A DNA stretch of 64,000 bases from contig NZ_KK073872.1 in NCBI RefSeq assembly GCF_000585335.1, positions 1,603,283-1,667,282 on the forward strand, written 5' to 3'. This document shows, one piece after another, positions 1 to 64,000 of this stretch (position 1 is the first letter of the stretch; every line of letters begins with the position of its first letter). Source of the stretch: Cloacibacillus evryensis DSM 19522 (lineage in GTDB: Bacteria; Synergistota; Synergistia; Synergistales; Synergistaceae). Under the pieces are notes generated by a model. That model was not told the origin of the DNA and ran no database searches. It worked only from the letters and a program-made list of their open reading frames with translations. The position numbers and the translations under genes are program-made.

Positions 1-437
1 CGCAGTTTTTTCATAACGCCGTAATCGTCGAAATAGATATCTTTCATCTCCTGGGGCACGAAGACCGCCGCCTGTATCTGGCCGATGTTCTGCACGGAGA
101 AATCATATAGTTTTTCCCTCTCCGCCGAGCGGCGCGCGTCCGTAACGATGTCGATGCGCCCCGAGAGCAGTCCCTCCATGCACTCGCCCCATGAGAGGCG
201 GACATATTCATACCTGACGTTAGCGTACTTAGCGAGCCGTTCCATGAACCTCGCCCCGTAGCCCGTCATCTCACCGCCGTCGCTGAGGGCGATAAAGCCG
301 TTGCTCTCAAAGACGCCGATGCGGACAGTCAGCGGAGCCTCGGTCTTAGGAGCCGCCGCGCAGCAGATCAGGGGAAGGAGAAGGATGACGGCGGCGGCAA
401 GCATCGCTTCCGCCGCGCGCCGCAGGTTTTTTTTCAT
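1..437 (-). CDS. Periplasmic solute-binding (SBP_bac_3) sensor protein, partial at window edge
   Basis: I read this from the sequence: an ATG at 437 opens a frame of 145 codons running off the left end. Residues 1-28 form a signal peptide (lysine- and arginine-rich start, hydrophobic stretch, then CCAAAP). The mature part begins like a family 3 solute-binding domain, with TVRIGVFESNGFI and then a segment close to the sensor domain of the histidine kinase ending at 10342 (YGARFMERLAKY, GRIDIVTDARRS). The start codon overlaps the stop of the upstream gene (ATGA), so it is the last visible gene of the same operon. The missing C-terminus probably carries a kinase or another output domain, as in the paralogue, but that cannot be seen here. 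Confidence 0.7.
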   Translation of the reverse strand, partial: MKKNLRRAAEAMLAAAVILLLPLICCAAAPKTEAPLTVRIGVFESNGFIALSDGGEMTGYGARFMERLAKYANVRYEYVRLSWGECMEGLLSGRIDIVTDARRSAEREKLYDFSVQNIGQIQAAVFVPQEMKDIYFDDYGVMKKL

Positions 438-3400
438 CTTTGCCCCTCCTCCGGCGCAGGCCCGGCGGAGCCGTTTTTCCTCTCTGACAAAGAGCCTCTC
501 TCCGCCCGCTTGATGTCGCTGATATCGTCGAGGCGTCCGACGACGCGGTAGACCGCTCCCTCGTCGTCGGCGAGGCTCACGTATTTCGCGCGGTACCAGC
601 GCATGCCGTTCCCGTAATAATCCCACTGGAAGTCAAATGTGCCGCGCGTCGGCGCCGAAGAGGCCAGCTTCAGCGTATCAAGGAAGCTGTCTCTTGTGTC
701 CTCCTGAATGTGGTCGTTGGTGAGGACCTTTTTCATGTAACGTTCGACGACCTCTTCCGAGCTTCCGCCGGCGGGGTTTATCATAACTATGCGCATCACG
801 TCCTCCTGCGGCGCGTAGTCGAAGGTTATCATGTCGGCCGATTCGCTGAGTATCTTGTACATTTCCGCCTGCAGCATGTATTTCTGTTCGTTCTCGACCT
901 CGGCGCTGACGTCCGCGAGTATGGCGTAGCATAGGGTCGTGCCGTCCTCCTTTTTGTTCATGCTGTATGTGGCGCGAAGCCAGAACTCGCCGCCGTCTTT
1001 TCTGTGGGCGCGTTCCCTCCTGATGACTAGCGGCTGTCCGGAGAGCATTTTTTCGACGCTGCCCCGGGGCAGGGCGTCCAAGTCGGGCATGAACCCGATC
1101 GGCTCGCTGTTGGCGATGCGGAGGTTGCATTCATTTCTCGTGAAGCCGAACATTTCGCAAGTCCTGTCGCTGGTGTAGATCGGGTATACGTTTTTCTCCC
1201 TTATCTCATAGATCGCGACGCCGGCGGGTATGTTGGCGATTATCTGCCGCAGCCGGTCGGAAATTTCGTTGAGGGCCGCTTTCGCGCGCACCTCGTCGTC
1301 AACGTCCGTAAAGGTGCCGATGACGCGCAGCGGCCTTCCGCTTTCGTCTTTGATGAACGTGCCGGCCATCTTCGTCCAGCGGAAACTTCCGTCCGTCATC
1401 CGGACGCGCAGGACGCTCTCCGCGTAGGGCGCGCCGCTCTCGGTGTCGGCGAAGAATTTTTCCAGCAGCTTCTGGTCTTCTTCATGAACGAGCTGACGGT
1501 CGCCGGTGTTGGAGAGCATCTCCCGATAGCTGTAGAGGCTGCCCGCGTACTTGTGATAGGCCTCCGAACAGGAGAAGTCGCCGGTCTTGTAGTTCATTTC
1601 AAAGACGGCCGTTCCGGTCTGTTCGACGACGATACGGTAACGGTCCTGCGCTTCGGCCTGGGACTGGAGCATCAGCATCTCGTCTTTCAGCCGCTCCGCC
1701 CTTTTCTGCTCCGTGACGTTTTTCGTACAGCAGAGGTAGCGCCCCGCGTCGAGTTGCAGCAGCGTGCACTGGAGATAATAGAGCGAGCCGTCCGGCAGTG
1801 TGAGGCGGTATGTGAGCGTAGGCGCGCGTCCCTCAGAGAACGTCCTGCGGATGTATTTTATATCCGTAAATTTGGCAAGAGCCTCGCGGTCGTCTTTATG
1901 CACATAGCGTTCCGCCCACTTGTCTATGGTATCCCGCAGCTCGGAGGCCCCGCCGTCCGAGATCGAACGCGGGAACTTTGTCTGGAGCAGCGTGAACAGA
2001 TCGTCGGTAAAGTCGAATTCGAGTATCTCGTCGTAGACGCAGGCCAATGTGTCGGCATAGCGCCGCAGGCTGCGCCTGTATTCGGAACGGCGGCTTTCGT
2101 TCGGGTCGACGGCGAAGCAGTCCGCGTCCGTACCGGTAATGATCACGGCTTTACGTCCGTGCCAGGCGAAGGGAGAGGCCTGCATTATATAGTGCTTGCC
2201 GTACCTGGATGTCATGGTCGGCATCGGCATGCCGGTTTTGCCGAGTTCCAGGAGGGGGCAGGCCTCGCACAGGGTCTCCCTGTTGGAGAAAGCCTTGTAG
2301 CAGATGTCCCCGGCTTTCGCGGCTCCGGTCTCGGCTTTGACGGCGTCGTTGCAGTAGAGCACACAGCAGGTATCCGGGTCTATGATGTAAATATAGGCCG
2401 GACTGTCGTTCATGGCGCGCAGTATATTTCCGGGCAGTTCCATCACGTATTTGCCGCGGCTTGAAAGGATGAATGAGCTGATAATGTGAGATATGACCCG
2501 CAGCGTGTTCTTTTGCGCTTCCGTCCAGTTCCTCGTCCCGCCGCACTCATCGAAACCCACGAAACCGTGAAATACGCCGGCCTCGATGACGGCGCACTGG
2601 AGGAGGGCTTTAACTCCCCGCGGCGCGAAGATTCCGCGCGCGCGGCCTGCGAGCTCGGAGGTGTCGGGGCATGAGAATATGTCGCCGCCGTTGAAATATT
2701 CGAGATATTTTTCCCGCATTCCGTCAGGATAGCGGCAATTCTGCCGGTTGTCTTTTTCCGGCGTCACGCCCTCGCCGCACCATTCAAAGGTGTTGGAACA
2801 GTGCTCGCAGTCGCCGTCTTCCTCAAAGACGTAGGCGCGGCTGACGTTGAACTGCCTGCCCGCCGCGGCAAGCACGGCCCGCACGGCGGCGCCCGTATCG
2901 GGAGCGCCGTCCAGCGTCCGCATTATGCCGTCGACGAGCGGGCGGTGATATGAGAGCTTTTCATAATCAAAGCCCGTAAGGGCTATGAGTTTCTCCGAGA
3001 GAGCCCCTTTGTTGTCTTCATGGACCTCGCTGACCTGTCCGATAATGCGGTAGATCTTGCCTGATTCATCGGCGATCGAGGCGGCCTGCGCGCGGCAGGT
3101 GACGAAGCCGTTCCCAAACCTGTCTCCGGCGTATTCTATCGCGTGACGCACCGGCGCCGCCAGCGCCTCGTTGAAGAAAGCGCGCAGCCGCGGGCGGTCC
3201 GCCGCGCTGACGGTTGGATTGTCCATCATCGTGGCGAGGTAGTTCTCGCAGGTCTCCTCCACGACGCCGGCATCTGCGTCTCCGCGCTGTATCTTCATTC
3301 TGTCTGCGGCCGGGTCGTAGTCGTAGACATGGACGCCGGTGCTGTTGATGAAGAGGCGGTTGCGTTCGTCCTCCTTGCGCCGCTCGTTGACGAGCATCTG

Positions 3401-5320
3401 CAGCATTTCATTCTCGCCAGCCAGACGCCGGGCGTTTTTTATCTCCGTAATGTCGCGTCTGCAGACCAGATAGGTGGGACCGTCGGCGCGCAGCAGCGTC
3501 GACGATATCCAGCGCGTCTCCCCGCCGGGCCCGGCGACGCGGTACTCCAGCGCCGAAGGCTCGCCGGAGCCGCCACCGAGCGCCGAGTAGAAGGCGCGGA
3601 CCTTAGCGCCGTCCTCTTTATTCGCGAGCCGGCCGCAAAGCTCGGCGAGGTAACGGTCGAAAGTGAATACCTTGCCCTCGCCGCCGCTTTCGCCGTATTT
3701 TGAATAGCGCAGGAAGCTTGTCTTCTGTTCGGTGTTGAGCTCAAAAATTTCGTCATAAACGCTGAAGAGCGCGCTGTTCACCCGCAGCAGGCTTTCATGC
3801 TTGTGCTCTGTGATGTCCGAAAAGACCACCTGTACGCGGTCTTCCCCGTCCGCTCCCCGTACCCTCTGAAAAAGCGCCTGCAGCCAGCGGACGCTGCCGT
3901 CGGTGCGGATGATGCGGTGATCGCAGTCGGCTCGCCCGTCGCCGCCCGCCGCGCATACCTTCGCGATGCAGGAGCTGACAGAGGCTATGTCGTCGGGATG
4001 GACGTCTTTCAGCTTGTTGTTCCCGCGCACAGCCTCGACATAGGCCTCCCTGTCGGGGTAGCCGAATATCTTCCAGGCCGTGTCGTTGAAGCTGATCAGG
4101 CCCAAGGAGCCTTTTGTGATGTCGCCCGCCTTGAACTGCATGATGCCGCACGGAATGGTGTCATAGAGCGTCTGCAGCGTGGTCCGTTGGTTTTCCAGCT
4201 CGGACGCCTGCCTCGCGGCCACCTGCTCGCTTTTGACCTGGGCGTCGATATCCATGAGGATGCCGCTGGCATAGATCACGTTATGGCTCTCGTTGACGAT
4301 GCGCGCCGTCAGCCGCACCCAGCGCCAGCTCCCGTCGGCGCAGATGTGCCGGAAAGCGGCCTCCAGCGTCGGCAGCCTGCCGTCCAGCAGTCTGTAGGCC
4401 TTGGCGATCACTTTGCCATAATCGTCCGGGTGGATCACGGACAGCGGCTCTTCCGCGAAGAGACGCTGATACTCTTCCCTGCCGTAGCCGAACATGGCGG
4501 CGGCGGTGTCGTTGAAATAAACGGTGCGGATCTCGTGTCCGTGCGCCTGATAGTCGAAGATGCCGCCGGGAACGCTGTCGATGATGGCGGACAACTGTTC
4601 TTTCAACCGCGTGTTGCGCGAGAGCAGCGTCATATTTTCCGTAATATTTTCGACCGAACAGTAGAGTATGTACCGGCTGATGTTTCTCGCGAGCAGCCTC
4701 ATGCGCGTCCTGGTCCAGTATCTCGCGCCATTTTTTGAGAGGGGCAGCGAACACAGCTCACAGTTGCTCTCTTCGCCCGTCTCGATAGCCTTTCTGATCG
4801 CGGACATAAAGCGTCTTCTGCTCTCCGGTTCGAAGCGGTCCTGCAGCCGCAGTTGTTTGCCCTGGTATTCCTCGCGCGTGGTGCCGATGACCTCGAAATA
4901 TTTTTCGTTGAGGCGCAGCGCTTCAACGTTTTCCCCGTCGTATTCGACGATGGCCGCTCCGCCGACGAAGCTGTTGAAGAGCAGCGTCGCCTGCGTGGAG
5001 GACGAGAGGAAGTTTTCCGCGCCCTGCACGTCGTCGAAATTCCGCTCCTTAGCTGGAACGGGGGCTGTTTCCTCCTCGCGCAGGATGGATTCAAAAGCCT
5101 CCGCCGGCATCGGCTTCGCATAGAAGTAACCCTGCATATAAATACAGCCTACGCTTCCCAGGTAGTCGGCCTGAGCTTTCGTCTCCACTCCTTCGGCGAT
5201 CACCGGCAGCTTTATCCAGTGCGCCATGCGGATGACGGAGGTGAGGATGCTGCCGCCGCGCGAATCTTCCATGCCGCTTTCGAGAAACTTCATATCCAGC
5301 TTGAGCATGTCGACCGGCAC
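434..5320 (-). pseudogene. Separated C-terminal part of an EAL/multi-PAS signalling protein (split by in-frame stop)
   Basis: This frame continues, without a shift, the regulator that stops with TAA at 5321-5323. It opens at a GTG directly after that stop, inside the EAL domain, and has no ribosome-binding site of its own. Residues 1-85 are the last third of an EAL domain (PVDMLKLD, IAEGVET, MQGYFYAKP). The rest is a chain of about nine or ten PAS-type modules, several ending in the typical DIT or DVT plus coil, with a GAF-like segment near residues 820-980 holding a Cys-rich stretch. There is no output domain at the C-terminus, so the array would be sensory input to the central EAL. Without readthrough the fragment is probably untranslated or inactive, hence the pseudogene label. 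A sequencing error at one base is the main alternative. Confidence 0.75.
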
Positions 5321-6757
5321 TTACCGGAGCGTGTTCAGCGATGAATAGCCGCTTCCGAAATCGTCCATCTCCACGGCGAAGCCCTCGGAACGCAGCTTCT
5401 CTACCGTCTTGATGAGCTGTTCCGGGTTTTCCATATAGGACGATTCGGTTATTTCCAGCCGCAGCAGAGAGTGCGGCAGCCGGTATTTCCGGACCAGCCC
5501 GCTTATCGTTTTGCAGAGGTGCGGGTTGTAAATGTCGCGCCGCGAGACGTTGACCGATATGGGGACGACGGGCAGCCCCGCGTCGAGCCAGCCGCGCTGA
5601 AGGCGGCAGACCTCTTCCCAGACATATTCGTCCACCTTGCTGACAAAGCCGTTTCTCTCAAAGACAGGAATGAATTTTCCGGGGGCGATCAGCCCCTTCA
5701 TCGGGTGCAGCCAGCGAACGAGTGCTTCGGCTCCGTGCAGGGTCTTTGACGCGTAGTTGTACTGCGGCTGCAGGTAGACGACGAACTGCCTTTTTTCCAG
5801 CGCGCGGTCCATTTCTCCCACGATCTCCTGCTCCTCGATCAGCGAGGCGCGCATCGATTCGTTGTAGAAGGCCGTGCGGCGCGAATAATCGTCTTTTGTC
5901 GACTTCAGCGCCAGCAGCGCCCGGTCGCACATCAGCGAAACGTCGAGCTCCGGGTCGTCCACCGCATAGACGCCGATACGCGAGACAAATTTGAAGTCCG
6001 TATGCAGCCCGGAGATGAATTTAGCAAGTTTATCCTCCACACCCGCGCAGTCGTAGTCCTCTGCTTTCATACAGGCTACGAAGTGGTCGGCCTCCCAATG
6101 TCCGTAGAGCGTTTTCTCGTCCGCGGCGCGGTAAGCCTCGCCGACCTTTGCGAGATACTCGTCGCCCGCGGCGACGCCGAAAATATCGTTGAAGACCTTG
6201 AAGCGGTCGATGTCCCAGCGCAGGATGAGATATTTTTCTTCAGGATGGGCCCGGATCATCTCCGACGCCTTGCGGCAGAAAGCCTGTTTGTTGTAGATGC
6301 CTGTTTTTTCGTCTATCTCCGATTGGCGCAGCAGCTGTTCCAGCATCACGCTGCGCGCCGCCGCGCGGTCGGCCTCGCGCCGGAGGACGATGTTGCGGAC
6401 ACGGTGCAGCGCTACCTGCGGGTTGAGCGGCTTGATCAGCACGTCGAGCGCGCCGCGGTCCAACGCCTTGAGCTGGCTCTCTTCCTCGTCGTTGGCGGTG
6501 GCGACCACGACGGGGATGTTTCTTAAAGATTCATCGGCGCGCATGGCCTCCAGCACGCCGAAACCGTCAAGCACCGGCATTTGGATATCGAGGACCACCG
6601 CGGCCATGTCCGGACGCCGCCGCAGTATCTCGAGGGCACGCGCGCCGTTCTCCGCCTGTTCGACGTAAAATTCGCCCGAGAATATCTTTGTGAGCAGCGC
6701 CCTGTTCGTAAACGAATCGTCTGCTACCAATATCGTATATTTCTCGTCCCTCGCCAT
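5321..6757 (-). CDS. Response regulator with REC, degenerate GGDEF and truncated EAL domain
   Basis: This 478-residue product has a receiver domain at 1-125 with the acidic pair D13-D14, phosphoacceptor D57 (VVLDIQMP) and the signature lysine (IKPL). A GGDEF-fold domain follows at about 150-290, but the motif is HWEADHF instead of GG(D/E)EF, so diguanylate cyclase activity is unlikely. From about 310 an EAL domain starts with its EAL, SVNVSRRD, LEITES and DDFGSGYSS motifs, then stops at TAA after SLNTLR. The catalytic lysine and last glutamate lie beyond the stop, so a c-di-GMP phosphodiesterase cannot be completed. The ATG at 6757 has a GGAGGC site and lies 2 nt after the Hpt gene. It is the likely final receiver of the kinase-Hpt phosphorelay upstream. 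Confidence 0.8.
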   Translation of the reverse strand: MARDEKYTILVADDSFTNRALLTKIFSGEFYVEQAENGARALEILRRRPDMAAVVLDIQMPVLDGFGVLEAMRADESLRNIPVVVATANDEEESQLKALDRGALDVLIKPLNPQVALHRVRNIVLRREADRAAARSVMLEQLLRQSEIDEKTGIYNKQAFCRKASEMIRAHPEEKYLILRWDIDRFKVFNDIFGVAAGDEYLAKVGEAYRAADEKTLYGHWEADHFVACMKAEDYDCAGVEDKLAKFISGLHTDFKFVSRIGVYAVDDPELDVSLMCDRALLALKSTKDDYSRRTAFYNESMRASLIEEQEIVGEMDRALEKRQFVVYLQPQYNYASKTLHGAEALVRWLHPMKGLIAPGKFIPVFERNGFVSKVDEYVWEEVCRLQRGWLDAGLPVVPISVNVSRRDIYNPHLCKTISGLVRKYRLPHSLLRLEITESSYMENPEQLIKTVEKLRSEGFAVEMDDFGSGYSSLNTLR

Positions 6758-6759
6758 CG

Positions 6760-7122
6760 CTATGCCTCCGACGCTTCCTTAATGCCCTCCCGCGCGGCGG
6801 TGTACGCTTTTTCGAAGCGTGCAAATCCGGCGGCTGTTTCCGCGCCGCCGATATCAGCGCCGCCGCGCAGCAGCGAGACAAGCTCGCAGGAGGCGGCGTA
6901 GAGGCCGGTCATATTCGAATTGCCGCTCGACCCCTTGAGCTCGTGGGCGCAGGAGAAGAGCGCCTCGCGGTCTCCGCGGCCGAGCGCCAGCCGCGCCTTT
7001 TCCAGATTGTCGTCGGTAAGGAACGCCATAAGCACCATCTCATACAGTTCCTGATCACCGAGAAAGCGGGCGAGGCCGCCTTTATAATCAATCCCGGCCT
7101 GTTGCAGTCTATTTATATTCAT
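6760..7122 (-). CDS. Stand-alone histidine phosphotransfer (Hpt) protein
   Basis: This is a 120-residue all-helical protein with the Hpt motif HELKGSSGN and phospho-accepting H60. It should pass phosphate from the second receiver of the hybrid kinase to the REC domain of the next gene. I chose the ATG at 7122 because it follows an AGAAGGAAGG ribosome-binding site; the frame is open 12 codons further up but without a site. The start overlaps the kinase stop by 14 bp and the stop is 2 nt from the next ATG, so the three genes are translationally coupled. Hpt domains of BvgS/EvgS-like kinases are usually fused; here the module is split off. Confidence 0.88.
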   Translation of the reverse strand: MNINRLQQAGIDYKGGLARFLGDQELYEMVLMAFLTDDNLEKARLALGRGDREALFSCAHELKGSSGNSNMTGLYAASCELVSLLRGGADIGGAETAAGFARFEKAYTAAREGIKEASEA

Positions 7123-10100
7123 AAATTTTTCCTTCCTTCTTTGTAAATGCCCTTTCAAGGGCGGAGAGAAGAACGTCGAGTTCGATAGGTTTCGCTATAT
7201 GGTCGTCCATGCCGCATTGCAGCGCCGCGGCGACGTCTTCAGTAAAGGCGTCCGCCGTCATTGCGAGGATGGGGATGGTTTGTGCCTCGGGGTGCGCCGA
7301 CGCGCGGATGGCTCTTGTCGCTTCGTAGCCGTCCATCACCGGCATCTGGATGTCCATCAGTATCGCGTCGTAGAAGCCCGGCGCCGAAGCGGTGAACATC
7401 TCAAAGGCCTCGTGGCCGTTGACGGCTGTCTCGCAGAGGATGTTCGCCTTTTTCAGCAGCCCTTCGCCGACGATGCGGTTCATCCCGTTGTCCTCCGCCA
7501 TCAGCACGCGGCGTCCCGTGAAGTCGAAGGCGGCCGCGGCGGGATCACTCTTTGCGAATTCGCCGCCGGAGAGCGTCATCAGCAGGTCGAAGAGCGTGGA
7601 CTGGAAGAGCGGTTTGGTGACGAAACGGTCAGTCCCGGCCTCTCGCGCCGGCTCGTCCACCTCGGAATGGTCGTAGGCGGAGGCGATTATCACCACGGTC
7701 TTCCGGTCGTAGCGCGCGCGTATGCGCTTAGTTACCTCTATGCCGTTCATGCCCGGCATCTTCCAATCCACGATGCAGACGTTGTAGGGATCGTTTTCGG
7801 AGTCCGCCGCCGCCATCGCTTCCATCGCCTCCTCGCCGGTGGAGACGCTCGTGTGGCGCGCGCCGATGCGTTCCAGCACGGCCGAGACGTAGCAGAGGGC
7901 GTCTTTTTCATCATCCACCGCGAGGACGCGCAGCTTTTTAAAATCCATATAGGGCAGTTTTTCGTTTTTATTGCAGCTATCGAACGGCAGGCTGACCGTA
8001 AATGTCGTGCCTTCGCCCTTTACGCTTTTGACGTCGAGAGCGCCCCCCGTCATGCCGACAAGGTTTTTTACGATCGAAATGCCCAATCCGCTGCCGCCGT
8101 GCCGCCGCGCGGTATCGGCGCTCTCCTGTTCAAACGGCCTCCCCAGCCGCTCGATCATTCCCCGGTCCATGCCGCAGCCGCTGTCGGAGACCGTGAAGCA
8201 GAGGAATGTCTTGCCCTGCCGCCGCTCGCCCCACTGTTCGACCGAAAGCCGCACTTCCCCGCTGTCGGTGAACTTCACTGCGTTGGAGAGCAGATTCATC
8301 AAAATCTGGTTGACGCGCAGCTGGTCGCCGACGAGCCATTCGTCCACGGAGCCGGAGAGCTTCGTCTGAAAGCCGATGCCCTTCGCCTTGCACTGGGCGT
8401 AATATACGGTGGTGAGCGAAGATATAAGCTGCTTGAAGTCAAAGGGGGCGTGGGCGATCTTGAGCTTCCCCGATTCGATCGCCGACATGTCGAGGATGTC
8501 GTTGATGATCGAGAGCAGCACGCGCGAGGAGATCGCCACCTTATTCAGATCCTCCCTGACCTCCCGCGGGTCGTCGGCGTGATCCGCCGCCAGCGTGGTG
8601 AGGCCGATGATGGCGTTCATCGGCGTGCGTATCTCGTGCGACATGCGCGCGAGGAAGTCGCTTTTGGCGTTAGAGGCCACTCTTGCCTGCTCGTAGGCTT
8701 CGGCGAGCTGAACGTTCTTGGCCTGCAGCCGTTTCATATTTTTGTGGCGGATGACGAGGATGAAAATAAAAAGGCCGAAGGCGATAAGCAGCAGCGCGCC
8801 GATTAGCATGATCGGCGCGCGGAATTTGTAATATGTGTCGAGCCAGGTTATCCGGTATGGCTTAGAGATGGTGTTTGCCACGATCACTTTGTTGAGTTCG
8901 TCGGCGGTGAGCGAGGCGATCGTTTTGTTGAGCACCGACAGCAGCAGCGTCTCTTTGTCTCCCGGCGTTATAAACCTCATCTCTTCGTTTATCTGGAAGA
9001 CGGGGAATATTTGCAGCCGGTCGAACCGCGGGCTTTGCAGCGCCTCTCCGGCGATATAGACATTTTGCAGTATGATGTCCGCCCGCCCCGACCGGATGGC
9101 CTCGAGACAGGTCTCGTTTGTGCCGTAAGTCATGATTTTCGCGTTGGGGTACAGATACTGCAAGGCGACGTTGCCGCTTACGTTCCCAAAGGGGACCGCG
9201 ATCCTCTGTACCTGCCCGGTATTGAAACTCCAGTTTTTACGGCCCACTGTCGCGAGCGAGGTTATCAAGGCGGCGTCGCTCCGCGCCAACCCCGGCGACA
9301 GATTGTTTGCGCGTGAATACATCACGCCTGCGATCGCCTGGCCTCCCGTTTTGTCGAACCAGTCCGCCTCGCGCATACCAGCGGGCAGAAAATCGTATTT
9401 AAATCTGAGCCCGCTCTTTTTTGCGATCAGCTCACAGAGGTCGATGAAAATGCCGGAGGTCTTGCCGGTCGCCTCGTCGCGGTACGCGAAAGTCTTTCTG
9501 CCCGGGAGCTGGCCGATAGTTATCGTCCCCGAATTAAGTACAAATTCGGCCTCTTCGCGCGTGAACGGCGTCACCGTGCGCTCCGGATAGTATTTCTGAT
9601 AGAGCAGCGGCAGAAACGAGGGGTCGTCCATCTTGATCTCGTTGAGCGCCGCGTCCAGTTTCTTAAGATTAGGGTCCCCGGCCCTCATGGAAATGTGGTT
9701 GGAGACGGAGTTAAAGCGCGCGAGCACCTTCATGTCGCCGTCCATATCCATGATGTTGGAGATGAGCGCGTCCGCCTCCCCGCTGTCAAGCGCCTCGCGG
9801 CAGCGCAGGTATTCGTCGTAAAATACGAGATTTTTTCCCGTGACGCCGATGCCGTCCAAATACTTATGTATGGCCGTATTGTTGTAAAGGCTGCCCGATA
9901 TCGCTATCTTGAGCGCGGAAAAGTGTCCGTAGTCTTTATAATAGAGGTCGCCGCGCGATTTCAGCGACATCAGCGCGTGATAAGTGTTGAGAACGCTTTC
10001 GCCGGTGTAGCCGAGCCTGCTGTTCGGAGAGGTCGGCAGCGTACCGGGCATACGGATGTCGGCTTCGCCGGAGAGCAGCATCTCTTTCGTCCGCTCCCAG

Positions 10101-10342
10101 CTGGAGGCCGGCACGTACTCGAAGCGTATCCCGCTGTACTCGCTGATCCTTTCCAAAAGTTCAACGCCGTATCCGCTCTCCGCGCCTTCGTGGCCGCGTT
10201 CAAAGAACCCATCCAACTCGTAGAAAGCTACTTTCAGCGTGGCGGCGTCGCCTGTGCCCGGGGCCGCGAACGCTAAAAACAACAGGCAGGCGATTCGCAA
10301 TACAATGTTTTTAAGCGGCGCCTTCGTCGGTTCTATCTTCAA
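7109..10342 (-). CDS. BvgS/EvgS-like hybrid sensor histidine kinase
   Basis: The 1077-residue protein has a signal peptide (about 12-34), two periplasmic family 3 solute-binding domains in tandem (35-255 and 272-495), one transmembrane helix (508-532), a short coil, a HisKA domain with H569 (MSHEIRTPMN), an ATPase domain with N (NLLSNAVKFT), G1 (DSGCGMD) and G2 (GGSGLGIS) boxes, and two receivers with D859 (VDWKMPG) and D997 (MDIQMPVMDG). It should sense a small solute outside and start a phosphorelay through the adjacent Hpt. I place the start at TTG 10342, which follows GGAGGAGAGGG; the frame is open 27 codons upstream but that stretch lacks a site and would bury the signal peptide. It is the first gene of the operon. 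Confidence 0.9.
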   Translation of the reverse strand: MKIEPTKAPLKNIVLRIACLLFLAFAAPGTGDAATLKVAFYELDGFFERGHEGAESGYGVELLERISEYSGIRFEYVPASSWERTKEMLLSGEADIRMPGTLPTSPNSRLGYTGESVLNTYHALMSLKSRGDLYYKDYGHFSALKIAISGSLYNNTAIHKYLDGIGVTGKNLVFYDEYLRCREALDSGEADALISNIMDMDGDMKVLARFNSVSNHISMRAGDPNLKKLDAALNEIKMDDPSFLPLLYQKYYPERTVTPFTREEAEFVLNSGTITIGQLPGRKTFAYRDEATGKTSGIFIDLCELIAKKSGLRFKYDFLPAGMREADWFDKTGGQAIAGVMYSRANNLSPGLARSDAALITSLATVGRKNWSFNTGQVQRIAVPFGNVSGNVALQYLYPNAKIMTYGTNETCLEAIRSGRADIILQNVYIAGEALQSPRFDRLQIFPVFQINEEMRFITPGDKETLLLSVLNKTIASLTADELNKVIVANTISKPYRITWLDTYYKFRAPIMLIGALLLIAFGLFIFILVIRHKNMKRLQAKNVQLAEAYEQARVASNAKSDFLARMSHEIRTPMNAIIGLTTLAADHADDPREVREDLNKVAISSRVLLSIINDILDMSAIESGKLKIAHAPFDFKQLISSLTTVYYAQCKAKGIGFQTKLSGSVDEWLVGDQLRVNQILMNLLSNAVKFTDSGEVRLSVEQWGERRQGKTFLCFTVSDSGCGMDRGMIERLGRPFEQESADTARRHGGSGLGISIVKNLVGMTGGALDVKSVKGEGTTFTVSLPFDSCNKNEKLPYMDFKKLRVLAVDDEKDALCYVSAVLERIGARHTSVSTGEEAMEAMAAADSENDPYNVCIVDWKMPGMNGIEVTKRIRARYDRKTVVIIASAYDHSEVDEPAREAGTDRFVTKPLFQSTLFDLLMTLSGGEFAKSDPAAAAFDFTGRRVLMAEDNGMNRIVGEGLLKKANILCETAVNGHEAFEMFTASAPGFYDAILMDIQMPVMDGYEATRAIRASAHPEAQTIPILAMTADAFTEDVAAALQCGMDDHIAKPIELDVLLSALERAFTKKEGKIYEYK

Positions 10343-10827
10343 ATTACCCTCTCCTCCACGTGGGGAATGCCTGGGCAAACCGCCGGCGCGAGAGAATTTT
10401 TTAAGGAAGCGTTGACTGTGCAATGATCGTTAAGCTGTCGCCGGGCATCGCGCAAAGCACGAAGCTCCACCAAAAAGGCAAACAAAAACAACGACCGGCC
10501 TTCATCTGTTTTATACGCAGCCGGCGATATCTTTTTTAGTGGGGCGCATCCAGCTTATGAGCTACATTATAATACATTTATTCTGCTTCGGAATCACAAT
10601 TTTACATTTTATATATAAATTATCTATGTATTATAAATAATTTGTGAGCTACCAACGTTATAAGGGGCGTTGCGGGAGGTTTTGCCGTCCTGATTTTTGT
10701 GAGTTACACGCACATTTATTTTTGGCGCAACCCTAAGGTTTTGAATACGTACAGTTGATCTGTCGCCTACAGAATACACCGTACTTTTTGTACAGTACAT
10801 CAAATTTTATGCATGTCATTGTTTTTC
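10343..10827. other. Intergenic stretch with long leader of the signalling operon
   Basis: These 485 bases hold no convincing gene. If the promoter at 10566-10593 is used, about 215 nt of untranslated leader precede the kinase gene. The leader contains short complementary GC-rich pieces (ATCGCCGG and CCGGCGA) but I could not fit it to a known riboswitch. The part from 10600 to 10827 is AT-rich and shows nothing I can name. Confidence 0.5.
10566..10593 (-). promoter_or_regulatory. Candidate promoter of the kinase-Hpt-regulator operon
   Basis: On the minus strand a perfect TATAAT (10566-10571) is preceded by a weak -35 TTCCGA (10588-10593) at a 16-bp spacing. It lies upstream of the only operon it could serve. 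Confidence 0.5.
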
Positions 10828-11282
10828 TTATTCTAAAGGCCAGACAGATTTATCAAAATCTTCTTTCTTTTTTCCGGCGATTATCCATAGAGCCTTTGCT
10901 GTCTTTCGTTGAATGTCGATGTCACCATTATATGCCATCCCGATTATGTCAATAATTCTCAGACAGTGGATATCGTTTATCCCTATATTCAACCTGGAAC
11001 TAATTATTGGCTGTAAGTTTCTCTCGTCGGTAGCAAATATCGTAATGCCGGTTGCTTTTGCATACGCCAGGGAACAACTTTAACCTTGCCGTTTTCAACC
11101 AACCACAGTAACTGTTCCACGGCGCAATGCGGCATCTTGACCTCGTCATAGGCACACGCGTGTATGCAAATATCCTTGGCCAGAAGCGGCAGTACTTCCC
11201 GTAGAAACGGGTATTTTTCACTGTTGCCCAGCTTAATGCATAGATCTGCGTCAATGATGATCCTATCCAATGGCTCACTCAT
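10828..11282 (-). pseudogene. Frameshifted PIN-like protein, third gene of an XRE/ImmA module
   Basis: The ATG at 11282 overlaps the stop of the ImmA gene (ATGAGTGA). The frame reads MSEPLDRIIIDADLCIKLG and on to GKVKVVP, then near 11068-11078 it must shift by one base to continue LAYAKATGITIFATDERN to a stop at 10828. Both halves read as one protein in two frames, and the total is 455 nt, exactly one base short of 152 codons, so a single-base deletion explains it. The N-terminal DAD motif and the later ATDERN resemble the acidic residues of PIN-type nucleases, but I am only moderately sure of that family. Unless the base is a sequencing error the gene is inactive. Confidence 0.7.
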
Positions 11283-12111
11283 CCATAATGCTGTCCAGTT
11301 CTTCGTCAGAAGGGAACTTATGAACAGGCGGCTCCTTAACCCCGACATCCTCCGGTTTCAAGCTGCTGACGCTGAGCAGATATTCAAGTTTCTCATAAGT
11401 TATGAGTTCAGCCTCATAGGCACTGACAGCCAATTCAACCATATTATCCATAGCAATGCGTCCATCTGTTTCCGGTATCGGCACAGAGTAACGTTTCCTG
11501 TACTTTGCTATATTTTCATCACTTTCAGCAAGAAAACGTTCTTTATTTTTTTGGTCTATCACGTCTATTTCCTGCAAGCGTTTTACCATTGTACGGTAGG
11601 GGACGATGAACAGTGATGCTAGAATTAAAATATCTTTAATCGTTATCTTGTTCGGAGAGATGCCATAAAGCTCTATTTCCTGCCGCAGTAACGCCGCATC
11701 GACAAGAAATTCGGCCGCAAACCGGTTTGCTTTCAGCTCATTGCGCCCTTCGTGTGATTCATCCAAAAGCGTGGCCGGGACGATATCCGCTTTGTCGCCA
11801 TACCAGATGTGGTACAACTCATGCGCGGCGGCAAACACCTGGCAGTCGACAGGTATAGAAGTATTTATAGCCACAAATGGCTTATCGCCAACCTCTTCTC
11901 CTTTAGAGCCGATCATACGAGTGAATCCCCAAGGCGCGTCTCTGCCTAACGGATAATAAATGATCCTGGCGCACAGGCCTAGCATAGAGAAAACCTGTAT
12001 GCCTATGATATCATACGTTTTTTTGTATTCGCCAAGTTTTGACCTAGCATTTTTTTGAAGTTCCGCTATTTCAAAACCAGTCAGTTTTCCGGCTTTGTTC
12101 TCTTTAACCAT
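11275..12111 (-). CDS. ImmA/IrrE family metallo-endopeptidase
   Basis: This 278-residue protein carries the zinc protease motif HELYH at about 97-101 and the downstream NELKANRFAAEFL helix with the third metal ligand, both hallmarks of ImmA/IrrE (COG2856). Members cleave a partner XRE-type repressor in phage, conjugative-element or stress-response modules. The ATG at 12111 is used because GGAGG lies 9 nt upstream inside the XRE gene; it overlaps that gene by 8 bp. The C-terminal 120 residues are helical and probably bind the partner. Target and trigger cannot be read from sequence. Confidence 0.88.
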   Translation of the reverse strand: MVKENKAGKLTGFEIAELQKNARSKLGEYKKTYDIIGIQVFSMLGLCARIIYYPLGRDAPWGFTRMIGSKGEEVGDKPFVAINTSIPVDCQVFAAAHELYHIWYGDKADIVPATLLDESHEGRNELKANRFAAEFLVDAALLRQEIELYGISPNKITIKDILILASLFIVPYRTMVKRLQEIDVIDQKNKERFLAESDENIAKYRKRYSVPIPETDGRIAMDNMVELAVSAYEAELITYEKLEYLLSVSSLKPEDVGVKEPPVHKFPSDEELDSIMDE

Positions 12112-12448
12112 TAACAAGTTCCTCCAGCAAATGAATTTCGTCTATCGCGGAACGAATAAGATCAACCTTTTCTCTGGTCTTGCTGTCATGTATATTTCCC
12201 ATGAAGCTAAGACTCTCCGGCAAAATCGTTTCCTTCCTGACGGCGAGAAGCGCGTCTGTCGTGGTGCCAAGCACGGAAGCGATTTGTGCCAATTCATTTA
12301 CGTTGATCGCCTTATACCCTTTGATAATCTTATTCATCACCTGCTTGGATATAGAAAGAGCGTCAGCCAGCTCCTGCTGTTTGATTCCCTTCAAGCTTAG
12401 CTGTTCCTGGATATTGGCGCCGACCTGAGCATAGTCCATCGCATACAT
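12104..12448 (-). CDS. XRE-family helix-turn-helix repressor
   Basis: The 114-residue product has a Cro/CI-type HTH over about residues 8-65 (QQELADALSISKQVMNKII) and a short C-terminal tail. An excellent ribosome-binding site (GGGAGGTGA) precedes the ATG at 12448. It is the first gene of a three-gene operon with the ImmA-type protease and the PIN-like gene; in such modules the protease inactivates the repressor. A candidate operator overlaps its own promoter, which would give autoregulation. Confidence 0.88.
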   Translation of the reverse strand: MYAMDYAQVGANIQEQLSLKGIKQQELADALSISKQVMNKIIKGYKAINVNELAQIASVLGTTTDALLAVRKETILPESLSFMGNIHDSKTREKVDLIRSAIDEIHLLEELVNG

Positions 12449-12477
12449 AAAATCACCTCCCTGTTTTTCATATTTGT

Positions 12478-12519
12478 ATTATATAGTATGAAATTACAAT
12501 GGGTCAATGTTTTGTTGAC
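12478..12519 (-). promoter_or_regulatory. Promoter and candidate operator of the XRE/ImmA operon
   Basis: On the minus strand TTGACC (12502-12507) and TATAAT (12478-12483) are 18 bp apart. The -35 box is part of the perfect inverted repeat GTCAA-N7-TTGAC at 12503-12519, a likely repressor site. Confidence 0.65.
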
Positions 12520-12662
12520 GATATTGAAGACAAAAACTACGTATTCGTGGACTTTAATATTTTAGCCTTGGGTTACTTGTTCTAGTATATAACATATGGA
12601 ATATGGACTGTCACTTTGGTATTCCCAACCAACCCTTAACTTTTTAATTGGTATTTACAACT

Positions 12663-12815
12663 ATTGTCTGCCGAGCAAGCTGCCCAGCCGCGCTTTGAAC
12701 GGATTGCAATTCAAATTTCGAGCTCGGCGTCAAGCTGTCGTTCGGTAAGCGTACTCAAATCGACGGGACGGCTCGGCGGCAGTTTCATATCAAACGGAAG
12801 GCCGCGATGCAGTGC
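12663..12815 (-). pseudogene. Remnant of a RelB/DinJ-type antitoxin
   Basis: Directly past the recN stop, the minus strand reads LHRGLPFDMKLPPSRPVD and then LSTLTERQLDAELE before a stop at 12711-12713. That is the C-terminal part of RelB/DinJ-type antitoxins, which end a ribbon-helix-helix domain with RGLPF. After the stop, further antitoxin-like pieces occur in shifted frames down to about 12663. The N-terminal DNA-binding half and any toxin gene are missing. I recognise the family from memory only, so the call is moderate. Confidence 0.5.
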
Positions 12816-12823
12816 CGGACAGG

Positions 12824-14476
12824 CTATTCCCCGCCGCTGTTTTCCAGCAGCGCTTTGGCGTGTTCGAGGGCCTCGTAGGAGCTTTCGTCGCCGGAGAGCA
12901 TCCTCGCGATCTCGCGTTCGCGGGCTTCGCCGGAGACTTCCGTTATTTCGGTATTTTCTCCCTCTCTTTTGACGACGAAGTGCTGGTCGGCCATCGCCGC
13001 GATCGTCGCCTGGTGGGTGATGAGCACGGTGCGGCAGCGTTTGGCAAGCTGGCGCAGTTTGCAGCCGGCCAGAAGCGCTGTTTTGCCGCCGAGCCCCGCC
13101 TCCACTTCGTCGAAAACTAGTGTCCCGGGCAGTTTGTCGTCGCCTACAGAGAGCTGTAATGCGATAAGGATGCGCGACAGCTCGCCGCCGGAGGCGTTTT
13201 TGCCTACGGGCAGCGGTTTCTGGTCGGGCAGCGCGAGGGTGAAGATGGCGTTTTCCGCGCCTGTCGAGCGCACGCGGTCCAGCGGTTCGATCTCGATGTT
13301 GAATGCCGCGTATTCCATGCCGAGCCCGTTAAGGTGCCCGTTGACTTTCGCGGCGAGTTCTTTGGCCGACTCTTTTCTGAGCGCGCGCACTTCGATGGCG
13401 AGGCGCGAGGTCTCGCGGCGCAGGGCCTGTGCTCTTTTTTCGAGCTCTTCGAGTTTTTTATGGCTATCGCTTAGCCATTCGAGCTCTTGCCCGGCTTCCT
13501 TCGCGTACGCGATCAGCGCCGCGGCGCTCTGTATGTTGAGGGTGCGCTTCATCTTGCGGAGCATGCCGAGTTTTTTCTCAATGCGATCTTTCGCCTCTTC
13601 CGTCTCTTCCGCGGAGATCCCGCCGCGGCAGGCTTCGGCGATGAGGTTCGAGAGCTCCTGCGCGCCGCTGAGGGTCTTTTCTATGGCGTTGTGCCAGCGT
13701 TTGTCCTCTCCCGCGGCGTAGCCGGAGAGGTTTTTGGCGATTTTTTCAAACTGATCCAGCAGGCCGCCCTCGGCGTTGTTCATTTTTTCCGCGATGAGGC
13801 GCAGCGAGCGTTGAGAAGCCTCGTTTCTTTCTATTTCGCGCAGCTCTTTTTCCCATTCGGCCTCGCTTTCCTCAGTCAGCTCAAGCGTCTTTATCTGCCT
13901 GATGACGGAGGGAGCATCGTCAAAGCGGCTCTCGCTCTCTTTGCGTCTTTTTTTGAGGGCGAATATCTCTTTTTCCGTCGAGAGCGCCGAGGTGAAGGCG
14001 CTTTCAAGCTCCGCGAGCGCCCTTTTCAGCTCTTCGCCGCCGCAGGAGTCGACGAGTTCCAACTGTTTCAGCGGGTCCAGCAGGCCAAGCTGGGCAAACT
14101 GGCTCTGGATGACGATGTTCGTCTCCATCGCGTGGGCCAGTATCGTAAGGGGCACGGTCTGTTCCTGCAGGGTGGCCTTTCCTTTGCCGCTTCTCGCGAA
14201 TGTGCGCCGCGCGATAAGCATTTTTTCCTGCGGCTGGCATTTCTCCGATATTCCCGGTATCGGTTCGGAGGTCATGACCGCCCGTACCTCGCAGCTCTCT
14301 TCAAGCGTGTGGATATGGTTCAGCTGCGCGCGGCGGCCGGCGATGAATTCCAGCGCGCGGACGAGGCTGCTTTTGCCGGCTCCGCTTTCGCCGGTGATGA
14401 CGATGAAGTCGCCCCCGAAGTTGAGGGAGGCCTCCCTGATGCCGCCTATTCCGTGGATCTCAAGCTCTTCTATCAA
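12824..14476 (-). CDS. recN: DNA repair protein RecN
   Basis: The 550-residue SMC-like ATPase has a Walker A at about 28-37 (TGESGAGKSS), long heptad-rich coiled coils in the middle (about 150-370), the ABC signature NASGGELSR and Walker B VFDEVEAGLGG near the C-terminus. RecN acts early in recombinational repair of double-strand breaks. I set the start at TTG 14476, 2 nt after the nadK stop, because GGAGGCGACTG precedes it and the length then equals the family norm; the longer open frame has no homology. It is the last gene of the nadK-tlyA-dxs-ispA-xseB run, an order common in Firmicutes and relatives. Confidence 0.93.
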   Translation of the reverse strand: MIEELEIHGIGGIREASLNFGGDFIVITGESGAGKSSLVRALEFIAGRRAQLNHIHTLEESCEVRAVMTSEPIPGISEKCQPQEKMLIARRTFARSGKGKATLQEQTVPLTILAHAMETNIVIQSQFAQLGLLDPLKQLELVDSCGGEELKRALAELESAFTSALSTEKEIFALKKRRKESESRFDDAPSVIRQIKTLELTEESEAEWEKELREIERNEASQRSLRLIAEKMNNAEGGLLDQFEKIAKNLSGYAAGEDKRWHNAIEKTLSGAQELSNLIAEACRGGISAEETEEAKDRIEKKLGMLRKMKRTLNIQSAAALIAYAKEAGQELEWLSDSHKKLEELEKRAQALRRETSRLAIEVRALRKESAKELAAKVNGHLNGLGMEYAAFNIEIEPLDRVRSTGAENAIFTLALPDQKPLPVGKNASGGELSRILIALQLSVGDDKLPGTLVFDEVEAGLGGKTALLAGCKLRQLAKRCRTVLITHQATIAAMADQHFVVKREGENTEITEVSGEAREREIARMLSGDESSYEALEHAKALLENSGGE

Positions 14477-14478
14477 GT

Positions 14479-15366
14479 TCAGTCGCCTCCGTCTCTGATA
14501 CCGTTGAACCCCCAGCGCAGCTTTTCCCTCAGCAGGTCGTAGTAGCTGCGCCCGATGAGCTGGATGGTCTGGACGTATATTTCGTTGTCGAGCATCACGT
14601 GCAGTTCGTCGCCTGGCAGCAGCTCGTAGCCGAGCTGTCCGTCCTGCGTGAGCATGAGGCTGCGCGCGTCTCCTTTGGGGATGACGATGATGTTGTCGGT
14701 GTCGCTGAGGATCACCGGCCTCGCGTAGAGGGTGTGGGCGCATATCGGCGCCATTATCATGCAGGGGACGTGCGGCGGCACGATCGGGCCGCCGGCGGAG
14801 AGCGCGTAGGCCGTGGAGCCGGTCGGCGTTGAGAGTATGAGGCCGTCGGCGAGGAAGAGCGAGAGTATCTCTTTGCCGACCTTGACTTCAAGGTCGATGA
14901 CGCGCGCGAGGCTGCCCTTGGAGATGACGAGGTCGTTGAGGGCGTGGAGCTCATGCACGAGCCGTCCTCCGCGCCATACCTGCCCTTTGAGGAGGCGGCG
15001 GCACTGGAGGGTGTAGTGCCCGTCGAGGATCGACTTGATGTCTTCTTCCGCCGAGCCGGGATTTCCGATCGCGAGGAAGCCGAGGCGTCCGAGGTTTATT
15101 CCGTAGAGGGGGACGTCGGAACCGAAGATGTAGCGCGCTGCGCGCAGGAAGGTGCCGTCTCCGCCGAGGATGACGGCGAAGGAGACCTCTTTGCGCCACG
15201 TCTCGTCCGTAACTTCGGGAAGGGCGATCGCGGAGGCCTCGTGCGGCGGCAGCAGAAAATGCACGCCATTTTCTTTGCCCCAGCGCCAGAGCCGCCAGGC
15301 CATTTCTATCGCTTCGGGCTTCTGCGTGTTGAATAGCAAACCGACTTTTTTATCGTTTTTTTCCAT
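14479..15366 (-). CDS. nadK: NAD kinase
   Basis: This is a 295-residue ATP/polyphosphate-NAD kinase that makes NADP. It shows the GGDGTFLRAAR motif at about 68-78, NDLVISKG, and the NAD-binding loop STPTGSTAYALSAGGP. I use the ATG at 15366, which sits 6 nt from AGAGGTG, over a GTG three codons earlier. It lies between tlyA and recN with 2-12 nt gaps, so it is cotranscribed. Confidence 0.93.
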   Translation of the reverse strand: MEKNDKKVGLLFNTQKPEAIEMAWRLWRWGKENGVHFLLPPHEASAIALPEVTDETWRKEVSFAVILGGDGTFLRAARYIFGSDVPLYGINLGRLGFLAIGNPGSAEEDIKSILDGHYTLQCRRLLKGQVWRGGRLVHELHALNDLVISKGSLARVIDLEVKVGKEILSLFLADGLILSTPTGSTAYALSAGGPIVPPHVPCMIMAPICAHTLYARPVILSDTDNIIVIPKGDARSLMLTQDGQLGYELLPGDELHVMLDNEIYVQTIQLIGRSYYDLLREKLRWGFNGIRDGGD

Positions 15367-15377
15367 ATATGACACCT

Positions 15378-16202
15378 CTATCTGGGGTGGGCGCAGGTAT
15401 TTTTGTGCGCCTCCTCCACGATTTTATCAAGATCCGGCCTATTGGCGGCATTTTCCATGCCTTTGTGCCGCAAAAGGAAGAGGAACTCGATGTTTCCCTC
15501 CGGGCCGCGTATCGGCGAGTAGTCGGCCGCTTCCAGCGACAGGCCGGTATCCTTTTCGATGAAGTCCGCCACTTCGCCGAGTATTTCGCGGTGCAGCGCG
15601 GGATCGGTGATGACGCCCTTCCCCACCCTCTCGCGCCCAGCCTCGAACTGCGGCTTGACGAGGACCGCCATCAGGCCGTCCTCCTTGAGCAGCTCCTCCA
15701 TTTTGGGGAGCAGCAGCGTGATCGAGATGAAGGAGGCGTCGGAGACGACGATGTCGGCCTTTTCTCCGTCTATCATCTCCAGCGTGAGGTTTCTCGCGTT
15801 TGTTCGTTCGAGCACGGCGACGCGGGGATCGCCGCGCAGCTTCCAGGCGAGCTGTCCGTATCCGACGTCTACCGCGTAGACTTTTGCCGCGCCGTTCGCT
15901 AACAGCACTTCCGTAAAACCGCCGGTCGAGGCTCCGATGTCTACGCAGCGCCTGCCGTCCGCCTTTATGGCGAAGCTTTCGATAGCTTTGAGCAGTTTGT
16001 AGGCGCCCCGGCTCACCCACTCCCTTTCGGGAGCGTCTATTTTTACGCTCGCGTCCTGCGGTACCATGGAGGCCGCTTTGGTGATCGTGACTCCGCCCAC
16101 CGTCACGCGTCCCTCTTCGATATAGTTCTGCGCCGCCGTGCGGGAGGCGGCCAACTTTCTGTCCGTTATAAATTTATCAAGCCGTATAAGTTTCTGTTTC
16201 AT
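15378..16202 (-). CDS. tlyA: TlyA family rRNA (cytidine-2'-O)-methyltransferase / hemolysin-like
   Basis: The 274-residue protein joins an N-terminal S4 RNA-binding domain (RLDKFITDRKLAASRT to about residue 60) to an FtsJ-type Rossmann methyltransferase with the SAM-binding CVDIGASTGGFTEVLL and the VVSDASFIS and VKPQFEAGRE motifs. Members methylate 16S and 23S rRNA. The ATG at 16202 overlaps the dxs stop (ATGA); 18 further codons upstream are open but are out of family. It often sits between dxs/ispA and nadK/recN, as here. Confidence 0.92.
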   Translation of the reverse strand: MKQKLIRLDKFITDRKLAASRTAAQNYIEEGRVTVGGVTITKAASMVPQDASVKIDAPEREWVSRGAYKLLKAIESFAIKADGRRCVDIGASTGGFTEVLLANGAAKVYAVDVGYGQLAWKLRGDPRVAVLERTNARNLTLEMIDGEKADIVVSDASFISITLLLPKMEELLKEDGLMAVLVKPQFEAGRERVGKGVITDPALHREILGEVADFIEKDTGLSLEAADYSPIRGPEGNIEFLFLLRHKGMENAANRPDLDKIVEEAHKNTCAHPR

Positions 16203-18067
16203 TGCGAGACGCAGAGCCGCAGGATGTTTTCGACGGAGAGGCCGCACTCTTCCCACTGTTCGGCCCTGGCGGCGTGCGAGATGAAGTGATCCGGGACTCC
16301 GGCCGAGGCGATCTTCACTCCGTACCCTTTCTCGTTGATGTATGATGAGATGGCCTCTCCGACGCCGCCGGCGAGGGTGTTTTCCTCCGCGGTGACGACG
16401 ACGGCGTGCGTTGTCAGGAGCTTGTCGAGCCCTTCGCGGTCAAGGGGCTTTATGAAGCGCAGGTCCGCCACCGTGGGTCGCCTGCCGGTCATTTTTTCTA
16501 TCTCGTCGGCGCTCTTCATCATCAGTTCCACGGTGCTGCCGACGCCGATAAGGCAGATCTCCGCTCCCTGGCTGATCACTTCGAGCTTTCCCCACGGGGC
16601 CGGAACACGCTCTGCCCCGGCGGCGGGGATGGATTTGGCGGACTTGCCGCGCGGATATCGTACCGCCATGGGGATCGCGAGCTTTTTCCATTCGCGGACG
16701 AAGAATTCAAGGTCGGCGGCGTCGCGCGGCGCGGCGATCGTCATCTCCGGTATGGAGCGGAGCCAGGCGACGTCAAGTATCCCGTGATGCGTTTCTCCGT
16801 CTTCACCGACCAGTCCGGCGCGGTCGATGCCCAGCAGTACGGGCAGTTTGGGTAAGCATATATCATGCATTACCTGGTCGGCCGCGCGCTGCAGGAAGGT
16901 CGAATAGATGCATACGACAGGGCGCATCCCGGCCGCCGCGAGTCCGGCGGCGTAGATGAGCATGTGTTCTTCGGCGATGCCGGTGTCAAAAAATCGCTGC
17001 GGGTGCGCCTTGGCAAAGTTTTCAAGTTTGGTGCCGTCTTTCATCGCCGCGGTGCAGACGGCCAGCCTCGGGTCTTCGCGGGCCATGTCGCAGAGCACCC
17101 TCGCCATCTCCCCGCTCCAGCTCGCAGCCGTGCCGGCGGTCGCCTGTGTGGCGGCGTCTATCTTTGTTTTGGGGCCTATTCCATGGAAGAATGACGGGAA
17201 CGCCTCGGCCTGCGGGCAGCCTTTCCCCTTTTGGGTCATAACGTGGATCAGCAGGGATTCGTCGTAATGGCGCGCGAGCCGGAAGACCTCCTCCATCTCG
17301 GCTATGTTGTGGCCGTTGAATGGGCCCCAGTAGCTTATGTTGAGCTCTTCAAAGACGTTGGTCGGCAGGAGCAGCGATTTGAGCTTCATCTTTATTTTGG
17401 AGAGCGAAGAGTTGATGTTTTCTCCGTTCTTCATGTTTGTGCACTGGGTCTTTATATAGTCCTTGAGTTTTTTGTAGGTCGGATTGACGGCCAGCTTCGC
17501 CAGGTGCGAGGCCATGCCGCCGACGCGCGGGTTTATCGACATTTTATTGTCGTTGAGGATGATGATGACTTTGGACTTGATGCTCGCGAGGGAGTTCAGC
17601 GCCTCGAATGAGACCCCGTTGAGCAGCGCGCCGTCCCCGATGACCGCGACGACCTCGTGTCCCTCGCCCATGAGGTCGCGGGCTTTCGCGTAGCCCATCG
17701 CCGCCGATATCGAGGTGCTGCTGTGGCCGGTGGTGAAAAAGTCGTAGGGGCTCTCGTCCATGCGCGGGAATCCCGCGAGCCCGCCCTTGCGGCGCAGCGT
17801 CGCGAAACGGTCCAGGCGCTTGGTGAGCAGTTTGTAGGCGTAGCTCTGGTGTCCGACGTCGAAGATTATCTTGTCCGCGTCGGGATTGAATACGCGCAGC
17901 AGCGCCACCGTCAGTTCGACGGTGCCGAGCGATGAACTGAGGTGGCCGCCGTTTTCGAGGGTCACGTCGATTATATTTTTTCTGAGCTCCGCGCACAGCT
18001 TTTGCAGTTCGGCTTCGCTAAGCCCGTACAGGCCTCTGAAGTCTCCTACGGATTCTAAAAGGCTCAT
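16199..18067 (-). CDS. dxs: 1-deoxy-D-xylulose-5-phosphate synthase
   Basis: The 622-residue thiamine diphosphate enzyme makes DXP from pyruvate and glyceraldehyde 3-phosphate, the first step of the MEP isoprenoid route. Visible are the N-terminal DVGHQSYAYK, the ThDP-binding GDGALLNG...NDNKMSI region, the transketolase-like central domain with GIAEEHM and DRAGLVGEDGETHHG, and the C-terminal domain. Length matches the family. AAGGTGG precedes the ATG at 18067. Downstream of ispA and upstream of tlyA in one transcription unit. Confidence 0.96.
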   Translation of the reverse strand: MSLLESVGDFRGLYGLSEAELQKLCAELRKNIIDVTLENGGHLSSSLGTVELTVALLRVFNPDADKIIFDVGHQSYAYKLLTKRLDRFATLRRKGGLAGFPRMDESPYDFFTTGHSSTSISAAMGYAKARDLMGEGHEVVAVIGDGALLNGVSFEALNSLASIKSKVIIILNDNKMSINPRVGGMASHLAKLAVNPTYKKLKDYIKTQCTNMKNGENINSSLSKIKMKLKSLLLPTNVFEELNISYWGPFNGHNIAEMEEVFRLARHYDESLLIHVMTQKGKGCPQAEAFPSFFHGIGPKTKIDAATQATAGTAASWSGEMARVLCDMAREDPRLAVCTAAMKDGTKLENFAKAHPQRFFDTGIAEEHMLIYAAGLAAAGMRPVVCIYSTFLQRAADQVMHDICLPKLPVLLGIDRAGLVGEDGETHHGILDVAWLRSIPEMTIAAPRDAADLEFFVREWKKLAIPMAVRYPRGKSAKSIPAAGAERVPAPWGKLEVISQGAEICLIGVGSTVELMMKSADEIEKMTGRRPTVADLRFIKPLDREGLDKLLTTHAVVVTAEENTLAGGVGEAISSYINEKGYGVKIASAGVPDHFISHAARAEQWEECGLSVENILRLCVSQ

Positions 18068-18151
18068 TTCGATTCCACCTTGACGTAAGTTATTTTTATC
18101 CCCCGGTGGATGCCGGAGCCGTCATGCGCCTTGATAGTTCTCAATGCGCCG

Positions 18152-19057
18152 TCAGCAGGTACGATGAACCAGGTAATCAGGCAGGAGCATGAGGAAGTCG
18201 TCCTCCTCAAGCAGCCCCGCGAGCGCCTCTTTGGCCGCCGCCGATTCTTTTTCCGCCATCTCTCCGGCGGCTTTCACGCCGTAAACGGTGACATGGGTCA
18301 GCTTGCCCTGTTCTTCATCCTTGCCGGGGGTCTTGCCCAGCTCTTCAGCCGTGCTCGTCACGTCTAGTATATCATCGACTATCTGAAATGCGGAACCGAG
18401 ATGGCGCGCGTAATCGCCGTATCTTTCCAGGACCGCCTCGTCCGCGCAGCCGAGCGACGCCCCGGTGAGCACGGCCGCCTCGATGAGAGCGCCGGTTTTG
18501 AGCGCCGCGACGCGGCGCACGTAATGCGGATCGCCCTCCGTCCCCTCGGCGAACATGTCCAGCACTTGCCCGCCGCAGACCCCGGCAGGGCCGATGGCTC
18601 CGGCGAATATCCGCATCGCGCGGAGGACGTTCTGCGCGGGGATGTTTTTGAGCTGCGCCATGGGGAATTCGAGCGACTGCGCGAGCAGCGCGTCCCCCGC
18701 CAGCACTGCCAGCGTCTCTCCGAAGAGCGCGTGGTTCGATGGCTTTCCGCGGCGCATGTCGTCGTCGTCCATGCAGGGGAGGTCGTCGTGTATCAGCGTC
18801 GCCGTGTGGAGCATCTCGATGCCGAGGGCCATCGGCAGGGCATTTTCCGCCGCCACGCCGCATCTTTCCGCCGCCGCGAGGCAGAGTATCGGGCGCAGCC
18901 GTTTGCCGCCGGCGCGGAGGGAGTATTCCATAGATTCAAAGAGTTTCGGCGGCGCCTTCTCAGCCCGCAGCCCGGCGGTGTCGGCGATGTAGCCGTCAAT
19001 GAGCGCGCAGCCCGCCGCGAATTTTTCTTTTACGGCCTTCAGCCGCGCCTCATTCAT
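18152..19057 (-). CDS. ispA: Farnesyl/geranylgeranyl diphosphate synthase (IspA type)
   Basis: The 301-residue trans-prenyltransferase has the first Asp-rich motif DDLPCMDDDD, the GGKRLRP diphosphate-binding loop and the second motif DDILD. It should condense DMAPP/GPP with IPP to farnesyl diphosphate for quinones and undecaprenyl carriers, directly using the product of the neighbouring dxs pathway. The ATG at 19057 overlaps the xseB stop by 8 bp, so the upstream open extension is rejected. Confidence 0.93.
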   Translation of the reverse strand: MNEARLKAVKEKFAAGCALIDGYIADTAGLRAEKAPPKLFESMEYSLRAGGKRLRPILCLAAAERCGVAAENALPMALGIEMLHTATLIHDDLPCMDDDDMRRGKPSNHALFGETLAVLAGDALLAQSLEFPMAQLKNIPAQNVLRAMRIFAGAIGPAGVCGGQVLDMFAEGTEGDPHYVRRVAALKTGALIEAAVLTGASLGCADEAVLERYGDYARHLGSAFQIVDDILDVTSTAEELGKTPGKDEEQGKLTHVTVYGVKAAGEMAEKESAAAKEALAGLLEEDDFLMLLPDYLVHRTC

Positions 19058-19280
19058 CACTTTTTGCCCCCTCCGCCTTAGCGGCGGCCAGCGGCAGTTC
19101 TTCGCCCTCCTGTGAGAGCATGGATATCTTTTGCTGCGCCTCGGCCAGGTAGGCGCGGCATTCGCGCACGAGGGCGATCCCACGCTCATATTCCGTGAGC
19201 GCAAGATCCAGAGAGAGAGAATCACCCTCGAGATCCTTCAATATTTTTTCAAGTTCCGTCATCTTTTCGACGAAATTCAT
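19050..19280 (-). CDS. xseB: Exodeoxyribonuclease VII small subunit
   Basis: The 76-residue protein begins NFVEKMTELEKILKDLE and continues LDLALTEYERGIALVRECR, the helical XseB signature. It pairs with XseA in single-strand-specific exonuclease VII. The ATG at 19280 follows AAAGGAG; ten codons upstream are open but lack a site. No xseA is found beside it, although the two are usually adjacent, so xseA must be elsewhere in the genome. It is the first gene of the unit ending with recN. Confidence 0.9.
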   Translation of the reverse strand: MNFVEKMTELEKILKDLEGDSLSLDLALTEYERGIALVRECRAYLAEAQQKISMLSQEGEELPLAAAKAEGAKSDE

Positions 19281-19318
19281 CTGAAAAACTCCTTTCTGAT
19301 TTTTTTGCATCCTTACAG

Positions 19319-19348
19319 TTGCAACTTTGAGCGATGCTATGATACAAT
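19319..19348 (+). promoter_or_regulatory. Candidate rpmB promoter
   Basis: TTGCAA (19319-19324) and TACAAT (19343-19348) are 18 bp apart and lie about 40 nt before the rpmB start. Confidence 0.5.
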
Positions 19349-19389
19349 GTCTAGGTTGATTGTTTCAAGGTAAACAAGGGGGGAAACAA

Positions 19390-19584
19390 ATGTCAAAATT
19401 CTGTGATTGCTGCGGCCGCGGGCCGGCAACGGGAAATGCCGTAAGCCACTCGAACCGCCATACGAGACGCCGTTGGCTTATCAACATTCAGAGCGTAAAG
19501 GTGAACGTAGGCGGCGGAGAAACTCGTAAACTTCATATCTGCACGAAGTGCCTCCGTTCCGGAAAAGTACAAAGGGCCGTTTAA
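19390..19584 (+). CDS. rpmB: 50S ribosomal protein L28
   Basis: The 64-residue L28 has a zinc-ribbon form: cysteines at 5, 8, 51 and 54 (CDCC and CTKC). The core VSHSNRHTRRRW and the RKLHICTKCLRSGKV end are typical. I start at the ATG at 19390 after a GGGGGGAAAC purine run. It is a single-gene unit with its own promoter and terminator, flanked by minus-strand operons. Confidence 0.95.
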   Translation: MSKFCDCCGRGPATGNAVSHSNRHTRRRWLINIQSVKVNVGGGETRKLHICTKCLRSGKVQRAV

Positions 19585-19600
19585 TACGGCTCTTTTTTTT
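19574..19600 (+). terminator. Intrinsic terminator of rpmB
   Basis: GGGCCGT and ACGGCTC form a 7-bp stem (one G-T pair) with a 5-nt loop that includes the rpmB stop codon, followed by eight T. Confidence 0.85.
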
Positions 19601-19614
19601 ATTCCCTTCATAAC

Positions 19615-21951
19615 TTATTCCCCGCCGTTTCTCGCGTTTTCCAAAAGTTCATCGGCCCCGTCCTCATCGACGAGTATCTCGCGCGGCCTGGCCCCGTCCG
19701 CCGGTCCGACGATGCCCAACTGCTCCATCATGTCTATCAGTCTTGAGGCGCGCGAAAAGCCGACGCGCAGGCGGCGCTGCAGGCCGCTGGCCGAGGCGAT
19801 GCCCGTCGTCATCACCGTCTCGACGGCCTCTTCCAGAAGTTCGTCGTCGAAGGTGCCGCCGTTACCGCCCGCGGGACCGTTTCCCTGTGCCTCTATCTCA
19901 ATAAAGTCAGGCTCGCCGAAGGTGTTGGTCATGTATTTGAGCCACGCGGCGAGGATGCTTTCGTCTATCCACGGCGACTGTATGCGTATCGGCTTCGGGT
20001 GCTTCGTCGATGAAAAGAGCATGTCCCCCTTGCCGAGCAGCTTCTCCGCTCCCGCGCAGTCGATGATCGTGCGCGAGTCGGCGTTGCTGGGTAGCGTGAA
20101 GGCCACGCGCGCCGGGATGTTGGCCTTGATGAGGCCGGTGATGATGTTCACCGACGGCCTCTGTGTCGCGAGCATCAGGTGGATGCCGGTCGCGCGCGCC
20201 ATCTGCGCGAGGCGGCAGATGTACTCCTCCACCTCTTTCGCCGCCGTCATCATCAGGTCCGCGAGTTCGTCGACGACGATCACGATATGCGGCAGCCGGT
20301 CCTTTGGCAGCACCTTCTCGTTGTATCCTTCCAGGTTCCTCACGCGCATCTTCGCGAAGGTCGTATAGCGGCTCTCCATCTCGCGTATCAGCCAGGCCAG
20401 CGCCTGCACCGCCTTTTTGGGATCGGTCACCGGCGGCGTCAGCAGATGCGGCAGCTTGTCGTAGACGGCCATTTCGACGCGCTTGGGGTCGACGAGTATC
20501 ATGCGCAGCTCCTCGGGGGAGCGCTTTGAGCAGAGCCCGACGATGCAGGAATTGACGAAGACGCTCTTGCCGGAGCCTGTCGTGCCAGCCACCAGCAGAT
20601 GCGGCAGCTCCTCAAGGCCGACGACCATGGGGTCGCCGTTGACCGCGACGCCGAACGGCAGCGGCAGCGAGAGCTTCGCCTTTTTGAAGGCGTCGTCTTC
20701 GATCACGGTGCGCAGAGGGATGCCGCGGCGTTTGGGGTTCGGTATCTCGATGCCGACGTACGGTTTGCCGGGGATCGGAGCTTCGATGCGCAGGCTCGGG
20801 ACGGCCATCGCGAGCGCGATGTCGTTCGAGAGCGCGGCGACTTTGCTGACCTTTATGCCCGGAGCGAGCTGGATGCGGAACTGAATGACCGTCGGCCCGA
20901 CGAGTATCTCCGCGAGGCGCGACTCGATGCTGAACTGTTCGAGCGTATCGACTATCTTTTCGCCGAGCGGTTCGGCGCGCTCCTCGTCCATCTCACCGTC
21001 GCGGGACTCCTCCGGTCCGAAGAGTTCGATCGGCGGCGGGAATATCCCCTGTTTGATACGTCCGCCGGAGGAATCCCCCAGGCTGAAGTTGGGGTCCTGG
21101 ATCGTGGCGGGAGCCGTTCCCGCCGCCGCGATCCTGACGCTGTCAGGATCGTTATAATCAATGTTTTCCTCGTCGTTGTCCGAGCCGTCTTCGCTGATAT
21201 CGCCGTCTTCCTCGTCCCCGTACGCGTCCTCTTCTTCGGGGTCTTCGGAACGGTCGTCTTCGCAGGCGAAATAGTCGCCCTCGCCGCACTCCATGATGTT
21301 GGGAGCGCCCCTGTTTTTGCGGCGGCTCTCATAGCCGTATTCATTAAGCTCTTCTTTAAGCGTCTCCATTTTTTTCCTGCGACTGAAAGACGGCAATGCT
21401 ATTTTGGGCAGTTTAATATATGAGAATATATGAATATTGTAAAAAAGAAGAGTGAAATAGATCAGGAGAAGGCCGATGATCAAGGTCCCCAGGACTCCGG
21501 TCGTCTTATATACGGCGAGGCTCAGAAGATGGCCGAAAGCTCCCGCGGAAAGGCAGGGGAAGCGCAGCAGGTCCTCGCCGCCCGTCAGCCGGTTGAGCCC
21601 CAGCAGCAGCGAGGCGAGCAGAAAGACAAGCGCCGTTCCTAAGAATTGCCTGAAAAAGCACCTTACCTCCCGCGAGAAGAGGTAAGATAACGAAAGGTAA
21701 AGCACGAACAGGAGGGGAACGACGACGGAGCCGCCCACCGACGCCAGCAGCGAGGCGGCGATGCCCGCGCCGCCGTCGCCCGTCCACGGAGTGTAAAGCG
21801 AAGCGATGATGTAGAGGGTGAAGAGCATGACGATGATATTCGCGATCTTCACCGCTGATCCAATATTCGCGAAGGGCTCCGCCAGCCTCTCTCTGATGCT
21901 TTTAGAGGGAGCCTTGGCCGCCCTTCTCCTCATTGGCGCCTTTTCTCTCAT
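19615..21951 (-). CDS. ftsK: DNA translocase FtsK/SpoIIIE
   Basis: The 778-residue protein has about four N-terminal transmembrane helices (residues 20-180), a short acidic linker (about 230-300), the alpha and beta motor domains with Walker A GTTGSGKSVFVN and Walker B IVIVVDELADLM, and a C-terminal winged-helix gamma domain (ASGLQRRLRVGFSRASRL) that reads KOPS-like sites. It pumps chromosomal DNA through the division septum. The ATG at 21951 overlaps the tldD stop (ATGA) and has GGGAGG upstream. The linker is much shorter than in E. coli FtsK. Confidence 0.95.
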   Translation of the reverse strand: MREKAPMRRRAAKAPSKSIRERLAEPFANIGSAVKIANIIVMLFTLYIIASLYTPWTGDGGAGIAASLLASVGGSVVVPLLFVLYLSLSYLFSREVRCFFRQFLGTALVFLLASLLLGLNRLTGGEDLLRFPCLSAGAFGHLLSLAVYKTTGVLGTLIIGLLLIYFTLLFYNIHIFSYIKLPKIALPSFSRRKKMETLKEELNEYGYESRRKNRGAPNIMECGEGDYFACEDDRSEDPEEEDAYGDEEDGDISEDGSDNDEENIDYNDPDSVRIAAAGTAPATIQDPNFSLGDSSGGRIKQGIFPPPIELFGPEESRDGEMDEERAEPLGEKIVDTLEQFSIESRLAEILVGPTVIQFRIQLAPGIKVSKVAALSNDIALAMAVPSLRIEAPIPGKPYVGIEIPNPKRRGIPLRTVIEDDAFKKAKLSLPLPFGVAVNGDPMVVGLEELPHLLVAGTTGSGKSVFVNSCIVGLCSKRSPEELRMILVDPKRVEMAVYDKLPHLLTPPVTDPKKAVQALAWLIREMESRYTTFAKMRVRNLEGYNEKVLPKDRLPHIVIVVDELADLMMTAAKEVEEYICRLAQMARATGIHLMLATQRPSVNIITGLIKANIPARVAFTLPSNADSRTIIDCAGAEKLLGKGDMLFSSTKHPKPIRIQSPWIDESILAAWLKYMTNTFGEPDFIEIEAQGNGPAGGNGGTFDDELLEEAVETVMTTGIASASGLQRRLRVGFSRASRLIDMMEQLGIVGPADGARPREILVDEDGADELLENARNGGE

Positions 21952-23312
21952 GCCTCGCTGCCTCCCACCGTGAGCCCCTCGATGAGCATGGAGGGCTGTC
22001 CGTCCGTTACCGGCACGCCCTGTCCTGATTTCCCGCATATCCCAGGGTCCATGACGAGATTTTCGCCGAGCGCCGATATCCGGGAGAGCGCCTCCGGGCC
22101 GTTTCCGGTCAGGATAGCCCCGCGCACGGGGACGCCGATCTTTCCCTTTTCAACGAGATATCCCTCGGTGACGTAAAAAACGAAGTCGCCCGAGGTAGGG
22201 TCTACTTCGCCTCCGCCCATCTTTTTGACATAGAGGCCGTTTCCCGTCCGCGCGAGCATTGAATCGAAATCGTCTTTGCCGGGCGTCAGGTAGGTGTTGC
22301 TCATACGCGGCACGGGGATGTTCCGGTAGGACTCGCGGCGGCCGTTGCCGGTCAGCGGCAGGCCGTACATCTGCGATGAGAGGATGTCGGTGAGGTATCC
22401 CTTTAAGACGCCGTTCTCTATGAGGACGGTCCGCTGTGCCGGGGTCCCCTCGTCGTCAAATCTGTACGCGCCGTAGAGCCCGGGCATCGCCGCGTCGTCT
22501 ATCATCGTCACGCTCTCGTGCGCCACTTTTTCGCCGATGCGGCCGCGGTAAACGGAATAATCCTTTTCCACGATATCGGCTTCGAGGCCGTGTCCGCAGG
22601 CCTCGTGGATGATCGTGCCTCCGGCCTCGCCGTCCATGAGGACGTTCATCGAACCGGCGGGACAGGGGCTCGCCTCAAGCATCAGCAGCGCGCGGCGCAG
22701 CGCCGTGCGCGCCACGGTCAGCGGCGCGGAGCCGCGCCAGAAATCATCCTCTCCGAGCGCCATGCAGCGGCGTTCCGATCCGGTTTGCAGCACTCCGTCC
22801 CGTTCGGCTACCACCTGCGCCGCGAAGGAGGAGTAGAGGCGTCGGTCAAAAGCCGCCGTTCCGTCCGGTTTGATGACCAGTACACGCCGGTGCGAGACGG
22901 AGTAACGGTATGAACTTTGCCTTATGTGTTTGGATTCCTTCTTGATAATGTCGTCTATTTCGCGGAGAAAGTCCACCGCGGGGGGCGCGATTGGCTCTCC
23001 CCTCTCCATCAGCATGGCGGAGGAAGAACTCTCCCTCAGCCCGTCCATGCCGGCGGAGGCGGCGCACTCCGCGAACGAGGCGGACACGGCGGCCTCGTCG
23101 TTTCCCGGGGCGTGCGCGTAAAAGGTCCTGTCGTCGACGATGACGCGGCTTCCCGCGCCGTCGGATGTAGACGACGAGATGCCGTCTATCTTTCCGTCCT
23201 CAAAATGTACCGAGTGCCCCTCGCCGCTCTGGATAAAGATGTCGGCGTACCGGGCGCCTCTTTTAAGCGCCTCTTTTATGCTTTCGTGCAAAAAATCAAG
23301 TTTGTCTGTCAT
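21948..23312 (-). CDS. tldD: TldD-type metalloprotease
   Basis: The 454-residue protein belongs to PmbA/TldD. The metal motif HEACGHGLEAD (HExxxH) near residue 240 marks it as the catalytic TldD rather than TldE. TldD/TldE cleave unfolded peptides and mature microcin- and CcdA-like substrates; no tldE is in the window. Start and stop overlap the neighbours by 4 bp each, so the gene is tightly coupled between the small DUF gene and ftsK. Confidence 0.9.
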   Translation of the reverse strand: MTDKLDFLHESIKEALKRGARYADIFIQSGEGHSVHFEDGKIDGISSSTSDGAGSRVIVDDRTFYAHAPGNDEAAVSASFAECAASAGMDGLRESSSSAMLMERGEPIAPPAVDFLREIDDIIKKESKHIRQSSYRYSVSHRRVLVIKPDGTAAFDRRLYSSFAAQVVAERDGVLQTGSERRCMALGEDDFWRGSAPLTVARTALRRALLMLEASPCPAGSMNVLMDGEAGGTIIHEACGHGLEADIVEKDYSVYRGRIGEKVAHESVTMIDDAAMPGLYGAYRFDDEGTPAQRTVLIENGVLKGYLTDILSSQMYGLPLTGNGRRESYRNIPVPRMSNTYLTPGKDDFDSMLARTGNGLYVKKMGGGEVDPTSGDFVFYVTEGYLVEKGKIGVPVRGAILTGNGPEALSRISALGENLVMDPGICGKSGQGVPVTDGQPSMLIEGLTVGGSEA

Positions 23313-23560
23313 GCGGTAGTCTCTCCCGTATCATTCGTTTCTTCGTCCGGCTTTATCTCGATGCCCTCCGCGCGCAGCGATGACATCAACTCCATTATAT
23401 ACGGCAGCTGCTCTCTCGGACTGAATACAGTTATCCTGCCCGCCTTCGCGTCGTCCGTCTGAAGAAAGCCGATGCCCTCCGCGGCGTCTATTATCCAACT
23501 GATATAGTATATATCTTTTTGCGGCACAATGAAGCGCGCCGCCGTTATCTCCGGCCTCAC
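23309..23560 (-). CDS. Small conserved protein, possibly DUF4911
   Basis: An 83-residue protein starting at GTG 23560, which overlaps the mltG stop (GTGA) and has GGAGG 8 nt upstream. It has a compact alpha/beta pattern: RFIVPQKDIYYISWIIDAAEGIGFLQT, then a strand ITVFSP and an amphipathic helix. This resembles DUF4911, a family of about 80 residues of unknown function common in Firmicutes; I am not certain of the match. Neighbours on both sides overlap by 4 bp. No function can be given. Confidence 0.7.
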   Translation of the reverse strand: MRPEITAARFIVPQKDIYYISWIIDAAEGIGFLQTDDAKAGRITVFSPREQLPYIMELMSSLRAEGIEIKPDEETNDTGETTA

Positions 23561-24567
23561 AGCCCCAGCCTCCTTTGCTTCGCCAGGTGTTCCTCGTAAC
23601 TCTTGCTGAATACGTGCCGTCCCTCCCTGTCCGCGAAAAAGAAGAGATAATCGCTCTCCTCCGGCTCGAGCGCGCTTTTCCACGAACTCTCCGAGGGGGC
23701 GCAGATCGGCCCCGGCGGCAGACCGCCGACCAGATAGGTATTGTAGGGCGAATTTATCTCAAGGTCGCGGTAAGAGAGGCGGCTTTTCCTGATGTTCAGC
23801 TCGTCCCACGCGTATATAACGGTGGCGCATGACTGCAGCCGCATGTTTTTCTCAAGGCGTTTGAGGAAGATCCCCGCGAGGATCGGCCGTTCGTCGGCGG
23901 CCTTCGCCTCTCCCTCGACCAGAGAGGCGAGAATGCCGCTCTTCATCACCGATTCCGGCGCGGCGTCCGCCGCTATCTTAGAGCCTATCCGGTCATACCA
24001 CAGAGAGGAGGCGCTTTTGACAAATTCCGCCGCCGCCTGCGGCCCGGGCGCGATGAAATATGTTTCGGGAAGCAGGAAGACGATCCGCTCCTCTTTTCGG
24101 GAAGGAAGCCAAGCCCTGACCTCTGCCGGGAAGTTATCAGCGTTCTCCATCGCGGCGTCGAAATGCGGCTTTGCTCCGGCGGCGCCGCCGAAGAGCGCGG
24201 CTACCCGCCTGTAGCGGAAGCCGGGGATCAGCGTCATCCTGTCGGCTATGGGTTTCGCCTTCGCCAGCTGCCGCGCGACGCCGGCGGGAGTAGATTTATA
24301 CAGGCTGTACAGCCCCGGCTTCAGCCGGCGGTCTATCCCGATATCGGCCATCGCGCGCGCAAGCGCCTTCGCGTCGTCCACCGCCCCCGCTTTTCTGATG
24401 ATCTCCGCCGCCTCCCGCGCGGAAACGCCGCCGGGAATGACGGCCTCGAATGAGGCAGAGAGGCTCTTAGGCAGGTCAGGATATTTATAAGGGAGATAAA
24501 AACAGACAAAACAGTATACAAAAACTGTAAACAAAAATAATAGAAGCTCTTCGCCTTTTTTCCTCAT
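23557..24567 (-). CDS. mltG: Endolytic murein transglycosylase MltG
   Basis: The 336-residue protein has one N-terminal membrane helix (about 8-28), a LysM-like/YceG fold region, and the catalytic core with LVEGEAKA (catalytic glutamate), LQSCATVIYAW and the family hallmark SPYNTYLVGGLPPGPI. MltG cuts nascent glycan strands in the periplasm and sets their length. It is the first gene of the mltG-DUF-tldD-ftsK unit. Confidence 0.93.
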   Translation of the reverse strand: MRKKGEELLLFLFTVFVYCFVCFYLPYKYPDLPKSLSASFEAVIPGGVSAREAAEIIRKAGAVDDAKALARAMADIGIDRRLKPGLYSLYKSTPAGVARQLAKAKPIADRMTLIPGFRYRRVAALFGGAAGAKPHFDAAMENADNFPAEVRAWLPSRKEERIVFLLPETYFIAPGPQAAAEFVKSASSLWYDRIGSKIAADAAPESVMKSGILASLVEGEAKAADERPILAGIFLKRLEKNMRLQSCATVIYAWDELNIRKSRLSYRDLEINSPYNTYLVGGLPPGPICAPSESSWKSALEPEESDYLFFFADREGRHVFSKSYEEHLAKQRRLGL

Positions 24568-24671
24568 AAACGCCTCTCCTCCGCTTTTTGCGCATCTTTA
24601 TTATTATATATTAAAAATGTCTGACTGTAAGCAAAGCGAAAAATTATTTCGGCGGATAATCCAGTTCAGTA

Positions 24672-24700
24672 TTGACATTAAGAGAAGTTGGGGGTATAAA
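24672..24700 (+). promoter_or_regulatory. Strong promoter of the serine biosynthesis operon
   Basis: TTGACA (24672-24677) and TATAAA (24695-24700) are separated by 17 bp, close to the sigma-70 consensus. Transcription would start near 24707, about 30 nt before the leader peptide ATG. Confidence 0.8.
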
Positions 24701-24738
24701 TGTTAGCTAATTAAACTTTGAGTCAAAGGAGAGGGCAA

Positions 24739-24843
24739 ATGAACTGTAAAACTATTTCAAAATCAGTGTCGTCATCCTCTCTCTCCTCCGGCCTTTCGTC
24801 GTGTGGATGGTCATCGCCGCGCCGCCGGTCTCAAAGCGAATAA
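24739..24843 (+). CDS. Serine-rich leader peptide of the serine operon attenuator
   Basis: The ATG at 24739, after AAAGGAGAGGG, opens 34 codons ending at TAA 24841-24843. Fourteen of the 34 residues are serine, written mostly as TCN codons plus one AGC, including runs of four, two, two and two. The gene ends just before an antiterminator/terminator pair and upstream of serine biosynthesis genes. In classic attenuation (his, leu, thr, trp leaders) such a peptide measures the charged tRNA of the operon's end product; here that is seryl-tRNA. The product itself has no other likely role. The frame is too short and odd in composition to be an ordinary protein. Confidence 0.88.
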   Translation: MNCKTISKSVSSSSLSSGLSSCGWSSPRRRSQSE

Positions 24844-24897
24844 CACTGATGTTGTAAGCATATCCGCGCAAATAACAGAGGTAACGTTTTGAGATCG
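24826..24897 (+). promoter_or_regulatory. Antiterminator hairpin of the serine attenuator
   Basis: Bases 24826-24838 (CGGTCTCAAAGCG, in the last codons of the leader) can pair with 24885-24897 (CGTTTTGAGATCG) over 13 bp with two G-T pairs. This captures the whole 5' core of the terminator arm, so the two structures exclude each other. A ribosome stalled at the serine runs leaves 24826-24838 free, so the antiterminator forms. A ribosome reaching the stop covers it, so the terminator forms. An early element, CTTTGAG at 24716-24722, can also pair with CTCAAAG at 24830-24836. Confidence 0.82.
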
Positions 24898-24928
24898 AAG
24901 GGCGTCTTTCGGTCTCTTTTTATTTTTT
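24891..24928 (+). terminator. Attenuator terminator upstream of the serine operon
   Basis: GAGATCGAA and TTCGGTCTC form a 9-bp stem (one G-T pair) around GGGCGTCT, followed by five T, A and six T. It lies between the leader peptide and the first structural gene, whose ribosome-binding site GGAGG starts 8 nt later. Confidence 0.88.
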
Positions 24929-24948
24929 ATATACTGGAGGTCTTATTG

Positions 24949-26091
24949 TTGAAGAAAAAGTACCTGCTTACTCCCGGGCCCGTCGAGGCGCCGCAGAGCG
25001 TTCTTGAGGCGGCTTCCCGCCAGCTTATGAGCCACAGGTGCGCCGAGTTCTCCGAACTTTTTAAGGGGATCGCCGGCAAACTGCATGCGCTTTTGGAGAG
25101 CGATTCCCCCGTCGTCATACTCCCCTCGTCGGGTACCGGCGCGCTTGAATGTGCCGCCGTGAACTTCCTCCGCCGCGGAGATAAATTTATATCACTGTCC
25201 TGCGGCGTCTTCGGCGACCGTTTCCGCGAGATCGCCGCGCGCACGGGGGCCCGCGGCGTATATGTCGACGCGGAGGCTGGGAGCGCGCCGTCGCCGGCGG
25301 CAGCGGCTGCGGCCCTGCGCGAAAATCCCGACGCGCGCGCCATACTCGTCACCCACAACGAGACCTCGACCGGCGTCACCGTTCCGGTAAGGGAGATCAT
25401 AGACGCGCTTCCCGCGGCGGGCCGTCCGCTGATCTTAGTCGACGGCGTGAGCTCCGTCGGGGCGATCGAGTGCCTGCCGGAAAAATGGGGCGCGGATGTG
25501 CTCTGCACCGCCTCGCAGAAGGGGCTGATGACGCCGCCCGGGCTTGGTTTCGTCTGGCTGTCCGAACGGGCGCTCGCCGCGCTGCCGGAGCGGGAATGCC
25601 CCAGCTATTACTTTGACCTGAAGCTGCATTTGAAGAACATGGGGCCGGGATCATACGCCAACCCCTACACGCCGCCGGTATCGCTCTACTACGCGCTCAA
25701 CGCCGCTCTGGACGTCATCCTCGCCGACGGCGCGCGGGCGTGGTTCGCGAAGCGCAGGCTGTACGCCGACGCTTTCGCGGCCGCTCTGGAAGAGCTCGGC
25801 TATGAGCTGCTCGTGACGGATAAGAAGCTGCGCTCGGCCGGCGTCACCGCCTTTTCCGCGCCGAACGGCGCGAGCGAGGCCGTGAGAAAGAGCCTCTCCG
25901 CCGAAGGTTTTGAGACGGCCGGCGGCCAGGGGGCCTTGAAGGGAAAGCTGATCCGCGCTTCGCACTACAGCGACTGGGAGATCGGCGAGATGGAGGATAT
26001 TCTTAGAGCCTTTGCCGGAGCGATCGGCAAAGATAGCGATGAAAATTACCTTAGAACTGCCCGAAAAATTTTTAAGACAGATAAAAGATAG
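24949..26091 (+). CDS. Class V aminotransferase, likely phosphoserine aminotransferase (SerC role)
   Basis: The 380-residue PLP enzyme is of the serine-pyruvate/alanine-glyoxylate aminotransferase branch: LLTPGPVEAP at the start, SSGTGALECA phosphate-binding loop, LVDGVSSVGA with the PLP aspartate, and TASQKGLMTPPG with Schiff-base K191. In anaerobes such enzymes next to serA serve as SerC, converting 3-phosphohydroxypyruvate to phosphoserine. I place the start at TTG 24949, 8 nt after GGAGG; the frame is open back to 24889 but that part is the attenuator terminator. TTG at 24946 is the alternative. Expression should depend on the upstream leader. Confidence 0.85.
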   Translation: MKKKYLLTPGPVEAPQSVLEAASRQLMSHRCAEFSELFKGIAGKLHALLESDSPVVILPSSGTGALECAAVNFLRRGDKFISLSCGVFGDRFREIAARTGARGVYVDAEAGSAPSPAAAAAALRENPDARAILVTHNETSTGVTVPVREIIDALPAAGRPLILVDGVSSVGAIECLPEKWGADVLCTASQKGLMTPPGLGFVWLSERALAALPERECPSYYFDLKLHLKNMGPGSYANPYTPPVSLYYALNAALDVILADGARAWFAKRRLYADAFAAALEELGYELLVTDKKLRSAGVTAFSAPNGASEAVRKSLSAEGFETAGGQGALKGKLIRASHYSDWEIGEMEDILRAFAGAIGKDSDENYLRTARKIFKTDKR

Positions 26092-26109
26092 ATGATTGGA
26101 GAGAGCGTG

Positions 26110-27756
26110 ATGGACAGGAAATGGAAGATACTTGTCACGGAAAAGGTCGGCGAGGCGGGGCTTGATATATTCAGGAACGCGCCGGACGTCGAGCTTGACG
26201 TGGAAATAGGGCTTGCCGAAGAGGAACTGATCGCGAAACTGCCGGCTTATGACGGCATACTGACGCGCAGCGGCACGACGATGGACGAAAGGAAGATCGA
26301 GGCCGGCAAAAACCTTAAAGTTATCGGCCGCGCCGGCGTCGGAGTCGACAACATCGACCTTCCCGCCGCGAGCAGGCAGGGCATCATCGTAATAAACGCG
26401 CCTAGCGGCAACACGCTCGCGGCGACGGAGCTGACGATGGCCAATATGCTTGCCGTCGTGCGCCATGTGCCTCAGGCCTGCAGTTCGCTTCACAGGGGCA
26501 AATGGGACCGCAACCGTTTCACGGGCTGCCAGCTCAGCGGGCGGAAGCTTCTCATTATCGGCCTCGGACGCATCGGCAGCGAGGTCGCGAAGCGCGCGCG
26601 GGCCTTCGGCATGGAGGTCATCGCCTACGATCCCTACATACCGCAGAAAAAGGCCGAGTCGCTGCATGTGGAGCTTGTGAGCGACCTTGAAGGAGCGGTT
26701 TCGCTCGCCGACGTCGTGACGATACACACGCCGCTGACTCAGGAGACCTCGGACATGATCGACGCGGACATGCTGCGCGCCTTCAAACATGGCGCCTATC
26801 TCGTCAACTGCGCGCGCGGCGGCATCGTCGACGAGGCGGCGGTGGCGGAGGCTGTGCGCGACGGACGGCTCTCCGGCTTTGCCACCGACGTTTTCAGCGC
26901 CGAGCCGCTGGCGGCGGGCCATCCCTTCCTCGCCGAGGACATCGCGGAGCGGATCGTGATCACGCCTCACATCGGTGCGAACACAGTCGAGGCCCAGTCC
27001 GAGGTCTCGCGCATCGCGGCGCAGAACATGCTGATGGTGCTTCGCGGCGAACCCTATTCGCACGCGGTGAACCTTCCGTTTATAGAGCAGGCGCTGAACG
27101 GCGACCAGCGGATGTATCTCGCCCTTTCGCGCAAGATAGGCGTTCTCGCGGCCAAGCTGGCTCAAGTGCGCGGGGCGGCCGCCCACAACTGCCATGTGAC
27201 GCTGCGCGGCGCGCTCTTTGAGGATGAGGAAAAACGCGTCGCAAACCAACTGCGCCCCTACACGATAGCCGTCCTCAAGGGGATGCTCGAGGTGAGCGTC
27301 GGCTCTTCCGTCACCTATATGATCGCCCCGCTGCTCGCGAAAGACCGTCATATATCGATAGACGAGAGCTGCGGCGAGTCAAAGACCTACAAGAACACTA
27401 TCGAGGTCGAGCTTGAAACGGAAAAGGGTTCCGTCTCGCTGCTGGCGACGATCACCGAAGAGGGACGCCAGCGCATCGTCCGCGTCAATGATTATTGGGT
27501 GGACTTTGTGCCGAGCGGCAAACTGCTCATCTTCCAGAACCACGACCGCCCCGGGGTCATCGGCAAGATCGGCAGCGTCCTTGGCGCGGCTGACGTCAAT
27601 ATCGCGAACTTTGCCCTCGGACGCAAGGAGGGCAGCGGCCTCGCGCTCGGCGCGCTTGAAATAGACGGCGAGACTGACGACAGGCTGCGCGGCGAACTTG
27701 TGAAGAGCGGCGATATGGTCTGGGTGACGACGGTCGATTTTACAAAGGCCGGGTAG
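26110..27756 (+). CDS. serA: D-3-phosphoglycerate dehydrogenase
   Basis: The 548-residue enzyme oxidises 3-phosphoglycerate to 3-phosphohydroxypyruvate, the first step of serine synthesis. It has the D-2-hydroxyacid dehydrogenase fold with NAD-binding GLGRIGSEVAKRA, the catalytic arginine region NCARGGIVDE and the catalytic ITPHIGANT histidine, then an allosteric substrate-binding domain and a C-terminal ACT domain (QNHDRPGVIGKIGSVL). The ACT domain suggests feedback inhibition by serine as a second layer of control. The ATG at 26110 has TTGGAGAGA upstream, better than the ATG at 26092 that abuts the previous stop. Confidence 0.95.
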   Translation: MDRKWKILVTEKVGEAGLDIFRNAPDVELDVEIGLAEEELIAKLPAYDGILTRSGTTMDERKIEAGKNLKVIGRAGVGVDNIDLPAASRQGIIVINAPSGNTLAATELTMANMLAVVRHVPQACSSLHRGKWDRNRFTGCQLSGRKLLIIGLGRIGSEVAKRARAFGMEVIAYDPYIPQKKAESLHVELVSDLEGAVSLADVVTIHTPLTQETSDMIDADMLRAFKHGAYLVNCARGGIVDEAAVAEAVRDGRLSGFATDVFSAEPLAAGHPFLAEDIAERIVITPHIGANTVEAQSEVSRIAAQNMLMVLRGEPYSHAVNLPFIEQALNGDQRMYLALSRKIGVLAAKLAQVRGAAAHNCHVTLRGALFEDEEKRVANQLRPYTIAVLKGMLEVSVGSSVTYMIAPLLAKDRHISIDESCGESKTYKNTIEVELETEKGSVSLLATITEEGRQRIVRVNDYWVDFVPSGKLLIFQNHDRPGVIGKIGSVLGAADVNIANFALGRKEGSGLALGALEIDGETDDRLRGELVKSGDMVWVTTVDFTKAG

Positions 27757-27760
27757 ACAG

Positions 27761-28405
27761 ATGAGATTTTTTGTGATCAGGCACGGGGAGACGGCGTGGA
27801 ACGTCGCGGGACGTTTTCAGGGGCAGCAGGACACTGAACTCAACGAAAAGGGGCTGGCGCAGGCGGAGCTGCTGGGTGAGCGGCTTGCCGGCCATAGGTT
27901 TGAGGCGGTGCTGACGAGCCCGCTGGCGCGCGCGAAGGTTACCGCCGAGCGCGCCTCGGCGCGGTGCGAGTGCGGAGAGTTTTTAACGGTGGGGGCGCTG
28001 ACCGAGATAAACCACGGCGACTGGGAGGGACGCCTCGCCGACGAGATCGCGGCTGAATGGCCCGAAGAGCTCCGCAAATGGCACGTCGCCCCTGAAACGG
28101 TGACGATGCCGGGAGCGGGCGGCGAGAATCTCGCCGATATCATGCGCCGCGCCGCGCCAGCCGTGGACGGGGCCGCGAAAAGATACAAGGGGGACGTGCT
28201 GCTCGCCTCGCACGACGCGGTGATCAAAGTGCTGCTCTGCTACTGGCTCGGCGCGCCTCTTTCAAGTTTCTTCCGTTTCCAGGTGCCTAACTGCAGCATC
28301 ACGGTCGTCGAAATCCAAGAAGGTTCCGCGCCGAGGATGCTTTTGATGGGAGACGCCGCGCACCTCGGCGATCCCTTCGAGCGCCCGGAACAGAAGGGGC
28401 TGTAG
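27761..28405 (+). CDS. Histidine phosphatase (PGM-like), probable phosphoserine phosphatase
   Basis: The 214-residue protein opens with the RHGETAWN motif carrying the phospho-accepting histidine and has the second catalytic histidine in LLASHDAVIKVLL. It starts 4 nt after serA. The cofactor-dependent phosphoglycerate mutase superfamily includes the metal-independent phosphoserine phosphatases PspA/PspB of Hydrogenobacter. With an aminotransferase and serA just upstream and no HAD-type serB seen, phosphoserine to serine is the most economical role. Alpha-ribazole phosphatase (CobC) or a general sugar phosphatase are alternatives. Confidence 0.78.
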   Translation: MRFFVIRHGETAWNVAGRFQGQQDTELNEKGLAQAELLGERLAGHRFEAVLTSPLARAKVTAERASARCECGEFLTVGALTEINHGDWEGRLADEIAAEWPEELRKWHVAPETVTMPGAGGENLADIMRRAAPAVDGAAKRYKGDVLLASHDAVIKVLLCYWLGAPLSSFFRFQVPNCSITVVEIQEGSAPRMLLMGDAAHLGDPFERPEQKGL

Positions 28406-28454
28406 TATAATATACATCATTGTCGAAATTATAAGTAAGCGAGTGATGATATAG

Positions 28455-29615
28455 ATGTTAGGCGCGCTGATTGGCGATATCGTGGGCTCCGTATTCGAGA
28501 GGGCCCCGCACAAATCCAAAGAATTTGATTTTGTCTCCGAGAGGAGCCGCTTCACGGATGATTCCGTGCTTACCGTCGCGACGGCGGACGCGCTCCTCCA
28601 CGGATACGACTATATGCAGGTCTTCAAATACTGGGGACGCTCCTACCCGAACGCGGGGTATGGACAGAAGTTTTTCCGCTGGTGCCTCTCCGACAGCGAC
28701 GAGAGGGGCGAAAGCTACGGCAACGGCTCCGCGATGCGGGTCTCGCCCATTGGCTGGGCCTTCGACAGCCTCGAAGAGGTCCTTGAAGAGGCAAAGAGAA
28801 GCGCGGAGCCTAGCCACAGCCACCCCGAGGGGGTAAAGGGGGCCTGCGCCGTCGCAGCCTCCGTCTTTCTCGCGCGGAGCGGCAAAAGCAAAGATGAGAT
28901 AAAAGATTACGTAGCGCGGGAATTCGGCTATGACCTCGACCGTTCCCTCGAATCGGTCCGCCCCGGATATACCTTTGACTCGTCATGTCAGGGCAGCGTT
29001 CCCGAGGCGCTCATCGCTTTCCTTGAATCCGAGTCCTTTGAAGACGCGCTCAGCAACGCCGTGTCTCTCGGCGGCGACTCCGACACGCAGGCCTGCATCG
29101 CGGGCGCGGTCGCCGAAGCCTTCTACGGCCCCGTCTCAAAACGCTGGGTGACGCTGCTCAACATCCTCATGCCGCAGGAGGCGGTGAAGGTCGCCGACGA
29201 GTTCAACAAGAAATATCTTGATTCACGCTATAACTTCTTCTGCTGCGGCCGCGAGAGCGCGGACGGACGTCCGGCGGAAAATGGCATGCCCTACGACCTG
29301 CAGAAGCTTGACCCCGGAAACTGCCGCTGGTGGGTAAAGGATCTTGGAATGCAGGACGAAGTTTGGGCCTTTGTGACGGAGTCCGAGACGCCGCACGAGG
29401 CGAGCGCCTACTTCTCCACCGACACGCCGGTGATCTTCGATCAGCTCTGCTTCAAATCGTTTGAGGACGCTTTCATCGCGCTCAACCGGAACGGTTTCGA
29501 CCTCTTCCTTGAGAACTACTACGAGGGCGGCTTCGGAGGCTACGCCTCTTCGCCGCGCGGCCGCTTCCGCATCGAGCCGCACCCGATATTCTCCTCCGGC
29601 AAACACTGGATCTGA
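28455..29615 (+). CDS. ADP-ribosylglycohydrolase family protein
   Basis: The 386-residue protein starts with an ADP-ribosyl-hydrolase (DraG-like) domain of about 260 residues: GALIGDIVGSVFE, the metal-binding RFTDDSVLT and the C-terminal GGDSDTQACIAGAVAEAFYG. It probably removes ADP-ribose from proteins or related substrates. A further 120 residues (from about 265) follow, beginning FCCGRESADG and rich in aromatic residues, with no family I recognise. It is 49 nt downstream of the phosphatase gene and may be read through from it. Confidence 0.88.
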   Translation: MLGALIGDIVGSVFERAPHKSKEFDFVSERSRFTDDSVLTVATADALLHGYDYMQVFKYWGRSYPNAGYGQKFFRWCLSDSDERGESYGNGSAMRVSPIGWAFDSLEEVLEEAKRSAEPSHSHPEGVKGACAVAASVFLARSGKSKDEIKDYVAREFGYDLDRSLESVRPGYTFDSSCQGSVPEALIAFLESESFEDALSNAVSLGGDSDTQACIAGAVAEAFYGPVSKRWVTLLNILMPQEAVKVADEFNKKYLDSRYNFFCCGRESADGRPAENGMPYDLQKLDPGNCRWWVKDLGMQDEVWAFVTESETPHEASAYFSTDTPVIFDQLCFKSFEDAFIALNRNGFDLFLENYYEGGFGGYASSPRGRFRIEPHPIFSSGKHWI

Positions 29616-29673
29616 TGGGGGCCGGCGGTACCCGGCCCAGAGCTTCCGCGGCGGACGGCATGGGGGCCCATAG

Positions 29674-30546
29674 ATGCATCGTGTGACGGTAAAGGGGATA
29701 TTATCGGCGAAAAACGGGATGAACCTCTATCGCGGCTGCTCCCACGGCTGTATATACTGCGATTCGAGAAGCAAATGCTATCGGATGGCGCATGACTTCG
29801 AGGACATCGAGGTCAAAGAAAACGCCGTAGAGCTGTTGGAAAAGTCCCTGCGGCGCAAGGTGAAAAAATGCATGATCGGCACCGGTTCCATGACGGACCC
29901 CTATATCCCGCTTGAACTGGAAACAGGAAATCTCAGAAGGGCGATTTTGTTGATCTATAAGTATGGCTTCGGCTTCACACTCATCACGAAGTCCGCTCAT
30001 GTGCTGCGCGACCTGGAACTGCTGAAAAAGATAAACAAGAGAACCAAATGCGTGGTGCAGATGACATTGACCACCCATGACGAAGAGCTCTGCCGGAAAC
30101 TTGAGCCGAATGCCAGCACCACCTTGGAACGTTTCGAGGCCCTGAAGCGGCTGCGCGACGCGGGCATACCGACGGTCGTCTGGCTCTGCCCCATCCTTCC
30201 CTTCATCAACGATACGGAGGATAATATCTCCGGAATATTGGATTACTGCATTGAAGCAAAGGTCCGCAGCGTCATCTGCTTCGGCATGGGGCTGACGCTG
30301 CGCGAGGGGAACCGGGAATACTTCTACAGCCGCCTGGACGAGCTCTTCCCAAAAATGAAAGAGAGATATATTGAAAACTACGGCGACCGCTATGTGATAA
30401 CCAGCCCCCGCAACGGCAGGCTGATGAGGCTCTTTCACGAGAAATGCGCCGCTCACGGCATCGCGCATGACAACGGGTCGATCTTTGAATACCTGAGCGC
30501 TTTTGAAGAGAAAACGACCGGCCGCCAACGGAGCCTATTTGACTGA
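29674..30546 (+). CDS. Radical SAM protein, SPL/Rv2578c-like
   Basis: The 290-residue protein carries the CSHGCIYCDSR cluster motif (CxxxCxxC) at about residues 22-30 within a GMNLYRGC context, followed by GTGSMTDPYIP and ITKSAHVLRDLELL. These mark the COG1533 group, related to spore photoproduct lyase and to uncharacterised DNA-repair-associated radical SAM enzymes. The substrate is not predictable. It lies 58 nt after the ADP-ribosylglycohydrolase gene on the same strand. No clear terminator is seen behind it. Confidence 0.82.
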   Translation: MHRVTVKGILSAKNGMNLYRGCSHGCIYCDSRSKCYRMAHDFEDIEVKENAVELLEKSLRRKVKKCMIGTGSMTDPYIPLELETGNLRRAILLIYKYGFGFTLITKSAHVLRDLELLKKINKRTKCVVQMTLTTHDEELCRKLEPNASTTLERFEALKRLRDAGIPTVVWLCPILPFINDTEDNISGILDYCIEAKVRSVICFGMGLTLREGNREYFYSRLDELFPKMKERYIENYGDRYVITSPRNGRLMRLFHEKCAAHGIAHDNGSIFEYLSAFEEKTTGRQRSLFD

Positions 30547-30780
30547 AACCGGTAAATGTCGTACGCCGCTGGGCATCCTTCGTTAAAGGGCAAAAATACG
30601 TAGGATATAAAGATATCAGTATTTATAGTGGTGTTTTTTATAGTATTTAACGCAGATAACATAAAAAACAAAGTTTTTACTGAGCCGCATGTTAGATAAA
30701 ACTACCTGTGTCTGCCAATCCTCCTGATGTATAAATATAAGCGATGCAATAAACATTAAACAAACGGAGGATTTACACCA

Positions 30781-31200
30781 ATGAAGAAGTTTGCAGCGCT
30801 ATTTACGGTTATATTGACAGCAGTTGTAATAATGGGAACTGCCCAGGTGATGAAAGCGGAGGCGGCGGCATATCCTTTGAAGAAGATCTCGCCGCAGGAG
30901 GTGGCTGTACTTATTGAGACGCAGCGTCCGATCGCGATCATCGACGTCCGCAGCCTGCCTGACTTTAAGGCCGGCCACATCCCTATGGCGGAGTCGCTTC
31001 CCTTCGAGCTGATGATGGACGCCGTGACGCATTCAATGATCCCCGACGTCAACAAGGTCATCGTCGTCTACGGTGCGAACGACAAGATGAGTAAAGAGGC
31101 AGGGCAGAAGCTCTGTGATTTCGGCTACAAAAATGTCTACTACATGCCCACCTTCACCGAATGGGTCGGCGAGGTAGTGATCATCAGACCGGCAAAGTAA
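30781..31200 (+). CDS. Exported rhodanese-fold protein lacking the catalytic cysteine
   Basis: The 139-residue protein has a signal peptide (about 1-29, cleaved near EAAA) and one rhodanese domain (ISPQEVAVLIE, IAIIDVRSLPDFKAGHIPMAESLP). The active-site loop should read VYCxxGxRS; here it is VVYGANDKMS, so the cysteine is replaced by glycine and no sulfur transfer is expected. It may bind ligands or partners in the periplasm. ACGGAGG precedes the ATG. The upstream 234 bases are AT-rich and contain no gene. A strong terminator follows. Confidence 0.85.
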   Translation: MKKFAALFTVILTAVVIMGTAQVMKAEAAAYPLKKISPQEVAVLIETQRPIAIIDVRSLPDFKAGHIPMAESLPFELMMDAVTHSMIPDVNKVIVVYGANDKMSKEAGQKLCDFGYKNVYYMPTFTEWVGEVVIIRPAK

Positions 31201-31221
31201 CTTTTTTCTGAATATGAGCGA

Positions 31222-31254
31222 ACGGGCCTCCCGCGCCGGAGGTCCGTTTTTTTT
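31222..31254 (+). terminator. Intrinsic terminator of the rhodanese-like gene
   Basis: ACGGGCCTCC and GGAGGTCCGT form a 10-bp stem with a 6-nt loop, followed by eight T. Confidence 0.9.
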
Positions 31255-31376
31255 GCTCTGTTGAAATGGCTAAAATGTGCGCCGCGATTCATTTCTGTTC
31301 ATTTGTCGTTATTGATTATTTACGGCGTGGTTATAAAATAATATCCGTGTAATTTCATATTGTGGGAGGAATCGTT

Positions 31377-31910
31377 TTGGAACTTAAAGGAAGCAAGACG
31401 GAGAAGAACCTTTGGGAAGCCTTTGCCGGAGAATCGATGGCGCGCAACAAGTATACCTATTTCGCCTCGGCCGCCAAGAAGGCCGGTTATGAGCAGATAG
31501 CGGCGATATTCCTGGAAACTGCCGAGAATGAGAAGGAGCACGCCAAGCTGCACTTCAAGGCTCTTTCGGGGATCGGCGACACGCTTGCCAACCTCCTCGC
31601 CGCCGCGGGCGGAGAGAACGATGAGTGGACTGAGATGTATCCGCGCATGGCGAAAGAGGCGCGTGAAGAGGGCTTTGAGGAGCTCGCCGTGATGTTCGAG
31701 AACATCGGCAAGGTCGAAGCCGAGCATGAGAAACGTTACCGCGAGCTCGCGAAGAACGTTGAGGATGGCACGGTCTTCGCCAAGGGCGGCAAGCTCTTCT
31801 GGAAGTGCCGCAACTGCGGCGCGGTCTTTGAGCTCGACAAGGCTCCGGAGAAGTGCCCCGTCTGCCAGCACCCGCAGGCCTACTTCGAGATCCAGGCGAA
31901 AAACTGGTAG
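31377..31910 (+). CDS. rbr: Rubrerythrin
   Basis: The 177-residue protein has an N-terminal ferritin-like diiron domain with the ExxH ligands (FAGESMARNKYTYFA, ETAENEKEHAKLH, MFENIGKVEAEHEKRY) and a C-terminal rubredoxin-like domain with two CxxC pairs (WKCRNCG and EKCPVCQHP). It reduces hydrogen peroxide in anaerobes. I use the TTG at 31377 because GGAGG lies 7 nt upstream and the product then begins with the family's ELKGSKTEKNL; a GTG five codons earlier is the alternative. Confidence 0.95.
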   Translation: MELKGSKTEKNLWEAFAGESMARNKYTYFASAAKKAGYEQIAAIFLETAENEKEHAKLHFKALSGIGDTLANLLAAAGGENDEWTEMYPRMAKEAREEGFEELAVMFENIGKVEAEHEKRYRELAKNVEDGTVFAKGGKLFWKCRNCGAVFELDKAPEKCPVCQHPQAYFEIQAKNW

Positions 31911-31930
31911 GATTGTCTGCTATTTGCCGT

Positions 31931-31979
31931 TAAAAAGCGCCGCTTTAAGGTCAAGGCCTGACTTTAAAGCGGCGCTTTT
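31931..31979. terminator. Bidirectional terminator between rbr and the convergent NUP-like gene
   Basis: A 22-bp stem (31931-31952 with 31958-31979, one G-T pair) with a 5-nt loop begins with AAAAA and ends with TTTTT, so it can terminate transcription from both sides. Confidence 0.9.
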
Positions 31980-32017
31980 TCTTTTTCATTGACGTCGGCG
32001 CGTTGGTGAAGCGCGCC

Positions 32018-32986
32018 TCATATCTTTGGCACGCCCCTTCTCCACTCGTCCCAGTTTCCGAGTATCTCTTTTACGAGCGGGGCCGCCGCCCTGTAGTTAT
32101 TGACGACGCCTATCGCAAAGGCTCTGCCGGATTCGTTGGCGGCTCTGCCGTGGGGTTTTTGGTCGAAGTCCGTCCCAGACCTTATTATCAGCAGTCTTTC
32201 GAGATACCGGCTCTGCTTCAGTACATAGGCGATGGCGTTGTCCTCCTCTTGCAGGATGCCGTATCGCCCGGCCCTGTGTTCGCGGCAGAGACGCTCGGCA
32301 TGTTTTGAAATGTCGCTGCCGCTCCTTTTCGGGCTGACCGTGACAGAGGTGGCCTGATATATGAAAGGCTCCTCCCGCGCGGTTTTTAATGGATAAAATT
32401 TTCTATACTTTGCCGCTTTTGCATTATCCGCCAGTTTGGTGTCCCTGTTCAGCAAGAGCGACCATTTTATGAGGTTTTCGTTGAGCCTGAAGAGGCTGCC
32501 GCTCCTTACCGCCGGAACCTTTTTCTTCCCCTTTTTAACGGCAAAGGTTTTGTATTCGTGGTCGAGCACCCATTCCGCGATACATACGGACCCCGTGGAG
32601 GCGGTCTGCGGCGGCACGCTGGCTTCGCCTGTGACCACAAAGTAGGCTTTGCTAAAATCGAAACGCTGATCCTTGAGCAGCGCGGAGAGCGAACTTACCG
32701 CGCCCTTTTTGCCCCTGGCGATCGTGATGAAGGCAAGCCCGTCTTTGATATAGATATAGGAACTCGTTCCCTTGACGCGGTAGTATTCCGCGTCGGAAAA
32801 GTTTTTGTCGTACCAGTGTTTTATCTCCAGCGAGTACTTCAGGGGAACGCGCGCTATGTCTTCCACGGTGTATGTGGTAAGGATCACTACTTTCAGGGGA
32901 ATCCCCCCCGCCTCGGCCGCCGGCGCGAGGGAAAGGATTAAGAACAACAGCAAAGACATTATCATTTTTTCTGATCGTTTAATCAT
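32018..32986 (-). CDS. Exported protein, probable purine nucleoside permease (NUP) family
   Basis: The 322-residue product has a signal peptide ending near APAAEAGG. The mature part reads LKVVILTTYTVED, then AYFVVTGEASVPPQTASTGSVCIAEWVLD, and near the end LLIIRSGTDFDQ and GRAFAIGVVNNYRAAAPLVKEI. This matches my memory of the NUP family (PF06516), proteins related to nucleoside phosphorylases that are exported and linked to nucleoside uptake. The family call is tentative. Several ATGs are close together; 32986 gives a compact signal peptide, and 32998 is also possible. Confidence 0.6.
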   Translation of the reverse strand: MIKRSEKMIMSLLLFLILSLAPAAEAGGIPLKVVILTTYTVEDIARVPLKYSLEIKHWYDKNFSDAEYYRVKGTSSYIYIKDGLAFITIARGKKGAVSSLSALLKDQRFDFSKAYFVVTGEASVPPQTASTGSVCIAEWVLDHEYKTFAVKKGKKKVPAVRSGSLFRLNENLIKWSLLLNRDTKLADNAKAAKYRKFYPLKTAREEPFIYQATSVTVSPKRSGSDISKHAERLCREHRAGRYGILQEEDNAIAYVLKQSRYLERLLIIRSGTDFDQKPHGRAANESGRAFAIGVVNNYRAAAPLVKEILGNWDEWRRGVPKI

Positions 32987-33130
32987 CAGCATCACCATTT
33001 AAAACCATCACCTGGCAGATTAGTGCAGAATTATATCAGAAAGAGGCGGGGTTTTGGCGGAAACGAAAGAACAACCAGTAAAAATAACTATTTTTATGAG
33101 ACAGTTTTTATTTTTTGCCGCTATATAAAG

Positions 33131-33173
33131 CAGTCCGTGCCGTGAAATACTTTCAATACCACGGCACGGACTG
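33131..33173 (-). terminator. Hairpin downstream of fchA, probable terminator
   Basis: A perfect 14-bp inverted repeat (CAGTCCGTGCCGTG at 33131-33144 and its complement at 33160-33173) lies 34 nt past the fchA stop. The T-tract is weak on the minus strand (GCTTTATAT) and better on the plus strand (TTTTGTTTTT). Confidence 0.65.
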
Positions 33174-33206
33174 TTTTGTTTTTATGGCAGGTATATCTCG
33201 GCTATC

Positions 33207-33836
33207 TTATCCGAGCGCCTCTTCCATCTTTGCCGCCGTCTTTTTCGAATAAACGGCGATCTCCTCGAGAGCCTTTGTCATCCTTGTGCGGCATTCCGCG
33301 GCGAATACTTCGTCCTTTACGCCGGGAAGGTTGATGCGCACGTTATATGAGGCGGCCTTGCCGGCGGCGTCGGCGAGCAGCGCCGCGCTTCCCGCGTCGC
33401 TTGCCGCGTTCGGGTTTCCGAAGGAGGCCGCTTCGCAGGCGAGTTTCGCCGCCGCGGCGCAGGCTTCGAGCGTACGCAGCGGCACGTCAGTGGTCGTCTT
33501 CGCCGCTTCGGCCATCGCAGCTTTGCGCGCCGCCTTCTGCTCGTCGGTATCTTTGGGCATCTTCATCGCGGCCATAAAAATATTGAAGGAGTCTGTGTCG
33601 TCGTTCATCAATTTGACAAATGACGCGCGCAGAGTTTCGCTCTCCTTGAAGACCTTTTCCATCGTCTCCCAGTTGTCTCTGTACTTTTCCTTGCCGATCG
33701 TGAGGTTCCCCACCATCGCGGTGAGGCCCGAGGCCAAAGAACCGCAGAGCGCAGCGACGCTGCCGCCGCCGGGGGCCGGTGAATTTGAGGCGAGTTCGTC
33801 TATGAATGCGCCGACTGTCATTTCTTCAAATTTCAT
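33207..33836 (-). CDS. fchA: Formiminotetrahydrofolate cyclodeaminase
   Basis: The 209-residue all-helical protein begins FEEMTVGAFIDELASNSPAPGGGSVAALCGSLA, the hallmark of the FTCD C-terminal/serine-cycle cyclodeaminase family. It converts 5-formimino-THF to 5,10-methenyl-THF and ammonia, taking over the product of the glutamate formiminotransferase encoded at 37934. AGGAGTG precedes the ATG. It lies 87 nt behind hutU in the same direction, so the two form an operon; in animals the two FTCD activities are fused, here they are separate genes. Confidence 0.92.
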   Translation of the reverse strand: MKFEEMTVGAFIDELASNSPAPGGGSVAALCGSLASGLTAMVGNLTIGKEKYRDNWETMEKVFKESETLRASFVKLMNDDTDSFNIFMAAMKMPKDTDEQKAARKAAMAEAAKTTTDVPLRTLEACAAAAKLACEAASFGNPNAASDAGSAALLADAAGKAASYNVRINLPGVKDEVFAAECRTRMTKALEEIAVYSKKTAAKMEEALG

Positions 33837-33923
33837 AGTATTTCACTCCTGTCTTGATTTTAAAGCCGCCCTGAATGGATGCCAGCCAGGGCGGCGAAGT
33901 AGTGTCTTATAATTTAAATAATA

Positions 33924-35942
33924 TTACTTATTGTTTTTGACAAGCTCGGTGAGATACTCTTCGTCGGCGATATATGGCAGCGTGATGTGTCCGTCGCTGC
34001 GCTTCGCGTTGAAGGTCTCTATCGTCTCGATGGCGTGTTCGTTGCGGGCCCAGGCGCGGCGCGCGACGCCGTTGATGACGTCCCAGCTCATCGACTCGAG
34101 GATGATGCGGTCCACTCTCTCGCTGCCGTCGAGCACGAGGCCGAAGCCGCCGTTGATCGATTTGCCGGTGCCGACGCCGCCTCCGTTGTGGAGCGCGACG
34201 AGGCTCATACCGCGTGCGCAGTTGCCCGCGAAGCAGTGGATCGCCATTTCGCCCATGACGTTGCTGCCGTCTTTGATGTTCGAGGTCTCGCGGTAGGGCG
34301 AGTCCGTGCCCGATACGTCGTGGTGGTCGCGTCCGAGCATCACGGGGCCGATCTCTCCGTTTCTCACCATCTCGTTGAACTTGAGGGCGATGCGCATCCT
34401 TCCCTCTTCATCCTGATAGAGGATGCGGCACTGGGTGCCGACGACGAGCTGGTTCTTCTCCGCGTCTCGGATCCATACCCAGTTGTCGTGGTCCTGGAAG
34501 CGGCGGTTCGGGTCGATGCAGTCCATCGCAGCCTGGTCGGTCTTTTTGAGGTCTTCGTGGTCGCGCGAGAGGCAGCACCAGCGGAAGGGGCCGTAACCGT
34601 AATCGAAGAGGAGCGGTCCCATGATGTCCTCGACATATGAGGGGAAGACGAAGCCCTCGAAGGTGTTCTCGCCGTTCTTCGCGATCTCTTTGACGCCAGC
34701 GTCAAAGACCGCGCGCATGAAGGCGTTGCCGTAGTCGAAGAAGTAGGTCCCCTTCTCCGAGAGGGCTTTGATAAGCTCAAAGTGCTTCCTGAGCGTCTTG
34801 TCTACGAGGCGCTTGAATTCTTCCTTGTCCTCGGCAAGCAGGCGCGTCCTCTCTTCAAAGGTGATCCCCTGCGGGCAGTAGCCGCCGTCGTAGACGGCGT
34901 GGCAGGAGGTCTGGTCGGAGAGGAGTTCCACCTTCTTGTCGTTATCCAAAGCGTACTGGAGAAGGTCGACGATGTTGCCCTCATAGGCGATCGAGAGCGC
35001 CTTGCCCTCGGCCATTGCCTCTTCGGCCCACTTGAAAGCCTCGGCGAGATCCGCTGTCTTCCTGCCTACCCAGCCCTGGCTGTGGCGCGTCTCGATGCGC
35101 GAGGGGTCCACCTCGGCGATGATCGCCGCCGCTCCCGCGATCTCCGCGGCCTTCGGCTGCGCGCCGCTCATGCCGCCAAGTCCGGAGGAGATGAAGAGGT
35201 GTCCCGCAAGGCCCTTGCCCTCGGGAAGATGGAACATCTTGCGTCCGGCGTTGAGCAGCGTGTTATATGTGCCGTGAACTATGCCCTGCGGCCCGATATA
35301 CATCCAGCCGCCGGCCGTCATCTGCCCGTAGTTGGCGACGCCGAGCGCCGTCGCGCGGCGGAAATTCTCGGGGTCGTCAAAGAGGCCGACCATCAGGCCG
35401 TTCGTGAGGATCACGCGCGGCGCGGAGGGATGCGAACGGAAAAGTCCGAGCGGATGTCCCGACTGCACGACGAGCGTCTGGTCCTGCGTCACGACCTCGA
35501 GATACTTTTTGATCAGCTGGTACTGCATCCAGTTCTGGCAGACCTGTCCCGTCTCGCCGTAGGTGACGAGTTCGTATGGATAGAGCGCCACCTCAAAGTC
35601 AAGGTTGTTGTCGATCATCACCTGGAAGGCCCTGCCCTCGACGCACTTGCCCTTGTACTCGCCGATCGGCTTTCCGTAGAGCTTTCCCTGCGGACGGAAG
35701 CGGTAGCCGTAGATGCGTCCGTGCTCCTTATACTCCTCAAGGAACTCGGGGGCGATCTCTTTATGGTACTCCTCGGGGATATAGCGGAGCGCGTTCTTAA
35801 GGGCAAGTACCATCTCTTTTTCGTTAAGTACCTGTCCGCGGTTCGGCGCTCTTCTTATTCCCGGCTCGAACTCCGGCTTCGGAGGAAGCCCGTTCGGAAA
35901 TTCCAGTCTCAGTTCCAATGTCTTTCCTGATGCGTCATACAT
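33924..35942 (-). CDS. hutU: Urocanate hydratase
   Basis: The NAD-dependent urocanase (672 residues from this start) converts urocanate to imidazolone propionate. Visible are GGWMYIGPQGIVHGTYNTLL, the NAD-binding FISSGLGGMSGAQPKAAEIAG, and the C-terminal GGVGTGKSINGGFGLVLDGSE. It is of the long type seen in anaerobes (about 670 residues against about 555 in Pseudomonas). I chose the ATG at 35942 because GGAG lies 9 nt upstream; the ATG at 35957 has only a poor site but cannot be excluded. It is divergent from hutH. Confidence 0.93.
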   Translation of the reverse strand: MYDASGKTLELRLEFPNGLPPKPEFEPGIRRAPNRGQVLNEKEMVLALKNALRYIPEEYHKEIAPEFLEEYKEHGRIYGYRFRPQGKLYGKPIGEYKGKCVEGRAFQVMIDNNLDFEVALYPYELVTYGETGQVCQNWMQYQLIKKYLEVVTQDQTLVVQSGHPLGLFRSHPSAPRVILTNGLMVGLFDDPENFRRATALGVANYGQMTAGGWMYIGPQGIVHGTYNTLLNAGRKMFHLPEGKGLAGHLFISSGLGGMSGAQPKAAEIAGAAAIIAEVDPSRIETRHSQGWVGRKTADLAEAFKWAEEAMAEGKALSIAYEGNIVDLLQYALDNDKKVELLSDQTSCHAVYDGGYCPQGITFEERTRLLAEDKEEFKRLVDKTLRKHFELIKALSEKGTYFFDYGNAFMRAVFDAGVKEIAKNGENTFEGFVFPSYVEDIMGPLLFDYGYGPFRWCCLSRDHEDLKKTDQAAMDCIDPNRRFQDHDNWVWIRDAEKNQLVVGTQCRILYQDEEGRMRIALKFNEMVRNGEIGPVMLGRDHHDVSGTDSPYRETSNIKDGSNVMGEMAIHCFAGNCARGMSLVALHNGGGVGTGKSINGGFGLVLDGSERVDRIILESMSWDVINGVARRAWARNEHAIETIETFNAKRSDGHITLPYIADEEYLTELVKNNK

Positions 35943-35985
35943 TTCTGTCAGCTCCATTCTTTTTGATATTTCACAAAATTCTTTC

Positions 35986-36013
35986 TTGACGTAAATGATT
36001 TTCAGACTATACT
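35986..36013 (+). promoter_or_regulatory. Candidate hutH promoter
   Basis: TTGACG (35986-35991) and TATACT (36008-36013) are 16 bp apart, leaving a leader of about 150 nt before hutH. Confidence 0.5.
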
Positions 36014-36106
36014 AATTGTAGCGCAAAGATTTAGGATTGAAAAGTATTAAAGCACGAAAGCGTCATATTTTCATCAAATATTCAATAGGTTTTATACATA
36101 TTTGTA

Positions 36107-36115
36107 ATTATAGCA
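36107..36115 (-). promoter_or_regulatory. Candidate hutU promoter (extended -10)
   Basis: On the minus strand TGCTATAAT gives a perfect -10 (36107-36112) with the TGN extension; no good -35 is visible. It lies in the 228-bp divergent region, between the hutH promoter and the hutH start. Confidence 0.45.
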
Positions 36116-36170
36116 TAAAACGTAAGATATCTGGGACAAAAATAAATTTCTATCAAGGAGGAGTTTTACA

Positions 36171-37697
36171 ATGACGACAGTGTTTTTGAATGGTAAGTCG
36201 CTTACCCTGCAGGATGTGGTGAATGTAGCGCGCAAAGGCTGCAAGGTAGAGATCGCGCCGGAGGCGAAGGAGCAGATCAAAGAATGTTCCCAGGCGGTCA
36301 AGGAGTGGGTCGACGAGGGACGCGTAGTCTATGGCGTGACCACCGGTTTTGGAGACTTGGCCTCGGTTGTCATTCCGCGCGATAAAGGACGCCAGCTTCA
36401 GGAGAACCTTCTTCTGAGCCACGCCTGCGGATTTGGCGAACCCTATCCCGAAGACGTCGTTCGCGCGATAATGCTCCTCCGCATCAACACTCTGACCCGC
36501 GGCTTCTCCGGCATCAGCCTGGAAACGCTGCAGCAGATGGTCGATTATCTAAATCTCGGCATCCATCCCGTCGTACCGGCGCAGGGTTCCGTCGGAGCGA
36601 GCGGCGATCTCTGCCCGCTCTCCCACGTAGCGATCACCCTCATCGGCCACGGCAATGTGGTCTATCAGGGAAAAGAGATGACGGCCTCCGAGGCGCTGGC
36701 GAAAACAGGCATGAAACCGGTCGAGCTTCAGCCGAAGGAAGGCCTTGCGCTCAATAACGGGACCACGGTCATGAACGCCGTCGCGGCGCTCTGCATCGTC
36801 GACGCGCTGACCATGCAGAAGAATGCTGATATCGCGGCTTCGATGTCAGCCGAAGCGCTTCACGCCGTTCCTTACGCCTTCGACAAGAGGACGCACGACC
36901 TGCGCCCGCAGGTGGGACAGGGAGTCGTCGCCGAAAATATGCGCCGCCTGCTCGAAGGCAGCGAGATAGTCGAAGCCTATAAGAAAGACCGCGTGCAGGA
37001 CGCCTATTCGCTGCGCTGTCTGCCGCAGGTGCACGGCGCGAGCCGTGACGCCGTCGGCTATGTAAAGGAAAAGATAGAAATAGAGATCAACTCCGTTACC
37101 GACAACCCGATCATCTTCCATAAAGACGGAGAGGCGATCAGCGGCGGCAACTTCCACGGACAGCCGCTGGCGATGGCGATGGATTTCTTCGGCATCGCGG
37201 CGGCGGAGTTCGCGAGCATCTCCGAGCGCCGCGTCGCGCGCCTCGTCGATCACAAACTTTCCGACCTGCCCCCGTTCCTCGTCTCCGACAGCGGCGTCAA
37301 CAGCGGCTTCATGATCCCGCAGTATACGGCGGCCGCGATCGTCTCCGAGAACAAGGTGCTCGCCCACCCCTCCGTCGTTGACTCGATACCGACTTCCGCC
37401 AACCAGGAAGATCATGTCTCGATGGGCGGCTACAGCGCGCGCAAGGCACGCCAGATACTCAACAACACGAACCGCGTCATCGCCATCGAGATGGTGAACG
37501 CCGCGCAGGGTATGGATTTCCGCGCGCCGCTGAAACCCGGTAAGGGTTCGGGCGCGGCTTTCAAGGAGTTCCGCAAACATGTCCCCTTCTACGAGAAAGA
37601 CCAGTTCATGCAGCCGCTGCTTTTGAAGTCGCTGGAGCTGGTGGAGGACGGCACGGTCGTCAAGGCGGTCGAAGAGGCCGTCGGAGAACTTAATTAA
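36171..37697 (+). CDS. hutH: Histidine ammonia-lyase
   Basis: The 508-residue enzyme removes ammonia from histidine to give urocanate. Ala-Ser-Gly at 143-145 (GSVGASGDLCPLSH) forms the MIO prosthetic group, and VYGVTTGFG, QEDHVSMG and the FHGQPLA region are typical of HutH. AAGGAGGAG precedes the ATG. It heads the plus-strand hut genes, divergent from hutU-fchA. Tyrosine or phenylalanine ammonia-lyase is unlikely given the full hut context. Confidence 0.95.
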   Translation: MTTVFLNGKSLTLQDVVNVARKGCKVEIAPEAKEQIKECSQAVKEWVDEGRVVYGVTTGFGDLASVVIPRDKGRQLQENLLLSHACGFGEPYPEDVVRAIMLLRINTLTRGFSGISLETLQQMVDYLNLGIHPVVPAQGSVGASGDLCPLSHVAITLIGHGNVVYQGKEMTASEALAKTGMKPVELQPKEGLALNNGTTVMNAVAALCIVDALTMQKNADIAASMSAEALHAVPYAFDKRTHDLRPQVGQGVVAENMRRLLEGSEIVEAYKKDRVQDAYSLRCLPQVHGASRDAVGYVKEKIEIEINSVTDNPIIFHKDGEAISGGNFHGQPLAMAMDFFGIAAAEFASISERRVARLVDHKLSDLPPFLVSDSGVNSGFMIPQYTAAAIVSENKVLAHPSVVDSIPTSANQEDHVSMGGYSARKARQILNNTNRVIAIEMVNAAQGMDFRAPLKPGKGSGAAFKEFRKHVPFYEKDQFMQPLLLKSLELVEDGTVVKAVEEAVGELN

Positions 37698-37800
37698 CCG
37701 GTTCCAGACCATACAAAGTCGCGCGGGACAAACGCTTTGGCATTCCATGCGGCTGTCCCGCGGTATGCGCAAGGAGGCCCGGCGCGGCTCCCGTATACGC

Positions 37801-37833
37801 ATATTGACGTAATATTAACGCAATATTGACACA
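37801..37833 (+). repeat. Three tandem 11-bp repeats upstream of ftcD
   Basis: ATATTGACGTA, ATATTAACGCA and ATATTGACACA follow each other without gap (37801-37811, 37812-37822, 37823-37833; consensus ATATTRACRYA). One unit per helical turn would place three protein contacts on the same face of the DNA, just upstream of a promoter. I infer a regulator-binding array. Confidence 0.7.
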
Positions 37834-37848
37834 TGGCCGGTTCGTCGC

Positions 37849-37878
37849 TTGACACAACTGTTCGGCTGGCGGTACATT
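37849..37878 (+). promoter_or_regulatory. Candidate promoter of ftcD-hutI
   Basis: TTGACA (37849-37854) and TACATT (37873-37878) are 18 bp apart and 55 nt before ftcD. The 236-bp gap between hutH and ftcD supports a separate promoter. Confidence 0.55.
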
Positions 37879-37933
37879 GAACTTGCCGGAGGTTTGCGGC
37901 GTCTAATAAAATATTGAAAGGCAGGAATAAATT

Positions 37934-38857
37934 ATGGCAATGCAGTTGATCGAATGCGTACCAAATTTCAGCGAAGGCAGAAGACAGGATGTAATAGATG
38001 AGATCGTGAATTGCTTTAAAGGCAAGCGCGGCGTTTACCTTCTTGACCACCGTGCCGACGAAGACCACAACCGTCTCGTCATCAGCCTTGTCGGCGTTCC
38101 CGCGCCGATCCAGGATGCGCTCCTCGAAGCGGCGAAGGTCGCGTTGAAGCATATCGACATGAACGCCCATCAGGGCGGACATCCGCGCATCGGCGCCGTC
38201 GACGTTGTGCCTTTTACCCCGATAAAGGGTATCTCTATGGAGGAATGCATCGCGCTCGCCCACAATTTTGGCGAACGTTATTATAAAGAGACAGGCATCC
38301 CCGTCTATTTCTACGAGGACGCCGCGAAGCGCCCTGAAAGAAAGCGCCTCGAAGTCATCCGCAAGGGTCAGTACGAGGTGCTCAAGGACGAGGCAAAAAC
38401 CAATCCTGACCGCAAGCCGGACATCGGCGAAGCCTGCCTCCACCCCACCGCCGGAGCAACGGTTATCGGCGCGCGCAAGTTCCTTGTAGCTTTCAACGTC
38501 AACCTTAACACCACAGACATCAATATCGCAAAGAAGATCGCCAACACAGTCCGCGCCTCATCCGGCGGTTTCTGCCACGTCAAGGGCATCGGCCTCGCGC
38601 TTGAGGAGCGCGGCATCACGCAGGTCAGCATGAACCTTGTCGACTACGAGAAGAACTCGCTCTATCGCGTGCTGGAGATGATCCGCATGGAAGCGAAGCG
38701 CTGGGGAGTGCAGGTCATCGAGACCGAGGTATACGGCATGATCCCCGTAAACGCGATCCTCGAAAGCGCCGCCTACTACCTCCAGATCGCGGACTTCGAC
38801 CCCGCGCAGGTACTTGAACTTCAGCTCCTCGACCTGATGGGCGAAAAGGCGGAATAA
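37934..38857 (+). CDS. ftcD: Glutamate formiminotransferase
   Basis: The 307-residue protein starts with LIECVPNFSEGRR, the folate-dependent formiminotransferase signature, and has MNAHQGGHPRIGAVDVVPF with the catalytic His region. It moves the formimino group of N-formimino-glutamate to THF, releasing glutamate. The cyclodeaminase half of bifunctional FTCD is absent and is supplied by the gene at 33207. GGCAGGAA precedes the ATG. hutI starts 2 nt after its stop. Confidence 0.94.
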   Translation: MAMQLIECVPNFSEGRRQDVIDEIVNCFKGKRGVYLLDHRADEDHNRLVISLVGVPAPIQDALLEAAKVALKHIDMNAHQGGHPRIGAVDVVPFTPIKGISMEECIALAHNFGERYYKETGIPVYFYEDAAKRPERKRLEVIRKGQYEVLKDEAKTNPDRKPDIGEACLHPTAGATVIGARKFLVAFNVNLNTTDINIAKKIANTVRASSGGFCHVKGIGLALEERGITQVSMNLVDYEKNSLYRVLEMIRMEAKRWGVQVIETEVYGMIPVNAILESAAYYLQIADFDPAQVLELQLLDLMGEKAE

Positions 38858-38859
38858 TT

Positions 38860-40104
38860 ATGAAAAAGCTCTACAGGAACATGCGCATATTTACTCCTGT
38901 AGACGGAGGCAAACCGCTCGCGGGAGCCGGGCAGTCTAAAGTCGCCGAGATCAAAGGCGGCTCCATGCTCGTCGAAAACGGCCTTATCGAAAAGATCGGG
39001 ACGGACGAGGAGGTGACGAACGGGCTTGACCGTTCGCAGATCCGCTTTGAGCGGGACTTCGGCGGCGCCTGCGTCATACCGGGCTTCGTCGACCCGCACA
39101 CACACCTCTGCTTCGCGAAACGCCGCGAGGATGAATTCGGCATGCGCCTTGCCGGACTCCCCTACCTTGAGATACTCAAGCGCGGCGGCGGCATCCTCTC
39201 CTCCGTCAACTCCGTGAAGGCGGCGACCGGGGAACAGCTCTTTGAAACGACGAAAAAGCTGGCCCTTTCGGCGCTCGCCAAGGGAACTACGACGATCGAG
39301 ATCAAGAGCGGCTACGGACTGAACCTCGACCTCGAACTCAAGATGCTCGAGGTGATACGCCGCGTCAGCTTTGAGACGCCGCTTGACGTCGTTCCCACCT
39401 TCATGGGCGCGCACGCTGTACCGCAGGAATGGAAGAACGACGCCGACCGCTTTGTCGATGACATACTCATCGGCGAAATGCTGCCGAAGGTAAAGGCTCA
39501 GGGAATCGCCGAGTTCTGCGACGTTTTCTGCGAAGAGGGAGTCTTTTCCGTCGACCAGAGCCGCCGGCTGCTGATCGCGGCAAAGGATATGGGCTTCGAC
39601 ACAAAGATCCACGCGGACGAAGTACATGACCTCGGCGGCGCCGGGCTTGCGGCGGAGTTGGCGACCCGCTCTGCGGAGCACCTTCTCGCGGCAAGCGAGG
39701 ATAACCTGCGCGCGATGGGCAAGGCCGGCTCCATAGCCGTGCTGCTGCCCGCGACGGCCTACAGCCTCAAGAAGCCCTACGCTAAGGGGCGGCAGATGGT
39801 GGACTGGGGCGTTCCCGTGGCGATGGCTACGGACTGCAACCCCGGCTCATGCTTCTGCGAGTCGGTCCCCTTCATCTTCGGCCTCGGCGTGATGAACATG
39901 GACCTGACGATCGAAGAGGCCCTTACCGCGACGACGCTGAACGCCGCCTACGCGATCAACCGCGCGAAAAAAGTCGGCAGCCTCACTGCCGGCAAACAGG
40001 CGGACTTCGTCGTCCTTGACGGCGAAACGCCGACGACCCTCGCCTACCACGCCGGATCGACCTCGGTCGAAGAGGTATACAAGCTCGGCGAAAAAGTGGC
40101 GTAA
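38860..40104 (+). CDS. hutI: Imidazolonepropionase
   Basis: The 414-residue amidohydrolase opens imidazolone propionate to N-formimino-L-glutamate. The metal-binding DPHTHLCFA motif, the IEIKSGYGL lysine/histidine region, KIHADEVHDLGGA and ATDCNPGSC are visible, as in HutI. It is coupled to ftcD (2-nt gap) and followed by a terminator. With hutH, hutU, ftcD and fchA it completes the route histidine to glutamate plus methenyl-THF. Confidence 0.95.
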   Translation: MKKLYRNMRIFTPVDGGKPLAGAGQSKVAEIKGGSMLVENGLIEKIGTDEEVTNGLDRSQIRFERDFGGACVIPGFVDPHTHLCFAKRREDEFGMRLAGLPYLEILKRGGGILSSVNSVKAATGEQLFETTKKLALSALAKGTTTIEIKSGYGLNLDLELKMLEVIRRVSFETPLDVVPTFMGAHAVPQEWKNDADRFVDDILIGEMLPKVKAQGIAEFCDVFCEEGVFSVDQSRRLLIAAKDMGFDTKIHADEVHDLGGAGLAAELATRSAEHLLAASEDNLRAMGKAGSIAVLLPATAYSLKKPYAKGRQMVDWGVPVAMATDCNPGSCFCESVPFIFGLGVMNMDLTIEEALTATTLNAAYAINRAKKVGSLTAGKQADFVVLDGETPTTLAYHAGSTSVEEVYKLGEKVA

Positions 40105-40129
40105 ATAAAAAAGCTTGCAAATATTGACG

Positions 40130-40171
40130 AAATGGCGGGGGCTGCGCAAAAGCTCCCGCCATTTCATTTTT
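40130..40171 (+). terminator. Intrinsic terminator of the hut plus-strand operon
   Basis: AAATGGCGGGGGCT and AGCTCCCGCCATTT pair over 14 positions (one G-T) around a 7-nt loop, followed by CATTTTT. Confidence 0.85.
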
Positions 40172-40306
40172 AGCACCTTCTCATTATCGGTTAAAAGCGC
40201 GCTAAAATAGTCATAACAAAACTAAAAGAAAGATATTGAATACAGCGGCGGCCGTCCGTCATATACTGGTAGCGTCCAGCATCATAGAAAAGGAAGTGGT
40301 ATAAGA

Positions 40307-41140
40307 ATGACGCTCTGCTATATGAACGGTAAATACGCGCCCATTTCCGAGTGCCATCTCCCCGTAACCGACATGGCCATCCAGCGCGGCGCGGCGGTAT
40401 TCGAGGCTATACGTATTTATGACGGCAAATTATTCGGCATGGAGATGCATCTTGAACGCTTTGCCCGGAGCGCGGAAGGGGCCGGGATCGCCGCCGGCAA
40501 TATCTTGCCCGGACTGCCGGAGATCTTCAAAGCCGGAGTTAAAATGGAAGGCTGCCCCGCCGAGGGGCTTGTGCGCCCCTACATAACCGGCGGCGATATA
40601 AACAATAAGGGGTCATTTCCTGAACCGCGCTTCTTCGTACTCTTCGGAGGGATAAACAAGACGCCGGAAGAGGAACGCAGGCGCGGCGCGGTGCTCGAAC
40701 CGAACCGGATGGAACGCCCCTTTCCGCTCTGCAAGAGCATAAATTACCTCCTGGCCCTCATCCCGCTCGGCGGCGGCGACAAGGTGAACCATGAGTCGCT
40801 CTATATGCCCGCCGGAGAGATCACCGAGGCGATGACGAACAATTTCTTTCTCTGCAAAGATGGAAAGATCATCACCGCTCCCGCAGGCAGGGTGCTTGAC
40901 GGCGTCACGCGCAGCGTCGTTCTCGCGCTCGCGCGGGAGAACGGCTTCACGATAGAGGAACGCTGCCCCCGCGAAGACGAGCTGCCCCAGGCCGACGAGG
41001 CCTTCATCACCGGCACCGTCAACGAGATCCTTTCGGTGGTGCGCGTCGGAAACATCACGATAGGTTCCGGCCGTCCCGGCCCTGTCGCGGCACACCTTTA
41101 CAGGCTATTTTTATCAAATATCGGCCGCTGGCTCAGCTGA
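40307..41140 (+). CDS. Class IV PLP aminotransferase
   Basis: The 277-residue protein has the fold-type IV pattern: MNGKYAPISE at the start, IQRGAAVFEAIRIYDGKLFGMEMHLERF, the Schiff-base lysine in LCKSINYLLAL, and the cofactor loops EITEAMTNNFFLC and TGTVNEILSVV. The family covers branched-chain aminotransferase, D-alanine aminotransferase and aminodeoxychorismate lyase. The short, IlvE-like form without further context does not decide the substrate. It is a single gene, convergent with the LysR gene. Confidence 0.85.
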   Translation: MTLCYMNGKYAPISECHLPVTDMAIQRGAAVFEAIRIYDGKLFGMEMHLERFARSAEGAGIAAGNILPGLPEIFKAGVKMEGCPAEGLVRPYITGGDINNKGSFPEPRFFVLFGGINKTPEEERRRGAVLEPNRMERPFPLCKSINYLLALIPLGGGDKVNHESLYMPAGEITEAMTNNFFLCKDGKIITAPAGRVLDGVTRSVVLALARENGFTIEERCPREDELPQADEAFITGTVNEILSVVRVGNITIGSGRPGPVAAHLYRLFLSNIGRWLS

Positions 41141-41151
41141 GATAAAAAGTT

Positions 41152-41177
41152 GGGAGCCCTCTGCGGAACGGGCTCCC
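41152..41177. terminator. Hairpin between the aminotransferase and LysR genes
   Basis: GGGAGCCC and GGGCTCCC form an 8-bp stem with a 10-nt loop between convergent genes; the T-tract (GTTTACTTT) is weak. Confidence 0.5.
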
Positions 41178-41199
41178 GTTTACTTTCCATACGGAATTT

Positions 41200-42090
41200 T
41201 TAAGGGGTGAAAATGTTCTCGTCGACGAGATCCAAAAAAAGTTTGATCGCGGGACTCATCCACTTATTTTTATGATGGGCGCAGATAGCGGAGATGTTTT
41301 TTTCCTTCAGGGCCGTCGGCAGCTCTATCAGCCTGCCATCCCGCAGCTCTTCCTCTGCGGCGAAGCATGGCAGGAAAGCGACGCCTAGATTGCTGATAAC
41401 GCTGCGTTTGATCGCCTCGATGCTCCACAGCTCGATGACGTTCTCGACGTATATATGACGTTCCTTCAGATAGCGGTCGAAAACCTCCTGCGAGATGCAG
41501 TTCTTATCATTGCTGATCAGCGAGAGCGCCTTTCTCTGATCGCGAGTCACAAAATCGCGTTCCTCGACGGCCAGAGCCGGCGAGGCCACCAGCGCCTGCC
41601 CGAAATCCGTAAGCTTTTTGGCGACGATGGTCGGGTTGTACCCGCCGACGTCATAGTGGATGGCGGCGTCTATATCCCCGTTCAATATCTGGTTTCGCGT
41701 CAGGTAACAGTTTTGCGAACGAATGAGCAGCTTTACCTGCGGGGCCTGCTCCCGGAAAGCTTTAAGGATCGGTTGGCTCTTGTATATGAGAATGGTCTCC
41801 GGCATCGCCACCCTCAGTACACCGCGGATGTCGCTCTTTTCTCTGCCAAAGTTGCAGAGCCGGTCCACGGATTCGACGACCGAGTCGATATAGGGCAGGA
41901 TCTCCTGTCCCGCCTGAGTCAGCACCATACGCCGCCCGACCCGTTCAAAGAGCTGCACGCGCAATTCGGCCTCAAGCTGCCGTACCTGAAAGGTGATGGT
42001 CGATTGAGTATAATTTAATCTTGTAGCTGCCTTTTGAAAACTGCCCGTTTCCAGAATAGCCTTGATCGTAGCCAGATATTTTAGATCCAT
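41200..42090 (-). CDS. LysR family transcriptional regulator
   Basis: The 296-residue regulator has the N-terminal winged HTH (GSFQKAATRLNYTQSTITFQVRQLE) and a periplasmic-binding-like co-inducer domain from about 90. It is divergent from the YbaK/nitroreductase/cyclodeaminase genes, and LysR proteins usually control the divergent neighbour, so an amino-acid-derived inducer is likely. A 6-bp inverted repeat with a 3-nt spacer lies in the shared intergenic region. Confidence 0.9.
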   Translation of the reverse strand: MDLKYLATIKAILETGSFQKAATRLNYTQSTITFQVRQLEAELRVQLFERVGRRMVLTQAGQEILPYIDSVVESVDRLCNFGREKSDIRGVLRVAMPETILIYKSQPILKAFREQAPQVKLLIRSQNCYLTRNQILNGDIDAAIHYDVGGYNPTIVAKKLTDFGQALVASPALAVEERDFVTRDQRKALSLISNDKNCISQEVFDRYLKERHIYVENVIELWSIEAIKRSVISNLGVAFLPCFAAEEELRDGRLIELPTALKEKNISAICAHHKNKWMSPAIKLFLDLVDENIFTP

Positions 42091-42160
42091 TTCCGTATCC
42101 GCGCCCCCTTGGCGTCGTATCCTCGTTCACCGCATTTTAGCATAGACCCTCCATATTTTG

Positions 42161-42175
42161 TTCAATTTGATTGAA
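42161..42175. promoter_or_regulatory. Candidate LysR operator
   Basis: TTCAAT-TTG-ATTGAA is a perfect inverted repeat in the 240-bp divergent region between the LysR gene and its likely target. It fits the T-N11-A form of LysR sites. Confidence 0.5.
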
Positions 42176-42330
42176 TTATAAAATTAAATCCATTGACTGG
42201 TTTTATATATTGCGGAATGTTATATTGACGTCAGTCAAAAGAACGACGCTCTTTAAGAAGGGTATCAGGAGGCGGTACGGAGGCTTCCCGCTGTTGGGCT
42301 TTTGCGTTTTTTGAAAATGGAGGCAATACG

Positions 42331-42870
42331 ATGGCTTATATAAGCGAAATATTGACGGCGGCGCCGGAAAGTTTCAAGTCGCCGCTGCAGGAGAAGGCCT
42401 ACGAGACGCTGGAACTGCTGCATATTCCTTTTCAGCGCGTCGAGACGGGCGAGATCGTCACAATGGATGACTGTATCCAGGTCAACGAAAAGCTCGATAT
42501 GAAGATGGTAAAGACGCTCTTTCTCTGCAACCGTCAGAAGACGGGATTTTATCTCTTCGTCACGCGCGGCGACAAAGCCTTTAAGTCGCGTGATTTCGAC
42601 AAGGCGCTCGACGTAGCTCGCGTCTCATTCGCGCCGGTCGGGCTGATGGAGGAGATGCTGGGGACGAAGGTCGGCGCTGCCACGGTCTTCAGCGCCCTCG
42701 CCGACCGTGAATATAAAGTGCGCGTCGTTATCGACGAAGAGGTCGCGCGCGAGGAATGGTACGGCTGCAGCGACGGCACCACCACCGGTTACATGAAGGT
42801 CAAGACGTCGTTGATAACGCACGATCTTTTAAATTACGCGCGGCATATCCCGGCCATAATAAAAATCTAG
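42331..42870 (+). CDS. YbaK/ProX-type aminoacyl-tRNA deacylase domain protein
   Basis: The 179-residue protein reads KAYETLELLHIPFQRVET and then LDMKMVKTLFLCNRQKTGFYLFVTRGDK, the YbaK/EbsC fold with the conserved lysine before a hydrophobic strand. Relatives hydrolyse Ala- or Cys-tRNA(Pro); the clostridial homologue PrdX sits with proline reductase genes. Here it heads the operon divergent from a LysR gene, which suggests amino-acid-linked regulation. ATGGAGGC precedes the ATG. Confidence 0.8.
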   Translation: MAYISEILTAAPESFKSPLQEKAYETLELLHIPFQRVETGEIVTMDDCIQVNEKLDMKMVKTLFLCNRQKTGFYLFVTRGDKAFKSRDFDKALDVARVSFAPVGLMEEMLGTKVGAATVFSALADREYKVRVVIDEEVAREEWYGCSDGTTTGYMKVKTSLITHDLLNYARHIPAIIKI

Positions 42871-42907
42871 TTTTCCAAAACCTATATCAAAGAGGAGGAA
42901 TGCGGCA

Positions 42908-43369
42908 ATGAGTACGAAAGAGCAAAAGAGCTCCGGCAGCGAGGAGCTGGCTGGCCTTCTGGGAGTAACGCCGGAGGAGCTGGACAGGCTTTTCAACCTC
43001 AGCGAGGAGCGGCTGAAGGAACTTGACGAGGCGGAGTTCCGCGCGAGGATGAGGGAGCGCTGCCATCACACGCTGGAGATCCCGACATACGAGAGCGCCT
43101 ATTTTAACAGGCCCCTGCCCGCGGAGCAGACGGAGACGGTCGAAAAGATGCTCCGCGAATGGGAGCGGCGCGGGCTCTCTCATGACCTCGTCGAATACCG
43201 CTTCGCCACGGCGATCCTCGGCTTCGCGAAGAAACGCGTCGCGGGAGAGCCCGTCGATCTGAGCGTTTACGAACCGAAATGGCTCACACCTGCGGAGCAG
43301 GAGGCCTTTGAGCGCGTCGTATACGAGCGCCGCTCTGTGCGCGGTGAGCGAAGCCTATCTCCTCTTTGA
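42908..43369 (+). pseudogene. Truncated nitroreductase-like gene, fused out of frame to the next gene
   Basis: The frame encodes about 140 residues: an N-terminal helical region (GVTPEELDRLFNLSEER...) leading to LTPAEQEAFERVVYERRSVR. That last stretch is how nitroreductase-family domains begin (the RRSxR motif contacts FMN). Directly after it the frame breaks and ends in GERSLSPL, while the DNA continues in another frame as an ornithine cyclodeaminase homologue. So most of the flavin domain is missing. A strong AGAGGAGG precedes the ATG, so a stub is still translated. The family call rests on the short motif and the spacing around it. Confidence 0.55.
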
Positions 43370-44249
43370 CAAGGGGACCTGTTATGTGCCGGAGCGCGCC
43401 TTTTATGCCTACGGCGGCAAAAAAATGCTCTACATGCCCTGTTTCTCGCCCGAGGCGCTGATGACGAAGATATTGTCCTATTTCCCGGAAAACTATAAGG
43501 ACGGCAAGCCGCTGCTCGACGGCGTCATTCTCTGGAACGACGCGAAGAGCGGCGAAATTTTGTCGATCATGGACGCGAAGAAGATCACCTCGCTGCGCAC
43601 GGCGGCGGCGGGCGGGCTTGGCGTAAGATACCTTTCCAGCCCGGATAGCAAAACCCTCGGCATCGTGGGGATGGGCGCGCAGGGCTTGCATCTGGCGCTT
43701 TTCGCCTCGACGGTGCGTAATATAGAAAATATCTATCTTTTCGACAATTATCAGAAAGACGCCTCCGCCTTCTCGGCGAAGCTAGACGAAATGCTGGGGC
43801 GGCATGTGGAATGCGTGATGTGCGCCGACCCGGCGGATCTGCTGAAGGAAAGCGACATCGTCATCACCGCCACCACATCCGCCACGCCGGTGCTGCCGGA
43901 CGACGCGGCGCTCTACGCGGGCAAATGCCTGATCGGCGTAGGCTCCTTCTCCCCCTCGATGCGCGAATTTCCCGCCGCCATATGGAGCAAGACAGATACT
44001 GCCTACGTCGATCTCGAATACGCGCTCAAAGAGAGCGGAGACCTGAGCCAGCCCTTTGACGAAGGACTGCTCAAGGCCGGGGGCGTGAAGAAGGTCAGCA
44101 CGCTCATCGGCGGCCCCGTCCGGCCTCCGGCAAAGGGCAAGTGCAATTTCTTCAAGACGGTAGGCATGTCGCTGGTCGATATGACCACCGCCGCCGTGGT
44201 CTATAAAAACGCTTTGGCAAAAGGAATCGGACAAAAGATAGAGGGTTGA
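43308..44249 (+). CDS. Ornithine cyclodeaminase/mu-crystallin family protein, N-terminus altered
   Basis: From AVSEAYLLFDKG onward the protein follows the OCD/mu-crystallin family: LRTAAAGGLGVRYLS, the NAD(P)-binding GIVGMGAQGLHLALFAS, VITATTSATPVL and the closing TAAVVYKNALAKGIG. Members reduce imines or cyclise ornithine to proline. The first 20-25 residues of the family (initial strand and helix) are not recognisable, and the frame overlaps the truncated nitroreductase-like gene by 62 nt, with only TTG 43308 or an internal GTG (43344) as starts and no good site. I infer a deletion that removed the true start; activity is uncertain. Confidence 0.7.
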   Translation: MSASYTSAALCAVSEAYLLFDKGTCYVPERAFYAYGGKKMLYMPCFSPEALMTKILSYFPENYKDGKPLLDGVILWNDAKSGEILSIMDAKKITSLRTAAAGGLGVRYLSSPDSKTLGIVGMGAQGLHLALFASTVRNIENIYLFDNYQKDASAFSAKLDEMLGRHVECVMCADPADLLKESDIVITATTSATPVLPDDAALYAGKCLIGVGSFSPSMREFPAAIWSKTDTAYVDLEYALKESGDLSQPFDEGLLKAGGVKKVSTLIGGPVRPPAKGKCNFFKTVGMSLVDMTTAAVVYKNALAKGIGQKIEG

Positions 44250-44385
44250 CCAATAATAAGATGTCATCCATTGTTTAGGCAAAACCGTTCGTTTGCGGTC
44301 AGGCGGGGTATTTTGTGCGGTCCCCCAGTCTCTTACAGAGGCAGCCATAGCCGATGGCCATGGCTGCCTGCAACATATTTGAAAA

Positions 44386-45369
44386 TTACTTCTGGACCTT
44401 CTTTGCGATATCCATGATCTCTTTGCCGAGGTCCTTCTCGAACTGCGAGTAGACCTTCTTCGTCGCATCGACGAAAGGCTTCTTCTGCTCCGGCGTCAGC
44501 GTGTTCGCTTTTAGTCCGGTCTTGGTGACCTTGGCCTTGAATACGGCCTCTTCCTTCTCCATACGGGCGCGCTGGGCCATGACGGCCCTGTGGGCGGCGT
44601 CGTCGACTATTTTGCGGAGATCGGCGGGAAGCTTTTCCATGAACTTTTTGTTTGCGATGATTATTTCATATGAAAAGAGGTGTCCCGTCTCGGAGACGTA
44701 TTTCTGCACCTCGTAGAACTTGCCGTCGTCGATCATCGCGTAGGGGTTCTCCTGCGCGTCTACCGTTCCCTGCTGCAGCGCCGTGTAAAGTTCCCCCCAG
44801 CTCATCGGAGTGGGGTTCGCGCCAAGTTCTTTGAAGAAGGCGATGTGCATCGGGTTCTCCATCGTGCGGATCTTGAGTCCCTTGAGGTCGGCCGGGGTCT
44901 TGATGGGGCGCTTGCTGTTCGTTACGTGACGGAAGCCGTTCTCCTGATAGCCGAGGACCAGGAATCCCTTCTTTTCAAGGTATGAGTTAAGCTTCTTTCC
45001 AAGCTCGCCGTCAACGGCGTCAAAGGCCGCCTTTCTCGTCGTGAAAAGATAGGGCAGGTCGAGGACCTGTATCCTCTTGTCAAACCCGGCGAGGGCCGAA
45101 GTCGAAGAGACGACCATCTGGATCGTGCCCATCTGCACGCCCTCGCATAGTTCGCGGTCGCTGCCGAGCTGCCCGTTCGGATAGAGCTCCACCTTGATCC
45201 TGCCTTTGGAGGCGCTGTCGACATCTTTGGCGAAGCCCGTCATCGCCTGCGCCGTCGGGTGGCTTTCGGATGAGATATAGGCGACCTTGATCTTGTACTC
45301 GGGAGCCGCGGATGCCGCGCCCGCCGCCATAATGACCATAAACATAACTGCCGCTAAAATTTTCTTCAT
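44386..45369 (-). CDS. TRAP transporter solute-binding protein (DctP family)
   Basis: The 327-residue periplasmic protein has a signal peptide (1-22, AASAAPEY) and the DctP pattern: ELYPNGQLGSDRELCEGVQMGTIQM, GLKIRTMENPMH and the ALQQGTVDAQENP arginine/ligand loop. TRAP systems import carboxylates or amino-acid derivatives with DctQ and DctM membrane parts; neither is next to it, so it either works with a distant permease or serves the neighbouring transporter region. It lies 99 nt behind the YuiF-like gene. Confidence 0.9.
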   Translation of the reverse strand: MKKILAAVMFMVIMAAGAASAAPEYKIKVAYISSESHPTAQAMTGFAKDVDSASKGRIKVELYPNGQLGSDRELCEGVQMGTIQMVVSSTSALAGFDKRIQVLDLPYLFTTRKAAFDAVDGELGKKLNSYLEKKGFLVLGYQENGFRHVTNSKRPIKTPADLKGLKIRTMENPMHIAFFKELGANPTPMSWGELYTALQQGTVDAQENPYAMIDDGKFYEVQKYVSETGHLFSYEIIIANKKFMEKLPADLRKIVDDAAHRAVMAQRARMEKEEAVFKAKVTKTGLKANTLTPEQKKPFVDATKKVYSQFEKDLGKEIMDIAKKVQK

Positions 45370-45468
45370 ATTGCTGTTCCTCCCTGTTTTATATTTTACT
45401 AAAAAACTTAAAAATATGCTGGCGATACTTAAAAATATATGCTCCGTTTCAATACCTGCCCCGCGTCC

Positions 45469-46767
45469 CTACAGAAACTGCGAGGCGACCGCGGCGGCGA
45501 TCATCAGCGGGATGTTGAAGTGAAGAAAGGTCGGCACGCAGGTGTCCCATATATGGTCGTGCTGACCGTCGGCGTTCAGCCCGCAGGTGGGGCCGAGCGT
45601 CGTATCGGAGGCGGGAGAGCCGGCGTCGCCCAGAGCCGCGGCGGCGGAGATCAGTACGATCGTCGCCAGAGGAGAGAAACCGATCTGCTGGCAGAGAGGG
45701 ACGAAGATGACAGCGATTATCGGTATCGTTCCAAAGGAGGTGCCGATGCCCATCGTAACGAAAAGCCCGATGAAGAGGATCACAATGGCCGCTACCATCC
45801 TGCTGCCGCCCATGATCGAGACCGCGCCTCTGACCAGGGATTCCACCGCTCCCGTATCCTTCAGCACCTGCGCGTAGCCGCCGGCGATCAGTATCACAAA
45901 GGCGGTGAAGCCCATGAGCCGGATGCCTTCCGCTACCTGCTTGTCCATGTCTTTCAGCTTGACCGCGCCGGAGACGAAGATCACCAACAGCGCGCCAAAC
46001 TCGGCAAGCGGCAGGGACTGGTATTTGAGCTGCAGGAAGACGAGAACTGCTATGGACACCAGCGTCCACCAATGTCGGTAGTGCATCTTCAGATCGGCTT
46101 CCGTTTCCTCCATAAAGCTTATATCCTGATATTCCCTCGGTTTACGATAGCTGAAGAATATGGCGATCAGCAGGCCGATGAGCATCGCCAATCCGAGTAT
46201 CCAGTTGACGGAGGTGATCTGGTCGATGGTAACGGGCATTCCGTTGTCCGTCATGTTGTCTCTGATGATCCCCATAAATACCAAGCCCGAGCCGACGGGG
46301 ATGGCGATATAGGGAGCTTTGAGCCCGAAGGCGGTGCAGCAGGCCACCGCGCGGCGGTCGATCTTCAGCCTGTTCATGAGCCACAAGAGCGGCGGTATGA
46401 GGATCGGGATATAGGCGATGTGTACCAGTACGAGATTCTGGGAGGAGACCGCGACCAGCGTGAGGACAATGATCAGGATATATTTTTTGTCCCCGACGGA
46501 GGCGGCCACCTTGCGTGAGAGAATGTCGGCGATGCCGGTCTGGCTCATGCAGGCGGCGAATATCCCCATCAGCAGATAGGCCAGGCATGTCTCGCCGTTG
46601 CTGCCAAGCCCCGCGTAGACGGAGGAAAGGACCGTGCCGATCCCCATTCCGCCGGCAAAGCCGCCGATAAAGATCGCGGCCAGCATCGCCATGATCACGT
46701 TCACCTTAAGCAGGCAGAGCACGCAAAGGGAAATTACCGAAACAATTGCCGGATTCAGCAGCATCAT
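45469..46767 (-). CDS. Na+/H+ antiporter-family permease (YuiF-like)
   Basis: The 432-residue membrane protein has about eleven to twelve hydrophobic segments. Near the C-terminus it shows ALGDAGSPASDTTLGPT and LNADGQHDHIWDTCVPTF, conserved in the YuiF branch of the NhaC-like antiporter family. YuiF-type proteins have been linked to amino acid (histidine) transport; with a hut region nearby this is an attractive but unproven substrate. It is cotranscribed with the Fe-S protein (15-nt gap) and probably with the TRAP binding protein. Confidence 0.82.
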   Translation of the reverse strand: MMLLNPAIVSVISLCVLCLLKVNVIMAMLAAIFIGGFAGGMGIGTVLSSVYAGLGSNGETCLAYLLMGIFAACMSQTGIADILSRKVAASVGDKKYILIIVLTLVAVSSQNLVLVHIAYIPILIPPLLWLMNRLKIDRRAVACCTAFGLKAPYIAIPVGSGLVFMGIIRDNMTDNGMPVTIDQITSVNWILGLAMLIGLLIAIFFSYRKPREYQDISFMEETEADLKMHYRHWWTLVSIAVLVFLQLKYQSLPLAEFGALLVIFVSGAVKLKDMDKQVAEGIRLMGFTAFVILIAGGYAQVLKDTGAVESLVRGAVSIMGGSRMVAAIVILFIGLFVTMGIGTSFGTIPIIAVIFVPLCQQIGFSPLATIVLISAAAALGDAGSPASDTTLGPTCGLNADGQHDHIWDTCVPTFLHFNIPLMIAAAVASQFL

Positions 46768-46782
46768 GACGGTTCAGCCCTT

Positions 46783-47739
46783 TCAGTTTTCTTCTTCTGC
46801 GGCAAGTTTCCGCAGCGACAGCGCCTTTTTCGGACAAGTGGAAACACAGAGGCCGCAGCCCCAACATTTATCGGCGTCCATCGTTATTTTGCCGGCGTCC
46901 CTGGCAAAGACGCCGAAATGGCAGCGCTTTACGCACAACCCGCAGTTTACGCATTTCTCCTCGTCCATCTCGACCACGTAACTGACGACGGGCCATTTTC
47001 CCTTCAGTCCGAGATCCAGCGACGCCCTCGTCGGGTAACAGCAACAGGCGCAGCAGTTGCAGATCGCGCCTGCTTCCGCCGAGTGGACGAGCCCCTCCTT
47101 CTCGGCTTTTTTCAATATCTCGACGGCTTCATCTGTGGAGACGGGCGTTCCCAATCCTCTGTCGTAAGGAGTGTTGAGGGCGGTGCTGATGCTGATGCAT
47201 ACGTTCCTGCTGTGTCCGCAGGAGCCGAATTTTGAGCGGCAGTCGCATGGCAGGACCGTGATGACGTCAGCGCTGTAGCTTTTCAGATATTCGACGATCT
47301 CATCCAGCGGCATCACCCTGTTGCCGTTTTTGCGCAGCTGCTCCAACGTGAGCATACTCTTGCCATGCAGAAAGTTGCTGTAGTGATAGCCGACGATCGC
47401 TTCACGATCTTTCGCGGGGATCCTTTCCCAGGTCTCCCTTTCAAAGGTGGCGCAGTTGTTGACCCGCGAGGTCATGGGGCTGGCTACGTATTTGACACCC
47501 TCCTCCGTATCGACCTTTGAAACGGCGTCGCGGCGGTAGGCTATCTTCAGGAAATGGTAAAAATCCTTCATGCCGCCAAACTCGGCGTCAATTCGGGCCG
47601 CGAGCTCTTCCCCGCTCAGCGCGGCGCCGTCCAGCGCCTTGATGATCGTCAGCTCCTCCCGCGTATAAAATATCTCGACATAAGGCTTCAATGGTTCGGG
47701 GACTGCAAATTTAGAAACGGTCTGCACTAGTGATACCAT
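46783..47739 (-). CDS. 4Fe-4S ferredoxin-type protein
   Basis: The 318-residue protein has a helical N-terminal part, a central Cys-rich region (CDCRSKFGSCGHSRNVC and ICNCCACCC) and two C-terminal 4Fe-4S ferredoxin motifs (CVNCGLCVKRCHFGVF, CWGCGLCVSTCPKKA). It is likely an electron carrier or a redox subunit for a partner not seen here. I use the ATG at 47739, 9 nt after GGGAGGAG; 17 further codons are open upstream. It leads the operon with the YuiF-like permease and is divergent from the BTAD regulator, which is its probable controller. Confidence 0.83.
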   Translation of the reverse strand: MVSLVQTVSKFAVPEPLKPYVEIFYTREELTIIKALDGAALSGEELAARIDAEFGGMKDFYHFLKIAYRRDAVSKVDTEEGVKYVASPMTSRVNNCATFERETWERIPAKDREAIVGYHYSNFLHGKSMLTLEQLRKNGNRVMPLDEIVEYLKSYSADVITVLPCDCRSKFGSCGHSRNVCISISTALNTPYDRGLGTPVSTDEAVEILKKAEKEGLVHSAEAGAICNCCACCCYPTRASLDLGLKGKWPVVSYVVEMDEEKCVNCGLCVKRCHFGVFARDAGKITMDADKCWGCGLCVSTCPKKALSLRKLAAEEEN

Positions 47740-47855
47740 AATGATATGCTCCTCCCTTTTTTTATCGGGCCGATGGCCGATTATTCCCACACTGACGGAA
47801 CATTTTTGTAAAAATTTTCTCCATGCCCCATTTTTGTGCTATTCTATCCGCGAGG

Positions 47856-47874
47856 CGTTATAAAAACGTTATAA
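47856..47874 (+). repeat. Direct repeat CGTTATAA x2 with 11-bp period before the BTAD regulator
   Basis: CGTTATAA occurs at 47856-47863 and 47867-47874, 11 bp apart, just before the ribosome-binding site of the regulator and overlapping a possible -10. SARP-type regulators bind direct repeats with this period, so autoregulation is possible. Confidence 0.5.
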
Positions 47875-47888
47875 GGAGAACCGTTTTT

Positions 47889-50771
47889 ATGAGGATAACC
47901 GTAATAATTTCCGATTATTCCACGATACAGTACGGTAACGATGAAGTTTCCTTCATCACCAGAAGGGCGAGGGCGCTCTTTTTTTATATGGTCATCAAAA
48001 AAACGGCCTCCAGAGACGTTCTGACGGATATGTTCTGGCCGGGCGTGCCGCCGGAGAGCGGACGAAAAAGCCTGCGCACGACACTGCACTATATCCGCAA
48101 AGCTTTTAACGGCGAAAGTGTATTTGAAAGCCGCCGGGACGTTCTCGCGCTTGGCGGCGATTTGGAGATAGAGACGCGCTATGAGGGCGGGGATATGTTC
48201 AAGGATCTCTTTATCGAGGGCTGCCCGGAATTCAACAGCTTCCTTTACGATTACAAGAGCGGTTTTGAATTGGCGAATTACGATGGGCTGAAGCAGAAAT
48301 TTAATCAGAAGATCGCCGGCTGCGGCGAAAAAGAGGCCGTCGTCATGTTCCAGGCGCTCAAGGAGCGCGATCCTTACGACGAATCGCTCTACGCGGCGCT
48401 GATGAACTATTACAACGCGCACGGGCGCTACCGAAAGTCCGCGTGCGCCTATAAAGAGATCGCCGGCCTTCTGCGGGACGAGCTCTCGGTCGAACCGGGC
48501 GCGGAACTGACGGCGCTTTATAAAAACACGCTTGCGCGGCTGTCGAAAAAAGCGGACGGCGCGCGAAACTCATGGGTCCCGAGAGGCGCGGAACTGGAAC
48601 GGCTGAAACTCTCTTTCAAGAACTTCCTGGAAGGAAGGGAGTTCAGCAGCTTTATCATCAGCGCGCCGATGGGCACGGGTAAAAGCGCGCTCCTCTCCCG
48701 CTTTCTCAGCGAGACCGGCGGCGAATGCCTCGTCATCCGCGTCACCTGTTACGAAGCGGAAAAGGATTCCCCCTACCGCGTGCTCAACCAGATCGCCTGC
48801 GAGGTCATCGACAGGATCCAAAAGGATAAGCAGCCGCTCGCGGACAAGACCTGTAGCTCTCTGCAATTCCTGATGAAATATTTCTCTTTTGAAAACCAGG
48901 GGAGGGCCGTCGACCGGATAGACGCCCTCGACCCGCTCTCCTACCGTCATTTTGTGGAAAACAACCGCCAACTCTTCGCAACCGCGCTGGAGCGTTATAA
49001 GATCGTTCTCTGCATAGACGACGTCCAGTACATGGACGCTGTGAGCATGGATTTTTTGCGCGGCAGCATCGAATCCTATTCCGGCGGCAGCCTGTTTTTC
49101 CTCTTCGCCATCTCCACGGAGCACAGCGCCGATTTCTCAAAGATCCACTACGGCCTCATGAAAAACCGGCGCGTGGAGGTCATTCGACTGGAAAATTTCA
49201 GCAAAGCGGAGATCGAGGCCGTCATCAGGAGCCGCTGTCCGGAAATCCGCTGCGGGGCCGAAACGATATTTGCCGAGACCAACGGGAATCCGCTGCTGCT
49301 CTTCGAGTACCTTAATTCCGCCGGTCAGGACCGCGAATTATACGCCTCTACTCTCTCCGTGCTGCTCAATAACAAGATGCGGAACCTCAAGGCCGAGCAG
49401 CGTCAGGTGCTCACCCTGGCGTCGTTCTTCATCCGCCGCATCAACCACGCCGTGATCGCCGGGCTGCTGCGGAAAAGCGCGGCCGAAATCCCCGAGATAC
49501 TGGACGTCCTCGTCACGTGCGGCTTTATTGAGGAATATATTGACGGGGACGACATCTGTTTCCGCTTCCAGTGCGAAAGCTTCCGCAAATGCATCTACGA
49601 TAAACAGAGCGCTTTGGCGCGCGAAAGCACCCACAACATGATCGCCCAATACATGGAGACCGTATGCGACGGTTCCGAGGGCGACGGAGACGAGATACTC
49701 TATCACTACCAGCAGGCCGGCAACCGCGCCATGTATTTGAAGCATCAGATACGCAAGCTCAGCTCTCTAATCAACCTTGACGTGGAATTTCCCGAATTCA
49801 TCAGCGACGTCTCCGCCGGCTATATCGACGAGATAGAAAAAGAAATCTCCATAGGCAATGTGCCGAACGACGTGAAGTATGAATTTTATCTCATGAAAGG
49901 AAGCTTTGAGATCAAGACCTGCGATTACGCCGCCGGCATACGAAATATAAAGCGCATCTTGGAATATGACAGCGACGCGGCGCGGCAGATCAAGGCCCAT
50001 AAGCAGATGGTCTACTACGCCTATCAGCTCAGGCGGCCGAAGACTATGTACCCCGGCATAACCGCGGCGCTGAGCCTTATAAAAAATTACGGACTCGAAG
50101 AGGAACGCGCCGACGTCCTCAAACTTTTCGCCATGTACAGCATTTTAGCAGGCGAGCTTGAAAACGCCTCCAGCCTTCTCGAACAGAGCTATAACCTCTT
50201 CCGCTCGCGAAAGCTATGCGACCACACGCTTTACAACATCGCCTGCATCCTCAACTATCAGGCCTCCGTCGAAAAGTATCAGGCCAACTACCCCGCTACC
50301 CTGAAATATTATGTGAAGGCGATCTCCATATGTGAGGAAAACGGCGTCATGAACGGCCTCTCCGTCTTCTACACCAATATGGGGCAGGTGCTCTATAAGC
50401 TTGGCCGGCAGGAGCGGTCCAAAGAATATTTCCTGAAATCCGAAAACCTCTACCACAGCATACATACAAACTGGAGCCGCGCCCTGACGGAGTCTTATCT
50501 GGCGCTTATTCTCTTCAATGAGGGAAATTACCGCGAAAGCGCCGCATATCTCTCACAGTCTCTGGCACTGGCGGACAAACTGAAAAACGTCTATGAGAGC
50601 ACCTACAATTATTGTGTCGCGAGGATCATCAGGCGGGAGCTTCCGCGCAGCGCAGAGGCCGCCCGCTACTATGAAAAGGTGCTTGAGCGGGATTTTGATT
50701 ATTACGATCAGAAGGCGGAGGCGGGATTCAGGATAATGAATATCAACGACCCGGCGCTGCGCCTGCTGTAA
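47889..50771 (+). CDS. BTAD-ATPase-TPR transcriptional regulator (SARP/AfsR-like)
   Basis: The 960-residue protein combines an OmpR-like winged HTH (about 1-95, RTTLHYIRKAF), a bacterial transcriptional activator domain of helical repeats (about 100-225), an AAA-type ATPase with Walker A SAPMGTGKSAL and Walker B VLCIDDVQYMD, and a C-terminal half of TPR repeats (about 600-930). Such proteins are large signal-integrating activators in actinomycetes and occur as orphan regulators in Synergistota-like genomes. I start at the ATG at 47889 after AAGGAGAACC, 22 codons inside the longest frame. It is divergent from the Fe-S/permease/DctP operon. Confidence 0.88.
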   Translation: MRITVIISDYSTIQYGNDEVSFITRRARALFFYMVIKKTASRDVLTDMFWPGVPPESGRKSLRTTLHYIRKAFNGESVFESRRDVLALGGDLEIETRYEGGDMFKDLFIEGCPEFNSFLYDYKSGFELANYDGLKQKFNQKIAGCGEKEAVVMFQALKERDPYDESLYAALMNYYNAHGRYRKSACAYKEIAGLLRDELSVEPGAELTALYKNTLARLSKKADGARNSWVPRGAELERLKLSFKNFLEGREFSSFIISAPMGTGKSALLSRFLSETGGECLVIRVTCYEAEKDSPYRVLNQIACEVIDRIQKDKQPLADKTCSSLQFLMKYFSFENQGRAVDRIDALDPLSYRHFVENNRQLFATALERYKIVLCIDDVQYMDAVSMDFLRGSIESYSGGSLFFLFAISTEHSADFSKIHYGLMKNRRVEVIRLENFSKAEIEAVIRSRCPEIRCGAETIFAETNGNPLLLFEYLNSAGQDRELYASTLSVLLNNKMRNLKAEQRQVLTLASFFIRRINHAVIAGLLRKSAAEIPEILDVLVTCGFIEEYIDGDDICFRFQCESFRKCIYDKQSALARESTHNMIAQYMETVCDGSEGDGDEILYHYQQAGNRAMYLKHQIRKLSSLINLDVEFPEFISDVSAGYIDEIEKEISIGNVPNDVKYEFYLMKGSFEIKTCDYAAGIRNIKRILEYDSDAARQIKAHKQMVYYAYQLRRPKTMYPGITAALSLIKNYGLEEERADVLKLFAMYSILAGELENASSLLEQSYNLFRSRKLCDHTLYNIACILNYQASVEKYQANYPATLKYYVKAISICEENGVMNGLSVFYTNMGQVLYKLGRQERSKEYFLKSENLYHSIHTNWSRALTESYLALILFNEGNYRESAAYLSQSLALADKLKNVYESTYNYCVARIIRRELPRSAEAARYYEKVLERDFDYYDQKAEAGFRIMNINDPALRLL

Positions 50772-50794
50772 TCGAGGCGTTCACGCGCGCGGCG

Positions 50795-51448
50795 TTACTT
50801 GTATGCTTTTATGGCCGCGGTCGCCTGCCAGCTTTGCAGGACTTCCGCTTTTGTAAAGCCGCCCTGCGACAGCGCGTCGAGTTCGTGTTGGACAGTCAGC
50901 GGAGTGTCGTAATGATAAAAGGCGTCGTCCGCGATATTCTGTTCCTTTTTCAGCCGCTTAAGCTCGGCGAACGACGCTCTCTCGGCGTCGTCGTTTTGGG
51001 AGAAATAGTCCGTCAGTATGAAATAGCCGTTCGCTTTCAGGGCAGTGTGAATCTTTCGATATAAACCGCGTTTGCGTTCAAAGGTGAAATGATGCAGAGA
51101 TTCGACGGATACGGCGGCGTCGTATACGGCGGTTCCAAAATCGATATCGAAATACGACGCGTTGATCAGATCAAGATTTTTGCCGGGAAATTTATCTTTC
51201 AGCGCCTTTAACATTCCCGGCGCAAGGTCGACGCCAGTCACTCGCGCGGAGGGGTTCGCGGCGAAAAACGCTTCAAGCTCCAGTCCCGTTCCGCAGCCCA
51301 GGTCGAGCACGCGGCAGCCGCCGTCTGTCGGCAGCAGCGACGCCGTGTACGGATAAAACTCCCTTGCCGCGTTTATGCAGTTCAGTTGGTGTTCTTCGTA
51401 GCCGTCCAAGCGGCGGTCGAAAAACTCACTCATTTTTTCAAGTTCCAT
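50795..51448 (-). CDS. Class I SAM-dependent methyltransferase
   Basis: The 217-residue protein has motif I VLDLGCGTGLELEAF at about 46-60, GVDLAPGML as motif II and AAVSVESLHHFTFE as the post-II region. The substrate is unknown; small-molecule and tRNA/ubiquinone-type methyltransferases share this shape. It is 52 nt downstream of the glutaredoxin-like gene on the same strand and ends 23 nt from the convergent regulator gene. Confidence 0.85.
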   Translation of the reverse strand: MELEKMSEFFDRRLDGYEEHQLNCINAAREFYPYTASLLPTDGGCRVLDLGCGTGLELEAFFAANPSARVTGVDLAPGMLKALKDKFPGKNLDLINASYFDIDFGTAVYDAAVSVESLHHFTFERKRGLYRKIHTALKANGYFILTDYFSQNDDAERASFAELKRLKKEQNIADDAFYHYDTPLTVQHELDALSQGGFTKAEVLQSWQATAAIKAYK

Positions 51449-51500
51449 CGCGTTTATTCACCCTCAAAAAACCGGCTGTGCGCGCTTCAGCCGCCGGCGG

Positions 51501-51755
51501 TTAATCTTTTGCGGCTTCGTCGAGCTTAAAGACCGGCTCGCCGGCCGCGTCGAGAAAACACGGGATACCGATGCCGCCGTTCTTTTTTACCCCGTCGAAT
51601 TTCGGCGAGGCGTCGCGCAGGCGGATGAATTCTTTGAGCGCCGTTATGTCCTCGTCAAAATTTCTGAAATCGAGTTCGATCTTCTTTTGCGCCGCCTCTT
51701 CAAGCGCCGCGCGCACGTCTGGGCAGTTTTTTGTTCCGTACATCGTTATCTTCAT
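51501..51755 (-). CDS. Glutaredoxin-related protein
   Basis: An 84-residue thioredoxin-fold protein with a single cysteine in GTKNCPDV where glutaredoxins have CPxC, the cis-proline loop GGIGIPCFLD and a second cysteine there. It is a monothiol-type variant; a redox or thiol-binding role is likely. It is 12 nt after queA and probably cotranscribed. Confidence 0.8.
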   Translation of the reverse strand: MKITMYGTKNCPDVRAALEEAAQKKIELDFRNFDEDITALKEFIRLRDASPKFDGVKKNGGIGIPCFLDAAGEPVFKLDEAAKD

Positions 51756-51767
51756 TTACGTTTCCTC

Positions 51768-52814
51768 CTATTCAATAAACATCGAATCCCCGAATGAGAA
51801 GAACCGGTAGCGTTTCTCCACCGCCTCGTTGTAGACGCGCATCATCGTTTCGTAGCCGCCGAAGGCGGAGACGAGCATCAGCAGGGTGCTCATCGGCAGA
51901 TGGAAGTTAGTTATCAGCGCGTCGATCACCCGGAAACGGTAGCCTGGGCTTATAAAGAGCCTGGTGCTGAGCGCGCCGGGGACGATTCGTCCGTATTCGC
52001 GCGCGAAAGATTCAAGCGTGCGGACGACGGTCGTGCCGACGGCTACGACGCGCCCGCCCTTTTCCTTCGTCTCATTTATCGCGGCGGCGGCGGCCGGCGG
52101 TATTTCGCAGAATTCGGTGTGCATGACGTGTTCCGCGATGTTCTCGGCCTTTACCGGGCGGAAGGTGCCCAAACCGACCTGCAGCGTGACGAAGGCGTGC
52201 GGCACGCCCATATCCGTAAGTTTTCGCAGCAGCCCTGGCGTAAAATGCAGCCCCGCGGTGGGCGCGGCGACGGAGTTTTCCTTTTCGCGCTTGGCGTAGA
52301 CTGTTTGATAACGCTCGGGTTCGGCGTGGGTGTCGGTAATGTAGTGCGGCAGCGGCGTCTGTCCGTAGCGGTGGATCAGCGTGAACGGGTCGTCGCCGTC
52401 CGCGAAGGCGACCGTGCGAAGTCCGTCTTCGAGCCGCGCGCCGACCGTTATCTCCACGCCGGCGTCAAGCGCGACTTTCGTTCCCTCCGGCAGCTTGCGC
52501 CCCGGGCGCACGAGGGCCGTCCATTCGTCCCGCCGCGCGCCGGGGTGGAGAAAGAATATCTCAACCTTCGCGCCGCCGTTGATTTTTACGCCCTCGACGC
52601 GCGCCGGCAGGACGCGGGTATCGTTCATCACCAGCAGGTCGCCGGGACGCAGATATTCCGTAATGTCGCGGAATATCCGGTCTTCGGTCAGTCCGTCTTT
52701 CCTATGGACCACCAGCAGCCGTGACGAATCTCTCGGCTCCGCGGGGTCCTGCGCTATGAGCTCTTTAGGGAGGTCGTAGTCGTAGGCGGCTGTCTTTGTA
52801 AGGTCTCTTTCCAT
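51768..52814 (-). CDS. queA: S-adenosylmethionine:tRNA ribosyltransferase-isomerase
   Basis: The 348-residue enzyme adds the ribosyl moiety of SAM to preQ1-tRNA, giving epoxyqueuosine. YDYDLPKELIAQDPAEPRDSSRLLV at the start, GDLLVMNDTRVLPARV, and VAAPTAGLHFT with TLQVGLGTFRPV are typical QueA stretches. I use the ATG at 52814, inside the frame; the first 33 codons overlap spoIID. The QueG-like protein at 60865 may act on its product. Confidence 0.93.
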   Translation of the reverse strand: MERDLTKTAAYDYDLPKELIAQDPAEPRDSSRLLVVHRKDGLTEDRIFRDITEYLRPGDLLVMNDTRVLPARVEGVKINGGAKVEIFFLHPGARRDEWTALVRPGRKLPEGTKVALDAGVEITVGARLEDGLRTVAFADGDDPFTLIHRYGQTPLPHYITDTHAEPERYQTVYAKREKENSVAAPTAGLHFTPGLLRKLTDMGVPHAFVTLQVGLGTFRPVKAENIAEHVMHTEFCEIPPAAAAAINETKEKGGRVVAVGTTVVRTLESFAREYGRIVPGALSTRLFISPGYRFRVIDALITNFHLPMSTLLMLVSAFGGYETMMRVYNEAVEKRYRFFSFGDSMFIE

Positions 52815-52819
52815 ATCGG

Positions 52820-54235
52820 TCAATTGCCTCTTTCCAGCGTTGTTCCGGGGAAATAATAGTCCAGTATCTGCCGGTAGCTCCAGCCGGCTTCGGCAAGAGC
52901 CTTGGCCGTCCACTGCGGCAGGCCGACGCCGTGCCCCGAGCCTCGCCCGGAGATCGTCACGGATGAGCCGGAGGCGGCGTTCATCGAAAACTGCGGCGCG
53001 CCGGCGGAAGCGCCGTTGGCCGGCAGTGCGGCCGGCTGCGGCGCGGGCGACGCCGCCGGAGTCTTTTTGCCGCTCATTCGCGCCTCGCCCTCGGCGATGA
53101 ATTTGGGGTAATCTTTTTCTTTGCCTATCATTGAAACGAGCTCCTGGACGGAAAATATTTTATTTTGAGCCATCCAGTAGAGTTTGTCGATGTCTTTTTG
53201 CGGCATCGTCGAGCGGTCGACGACGACGGGAGAACTCTTCCGCGCCGACGCTGAAGGCTGCGCGGGGGCCGTCACTGATGCCGGCGTGTACGTACCCGCC
53301 GCGCCAAATTCAAAGAGGGTGCTCTTTACCACGCCGGCGCCGACGACAAGGCGGAATTGGCTGCCCGATATCAGCGTTCGCCCCCCGCTGCCGCTTATCT
53401 CCAACTGCTGAACGCGTCCGCTCTCGTCGCGCGCATAGGGCCTGATCGACGATATGTACCCCACCGACACGCCCGAGGCGGAGAGCGCGTTGGCTATTTG
53501 CTGCATCGAGAGGGTCGTCTGCCAGCTGGCGTTGGGGCTGTTATAGGCTATTGGGTCGGGACGCGCCTGCAGGTAAGGTATGTCCTTGCCCCAGACCGAC
53601 TTTGAAGAGGCGCTGAAGCCGCCGCTGTCCCCATAGTAAAAGACCTGCGCCGGCGAGCCGCCGTATTTTAGGAGCTCGCCCGCCGTCGCCGCCACCGCAT
53701 CGTTGATGGCCGCGGACTCGCTGGCGACGCCGCCGTAGCTTTGACAGTGCACCTGGGCGCAGACGTCATATTTGCCATGTTTCTTGGACGACAGTGTGTA
53801 TGTGCGCGCGAGCACGGCCTGCGCCTTGAGCGCCTCCGCCGGCCACGCCGGGCTCATTTCGTCCTTCAGCACGCCCTTGAGGTATTCCTCCGCGTCCACC
53901 TGGTTTACGATGTTGAAACCGGAGGACGAAGCCTCAAAGATGATCGTCCCATGGTAGCTCACGCCGTTGATGATGATCGGTGTTTGCGATGTCACGGTGA
54001 CCGGCATGTCGTAGCTCACCTCTCCGGCTTTGAGGGAAGCGCCGCCCGCGTAGGAGAGGGAAAAGGAGCCGGTGATCGCCGGCGTCGTGCCGCCGGAGGC
54101 CACCCTTATCACGTAGGAGGTCCCGCCGATCGTGCACTGGCTGGCGTTTCCCTTCAGCAGGACCAGGACGTCGCGCGCCTCGGCCGCCCGCGAGAAGAGA
54201 AGAAGAAACAGGAGCGCGGTTATGTATTTTTTCAC
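52820..54235 (-). CDS. SpoIID/LytB-domain exported protein
   Basis: The 471-residue protein has a signal peptide (about 1-17, FSRAAEA) and a SpoIID/LytB domain split by a low-complexity Pro/Ala/Ser linker: VDAEEYLKGVLKDEMSPAWPAEALKAQAV with the catalytic glutamate, then C-terminal GRGSGHGVGLPQWTAKALAEAGW and ILDYYFPGTTL. SpoIID is a lytic transglycosylase; outside sporulators such proteins act in cell-wall remodelling. The insertion of about 110 residues before the GHGVGLPQ motif is unusual. The GTG at 54235 overlaps the DUF2905 stop and follows AAGGTGG. Confidence 0.88.
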   Translation of the reverse strand: MKKYITALLFLLLFSRAAEARDVLVLLKGNASQCTIGGTSYVIRVASGGTTPAITGSFSLSYAGGASLKAGEVSYDMPVTVTSQTPIIINGVSYHGTIIFEASSSGFNIVNQVDAEEYLKGVLKDEMSPAWPAEALKAQAVLARTYTLSSKKHGKYDVCAQVHCQSYGGVASESAAINDAVAATAGELLKYGGSPAQVFYYGDSGGFSASSKSVWGKDIPYLQARPDPIAYNSPNASWQTTLSMQQIANALSASGVSVGYISSIRPYARDESGRVQQLEISGSGGRTLISGSQFRLVVGAGVVKSTLFEFGAAGTYTPASVTAPAQPSASARKSSPVVVDRSTMPQKDIDKLYWMAQNKIFSVQELVSMIGKEKDYPKFIAEGEARMSGKKTPAASPAPQPAALPANGASAGAPQFSMNAASGSSVTISGRGSGHGVGLPQWTAKALAEAGWSYRQILDYYFPGTTLERGN

Positions 54236-54456
54236 TATTTCCACCTTGAGAATATATTCAATATCAGTGTCAGGATGACGCTTACGACGATCATCGTTCC
54301 GAAGGGGGCGAAGACGGTAAGGTTTTTCTTCTGGTAGGTGATATCACCGGGCAGTTTGCCGAAGGGTATATTCAGTTTTCCGGCGATGATCAACAGAAAT
54401 CCGACCGCAGCGATCAGCAGTCCCATTGCGATCAGCATCTTGCCGAGCTGGTTCAT
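54235..54456 (-). CDS. DUF2905 family small membrane protein
   Basis: The 73-residue protein has two transmembrane helices (about 7-26 and 47-66) around the conserved loop [16 protein letters not shown]2905 proteins commonly sit next to ruvB; their function is unknown. The ATG at 54456 overlaps the ruvB stop (ATGA) and follows AGAGGAG. Confidence 0.88.
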
Positions 54457-55529
54457 AGGTTCTCCTCTTCCAGTGTGAATAGGCTCTGCTGATTCTGCTG
54501 AAGCTGTATGAAGTGGGGCGAGACGGGAATGCCGAGGTAGTCCCATGTGTTGCGCGTCGCTTTGCGTCCGCGCGGCGTGCGTTCAAGCAGCCCCTTCTGG
54601 ATCAGATATGGTTCGTAGATATCCTCTATCGTCTGCGCGTCCTCGTTGAGCGCCGCGGCGAGCGTGGAAAGCCCCACGGGGCCGCCGTCGAAGAGCTCGA
54701 TCAGTGCGCGCAGGAATTTCCGGTCGCCCTCGTCAAGTCCCTCCGGGTCGACGCCGAGCATGTCAAGCGCGTAGCGAGAGAGGTCGCGTTCGATCAGCGG
54801 GACCCGTTTGACCTCGGCGACGTCGCGGACGCGGCGCAGGAGGCGCAGCGCCACGCGGGGCGTTCCGCGCGAACGGAGGCCGATCTCTTCAGCCGCCTCG
54901 TCGGCGATGTTTACGCCGAGCACGCCGCTGCCGCGCTTGACGATCGCGGTAAGCTCCTCCGGCGAATAGAGGCGGAGCTGTTCGACGATGCCGAAGCGCG
55001 CGCGCAGCGGCGAGGTGAGGAGGCCGAGGCGCGTCGTCGCGCCGATCAGCGTGAACTTGGGCAGCGCGAGGCGTATGCTACGCGCGAGCGGGCCCTTCCC
55101 CACCACGATCGAGAGGGAAAAGTCCTCCATCGCCGGATATAATATCTCTTCGATATTGGCCGACATCCGATGGATCTCGTCGATAAAGAGGACGTCGTTC
55201 GGCTGGATATTTGAAAGTATCGCCGCGAGGTCGCCGGCGCGCTCCAGGGCCGGCCCGGTGGTGACGCGCAGGGTGCCCTTCATCTCTTTTGCGATGATCC
55301 CCGCGAGGGTGGTCTTGCCCAGTCCGGGAGGGCCGTAAAAGAGCGTATGGTCAAGCGGCTCGCTACGCTGGATCGAAGCGGTCATAAAGATAGTCAGTTT
55401 GTCCTTGAGGCCGCTCTGACCGATAAAGTCGTTAAGCGCCTGCGGGCGGAGCGTGGATATCTCCTCATCCTTTTCGCGGCGCATCGTCTCAATAAGCTTG
55501 TTGGGGCTGCTGCTATTATTTTCGTCCAT
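54453..55529 (-). CDS. ruvB: Holliday junction branch migration helicase RuvB
   Basis: The 358-residue AAA+ motor has Walker [12 protein letters not shown], Walker [10 protein letters not shown], sensor [18 protein letters not shown] and the C-terminal winged helix. It drives branch migration with RuvA. It lies 9 nt downstream of ruvA. Confidence 0.96.
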
Positions 55530-55538
55530 ATTTTATAC

Positions 55539-56141
55539 CTACCTGCGCTGCAAGATGCTCAGAGAGGCCATCAGAAGGCTCTCCTCGCTCCACTTCACAT
55601 CGTCGTCGGCCTGCGCCTTCGCGGTGGCGATAGCGCGCGCGCACTCCCCGTGCGAGAATCCAAGCCCGGACAGCGCGTCCGTGACGAACGAATCGAAAGA
55701 GGCCTCCCCAGTTGCGGGAGCACCGCTTGCGACGCCGGCGAATTTTTTCTCTATCTTCGGCTTGAGCTCGAAGCAGATGCGTTCCGCCCGTTTAGCGCCG
55801 AGGCCGGGAACGGAGAGCATGGAGACGTTGCCGTTTTTGACGGCTTCGATGATATGTCCTATATCGAGGTATCGCATGAGCGTGATCGCCAGCTTGCCCC
55901 CGACCGTCTTGACCTGCAGAAGTTCGAGGAAAAAATCCCTTTCCGTTTCAGAGGCGAAGCCAAACATCGCCAGCCCCGCATCGCTTATCTGAAGGTAAGC
56001 GACACACTTCATCTCCTCGCCGAGAACGGCGGAGGCCAGCAGTGCCTTGGTAGGATAGACCTCTATGCCGAAGCCGGAGACGTCGAGCACGATGCTTTCT
56101 TTTGCGATTGCGGAGAGCGTCCCACGCAGGAAATTTATCAT
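55539..56141 (-). CDS. ruvA: Holliday junction DNA-binding protein RuvA
   Basis: The 200-residue protein has the N-terminal OB fold (INFLRGTLSAIAKESIVLDVSGFGIEVY), tandem helix-hairpin-helix motifs (VPGLGAKRAERICFEL) and the C-terminal RuvB-binding domain. It is 1 nt downstream of ruvC. Confidence 0.95.
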   Translation of the reverse strand: MINFLRGTLSAIAKESIVLDVSGFGIEVYPTKALLASAVLGEEMKCVAYLQISDAGLAMFGFASETERDFFLELLQVKTVGGKLAITLMRYLDIGHIIEAVKNGNVSMLSVPGLGAKRAERICFELKPKIEKKFAGVASGAPATGEASFDSFVTDALSGLGFSHGECARAIATAKAQADDDVKWSEESLLMASLSILQRR

Positions 56142-56142
56142 C

Positions 56143-56667
56143 TCAATATCCTTTCAGAATGTTTTGGTCGTAATTGCGCATCGCGAGACCTGCGATCGCG
56201 ATCGCGAGCGCATCCGCCGCGTCGTCCGGGCTCGGATTCTTTTCCAGCCCGAGCAGATGCGCCACCATCCCCTGGACCTGCCCCTTTTCGGCGTTTCCGT
56301 AGCCGCAGACGGCGAGTTTTACCTCGCTGGGCTTTATCTCATATGGTTCAAAGCCAAGCTGCGCCGCGAATAACAAGACGACGCCGCGCGCCTGCCAAAC
56401 CATTTCGGCGGTGGTGACGTTTCTTCCGAAGAAGAGCTTCTCCACCGCGACCATGTCCGGCGGGAACGCCTGCGCTTTTGATTTCAATTCATTATAAAGG
56501 CAGGAGAGGCGCTGCGAAAGGGAAAGTTTCGCGGGAGTTTTGATGACGCCGTAGGTCTCGCATATCAGCGAACTTCCCAACTGCGAAACGACCCCGTAGC
56601 CCAAAGTCCCGAGCCCGGGGTCAATACCAAGCGCCCTTATAGCGCCGTTCTGCTTTTGATTAGTCAA
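56143..56667 (-). CDS. ruvC: Holliday junction resolvase RuvC
   Basis: The 174-residue RNase H-fold endonuclease shows its catalytic acidic residues in LGIDPGLGTLGYGVV, VAVEKLFFGRN and SPDDAADALAIA. It cuts junctions with RuvAB. The start is TTG 56667, overlapping the yebC stop by 8 bp; its ribosome-binding site is weak, so translation is probably coupled to yebC. No ATG or GTG lies in frame before GIDPG. Confidence 0.93.
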   Translation of the reverse strand: MTNQKQNGAIRALGIDPGLGTLGYGVVSQLGSSLICETYGVIKTPAKLSLSQRLSCLYNELKSKAQAFPPDMVAVEKLFFGRNVTTAEMVWQARGVVLLFAAQLGFEPYEIKPSEVKLAVCGYGNAEKGQVQGMVAHLLGLEKNPSPDDAADALAIAIAGLAMRNYDQNILKGY

Positions 56668-57406
56668 GCTGCGACAGGATCTCGTCTGGGATGTCGAAGT
56701 TGGCGTAGACCGCCTGCACGTCGTCGTGGTCCTCGAAACGTTCGACCATCGCGAGCATCTTGGCGGCGTCGGATTTGTTATTGATCGCCACCGTGTTCTT
56801 CGGCACCATCTGGACTTCCATCGTCTCCACATTATAGCCGGCGCCCTTTAAGGTCTGAGCCACCTGCGAAAGTACGTTCGGGTCGCAGGAGACCTCAAAG
56901 CCGTCGTCGGCCGACTCCAGATCGTCAGCGCCGGCCTCCAGCGCCGCCATCATCAGCTCATCTTCATCGATGCCCTCGCCGACGATCTCCACGACGCCCC
57001 TGCGGTCAAAATTCCAGGCCACGCAGCCCATTTCACCGATCGAACCGCCGCTCTTCGAGAACAGCGACCGCATATCGGGGGCCGTGCGGTTTCTGTTGTC
57101 CGTCATCGCCTGCACCATCACGGCAACGCCGTTGGGGCCGTAACCCTCATAATATATCTCTTCCATCGGGCCGCCGAGTTCGCCGGTACCGCGTTTGATG
57201 CCGCGCTCAATGTTGTCGACGGGAACGTTGCCGGCCTTTGCGCGTTCTACCGCGACCTTAAGGCGGAAGTTGGCGTTGGGATCTCCGCCGCCCTCTTTTG
57301 CCGCCGCGATAATATCCTTGACCAGTTTCTGGAAAGCTACGCCCTTTTTGGCGTCCTGCGCCGCTTTCCTGTGCTTGATACCAGACCAATGTGAATGTCC
57401 TGACAA
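56660..57406 (-). CDS. yebC: YebC/PmpR family protein (TACO1-like)
   Basis: The 248-residue protein begins SGHSHWSGIKHRKAAQDAKKG and contains the GGPMEEIYYEGYGPNGVAVMV block of the YebC family, with two more acidic alpha/beta domains. Homologues act as regulators or as factors that rescue translation at proline-rich stretches. The TTG at 57406 is chosen because AGGTGA lies 5 nt upstream. It is the head of the ruvCAB cluster. Confidence 0.94.
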   Translation of the reverse strand: MSGHSHWSGIKHRKAAQDAKKGVAFQKLVKDIIAAAKEGGGDPNANFRLKVAVERAKAGNVPVDNIERGIKRGTGELGGPMEEIYYEGYGPNGVAVMVQAMTDNRNRTAPDMRSLFSKSGGSIGEMGCVAWNFDRRGVVEIVGEGIDEDELMMAALEAGADDLESADDGFEVSCDPNVLSQVAQTLKGAGYNVETMEVQMVPKNTVAINNKSDAAKMLAMVERFEDHDDVQAVYANFDIPDEILSQLD

Positions 57407-57442
57407 AAAAATCACCTCATAAGATTAGTTTAAATTTTTGTA

Positions 57443-58192
57443 TTAAAGATTATCGGGCAGTTTTGCCATTGGTGCAAAAGCTCTTTTATGCGCCGATCTC
57501 TTAAATGCCATCTCTATTCTTTGCTTTGTCTCTTCCGGCGCGTCGCCCGTCGCGATATAGCGGTCAAGCTCCTTATAGGTCAGCCCCATCTCCGCCTCGT
57601 CGGTCTGCCCCTCCCAGAGCGCCGCCGTAGGAGGACGGCCGATTATTTCAGGCGGAACGCCGAGATACTCGGCGACGGCCCATACCTCGCCCTTCAGCAG
57701 GTCCGCGATCGGCATCAGATCGACGCCGGAATCGCCGTATTTTGTAAAATACCCGAAGGTTATCTCATCCTTGTTGCTCCCGCCGCAGACAAGATATCCG
57801 TACTGCTGTGCTACCGCGTAGAGCGTGGTCATACGTAATCTGGGTTTGATGTTGGCGGCGGAAAGTCCGCCGAGTCCGGGAAGTGAGTTTTCGATCTCTC
57901 TCTTGAGTGTGTCGTAGGATGATGAGAGATCGACCTTCATCGTCCTTATCCCTATGGTCTTGGCCAGCAGCTTCGCGTAATCCTCGTCTACCTGCATACT
58001 GTAGCAGGGCATTATCACGCCGATCACCCTGTCCGGACCGAGCGACTTCGCCAGGAGCGCCGCCAGCACCGCGGAATCGATCCCTCCGCTGACGCCGAGC
58101 ACCGCGCCTTTCGCTCCTGCCACGCCGAATTTTTCCTTTATCCAGCTTGTCAGAAAGCGCGTTATCTTTTCAGGGTCCCGATAGATCTCCAT
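57443..58192 (-). CDS. nadE: NH3-dependent NAD+ synthase
   Basis: The 249-residue enzyme has the PP-loop GVSGGIDSAVLAALLAK, the acceptor-site motif CGGSNKDEITFGYFTKYGD and RPPTAALWEGQTDEAEMGLTY. There is no N-terminal glutaminase domain, so it uses ammonia, which amino-acid fermentation supplies. It turns deamido-NAD into NAD; nadK at 14479 then makes NADP. Confidence 0.94.
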   Translation of the reverse strand: MEIYRDPEKITRFLTSWIKEKFGVAGAKGAVLGVSGGIDSAVLAALLAKSLGPDRVIGVIMPCYSMQVDEDYAKLLAKTIGIRTMKVDLSSSYDTLKREIENSLPGLGGLSAANIKPRLRMTTLYAVAQQYGYLVCGGSNKDEITFGYFTKYGDSGVDLMPIADLLKGEVWAVAEYLGVPPEIIGRPPTAALWEGQTDEAEMGLTYKELDRYIATGDAPEETKQRIEMAFKRSAHKRAFAPMAKLPDNL

Positions 58193-58873
58193 GCCGCGTG
58201 CCTCACTTCCAAAGCCACCAAATTTTGTGCAAAGTATATTCTATCACAAAAGCATCACAGCCGTCATTAATTTTGACGACGCGAGCAGGGCAAACGCATC
58301 AAGAAAGGTCAGGTAGAAGATAAACTGCGATTTACCGCTCTGCCCTTCCGTCGCTCCGGCCTCCGAGCCGGAGCCGAGAGTCGTCGGGTTTGGCTTTGCC
58401 CTTTAAAAGGCTCCCTCGCCGAGGGAGCTCCCCGCGAAGCGGGGTGAGGGAGAGGTGCGCCCGGCATGCACATAAACTAGGCGGTGTAAGTCCGCTACAG
58501 GCATTGCAGTGTGAACTGTTAGCCAAAGGCAAGGGTGTCCATCGTGAGGTGGAATCTGAAGGAAGCCGGAGGCAAAACCTCGGTCCGACGAACAGGAACC
58601 GCATGTGAGGCATTATGGGACGGACGAGTCTACCCCCCAAGACAAAGTCCTACACTGCGCGAATCCCATGGTGTAAATGCGGCGGATATATGAGGAGAAA
58701 GTTTATGTGCTTACTCGGGGAGATCTTGCGGGGGCTTAACCTGAGTGCAATCCACCCAGAGATGGATGGATGAACCGCAAGAAGTCAGCAGAGGCCATAG
58801 TACTGGTGAGAGAAAAAAAACATCAGGAAGGGCCGAACGGTAACAAACTTCTCAGACGAAAGAAGGTCGGGCA

Positions 58874-60298
58874 ATGCGAAGAAAGCAGAAAACTGCGCAA
58901 GCAGGCTGTTCATGCGAGGACAAGCTGGAAGCGGAAAGCACCATGAAAGCGCCGAGTATTGCCCACACAGAAAACGCAGGAGAAGAAAGAGCGCAAACGT
59001 TGCTCGAATGTATCCTCACCAGAGCGAACATGGCAGAGGCGTACAAACGAGTAGTCAAAAACGGAGGTGCGTCAGGCATAGACGGAATGACAGTCCAAGC
59101 GATGTATGGACACCTGAAGGAGCACTATCCCGAACTTATCCAAAGCCTCTATGATGGAAGCTACAGGCCCCAGGCAGTAAAGAGAGTCGAAATCCCCAAG
59201 GCGGACGGAGGAAAGCGCAAGCTGGGAATCCCCACGGTCATAGACCGTATGATACAGCAAGCCATCTCCCAAGTGCTGACGCCAATATTCGAGAAGCAAT
59301 TCTCCGACGGCAGCTATGGATTCCGCAAAGGAAGAAGCGCCCATCAGGCAATAGAACAGGCGAGGATATATTACGAACAGGGATACAAAGTATCAGTGGA
59401 TATCGACCTGGCCAAATACTTTGACACAGTCAACCACAACCTGCTCATAAAGATGCTTCGGGAAGAGATAAAAGACGAGCGTGTAATAAGGCTCGTCAGG
59501 AAATACCTCAAAAGCGGAGTAATGGAAAACGGGCTCATCAGCTCGACCACAGAAGGAACTCCGCAGGGAGGCAACCTCTCGCCGCTCCTCTCCAACATCT
59601 ACCTTACAAAATTTGACAAACTGCTGGAAAACAGAGGACACAAATTTGTAAGATACGCCGACGACTGCAACATATATGTCAAAAGCGCAAGAGCCGCCCA
59701 AAGAGTAATGGGAAACTGCGTCAATTATCTTGAAGGAACGCTGAAACTCAAAGTGAACCAAAAGAAAAGTTGTATCGGAAGCCCGACAAAACTCAAATTT
59801 CTTGGTTTCTCCCTCTACCCTAGCAAAGGAGAAACGAAGATAAGGGCCCACGAACAAAGCCTGAAACGGTTCAAAGACAAAATCCGAAAACTTACCGCCA
59901 GGAATCAGGGACGCTCGATAGAGACCATCATGCTAAACCTCAGGAAATACACGACGGGATGGCTGGGCTACTATGCGATAGCCGAAATGAAAAGCGCGAT
60001 GTTACAGCTGACTGGATGGATAAGACGCAGGATACGGCAAATCTACTGGAAACAGTGGAAAAGGATATGGCCGAAATACAAGAACCTCAGGCAGCTGGGG
60101 ATCCATCACAGGGACGCGTGGCGATGGGCAAACAGCAGGCTCGGATGCTGGCATATAGCCAGAACGTGGATACTGACCACCTCACTGACCAACAAATACC
60201 TCGCCTCGCAGGGATATGACGATATCCTGCTGCGATATGAGGCAATGCGCGCTCGTTACCGAACCGCCGTATACCGAACGGTACGTACGGTGGTGTGA
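58874..60298 (+). CDS. ltrA: Group II intron reverse transcriptase/maturase
   Basis: The 474-residue protein has reverse transcriptase blocks with YADD at 261-264, TPQGGNLSPLLSNIYL before it and the maturase X domain with a basic C-terminal helix. There is no HNH endonuclease domain, so target cleavage must rely on replication forks or single-stranded DNA. AGAAGG lies 7 nt before the ATG. The reading frame continues through intron domain V and stops 2 nt after it, so the last dozen residues are dictated by the ribozyme core. The frame is intact, so the intron may be active. Confidence 0.93.
   Translation: MRRKQKTAQAGCSCEDKLEAESTMKAPSIAHTENAGEERAQTLLECILTRANMAEAYKRVVKNGGASGIDGMTVQAMYGHLKEHYPELIQSLYDGSYRPQAVKRVEIPKADGGKRKLGIPTVIDRMIQQAISQVLTPIFEKQFSDGSYGFRKGRSAHQAIEQARIYYEQGYKVSVDIDLAKYFDTVNHNLLIKMLREEIKDERVIRLVRKYLKSGVMENGLISSTTEGTPQGGNLSPLLSNIYLTKFDKLLENRGHKFVRYADDCNIYVKSARAAQRVMGNCVNYLEGTLKLKVNQKKSCIGSPTKLKFLGFSLYPSKGETKIRAHEQSLKRFKDKIRKLTARNQGRSIETIMLNLRKYTTGWLGYYAIAEMKSAMLQLTGWIRRRIRQIYWKQWKRIWPKYKNLRQLGIHHRDAWRWANSRLGCWHIARTWILTTSLTNKYLASQGYDDILLRYEAMRARYRTAVYRTVRTVV
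60263..60294 (+). ncRNA. Group II intron domain V
   Basis: ACCGCCGTA pairs with TACGGTGGT (9 bp, one G-T), then a 2-nt CG bulge, then TACC with GGTA closed by a GAAC loop. The catalytic triad position reads CGC rather than AGC, a variant known in some bacterial classes. The upper stem is one pair shorter than usual. Confidence 0.8.
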
Positions 60299-60597
60299 GA
60301 GGACGGCCTCTCAAATAATGGGAGGCCTCCTACTCGATTTGACCTTGGGTTTTGTTTTTGTTCTGGCCTTATCCTCTCCCGCGGCTTGCGCCGCGGGCAC
60401 TGTGTGGCGCGGAAAACATGCGCCACGCAGGTCAACACTCCTTCCGACCCGGCGCAAAATCGCGCGCCGGCCCACCTCTGGTGTAACTACCAGCCGAATC
60501 GCACAAATCAGAAAAACTCTGATTTGGCTCCCTGGCCGCCTCGGCGAGGGAGGCTTTAAAGGCGCTAAATCACAGTTTATCTTTTCCCCGCAATCGC

Positions 60598-60727
60598 GTA
60601 AATCGGCGTTTAGAAGTGCGAATAACGAAATAACCGAGGGCTTGCCAAGCGGAGGCGCACTAATGTGCGGTGAGCATTGGCAAGCCCTCGGTTATGAAGT
60701 TAGTCGTGCGTATAAACGCCGATTTAC
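60598..60727. repeat. 130-nt long palindrome (IR element)
   Basis: Outer arms GTAAATCGGCGTTTA (60598-60612) and complement (60713-60727) are perfect over 15 bp. Inner arms at 60630-60648 and 60677-60695 are perfect over 19 bp, with a further GCGCAC-TAA-TGTGCG hairpin at the tip. The outer arm resembles the end of the MITE-like element next to it (ATAAAC, two variable bases, CGATTTAC). It holds no gene. It is probably another non-autonomous repeat. Confidence 0.75.
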
Positions 60728-60864
60728 CCCCTGTTGGCCTATCGATGCGCCTCCCTGACTACGCGCGCGCAGCGTTCTGTAACAGCCAAATAGCGGCGTT
60801 TTAAAAGAAATATGAATAAGATATAATGACAGGAAAGCATCGTATTTTTAGGGAGGTACGGGAC

Positions 60865-61731
60865 GTGCATTCAAAAATTAAAGGTGAGATAACGGACTTC
60901 TTTTCCCGCGAGTTGGATTCACCGGAAAACGACCTTGGCGGCGGGATTCCGGCATGGGATAATTTTATTCTCGGCTGCGCCGCCGGTGATGACTCGATAT
61001 TTGAAAAGCTGCGCCGCGACGCGGATTTTCCCTGCTTTACGCCGCTCGAACTTTTTCGGACCTTTTACCCCAAACCCGATACCTCCGCCTCCGAGCTGAC
61101 CGTTCTTTGCTGGGTGTTGCCGCAGAGGGCGGAGACGCGTGCGGCCAACTCCGGCGCGAAGCCGGCGGAGGTATGGGGGCGCGCCAAGCTCTGTGGCGAG
61201 AAATTTTATATCTCAATGGGACTGCGGCTGGAAAAGTTCTTCGCCGAAAGAAATATCGCCGCCGTCTTCCCCATGGGACACCCGGCGGAGGTAAAACGTT
61301 TTAACTCGCAAAAATATTATGTGGCCTCAAACTGGTCGGAGCGCCACGCCTGCTACGCGGCAGGGCTAGGCACCTTCGGACTCTGCGACGGGCTCATCAC
61401 ACCTCTAGGCAAGGCCCACCGCTGCGGCTCGATAATCATAAAAGCCCAACTGCCGCCGACGCCGAGGGAATACGGCGACATCCACGAATACTGCCCCTGG
61501 TTCACAAAAAAGAGCTGCGGCCTCTGCATTAAAAGATGCCCTGTCGGAGCCATCAGCGAAAAAGGCCACGACAAGGAAAAGTGCCAGGCCTTCCTGCACG
61601 GAGAGTGCGCCGATTTCTTTGAAAGCTCGGGTTTTCAGGTCTACGCCTGCGGCCTCTGCCAGGCCAGCGTGCCATGCGAGGACAGGATACCGGGAAGGGA
61701 GAGGGCCGCAGTTTTCAGGAACTTTTTATAA
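60865..61731 (+). CDS. QueG-like 4Fe-4S protein (epoxyqueuosine reductase family)
   Basis: The 288-residue protein has a cobalamin-dehalogenase-like N-terminal part (KYYVASNWSERHACYAAGLGTFGLCDGLITP) and a C-terminal ferredoxin-type region (CGLCIKRCPVGAI, CGLCQASVPCE). QueG reduces epoxyqueuosine in tRNA, and queA is in this window, but several paralogous families share this layout, so the exact substrate is open. I use GTG 60865, 8 nt after GGGAGG, instead of the earlier ATG. The 480-bp stretch upstream is made of repeats. Confidence 0.75.
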   Translation: MHSKIKGEITDFFSRELDSPENDLGGGIPAWDNFILGCAAGDDSIFEKLRRDADFPCFTPLELFRTFYPKPDTSASELTVLCWVLPQRAETRAANSGAKPAEVWGRAKLCGEKFYISMGLRLEKFFAERNIAAVFPMGHPAEVKRFNSQKYYVASNWSERHACYAAGLGTFGLCDGLITPLGKAHRCGSIIIKAQLPPTPREYGDIHEYCPWFTKKSCGLCIKRCPVGAISEKGHDKEKCQAFLHGECADFFESSGFQVYACGLCQASVPCEDRIPGRERAAVFRNFL

Positions 61732-61882
61732 TTGATTTTATTTACGGAAAAGGCGCAAAGAAGAAAACTAAACCTCTTTTTCTCTATCGTATGGCTCAAG
61801 CGGCCGGCGGTTTCAGCTCCGCAAAGACGGGAATAGGGCGGCCCGTCAAGGTGCCGTGACGTGGCTGCCGATAGATAGAAGG

Positions 61883-61923
61883 GCCGGTGGAGCAAAATGA
61901 TGTTTTTTCATTCCTCCACCGGC
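61883..61923. terminator. Hairpin between the QueG-like gene and argF
   Basis: GCCGGTGGAG and CTCCACCGGC form a perfect 10-bp stem around a 21-nt loop, 50 nt past the argF stop. No real T-tract follows on either strand, so termination is only likely. Confidence 0.4.
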
Positions 61924-61973
61924 TATGTAATGGATTTTAAGTTCGGCGGTTTTTACAGGGGCCGTCGTGTTTT

Positions 61974-62927
61974 TTAGAAGTTTCCGATGCTGGCGACCAT
62001 TACCGCTTTGATGGTGTGCATGCGGTTTTCCGCTTCGTCGAACTGTCTCGCGTGGCGCGACTCGAAGGCCTCTTCCGTGACTTCGTATCCTTTTACCGCC
62101 GGCAGGCAGTGGAGGAAGATCACGTCGTCGTTGCCGGAGGCTTTTATGAGTTCCATGTTTACCTGGTAGGGCTGGAGTATCGCCTTGCGTTCGGCAAGCT
62201 TCGCCTCTTCGCCCATCGAGGCCCAGACGTCGGTGTAGATGGCGTCGGCGTCTTTGACGGCGGCTTTCGGGTCGTCAGTGATGGTTATCGTCGCGCCGGA
62301 TTCACACTCTTTTGCGATCTGCTCACACTCGGCGACGAGGGCCGGGTCGGGGAAGAGTTCTTTCGGCGAGCCGATGACGAAGTGCATGCCCATTTTCGCG
62401 GCGCCGATCATCAGTGAGTTGGCGACGTTGTTGCGCCCGTCTCCGACGTAGACGAGTCTGACGCCCTTGAGGCGGCCGAAGTTCTCACGGATGGTGAGGA
62501 AGTCGGCGAGGACCTGAGTCGGGTGGTAGTCGTCGGTGAGGCCGTTCCATACGGGAACGCCGGCGTATTTCGCGAGATCTTCCACGACTTTCTGGCTGAA
62601 GCCGCGGAATTCGATGCCGTCAAACATGCGGCCGAGGACGCGCGCGGTGTCGGCGACGTCCTCTTTGTGGCCGAGCTGGATGTCGTTCTTTCCGAGGTAT
62701 TCGGGGTGTCCGCCCTCGTCTATGGCGGCGACGGTAAAGGCGCAGCGTGTGCGTGTCGACGGCTTCTCGAAGATGAGCGCGACGTTCTTGCGTTCAAGAA
62801 GGTTTCCTTTGATCCCGGCGCGTTTTTTGTTCTTAAGGTCCGCTGCGAGGTCAAGGAGGTAATTGATCTCTTCCGGCGTGTGGTGCTTAAGAGAGATGAG
62901 ATGGCGGTTGCGAAGATTTACAGGCAT
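61974..62927 (-). CDS. argF: Ornithine carbamoyltransferase
   Basis: The 317-residue enzyme shows the carbamoyl-phosphate motif STRTRCAF, the ornithine loop [10 protein letters not shown], and DVWASMGEE. Next to arginine deiminase it most likely works in the catabolic direction (as ArcB), splitting citrulline to ornithine and carbamoyl phosphate, which a carbamate kinase outside the window would use to make ATP. A biosynthetic role cannot be excluded by sequence. GAAGGGAG lies 9 nt before the ATG. Confidence 0.92.
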
Positions 62928-62977
62928 AGATGATTGCTCCCTTCAAGTTTGTTATTTATTTTTATTTTAGGCTATGT

Positions 62978-63005
62978 ATTTTACTGCTTTTTAAAAATTT
63001 GTAAA
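62978..63005 (-). promoter_or_regulatory. Candidate argF promoter
   Basis: On the minus strand TTTACA (63000-63005) and TAAAAT (62978-62983) are 16 bp apart in the AT-rich 121-bp gap between arcA and argF. Confidence 0.4.
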
Positions 63006-63048
63006 TAGCTTTTATAAATTTTTTTGATATCAACTATGTTTTATATTT

Positions 63049-64000
63049 CTATAGCGGCAGTCTGTTCAGCGGCATCGACATGCAGCGCGGGCCGCCGCGT
63101 CCCCTGCCGAGTTCAGGCCCCTCCAGCTCGAGGACTTCGATCCCGTTGTCTCTGAGTATTTTCGACGAATTTATATTGCGGTTGTAGGTGACTACCTTCC
63201 CGGGGGCGACCGCGAGGGTGTTGCAGCCGTCGTGCCACTGCTCGCGCGCCATTTCCGCCTTGTTGTGCGCCGTCATTTTGATGAGGCGCAGTTTATCGTA
63301 GCCGAGCGTCTCCGCCACCGCCCGCTGCCAGTCATCTTTCTGCTCGAGGCCGGTTATGCGGCCGTCTTCGCTGTAATCGAGCTGCCATACTTTCAGCGAT
63401 TCCAGGATCGGCGGATAGATGCAGAAAGCGTCGCGGTCAACCATCGTGAAGACGGTGTCGAGGTGCATGCAGTAGCGTTCCTTCGGTATTTCAAAGGCGA
63501 AGATGCGTTTTATCGGCGTGCGTGAGGCGAGGTTGCGTCCTATGCGCTGAACGGTGGTGGGGGCCGTGCGCTGCGAGACGCCGATGGCCATCGTATCGCC
63601 GGAGATGACCAGCAGGTCTCCCCCTTCGACTTTCTGCGGCCATACTTCGTCCGCGGCGTCTCCGAACAATATCTGCATTCCTTCAAATCTTGGATGGTAG
63701 TTTGTGATGTATTTCCAGTAAAGAGGTTCGATGCGGCGCGCCTCGAAGGTCATCTGTCCGATTATTATGCCGTTGGCGACGGTTATCGCCGGATCTCTTT
63801 GGAAGTAAAGGTTTGGGATGGGGTGGATGATGAAATCGCTTCCGTTTTCAACGGATGATACCAAGCTTAAATTGCATTTGCAGATGTCTCTGACCTCTTT
63901 TTTTGTGTAGCCTTCAATCAGATGATCCGCCAGTTCTTTCGACGGTATGTTCATCAGCTCCGTTATGAAGGCCTCGGAAAGTCGTCGGTCAAGGCATTCA
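63049..64000 (-). CDS. arcA: Arginine deiminase, partial (N-terminus beyond window)
   Basis: The frame runs off the right end; inside the window 316 codons are visible. NLYFQRDPAITV, the FEARRIEPLY block, the catalytic MHLDTVF, EGGDLLVI and the C-terminal QWHDGCNTLAVAPG with RGRGGPRCMSMPL (catalytic cysteine) identify arginine deiminase, which turns arginine into citrulline and ammonia. About 90 N-terminal residues are missing. An ATG at 63954 is internal, as the frame stays open and family-like to the edge. It is followed by argF. Confidence 0.93.
   Translation of the reverse strand, partial: ECLDRRLSEAFITELMNIPSKELADHLIEGYTKKEVRDICKCNLSLVSSVENGSDFIIHPIPNLYFQRDPAITVANGIIIGQMTFEARRIEPLYWKYITNYHPRFEGMQILFGDAADEVWPQKVEGGDLLVISGDTMAIGVSQRTAPTTVQRIGRNLASRTPIKRIFAFEIPKERYCMHLDTVFTMVDRDAFCIYPPILESLKVWQLDYSEDGRITGLEQKDDWQRAVAETLGYDKLRLIKMTAHNKAEMAREQWHDGCNTLAVAPGKVVTYNRNINSSKILRDNGIEVLELEGPELGRGRGGPRCMSMPLNRLPL

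Follow-up and report, generated by a model that had tools for sequence, protein, structure and literature searches.

Ribosome-mediated transcription attenuators of the histidine, tryptophan, leucine, threonine and phenylalanine operons are represented in Rfam by the families RF00514, RF00513, RF00512, RF00506 and RF01859, respectively. Their leaders combine a short open reading frame (ORF) rich in codons for the product of the operon with mutually exclusive antiterminator and terminator helices, the 5' arm of the antiterminator lying under the end of the ORF. RF00514 is documented as the histidine leader (PMC9413887). The leader described here shares this design and precedes an aminotransferase–serA–phosphatase operon, but differs from these leaders in its serine codons, in its occurrence in the phylum Synergistota and in matching no Rfam family. 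In comparison with trp-type leaders, it also lacks a clear protector (1:2) hairpin in the clade of the sequence studied, whereas relatives in one family (f9) have one.

Several other systems respond to serine or lie ahead of serine genes. The serine T-box that precedes serA in Firmicutes (Paenibacillus polymyxa; PMC8002221) has the same signal, the same target gene and the same mode of control by transcription antitermination, but there the RNA binds the tRNA directly through one specifier codon and no leader peptide is translated. The serC element of α-proteobacteria (RF00517; PMC1273637) likewise stands ahead of a serine operon, serC–serA in that case, but it is a short element of two stems that has been suggested to act on translation, and neither serine binding nor a leader peptide has been shown for it. 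Neither RF00517 nor any other Rfam family gave a covariance-model match at the leader (Rfam 15). Leader ORFs of cys operons in Actinobacteria (PMC1262725) resemble the present case in carrying codons for a serine-derived amino acid, cysteine, but are without a terminator or alternative hairpins. The SinR serine-codon sensor of Bacillus subtilis (PMC3862929) also reports serine shortage through slow translation of UCN codons, but it affects translation of its own gene without an RNA switch or a leader.

The survey of Actinobacteria reports Trp, Leu and Cys leaders and none for serine operons (PMC1262725), and a wide survey of terminators makes no mention of serine (PMC2965389). A serine-codon leader attenuator was not found in Rfam or in the openly licensed full-text literature searched, in keeping with a preliminary description of this DNA that knew of none in the phylum; an earlier description elsewhere is possible. 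The mechanism itself is textbook material, and to judge from Rfam and the literature covered, serine had been missing among the amino acids with ribosome-mediated attenuators.

The window, i.e. the whole 64-kb stretch of DNA that was analysed, contains the following features of the leader and its operon.

24672–24700, + strand: promoter TTGACA-17-TATAAA, read directly (TTGACA at 24672–24677, TATAAA at 24695–24700).
24727–24735, + strand: Shine–Dalgarno sequence AGGAGAGGG of the leader ORF, read directly.
24739–24843, + strand: leader peptide ORF MNCKTISKSVSSSSLSSGLSSCGWSSPRRRSQSE, ATG to TAA, 34 codons with 14 Ser, read directly and kept in 30 genera.
24757–24816, + strand: sensor stretch, Ser codons 7–26, holding 12 Ser codons upstream of the antiterminator arm, from stall-position folding.
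24826–24838, + strand: antiterminator 5' arm, overlapping leader codons 30–34, from folding and near-clade covariation.
24885–24897, + strand: antiterminator 3' arm, its last 7 nt shared with the terminator 5' arm, from folding and near-clade covariation.
24891–24928, + strand: intrinsic terminator, stem 24891–24901/24906–24916 and T-tract 24917–24928, read directly and conserved in relatives.
24936–24940, + strand: GGAGG ribosome-binding site of the first structural gene, which has a TTG start codon at 24949.
24949–26091, + strand: class V aminotransferase (AGT family), likely in the serine pathway, from profile class and synteny.
26092–27756, + strand: serA, phosphoglycerate dehydrogenase, TIGR01327 above cut-off.
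27761–28405, + strand: histidine-phosphatase-family protein, likely a phosphoserine phosphatase (PspA-like, below cut-off), from a profile match and synteny.

The promoter, the ribosome-binding site and the 34-codon ORF with 14 Ser codons given in the preliminary description are all present on direct reading. The 13-bp antiterminator that it proposed (24826–24838 with 24885–24897, two of the pairs being G·U) is recovered in the sequence and on folding, with the 5' arm 3–15 nt ahead of the leader stop as claimed; the terminator stem, given there as 9 bp, has 11 pairs. Because 24891–24897 is used by both helices, the antiterminator and the terminator are mutually exclusive. The final two Ser codons (31 and 33) fall within the antiterminator arm, where a stalled ribosome would favour termination, and are therefore unable to serve as sensor codons, so that the effective sensor consists of the 12 Ser codons upstream. 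The fold of 24707–24948 is more stable than that of dinucleotide shuffles (z −2.66), and the end of the terminator is about 20 nt from the start of the operon. The minimum-energy fold pairs the ribosome-binding site of the leader itself (24728–24734) with the run of Ser codons (24774–24780).

The order aminotransferase–serA–phosphatase is kept in relatives, a synteny that suggests roles for the aminotransferase and the phosphatase; with serA, these two would make up the phosphorylated serine pathway. An operon that makes the sensed amino acid is expected downstream of an attenuator, and here it is indicated by serA, which scores above the cut-off.

The leader very probably works by classical ribosome-mediated transcription attenuation, with seryl-tRNA as the signal and the operon of the phosphorylated serine pathway as the target. 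Transcription would start just after 24700 and a ribosome would initiate on the 34-codon leader. When charged Ser-tRNA is scarce the ribosome would stall in the Ser run (codons 7–21) and leave 24826–24838 free to pair with 24885–24897, which would remove the 5' arm of the terminator; with the antiterminator formed, RNA polymerase would continue into the aminotransferase, serA and phosphatase genes. When Ser-tRNA is plentiful the ribosome would reach codons 28 to stop and cover 24826–24838, the terminator (24891–24916) would form and transcription would halt at about 24928. Transcription termination, ribosome stalling and the response to serine are elements of this scheme that we infer. The earlier suggestion that charged seryl-tRNA controls serine synthesis is supported by conservation, by covariation in the near clade and by stall-position folding, which gave the predicted switch, and all of the features tested other than the 1:2 hairpin fit a classical amino-acid attenuator.

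A comparison of the folds of both states had been proposed in the preliminary description, and the predicted switch was obtained by stall-position folding of the window transcript with a ribosome footprint of ∼30 nt in an equilibrium model. When one of Ser codons 7–21 occupies the A site, the probability of the antiterminator is 0.66–0.99 and that of the terminator is 0.00–0.34. A ribosome at codons 25–26 gives an intermediate antiterminator probability, and at all positions from codon 28 through the stop codon the terminator has a probability of 1.00. On the transcript free of ribosomes the antiterminator prevails (0.80), and an untranslated leader should therefore read through in the clade of the window. 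For most other families the finished terminator is predicted to be the stronger structure, so that the order of formation must matter. Stall-position folding of all relatives, both at equilibrium and with truncated transcripts, was informative for the window, for genera g8/g11, g23 and g30 and for parts of families f1, f2 and f9, but not for most other families; the antiterminator was resolved by scanning or by stall folding neither in families f3, f5 and f6 nor in part of f10.

Covariation supports the antiterminator in the near clade, where the helix is 95% paired among 11 distinct sequences (genera g1, g8, g9, g11, g14, g20 and g21). For this comparison the arms were registered by hand with one bulged base removed, MAFFT having misregistered one bulge. 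Both partners are exchanged in two pairs (A-U/G-C and U-A/C-G), and one-sided changes to wobble pairs occur in others; arms slid out of register are 45–59% paired, and none of 1000 shuffles reaches the observed value. The terminator is conserved with compensatory changes (RNAalifold). A generic helix scan found a clear antiterminator (z below −2) in 23 of 68 relatives, and with this yield was set aside as order-wide proof.

The preliminary description had a terminating ribosome hide the 5' arm of the antiterminator. This agrees with the geometry of the window, but the distance from stop to stem is not conserved in relatives: in most leaders of genus g8 the stop lies 24–40 nt beyond the arm. 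Masking by a translating, rather than strictly by a terminating, ribosome is therefore the general feature. The 1:2 hairpin also varies, the fold z value of the ORF being about +0.2 to +0.7 in genus g1 and −2.7 to −6.2 in family f9, with a mean over genera of −1.5. The f9 leaders carry a long 1:2 hairpin within the ORF and with it the third element of a trp-type leader; none is clear in the window's own genus.

A search for Ser-rich leaders and their pairings upstream of serA in relatives had been put forward as a means of refuting the proposal. Among 188 genomes of the phylum, of which 70 have an ortholog of the aminotransferase and 87 have serA, it returned 70 leaders from 30 genera, all of the order Synergistales and all directly upstream of the orthologous operon or of serA, with the pairing of the near-clade antiterminator described above. 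Where the aminotransferase is kept, the leader ORF precedes it (families f1, f2, f3, f5, f6, f8 and f10); where it is absent, the leader stands directly before serA (L105–L115, from one further f1 genus and from f3, f7 and f9). A terminator was detected by script in 68 of the 70 leaders, mostly close to the first gene, and a promoter-like site scoring at least 9 lies ahead of the leader in 60 of 64 relatives, compared with 7.5% of shuffled regions. Where the upstream DNA was readable, no such leader was seen in the early-branching outgroup family f11 (L086–L088 and L116) or at homologs from Elusimicrobia, Omnitrophota and others (L093–L100).

The leader has been lost in several relatives with reduced genomes (L012, L018 and L101–L104). 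In L017 (genome G024) the terminator and an antiterminator-like repeat remain upstream of the aminotransferase and the Ser-rich ORF is gone, an arrangement that looks like an attenuator in decay in a small genome. The attenuator would be a serine-sensing device conserved across an order of little-studied anaerobes, extending leader-peptide attenuation well beyond Proteobacteria, Actinobacteria and Firmicutes, and the leader ORF and terminator provide an annotation handle with which serine operons in Synergistota can be found or checked.

The number of Ser codons was rejected as proof in itself. The window holds 11 ORFs of 14–60 codons that are preceded by a Shine–Dalgarno sequence and contain at least eight Ser, and because of these other Ser-rich ORFs Ser richness alone is not significant; conservation decides. 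One ORF antisense to ftsK (21161–21274; 37 codons, 16 Ser) is Ser-rich by chance and serves well as a negative control. Ser makes up 25.6% of the residues in the leader frame versus 7.5% out of frame in the same DNA and is higher in frame in 30 of 30 genera, a comparison that is biased since the ORFs were picked by their Ser count. A less biased comparison, made within 11 groups of closely related leaders, shows the most differences at codon position 3 (0.44, versus 0.35 and 0.33 at positions 1 and 2), and Ser is the most retained aligned residue (57%), with different codons used in 38% of the retained pairs. The Shine–Dalgarno sequence, the variation at third positions and the synonymous substitutions indirectly indicate that the leader ORF is translated.

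Relative to neighbouring genes, UCN is favoured over AGY among the Ser codons of the leaders in 28 of 30 genera, the AGY share being 14% in leaders versus 31% in neighbouring genes (Wilcoxon p = 3 × 10−6, with genera that are not independent). In ribosome profiling of serine-starved B. subtilis, ribosomes stalled at UCN and Cys codons but not at AGY codons (PMC3862929); the preference of the leaders is as these data would predict. With six Ser codons read by several tRNAs, the leaders offer a natural test of selective-charging theory. Ahead of the Ser run, the leaders of many genera (L044, L053, L061, L073 and L074 among them) encode a Gly-(Ile/Met/Thr)-Gly motif whose third codon positions vary.

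Three explanations other than attenuation by seryl-tRNA were weighed. A serine T-box riboswitch that binds tRNA, like that of the serA leaders of Firmicutes, would account for the target gene and for an intrinsic terminator in the leader (PMC8002221). However, no T-box model matches anywhere in the window at the gathering score or in the region at E values up to 5, and the leader has a conserved translated ORF in place of a Stem I specifier and a T-box-like sequence; this explanation is contradicted and retains practically no probability. The ORF could instead encode a small protein that has nothing to do with the operon and be followed by a terminator of its own, or it could be a product of chance, given that Ser-rich ORFs are common at such composition, with the 11 in the window. 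This is extremely improbable for an intergenic ORF found in the same place in 30 genera, in which mainly codon identity and not peptide sequence is kept and which is accompanied by a covarying antiterminator; moreover, the T-tract is so close to the start codon of the operon (∼20 nt) that transcription must enter the operon by read-through. Another way in which leader peptides ahead of operons can act is arrest of the nascent peptide in answer to a ligand, with no part played by tRNA charging, and the glycine-flanked motif before the Ser run in many genera could be read in this way. The peptides nevertheless diverge widely beyond their Ser, Gly and Cys content, Ser positions exchange synonymous codons and the UCN preference points to tRNA charging, which makes such an arrest sensor very unlikely. 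Elsewhere in the window, two Rfam group II intron domains (RF02001 and RF01998) are matched at 58538–58833 on the + strand.

Seryl-tRNA attenuation thus remains the preferred reading, and a further variant of it concerns which tRNAs are gauged. Sensing of more than one amino acid is known from the ilv and thr leaders, and the same attenuator could be multivalent, sensing charged tRNAs for Ser together with those for serine-derived Cys and Gly. Gly (z 5.6) and Cys (z 4.9) codons exceed a composition-preserving shuffle with Ser codons removed, retention of Gly between relatives nearly equals that of Ser, with synonymous variation, and the stall positions that lower the terminator probability in f9 and g8/g11 fall on mixed Ser, Cys and Gly codons. 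Gly codons also amount to 7.9% in genomes that lack glyA versus 13.7% in others. Against this, Phe codons are equally enriched (z 5.6, all leaders, composition-matched shuffle) with no obvious rationale, Trp codons are not enriched and the window's own leader has only two Gly and two Cys. The association of glyA with Gly codons is not significant when phylogeny is considered (PGLS t 0.3 at the best-fitting setting, simulated p 0.14), Cys codons are not associated with cysK, and codon positions of high and low sequestration show no difference favouring Cys or Gly. A multivalent sensor is accordingly possible but unlikely. The 'serine-specific' label of the preliminary description is perhaps too narrow, as Cys and Gly codons are also enriched.

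It is similarly unlikely that one leader gauges Ser, Cys and Gly tRNA charging as a measure of the total demand on the serine branch, with lineages without glyA retuned toward serine alone. The gene glyA (serine hydroxymethyltransferase) is absent from the near-complete genome of the window and present in all 14 control genomes; it is also absent from several related genera that bear the leader. In the same genome, the stretches upstream of serS and cysK, judged by eye, contain no leader-like arrangement. The best candidates for multivalent sensing are the leaders L112–L115 of family f9, in which a very stable 1:2 hairpin is found with a mix of Ser, Cys, Gly and Trp codons.
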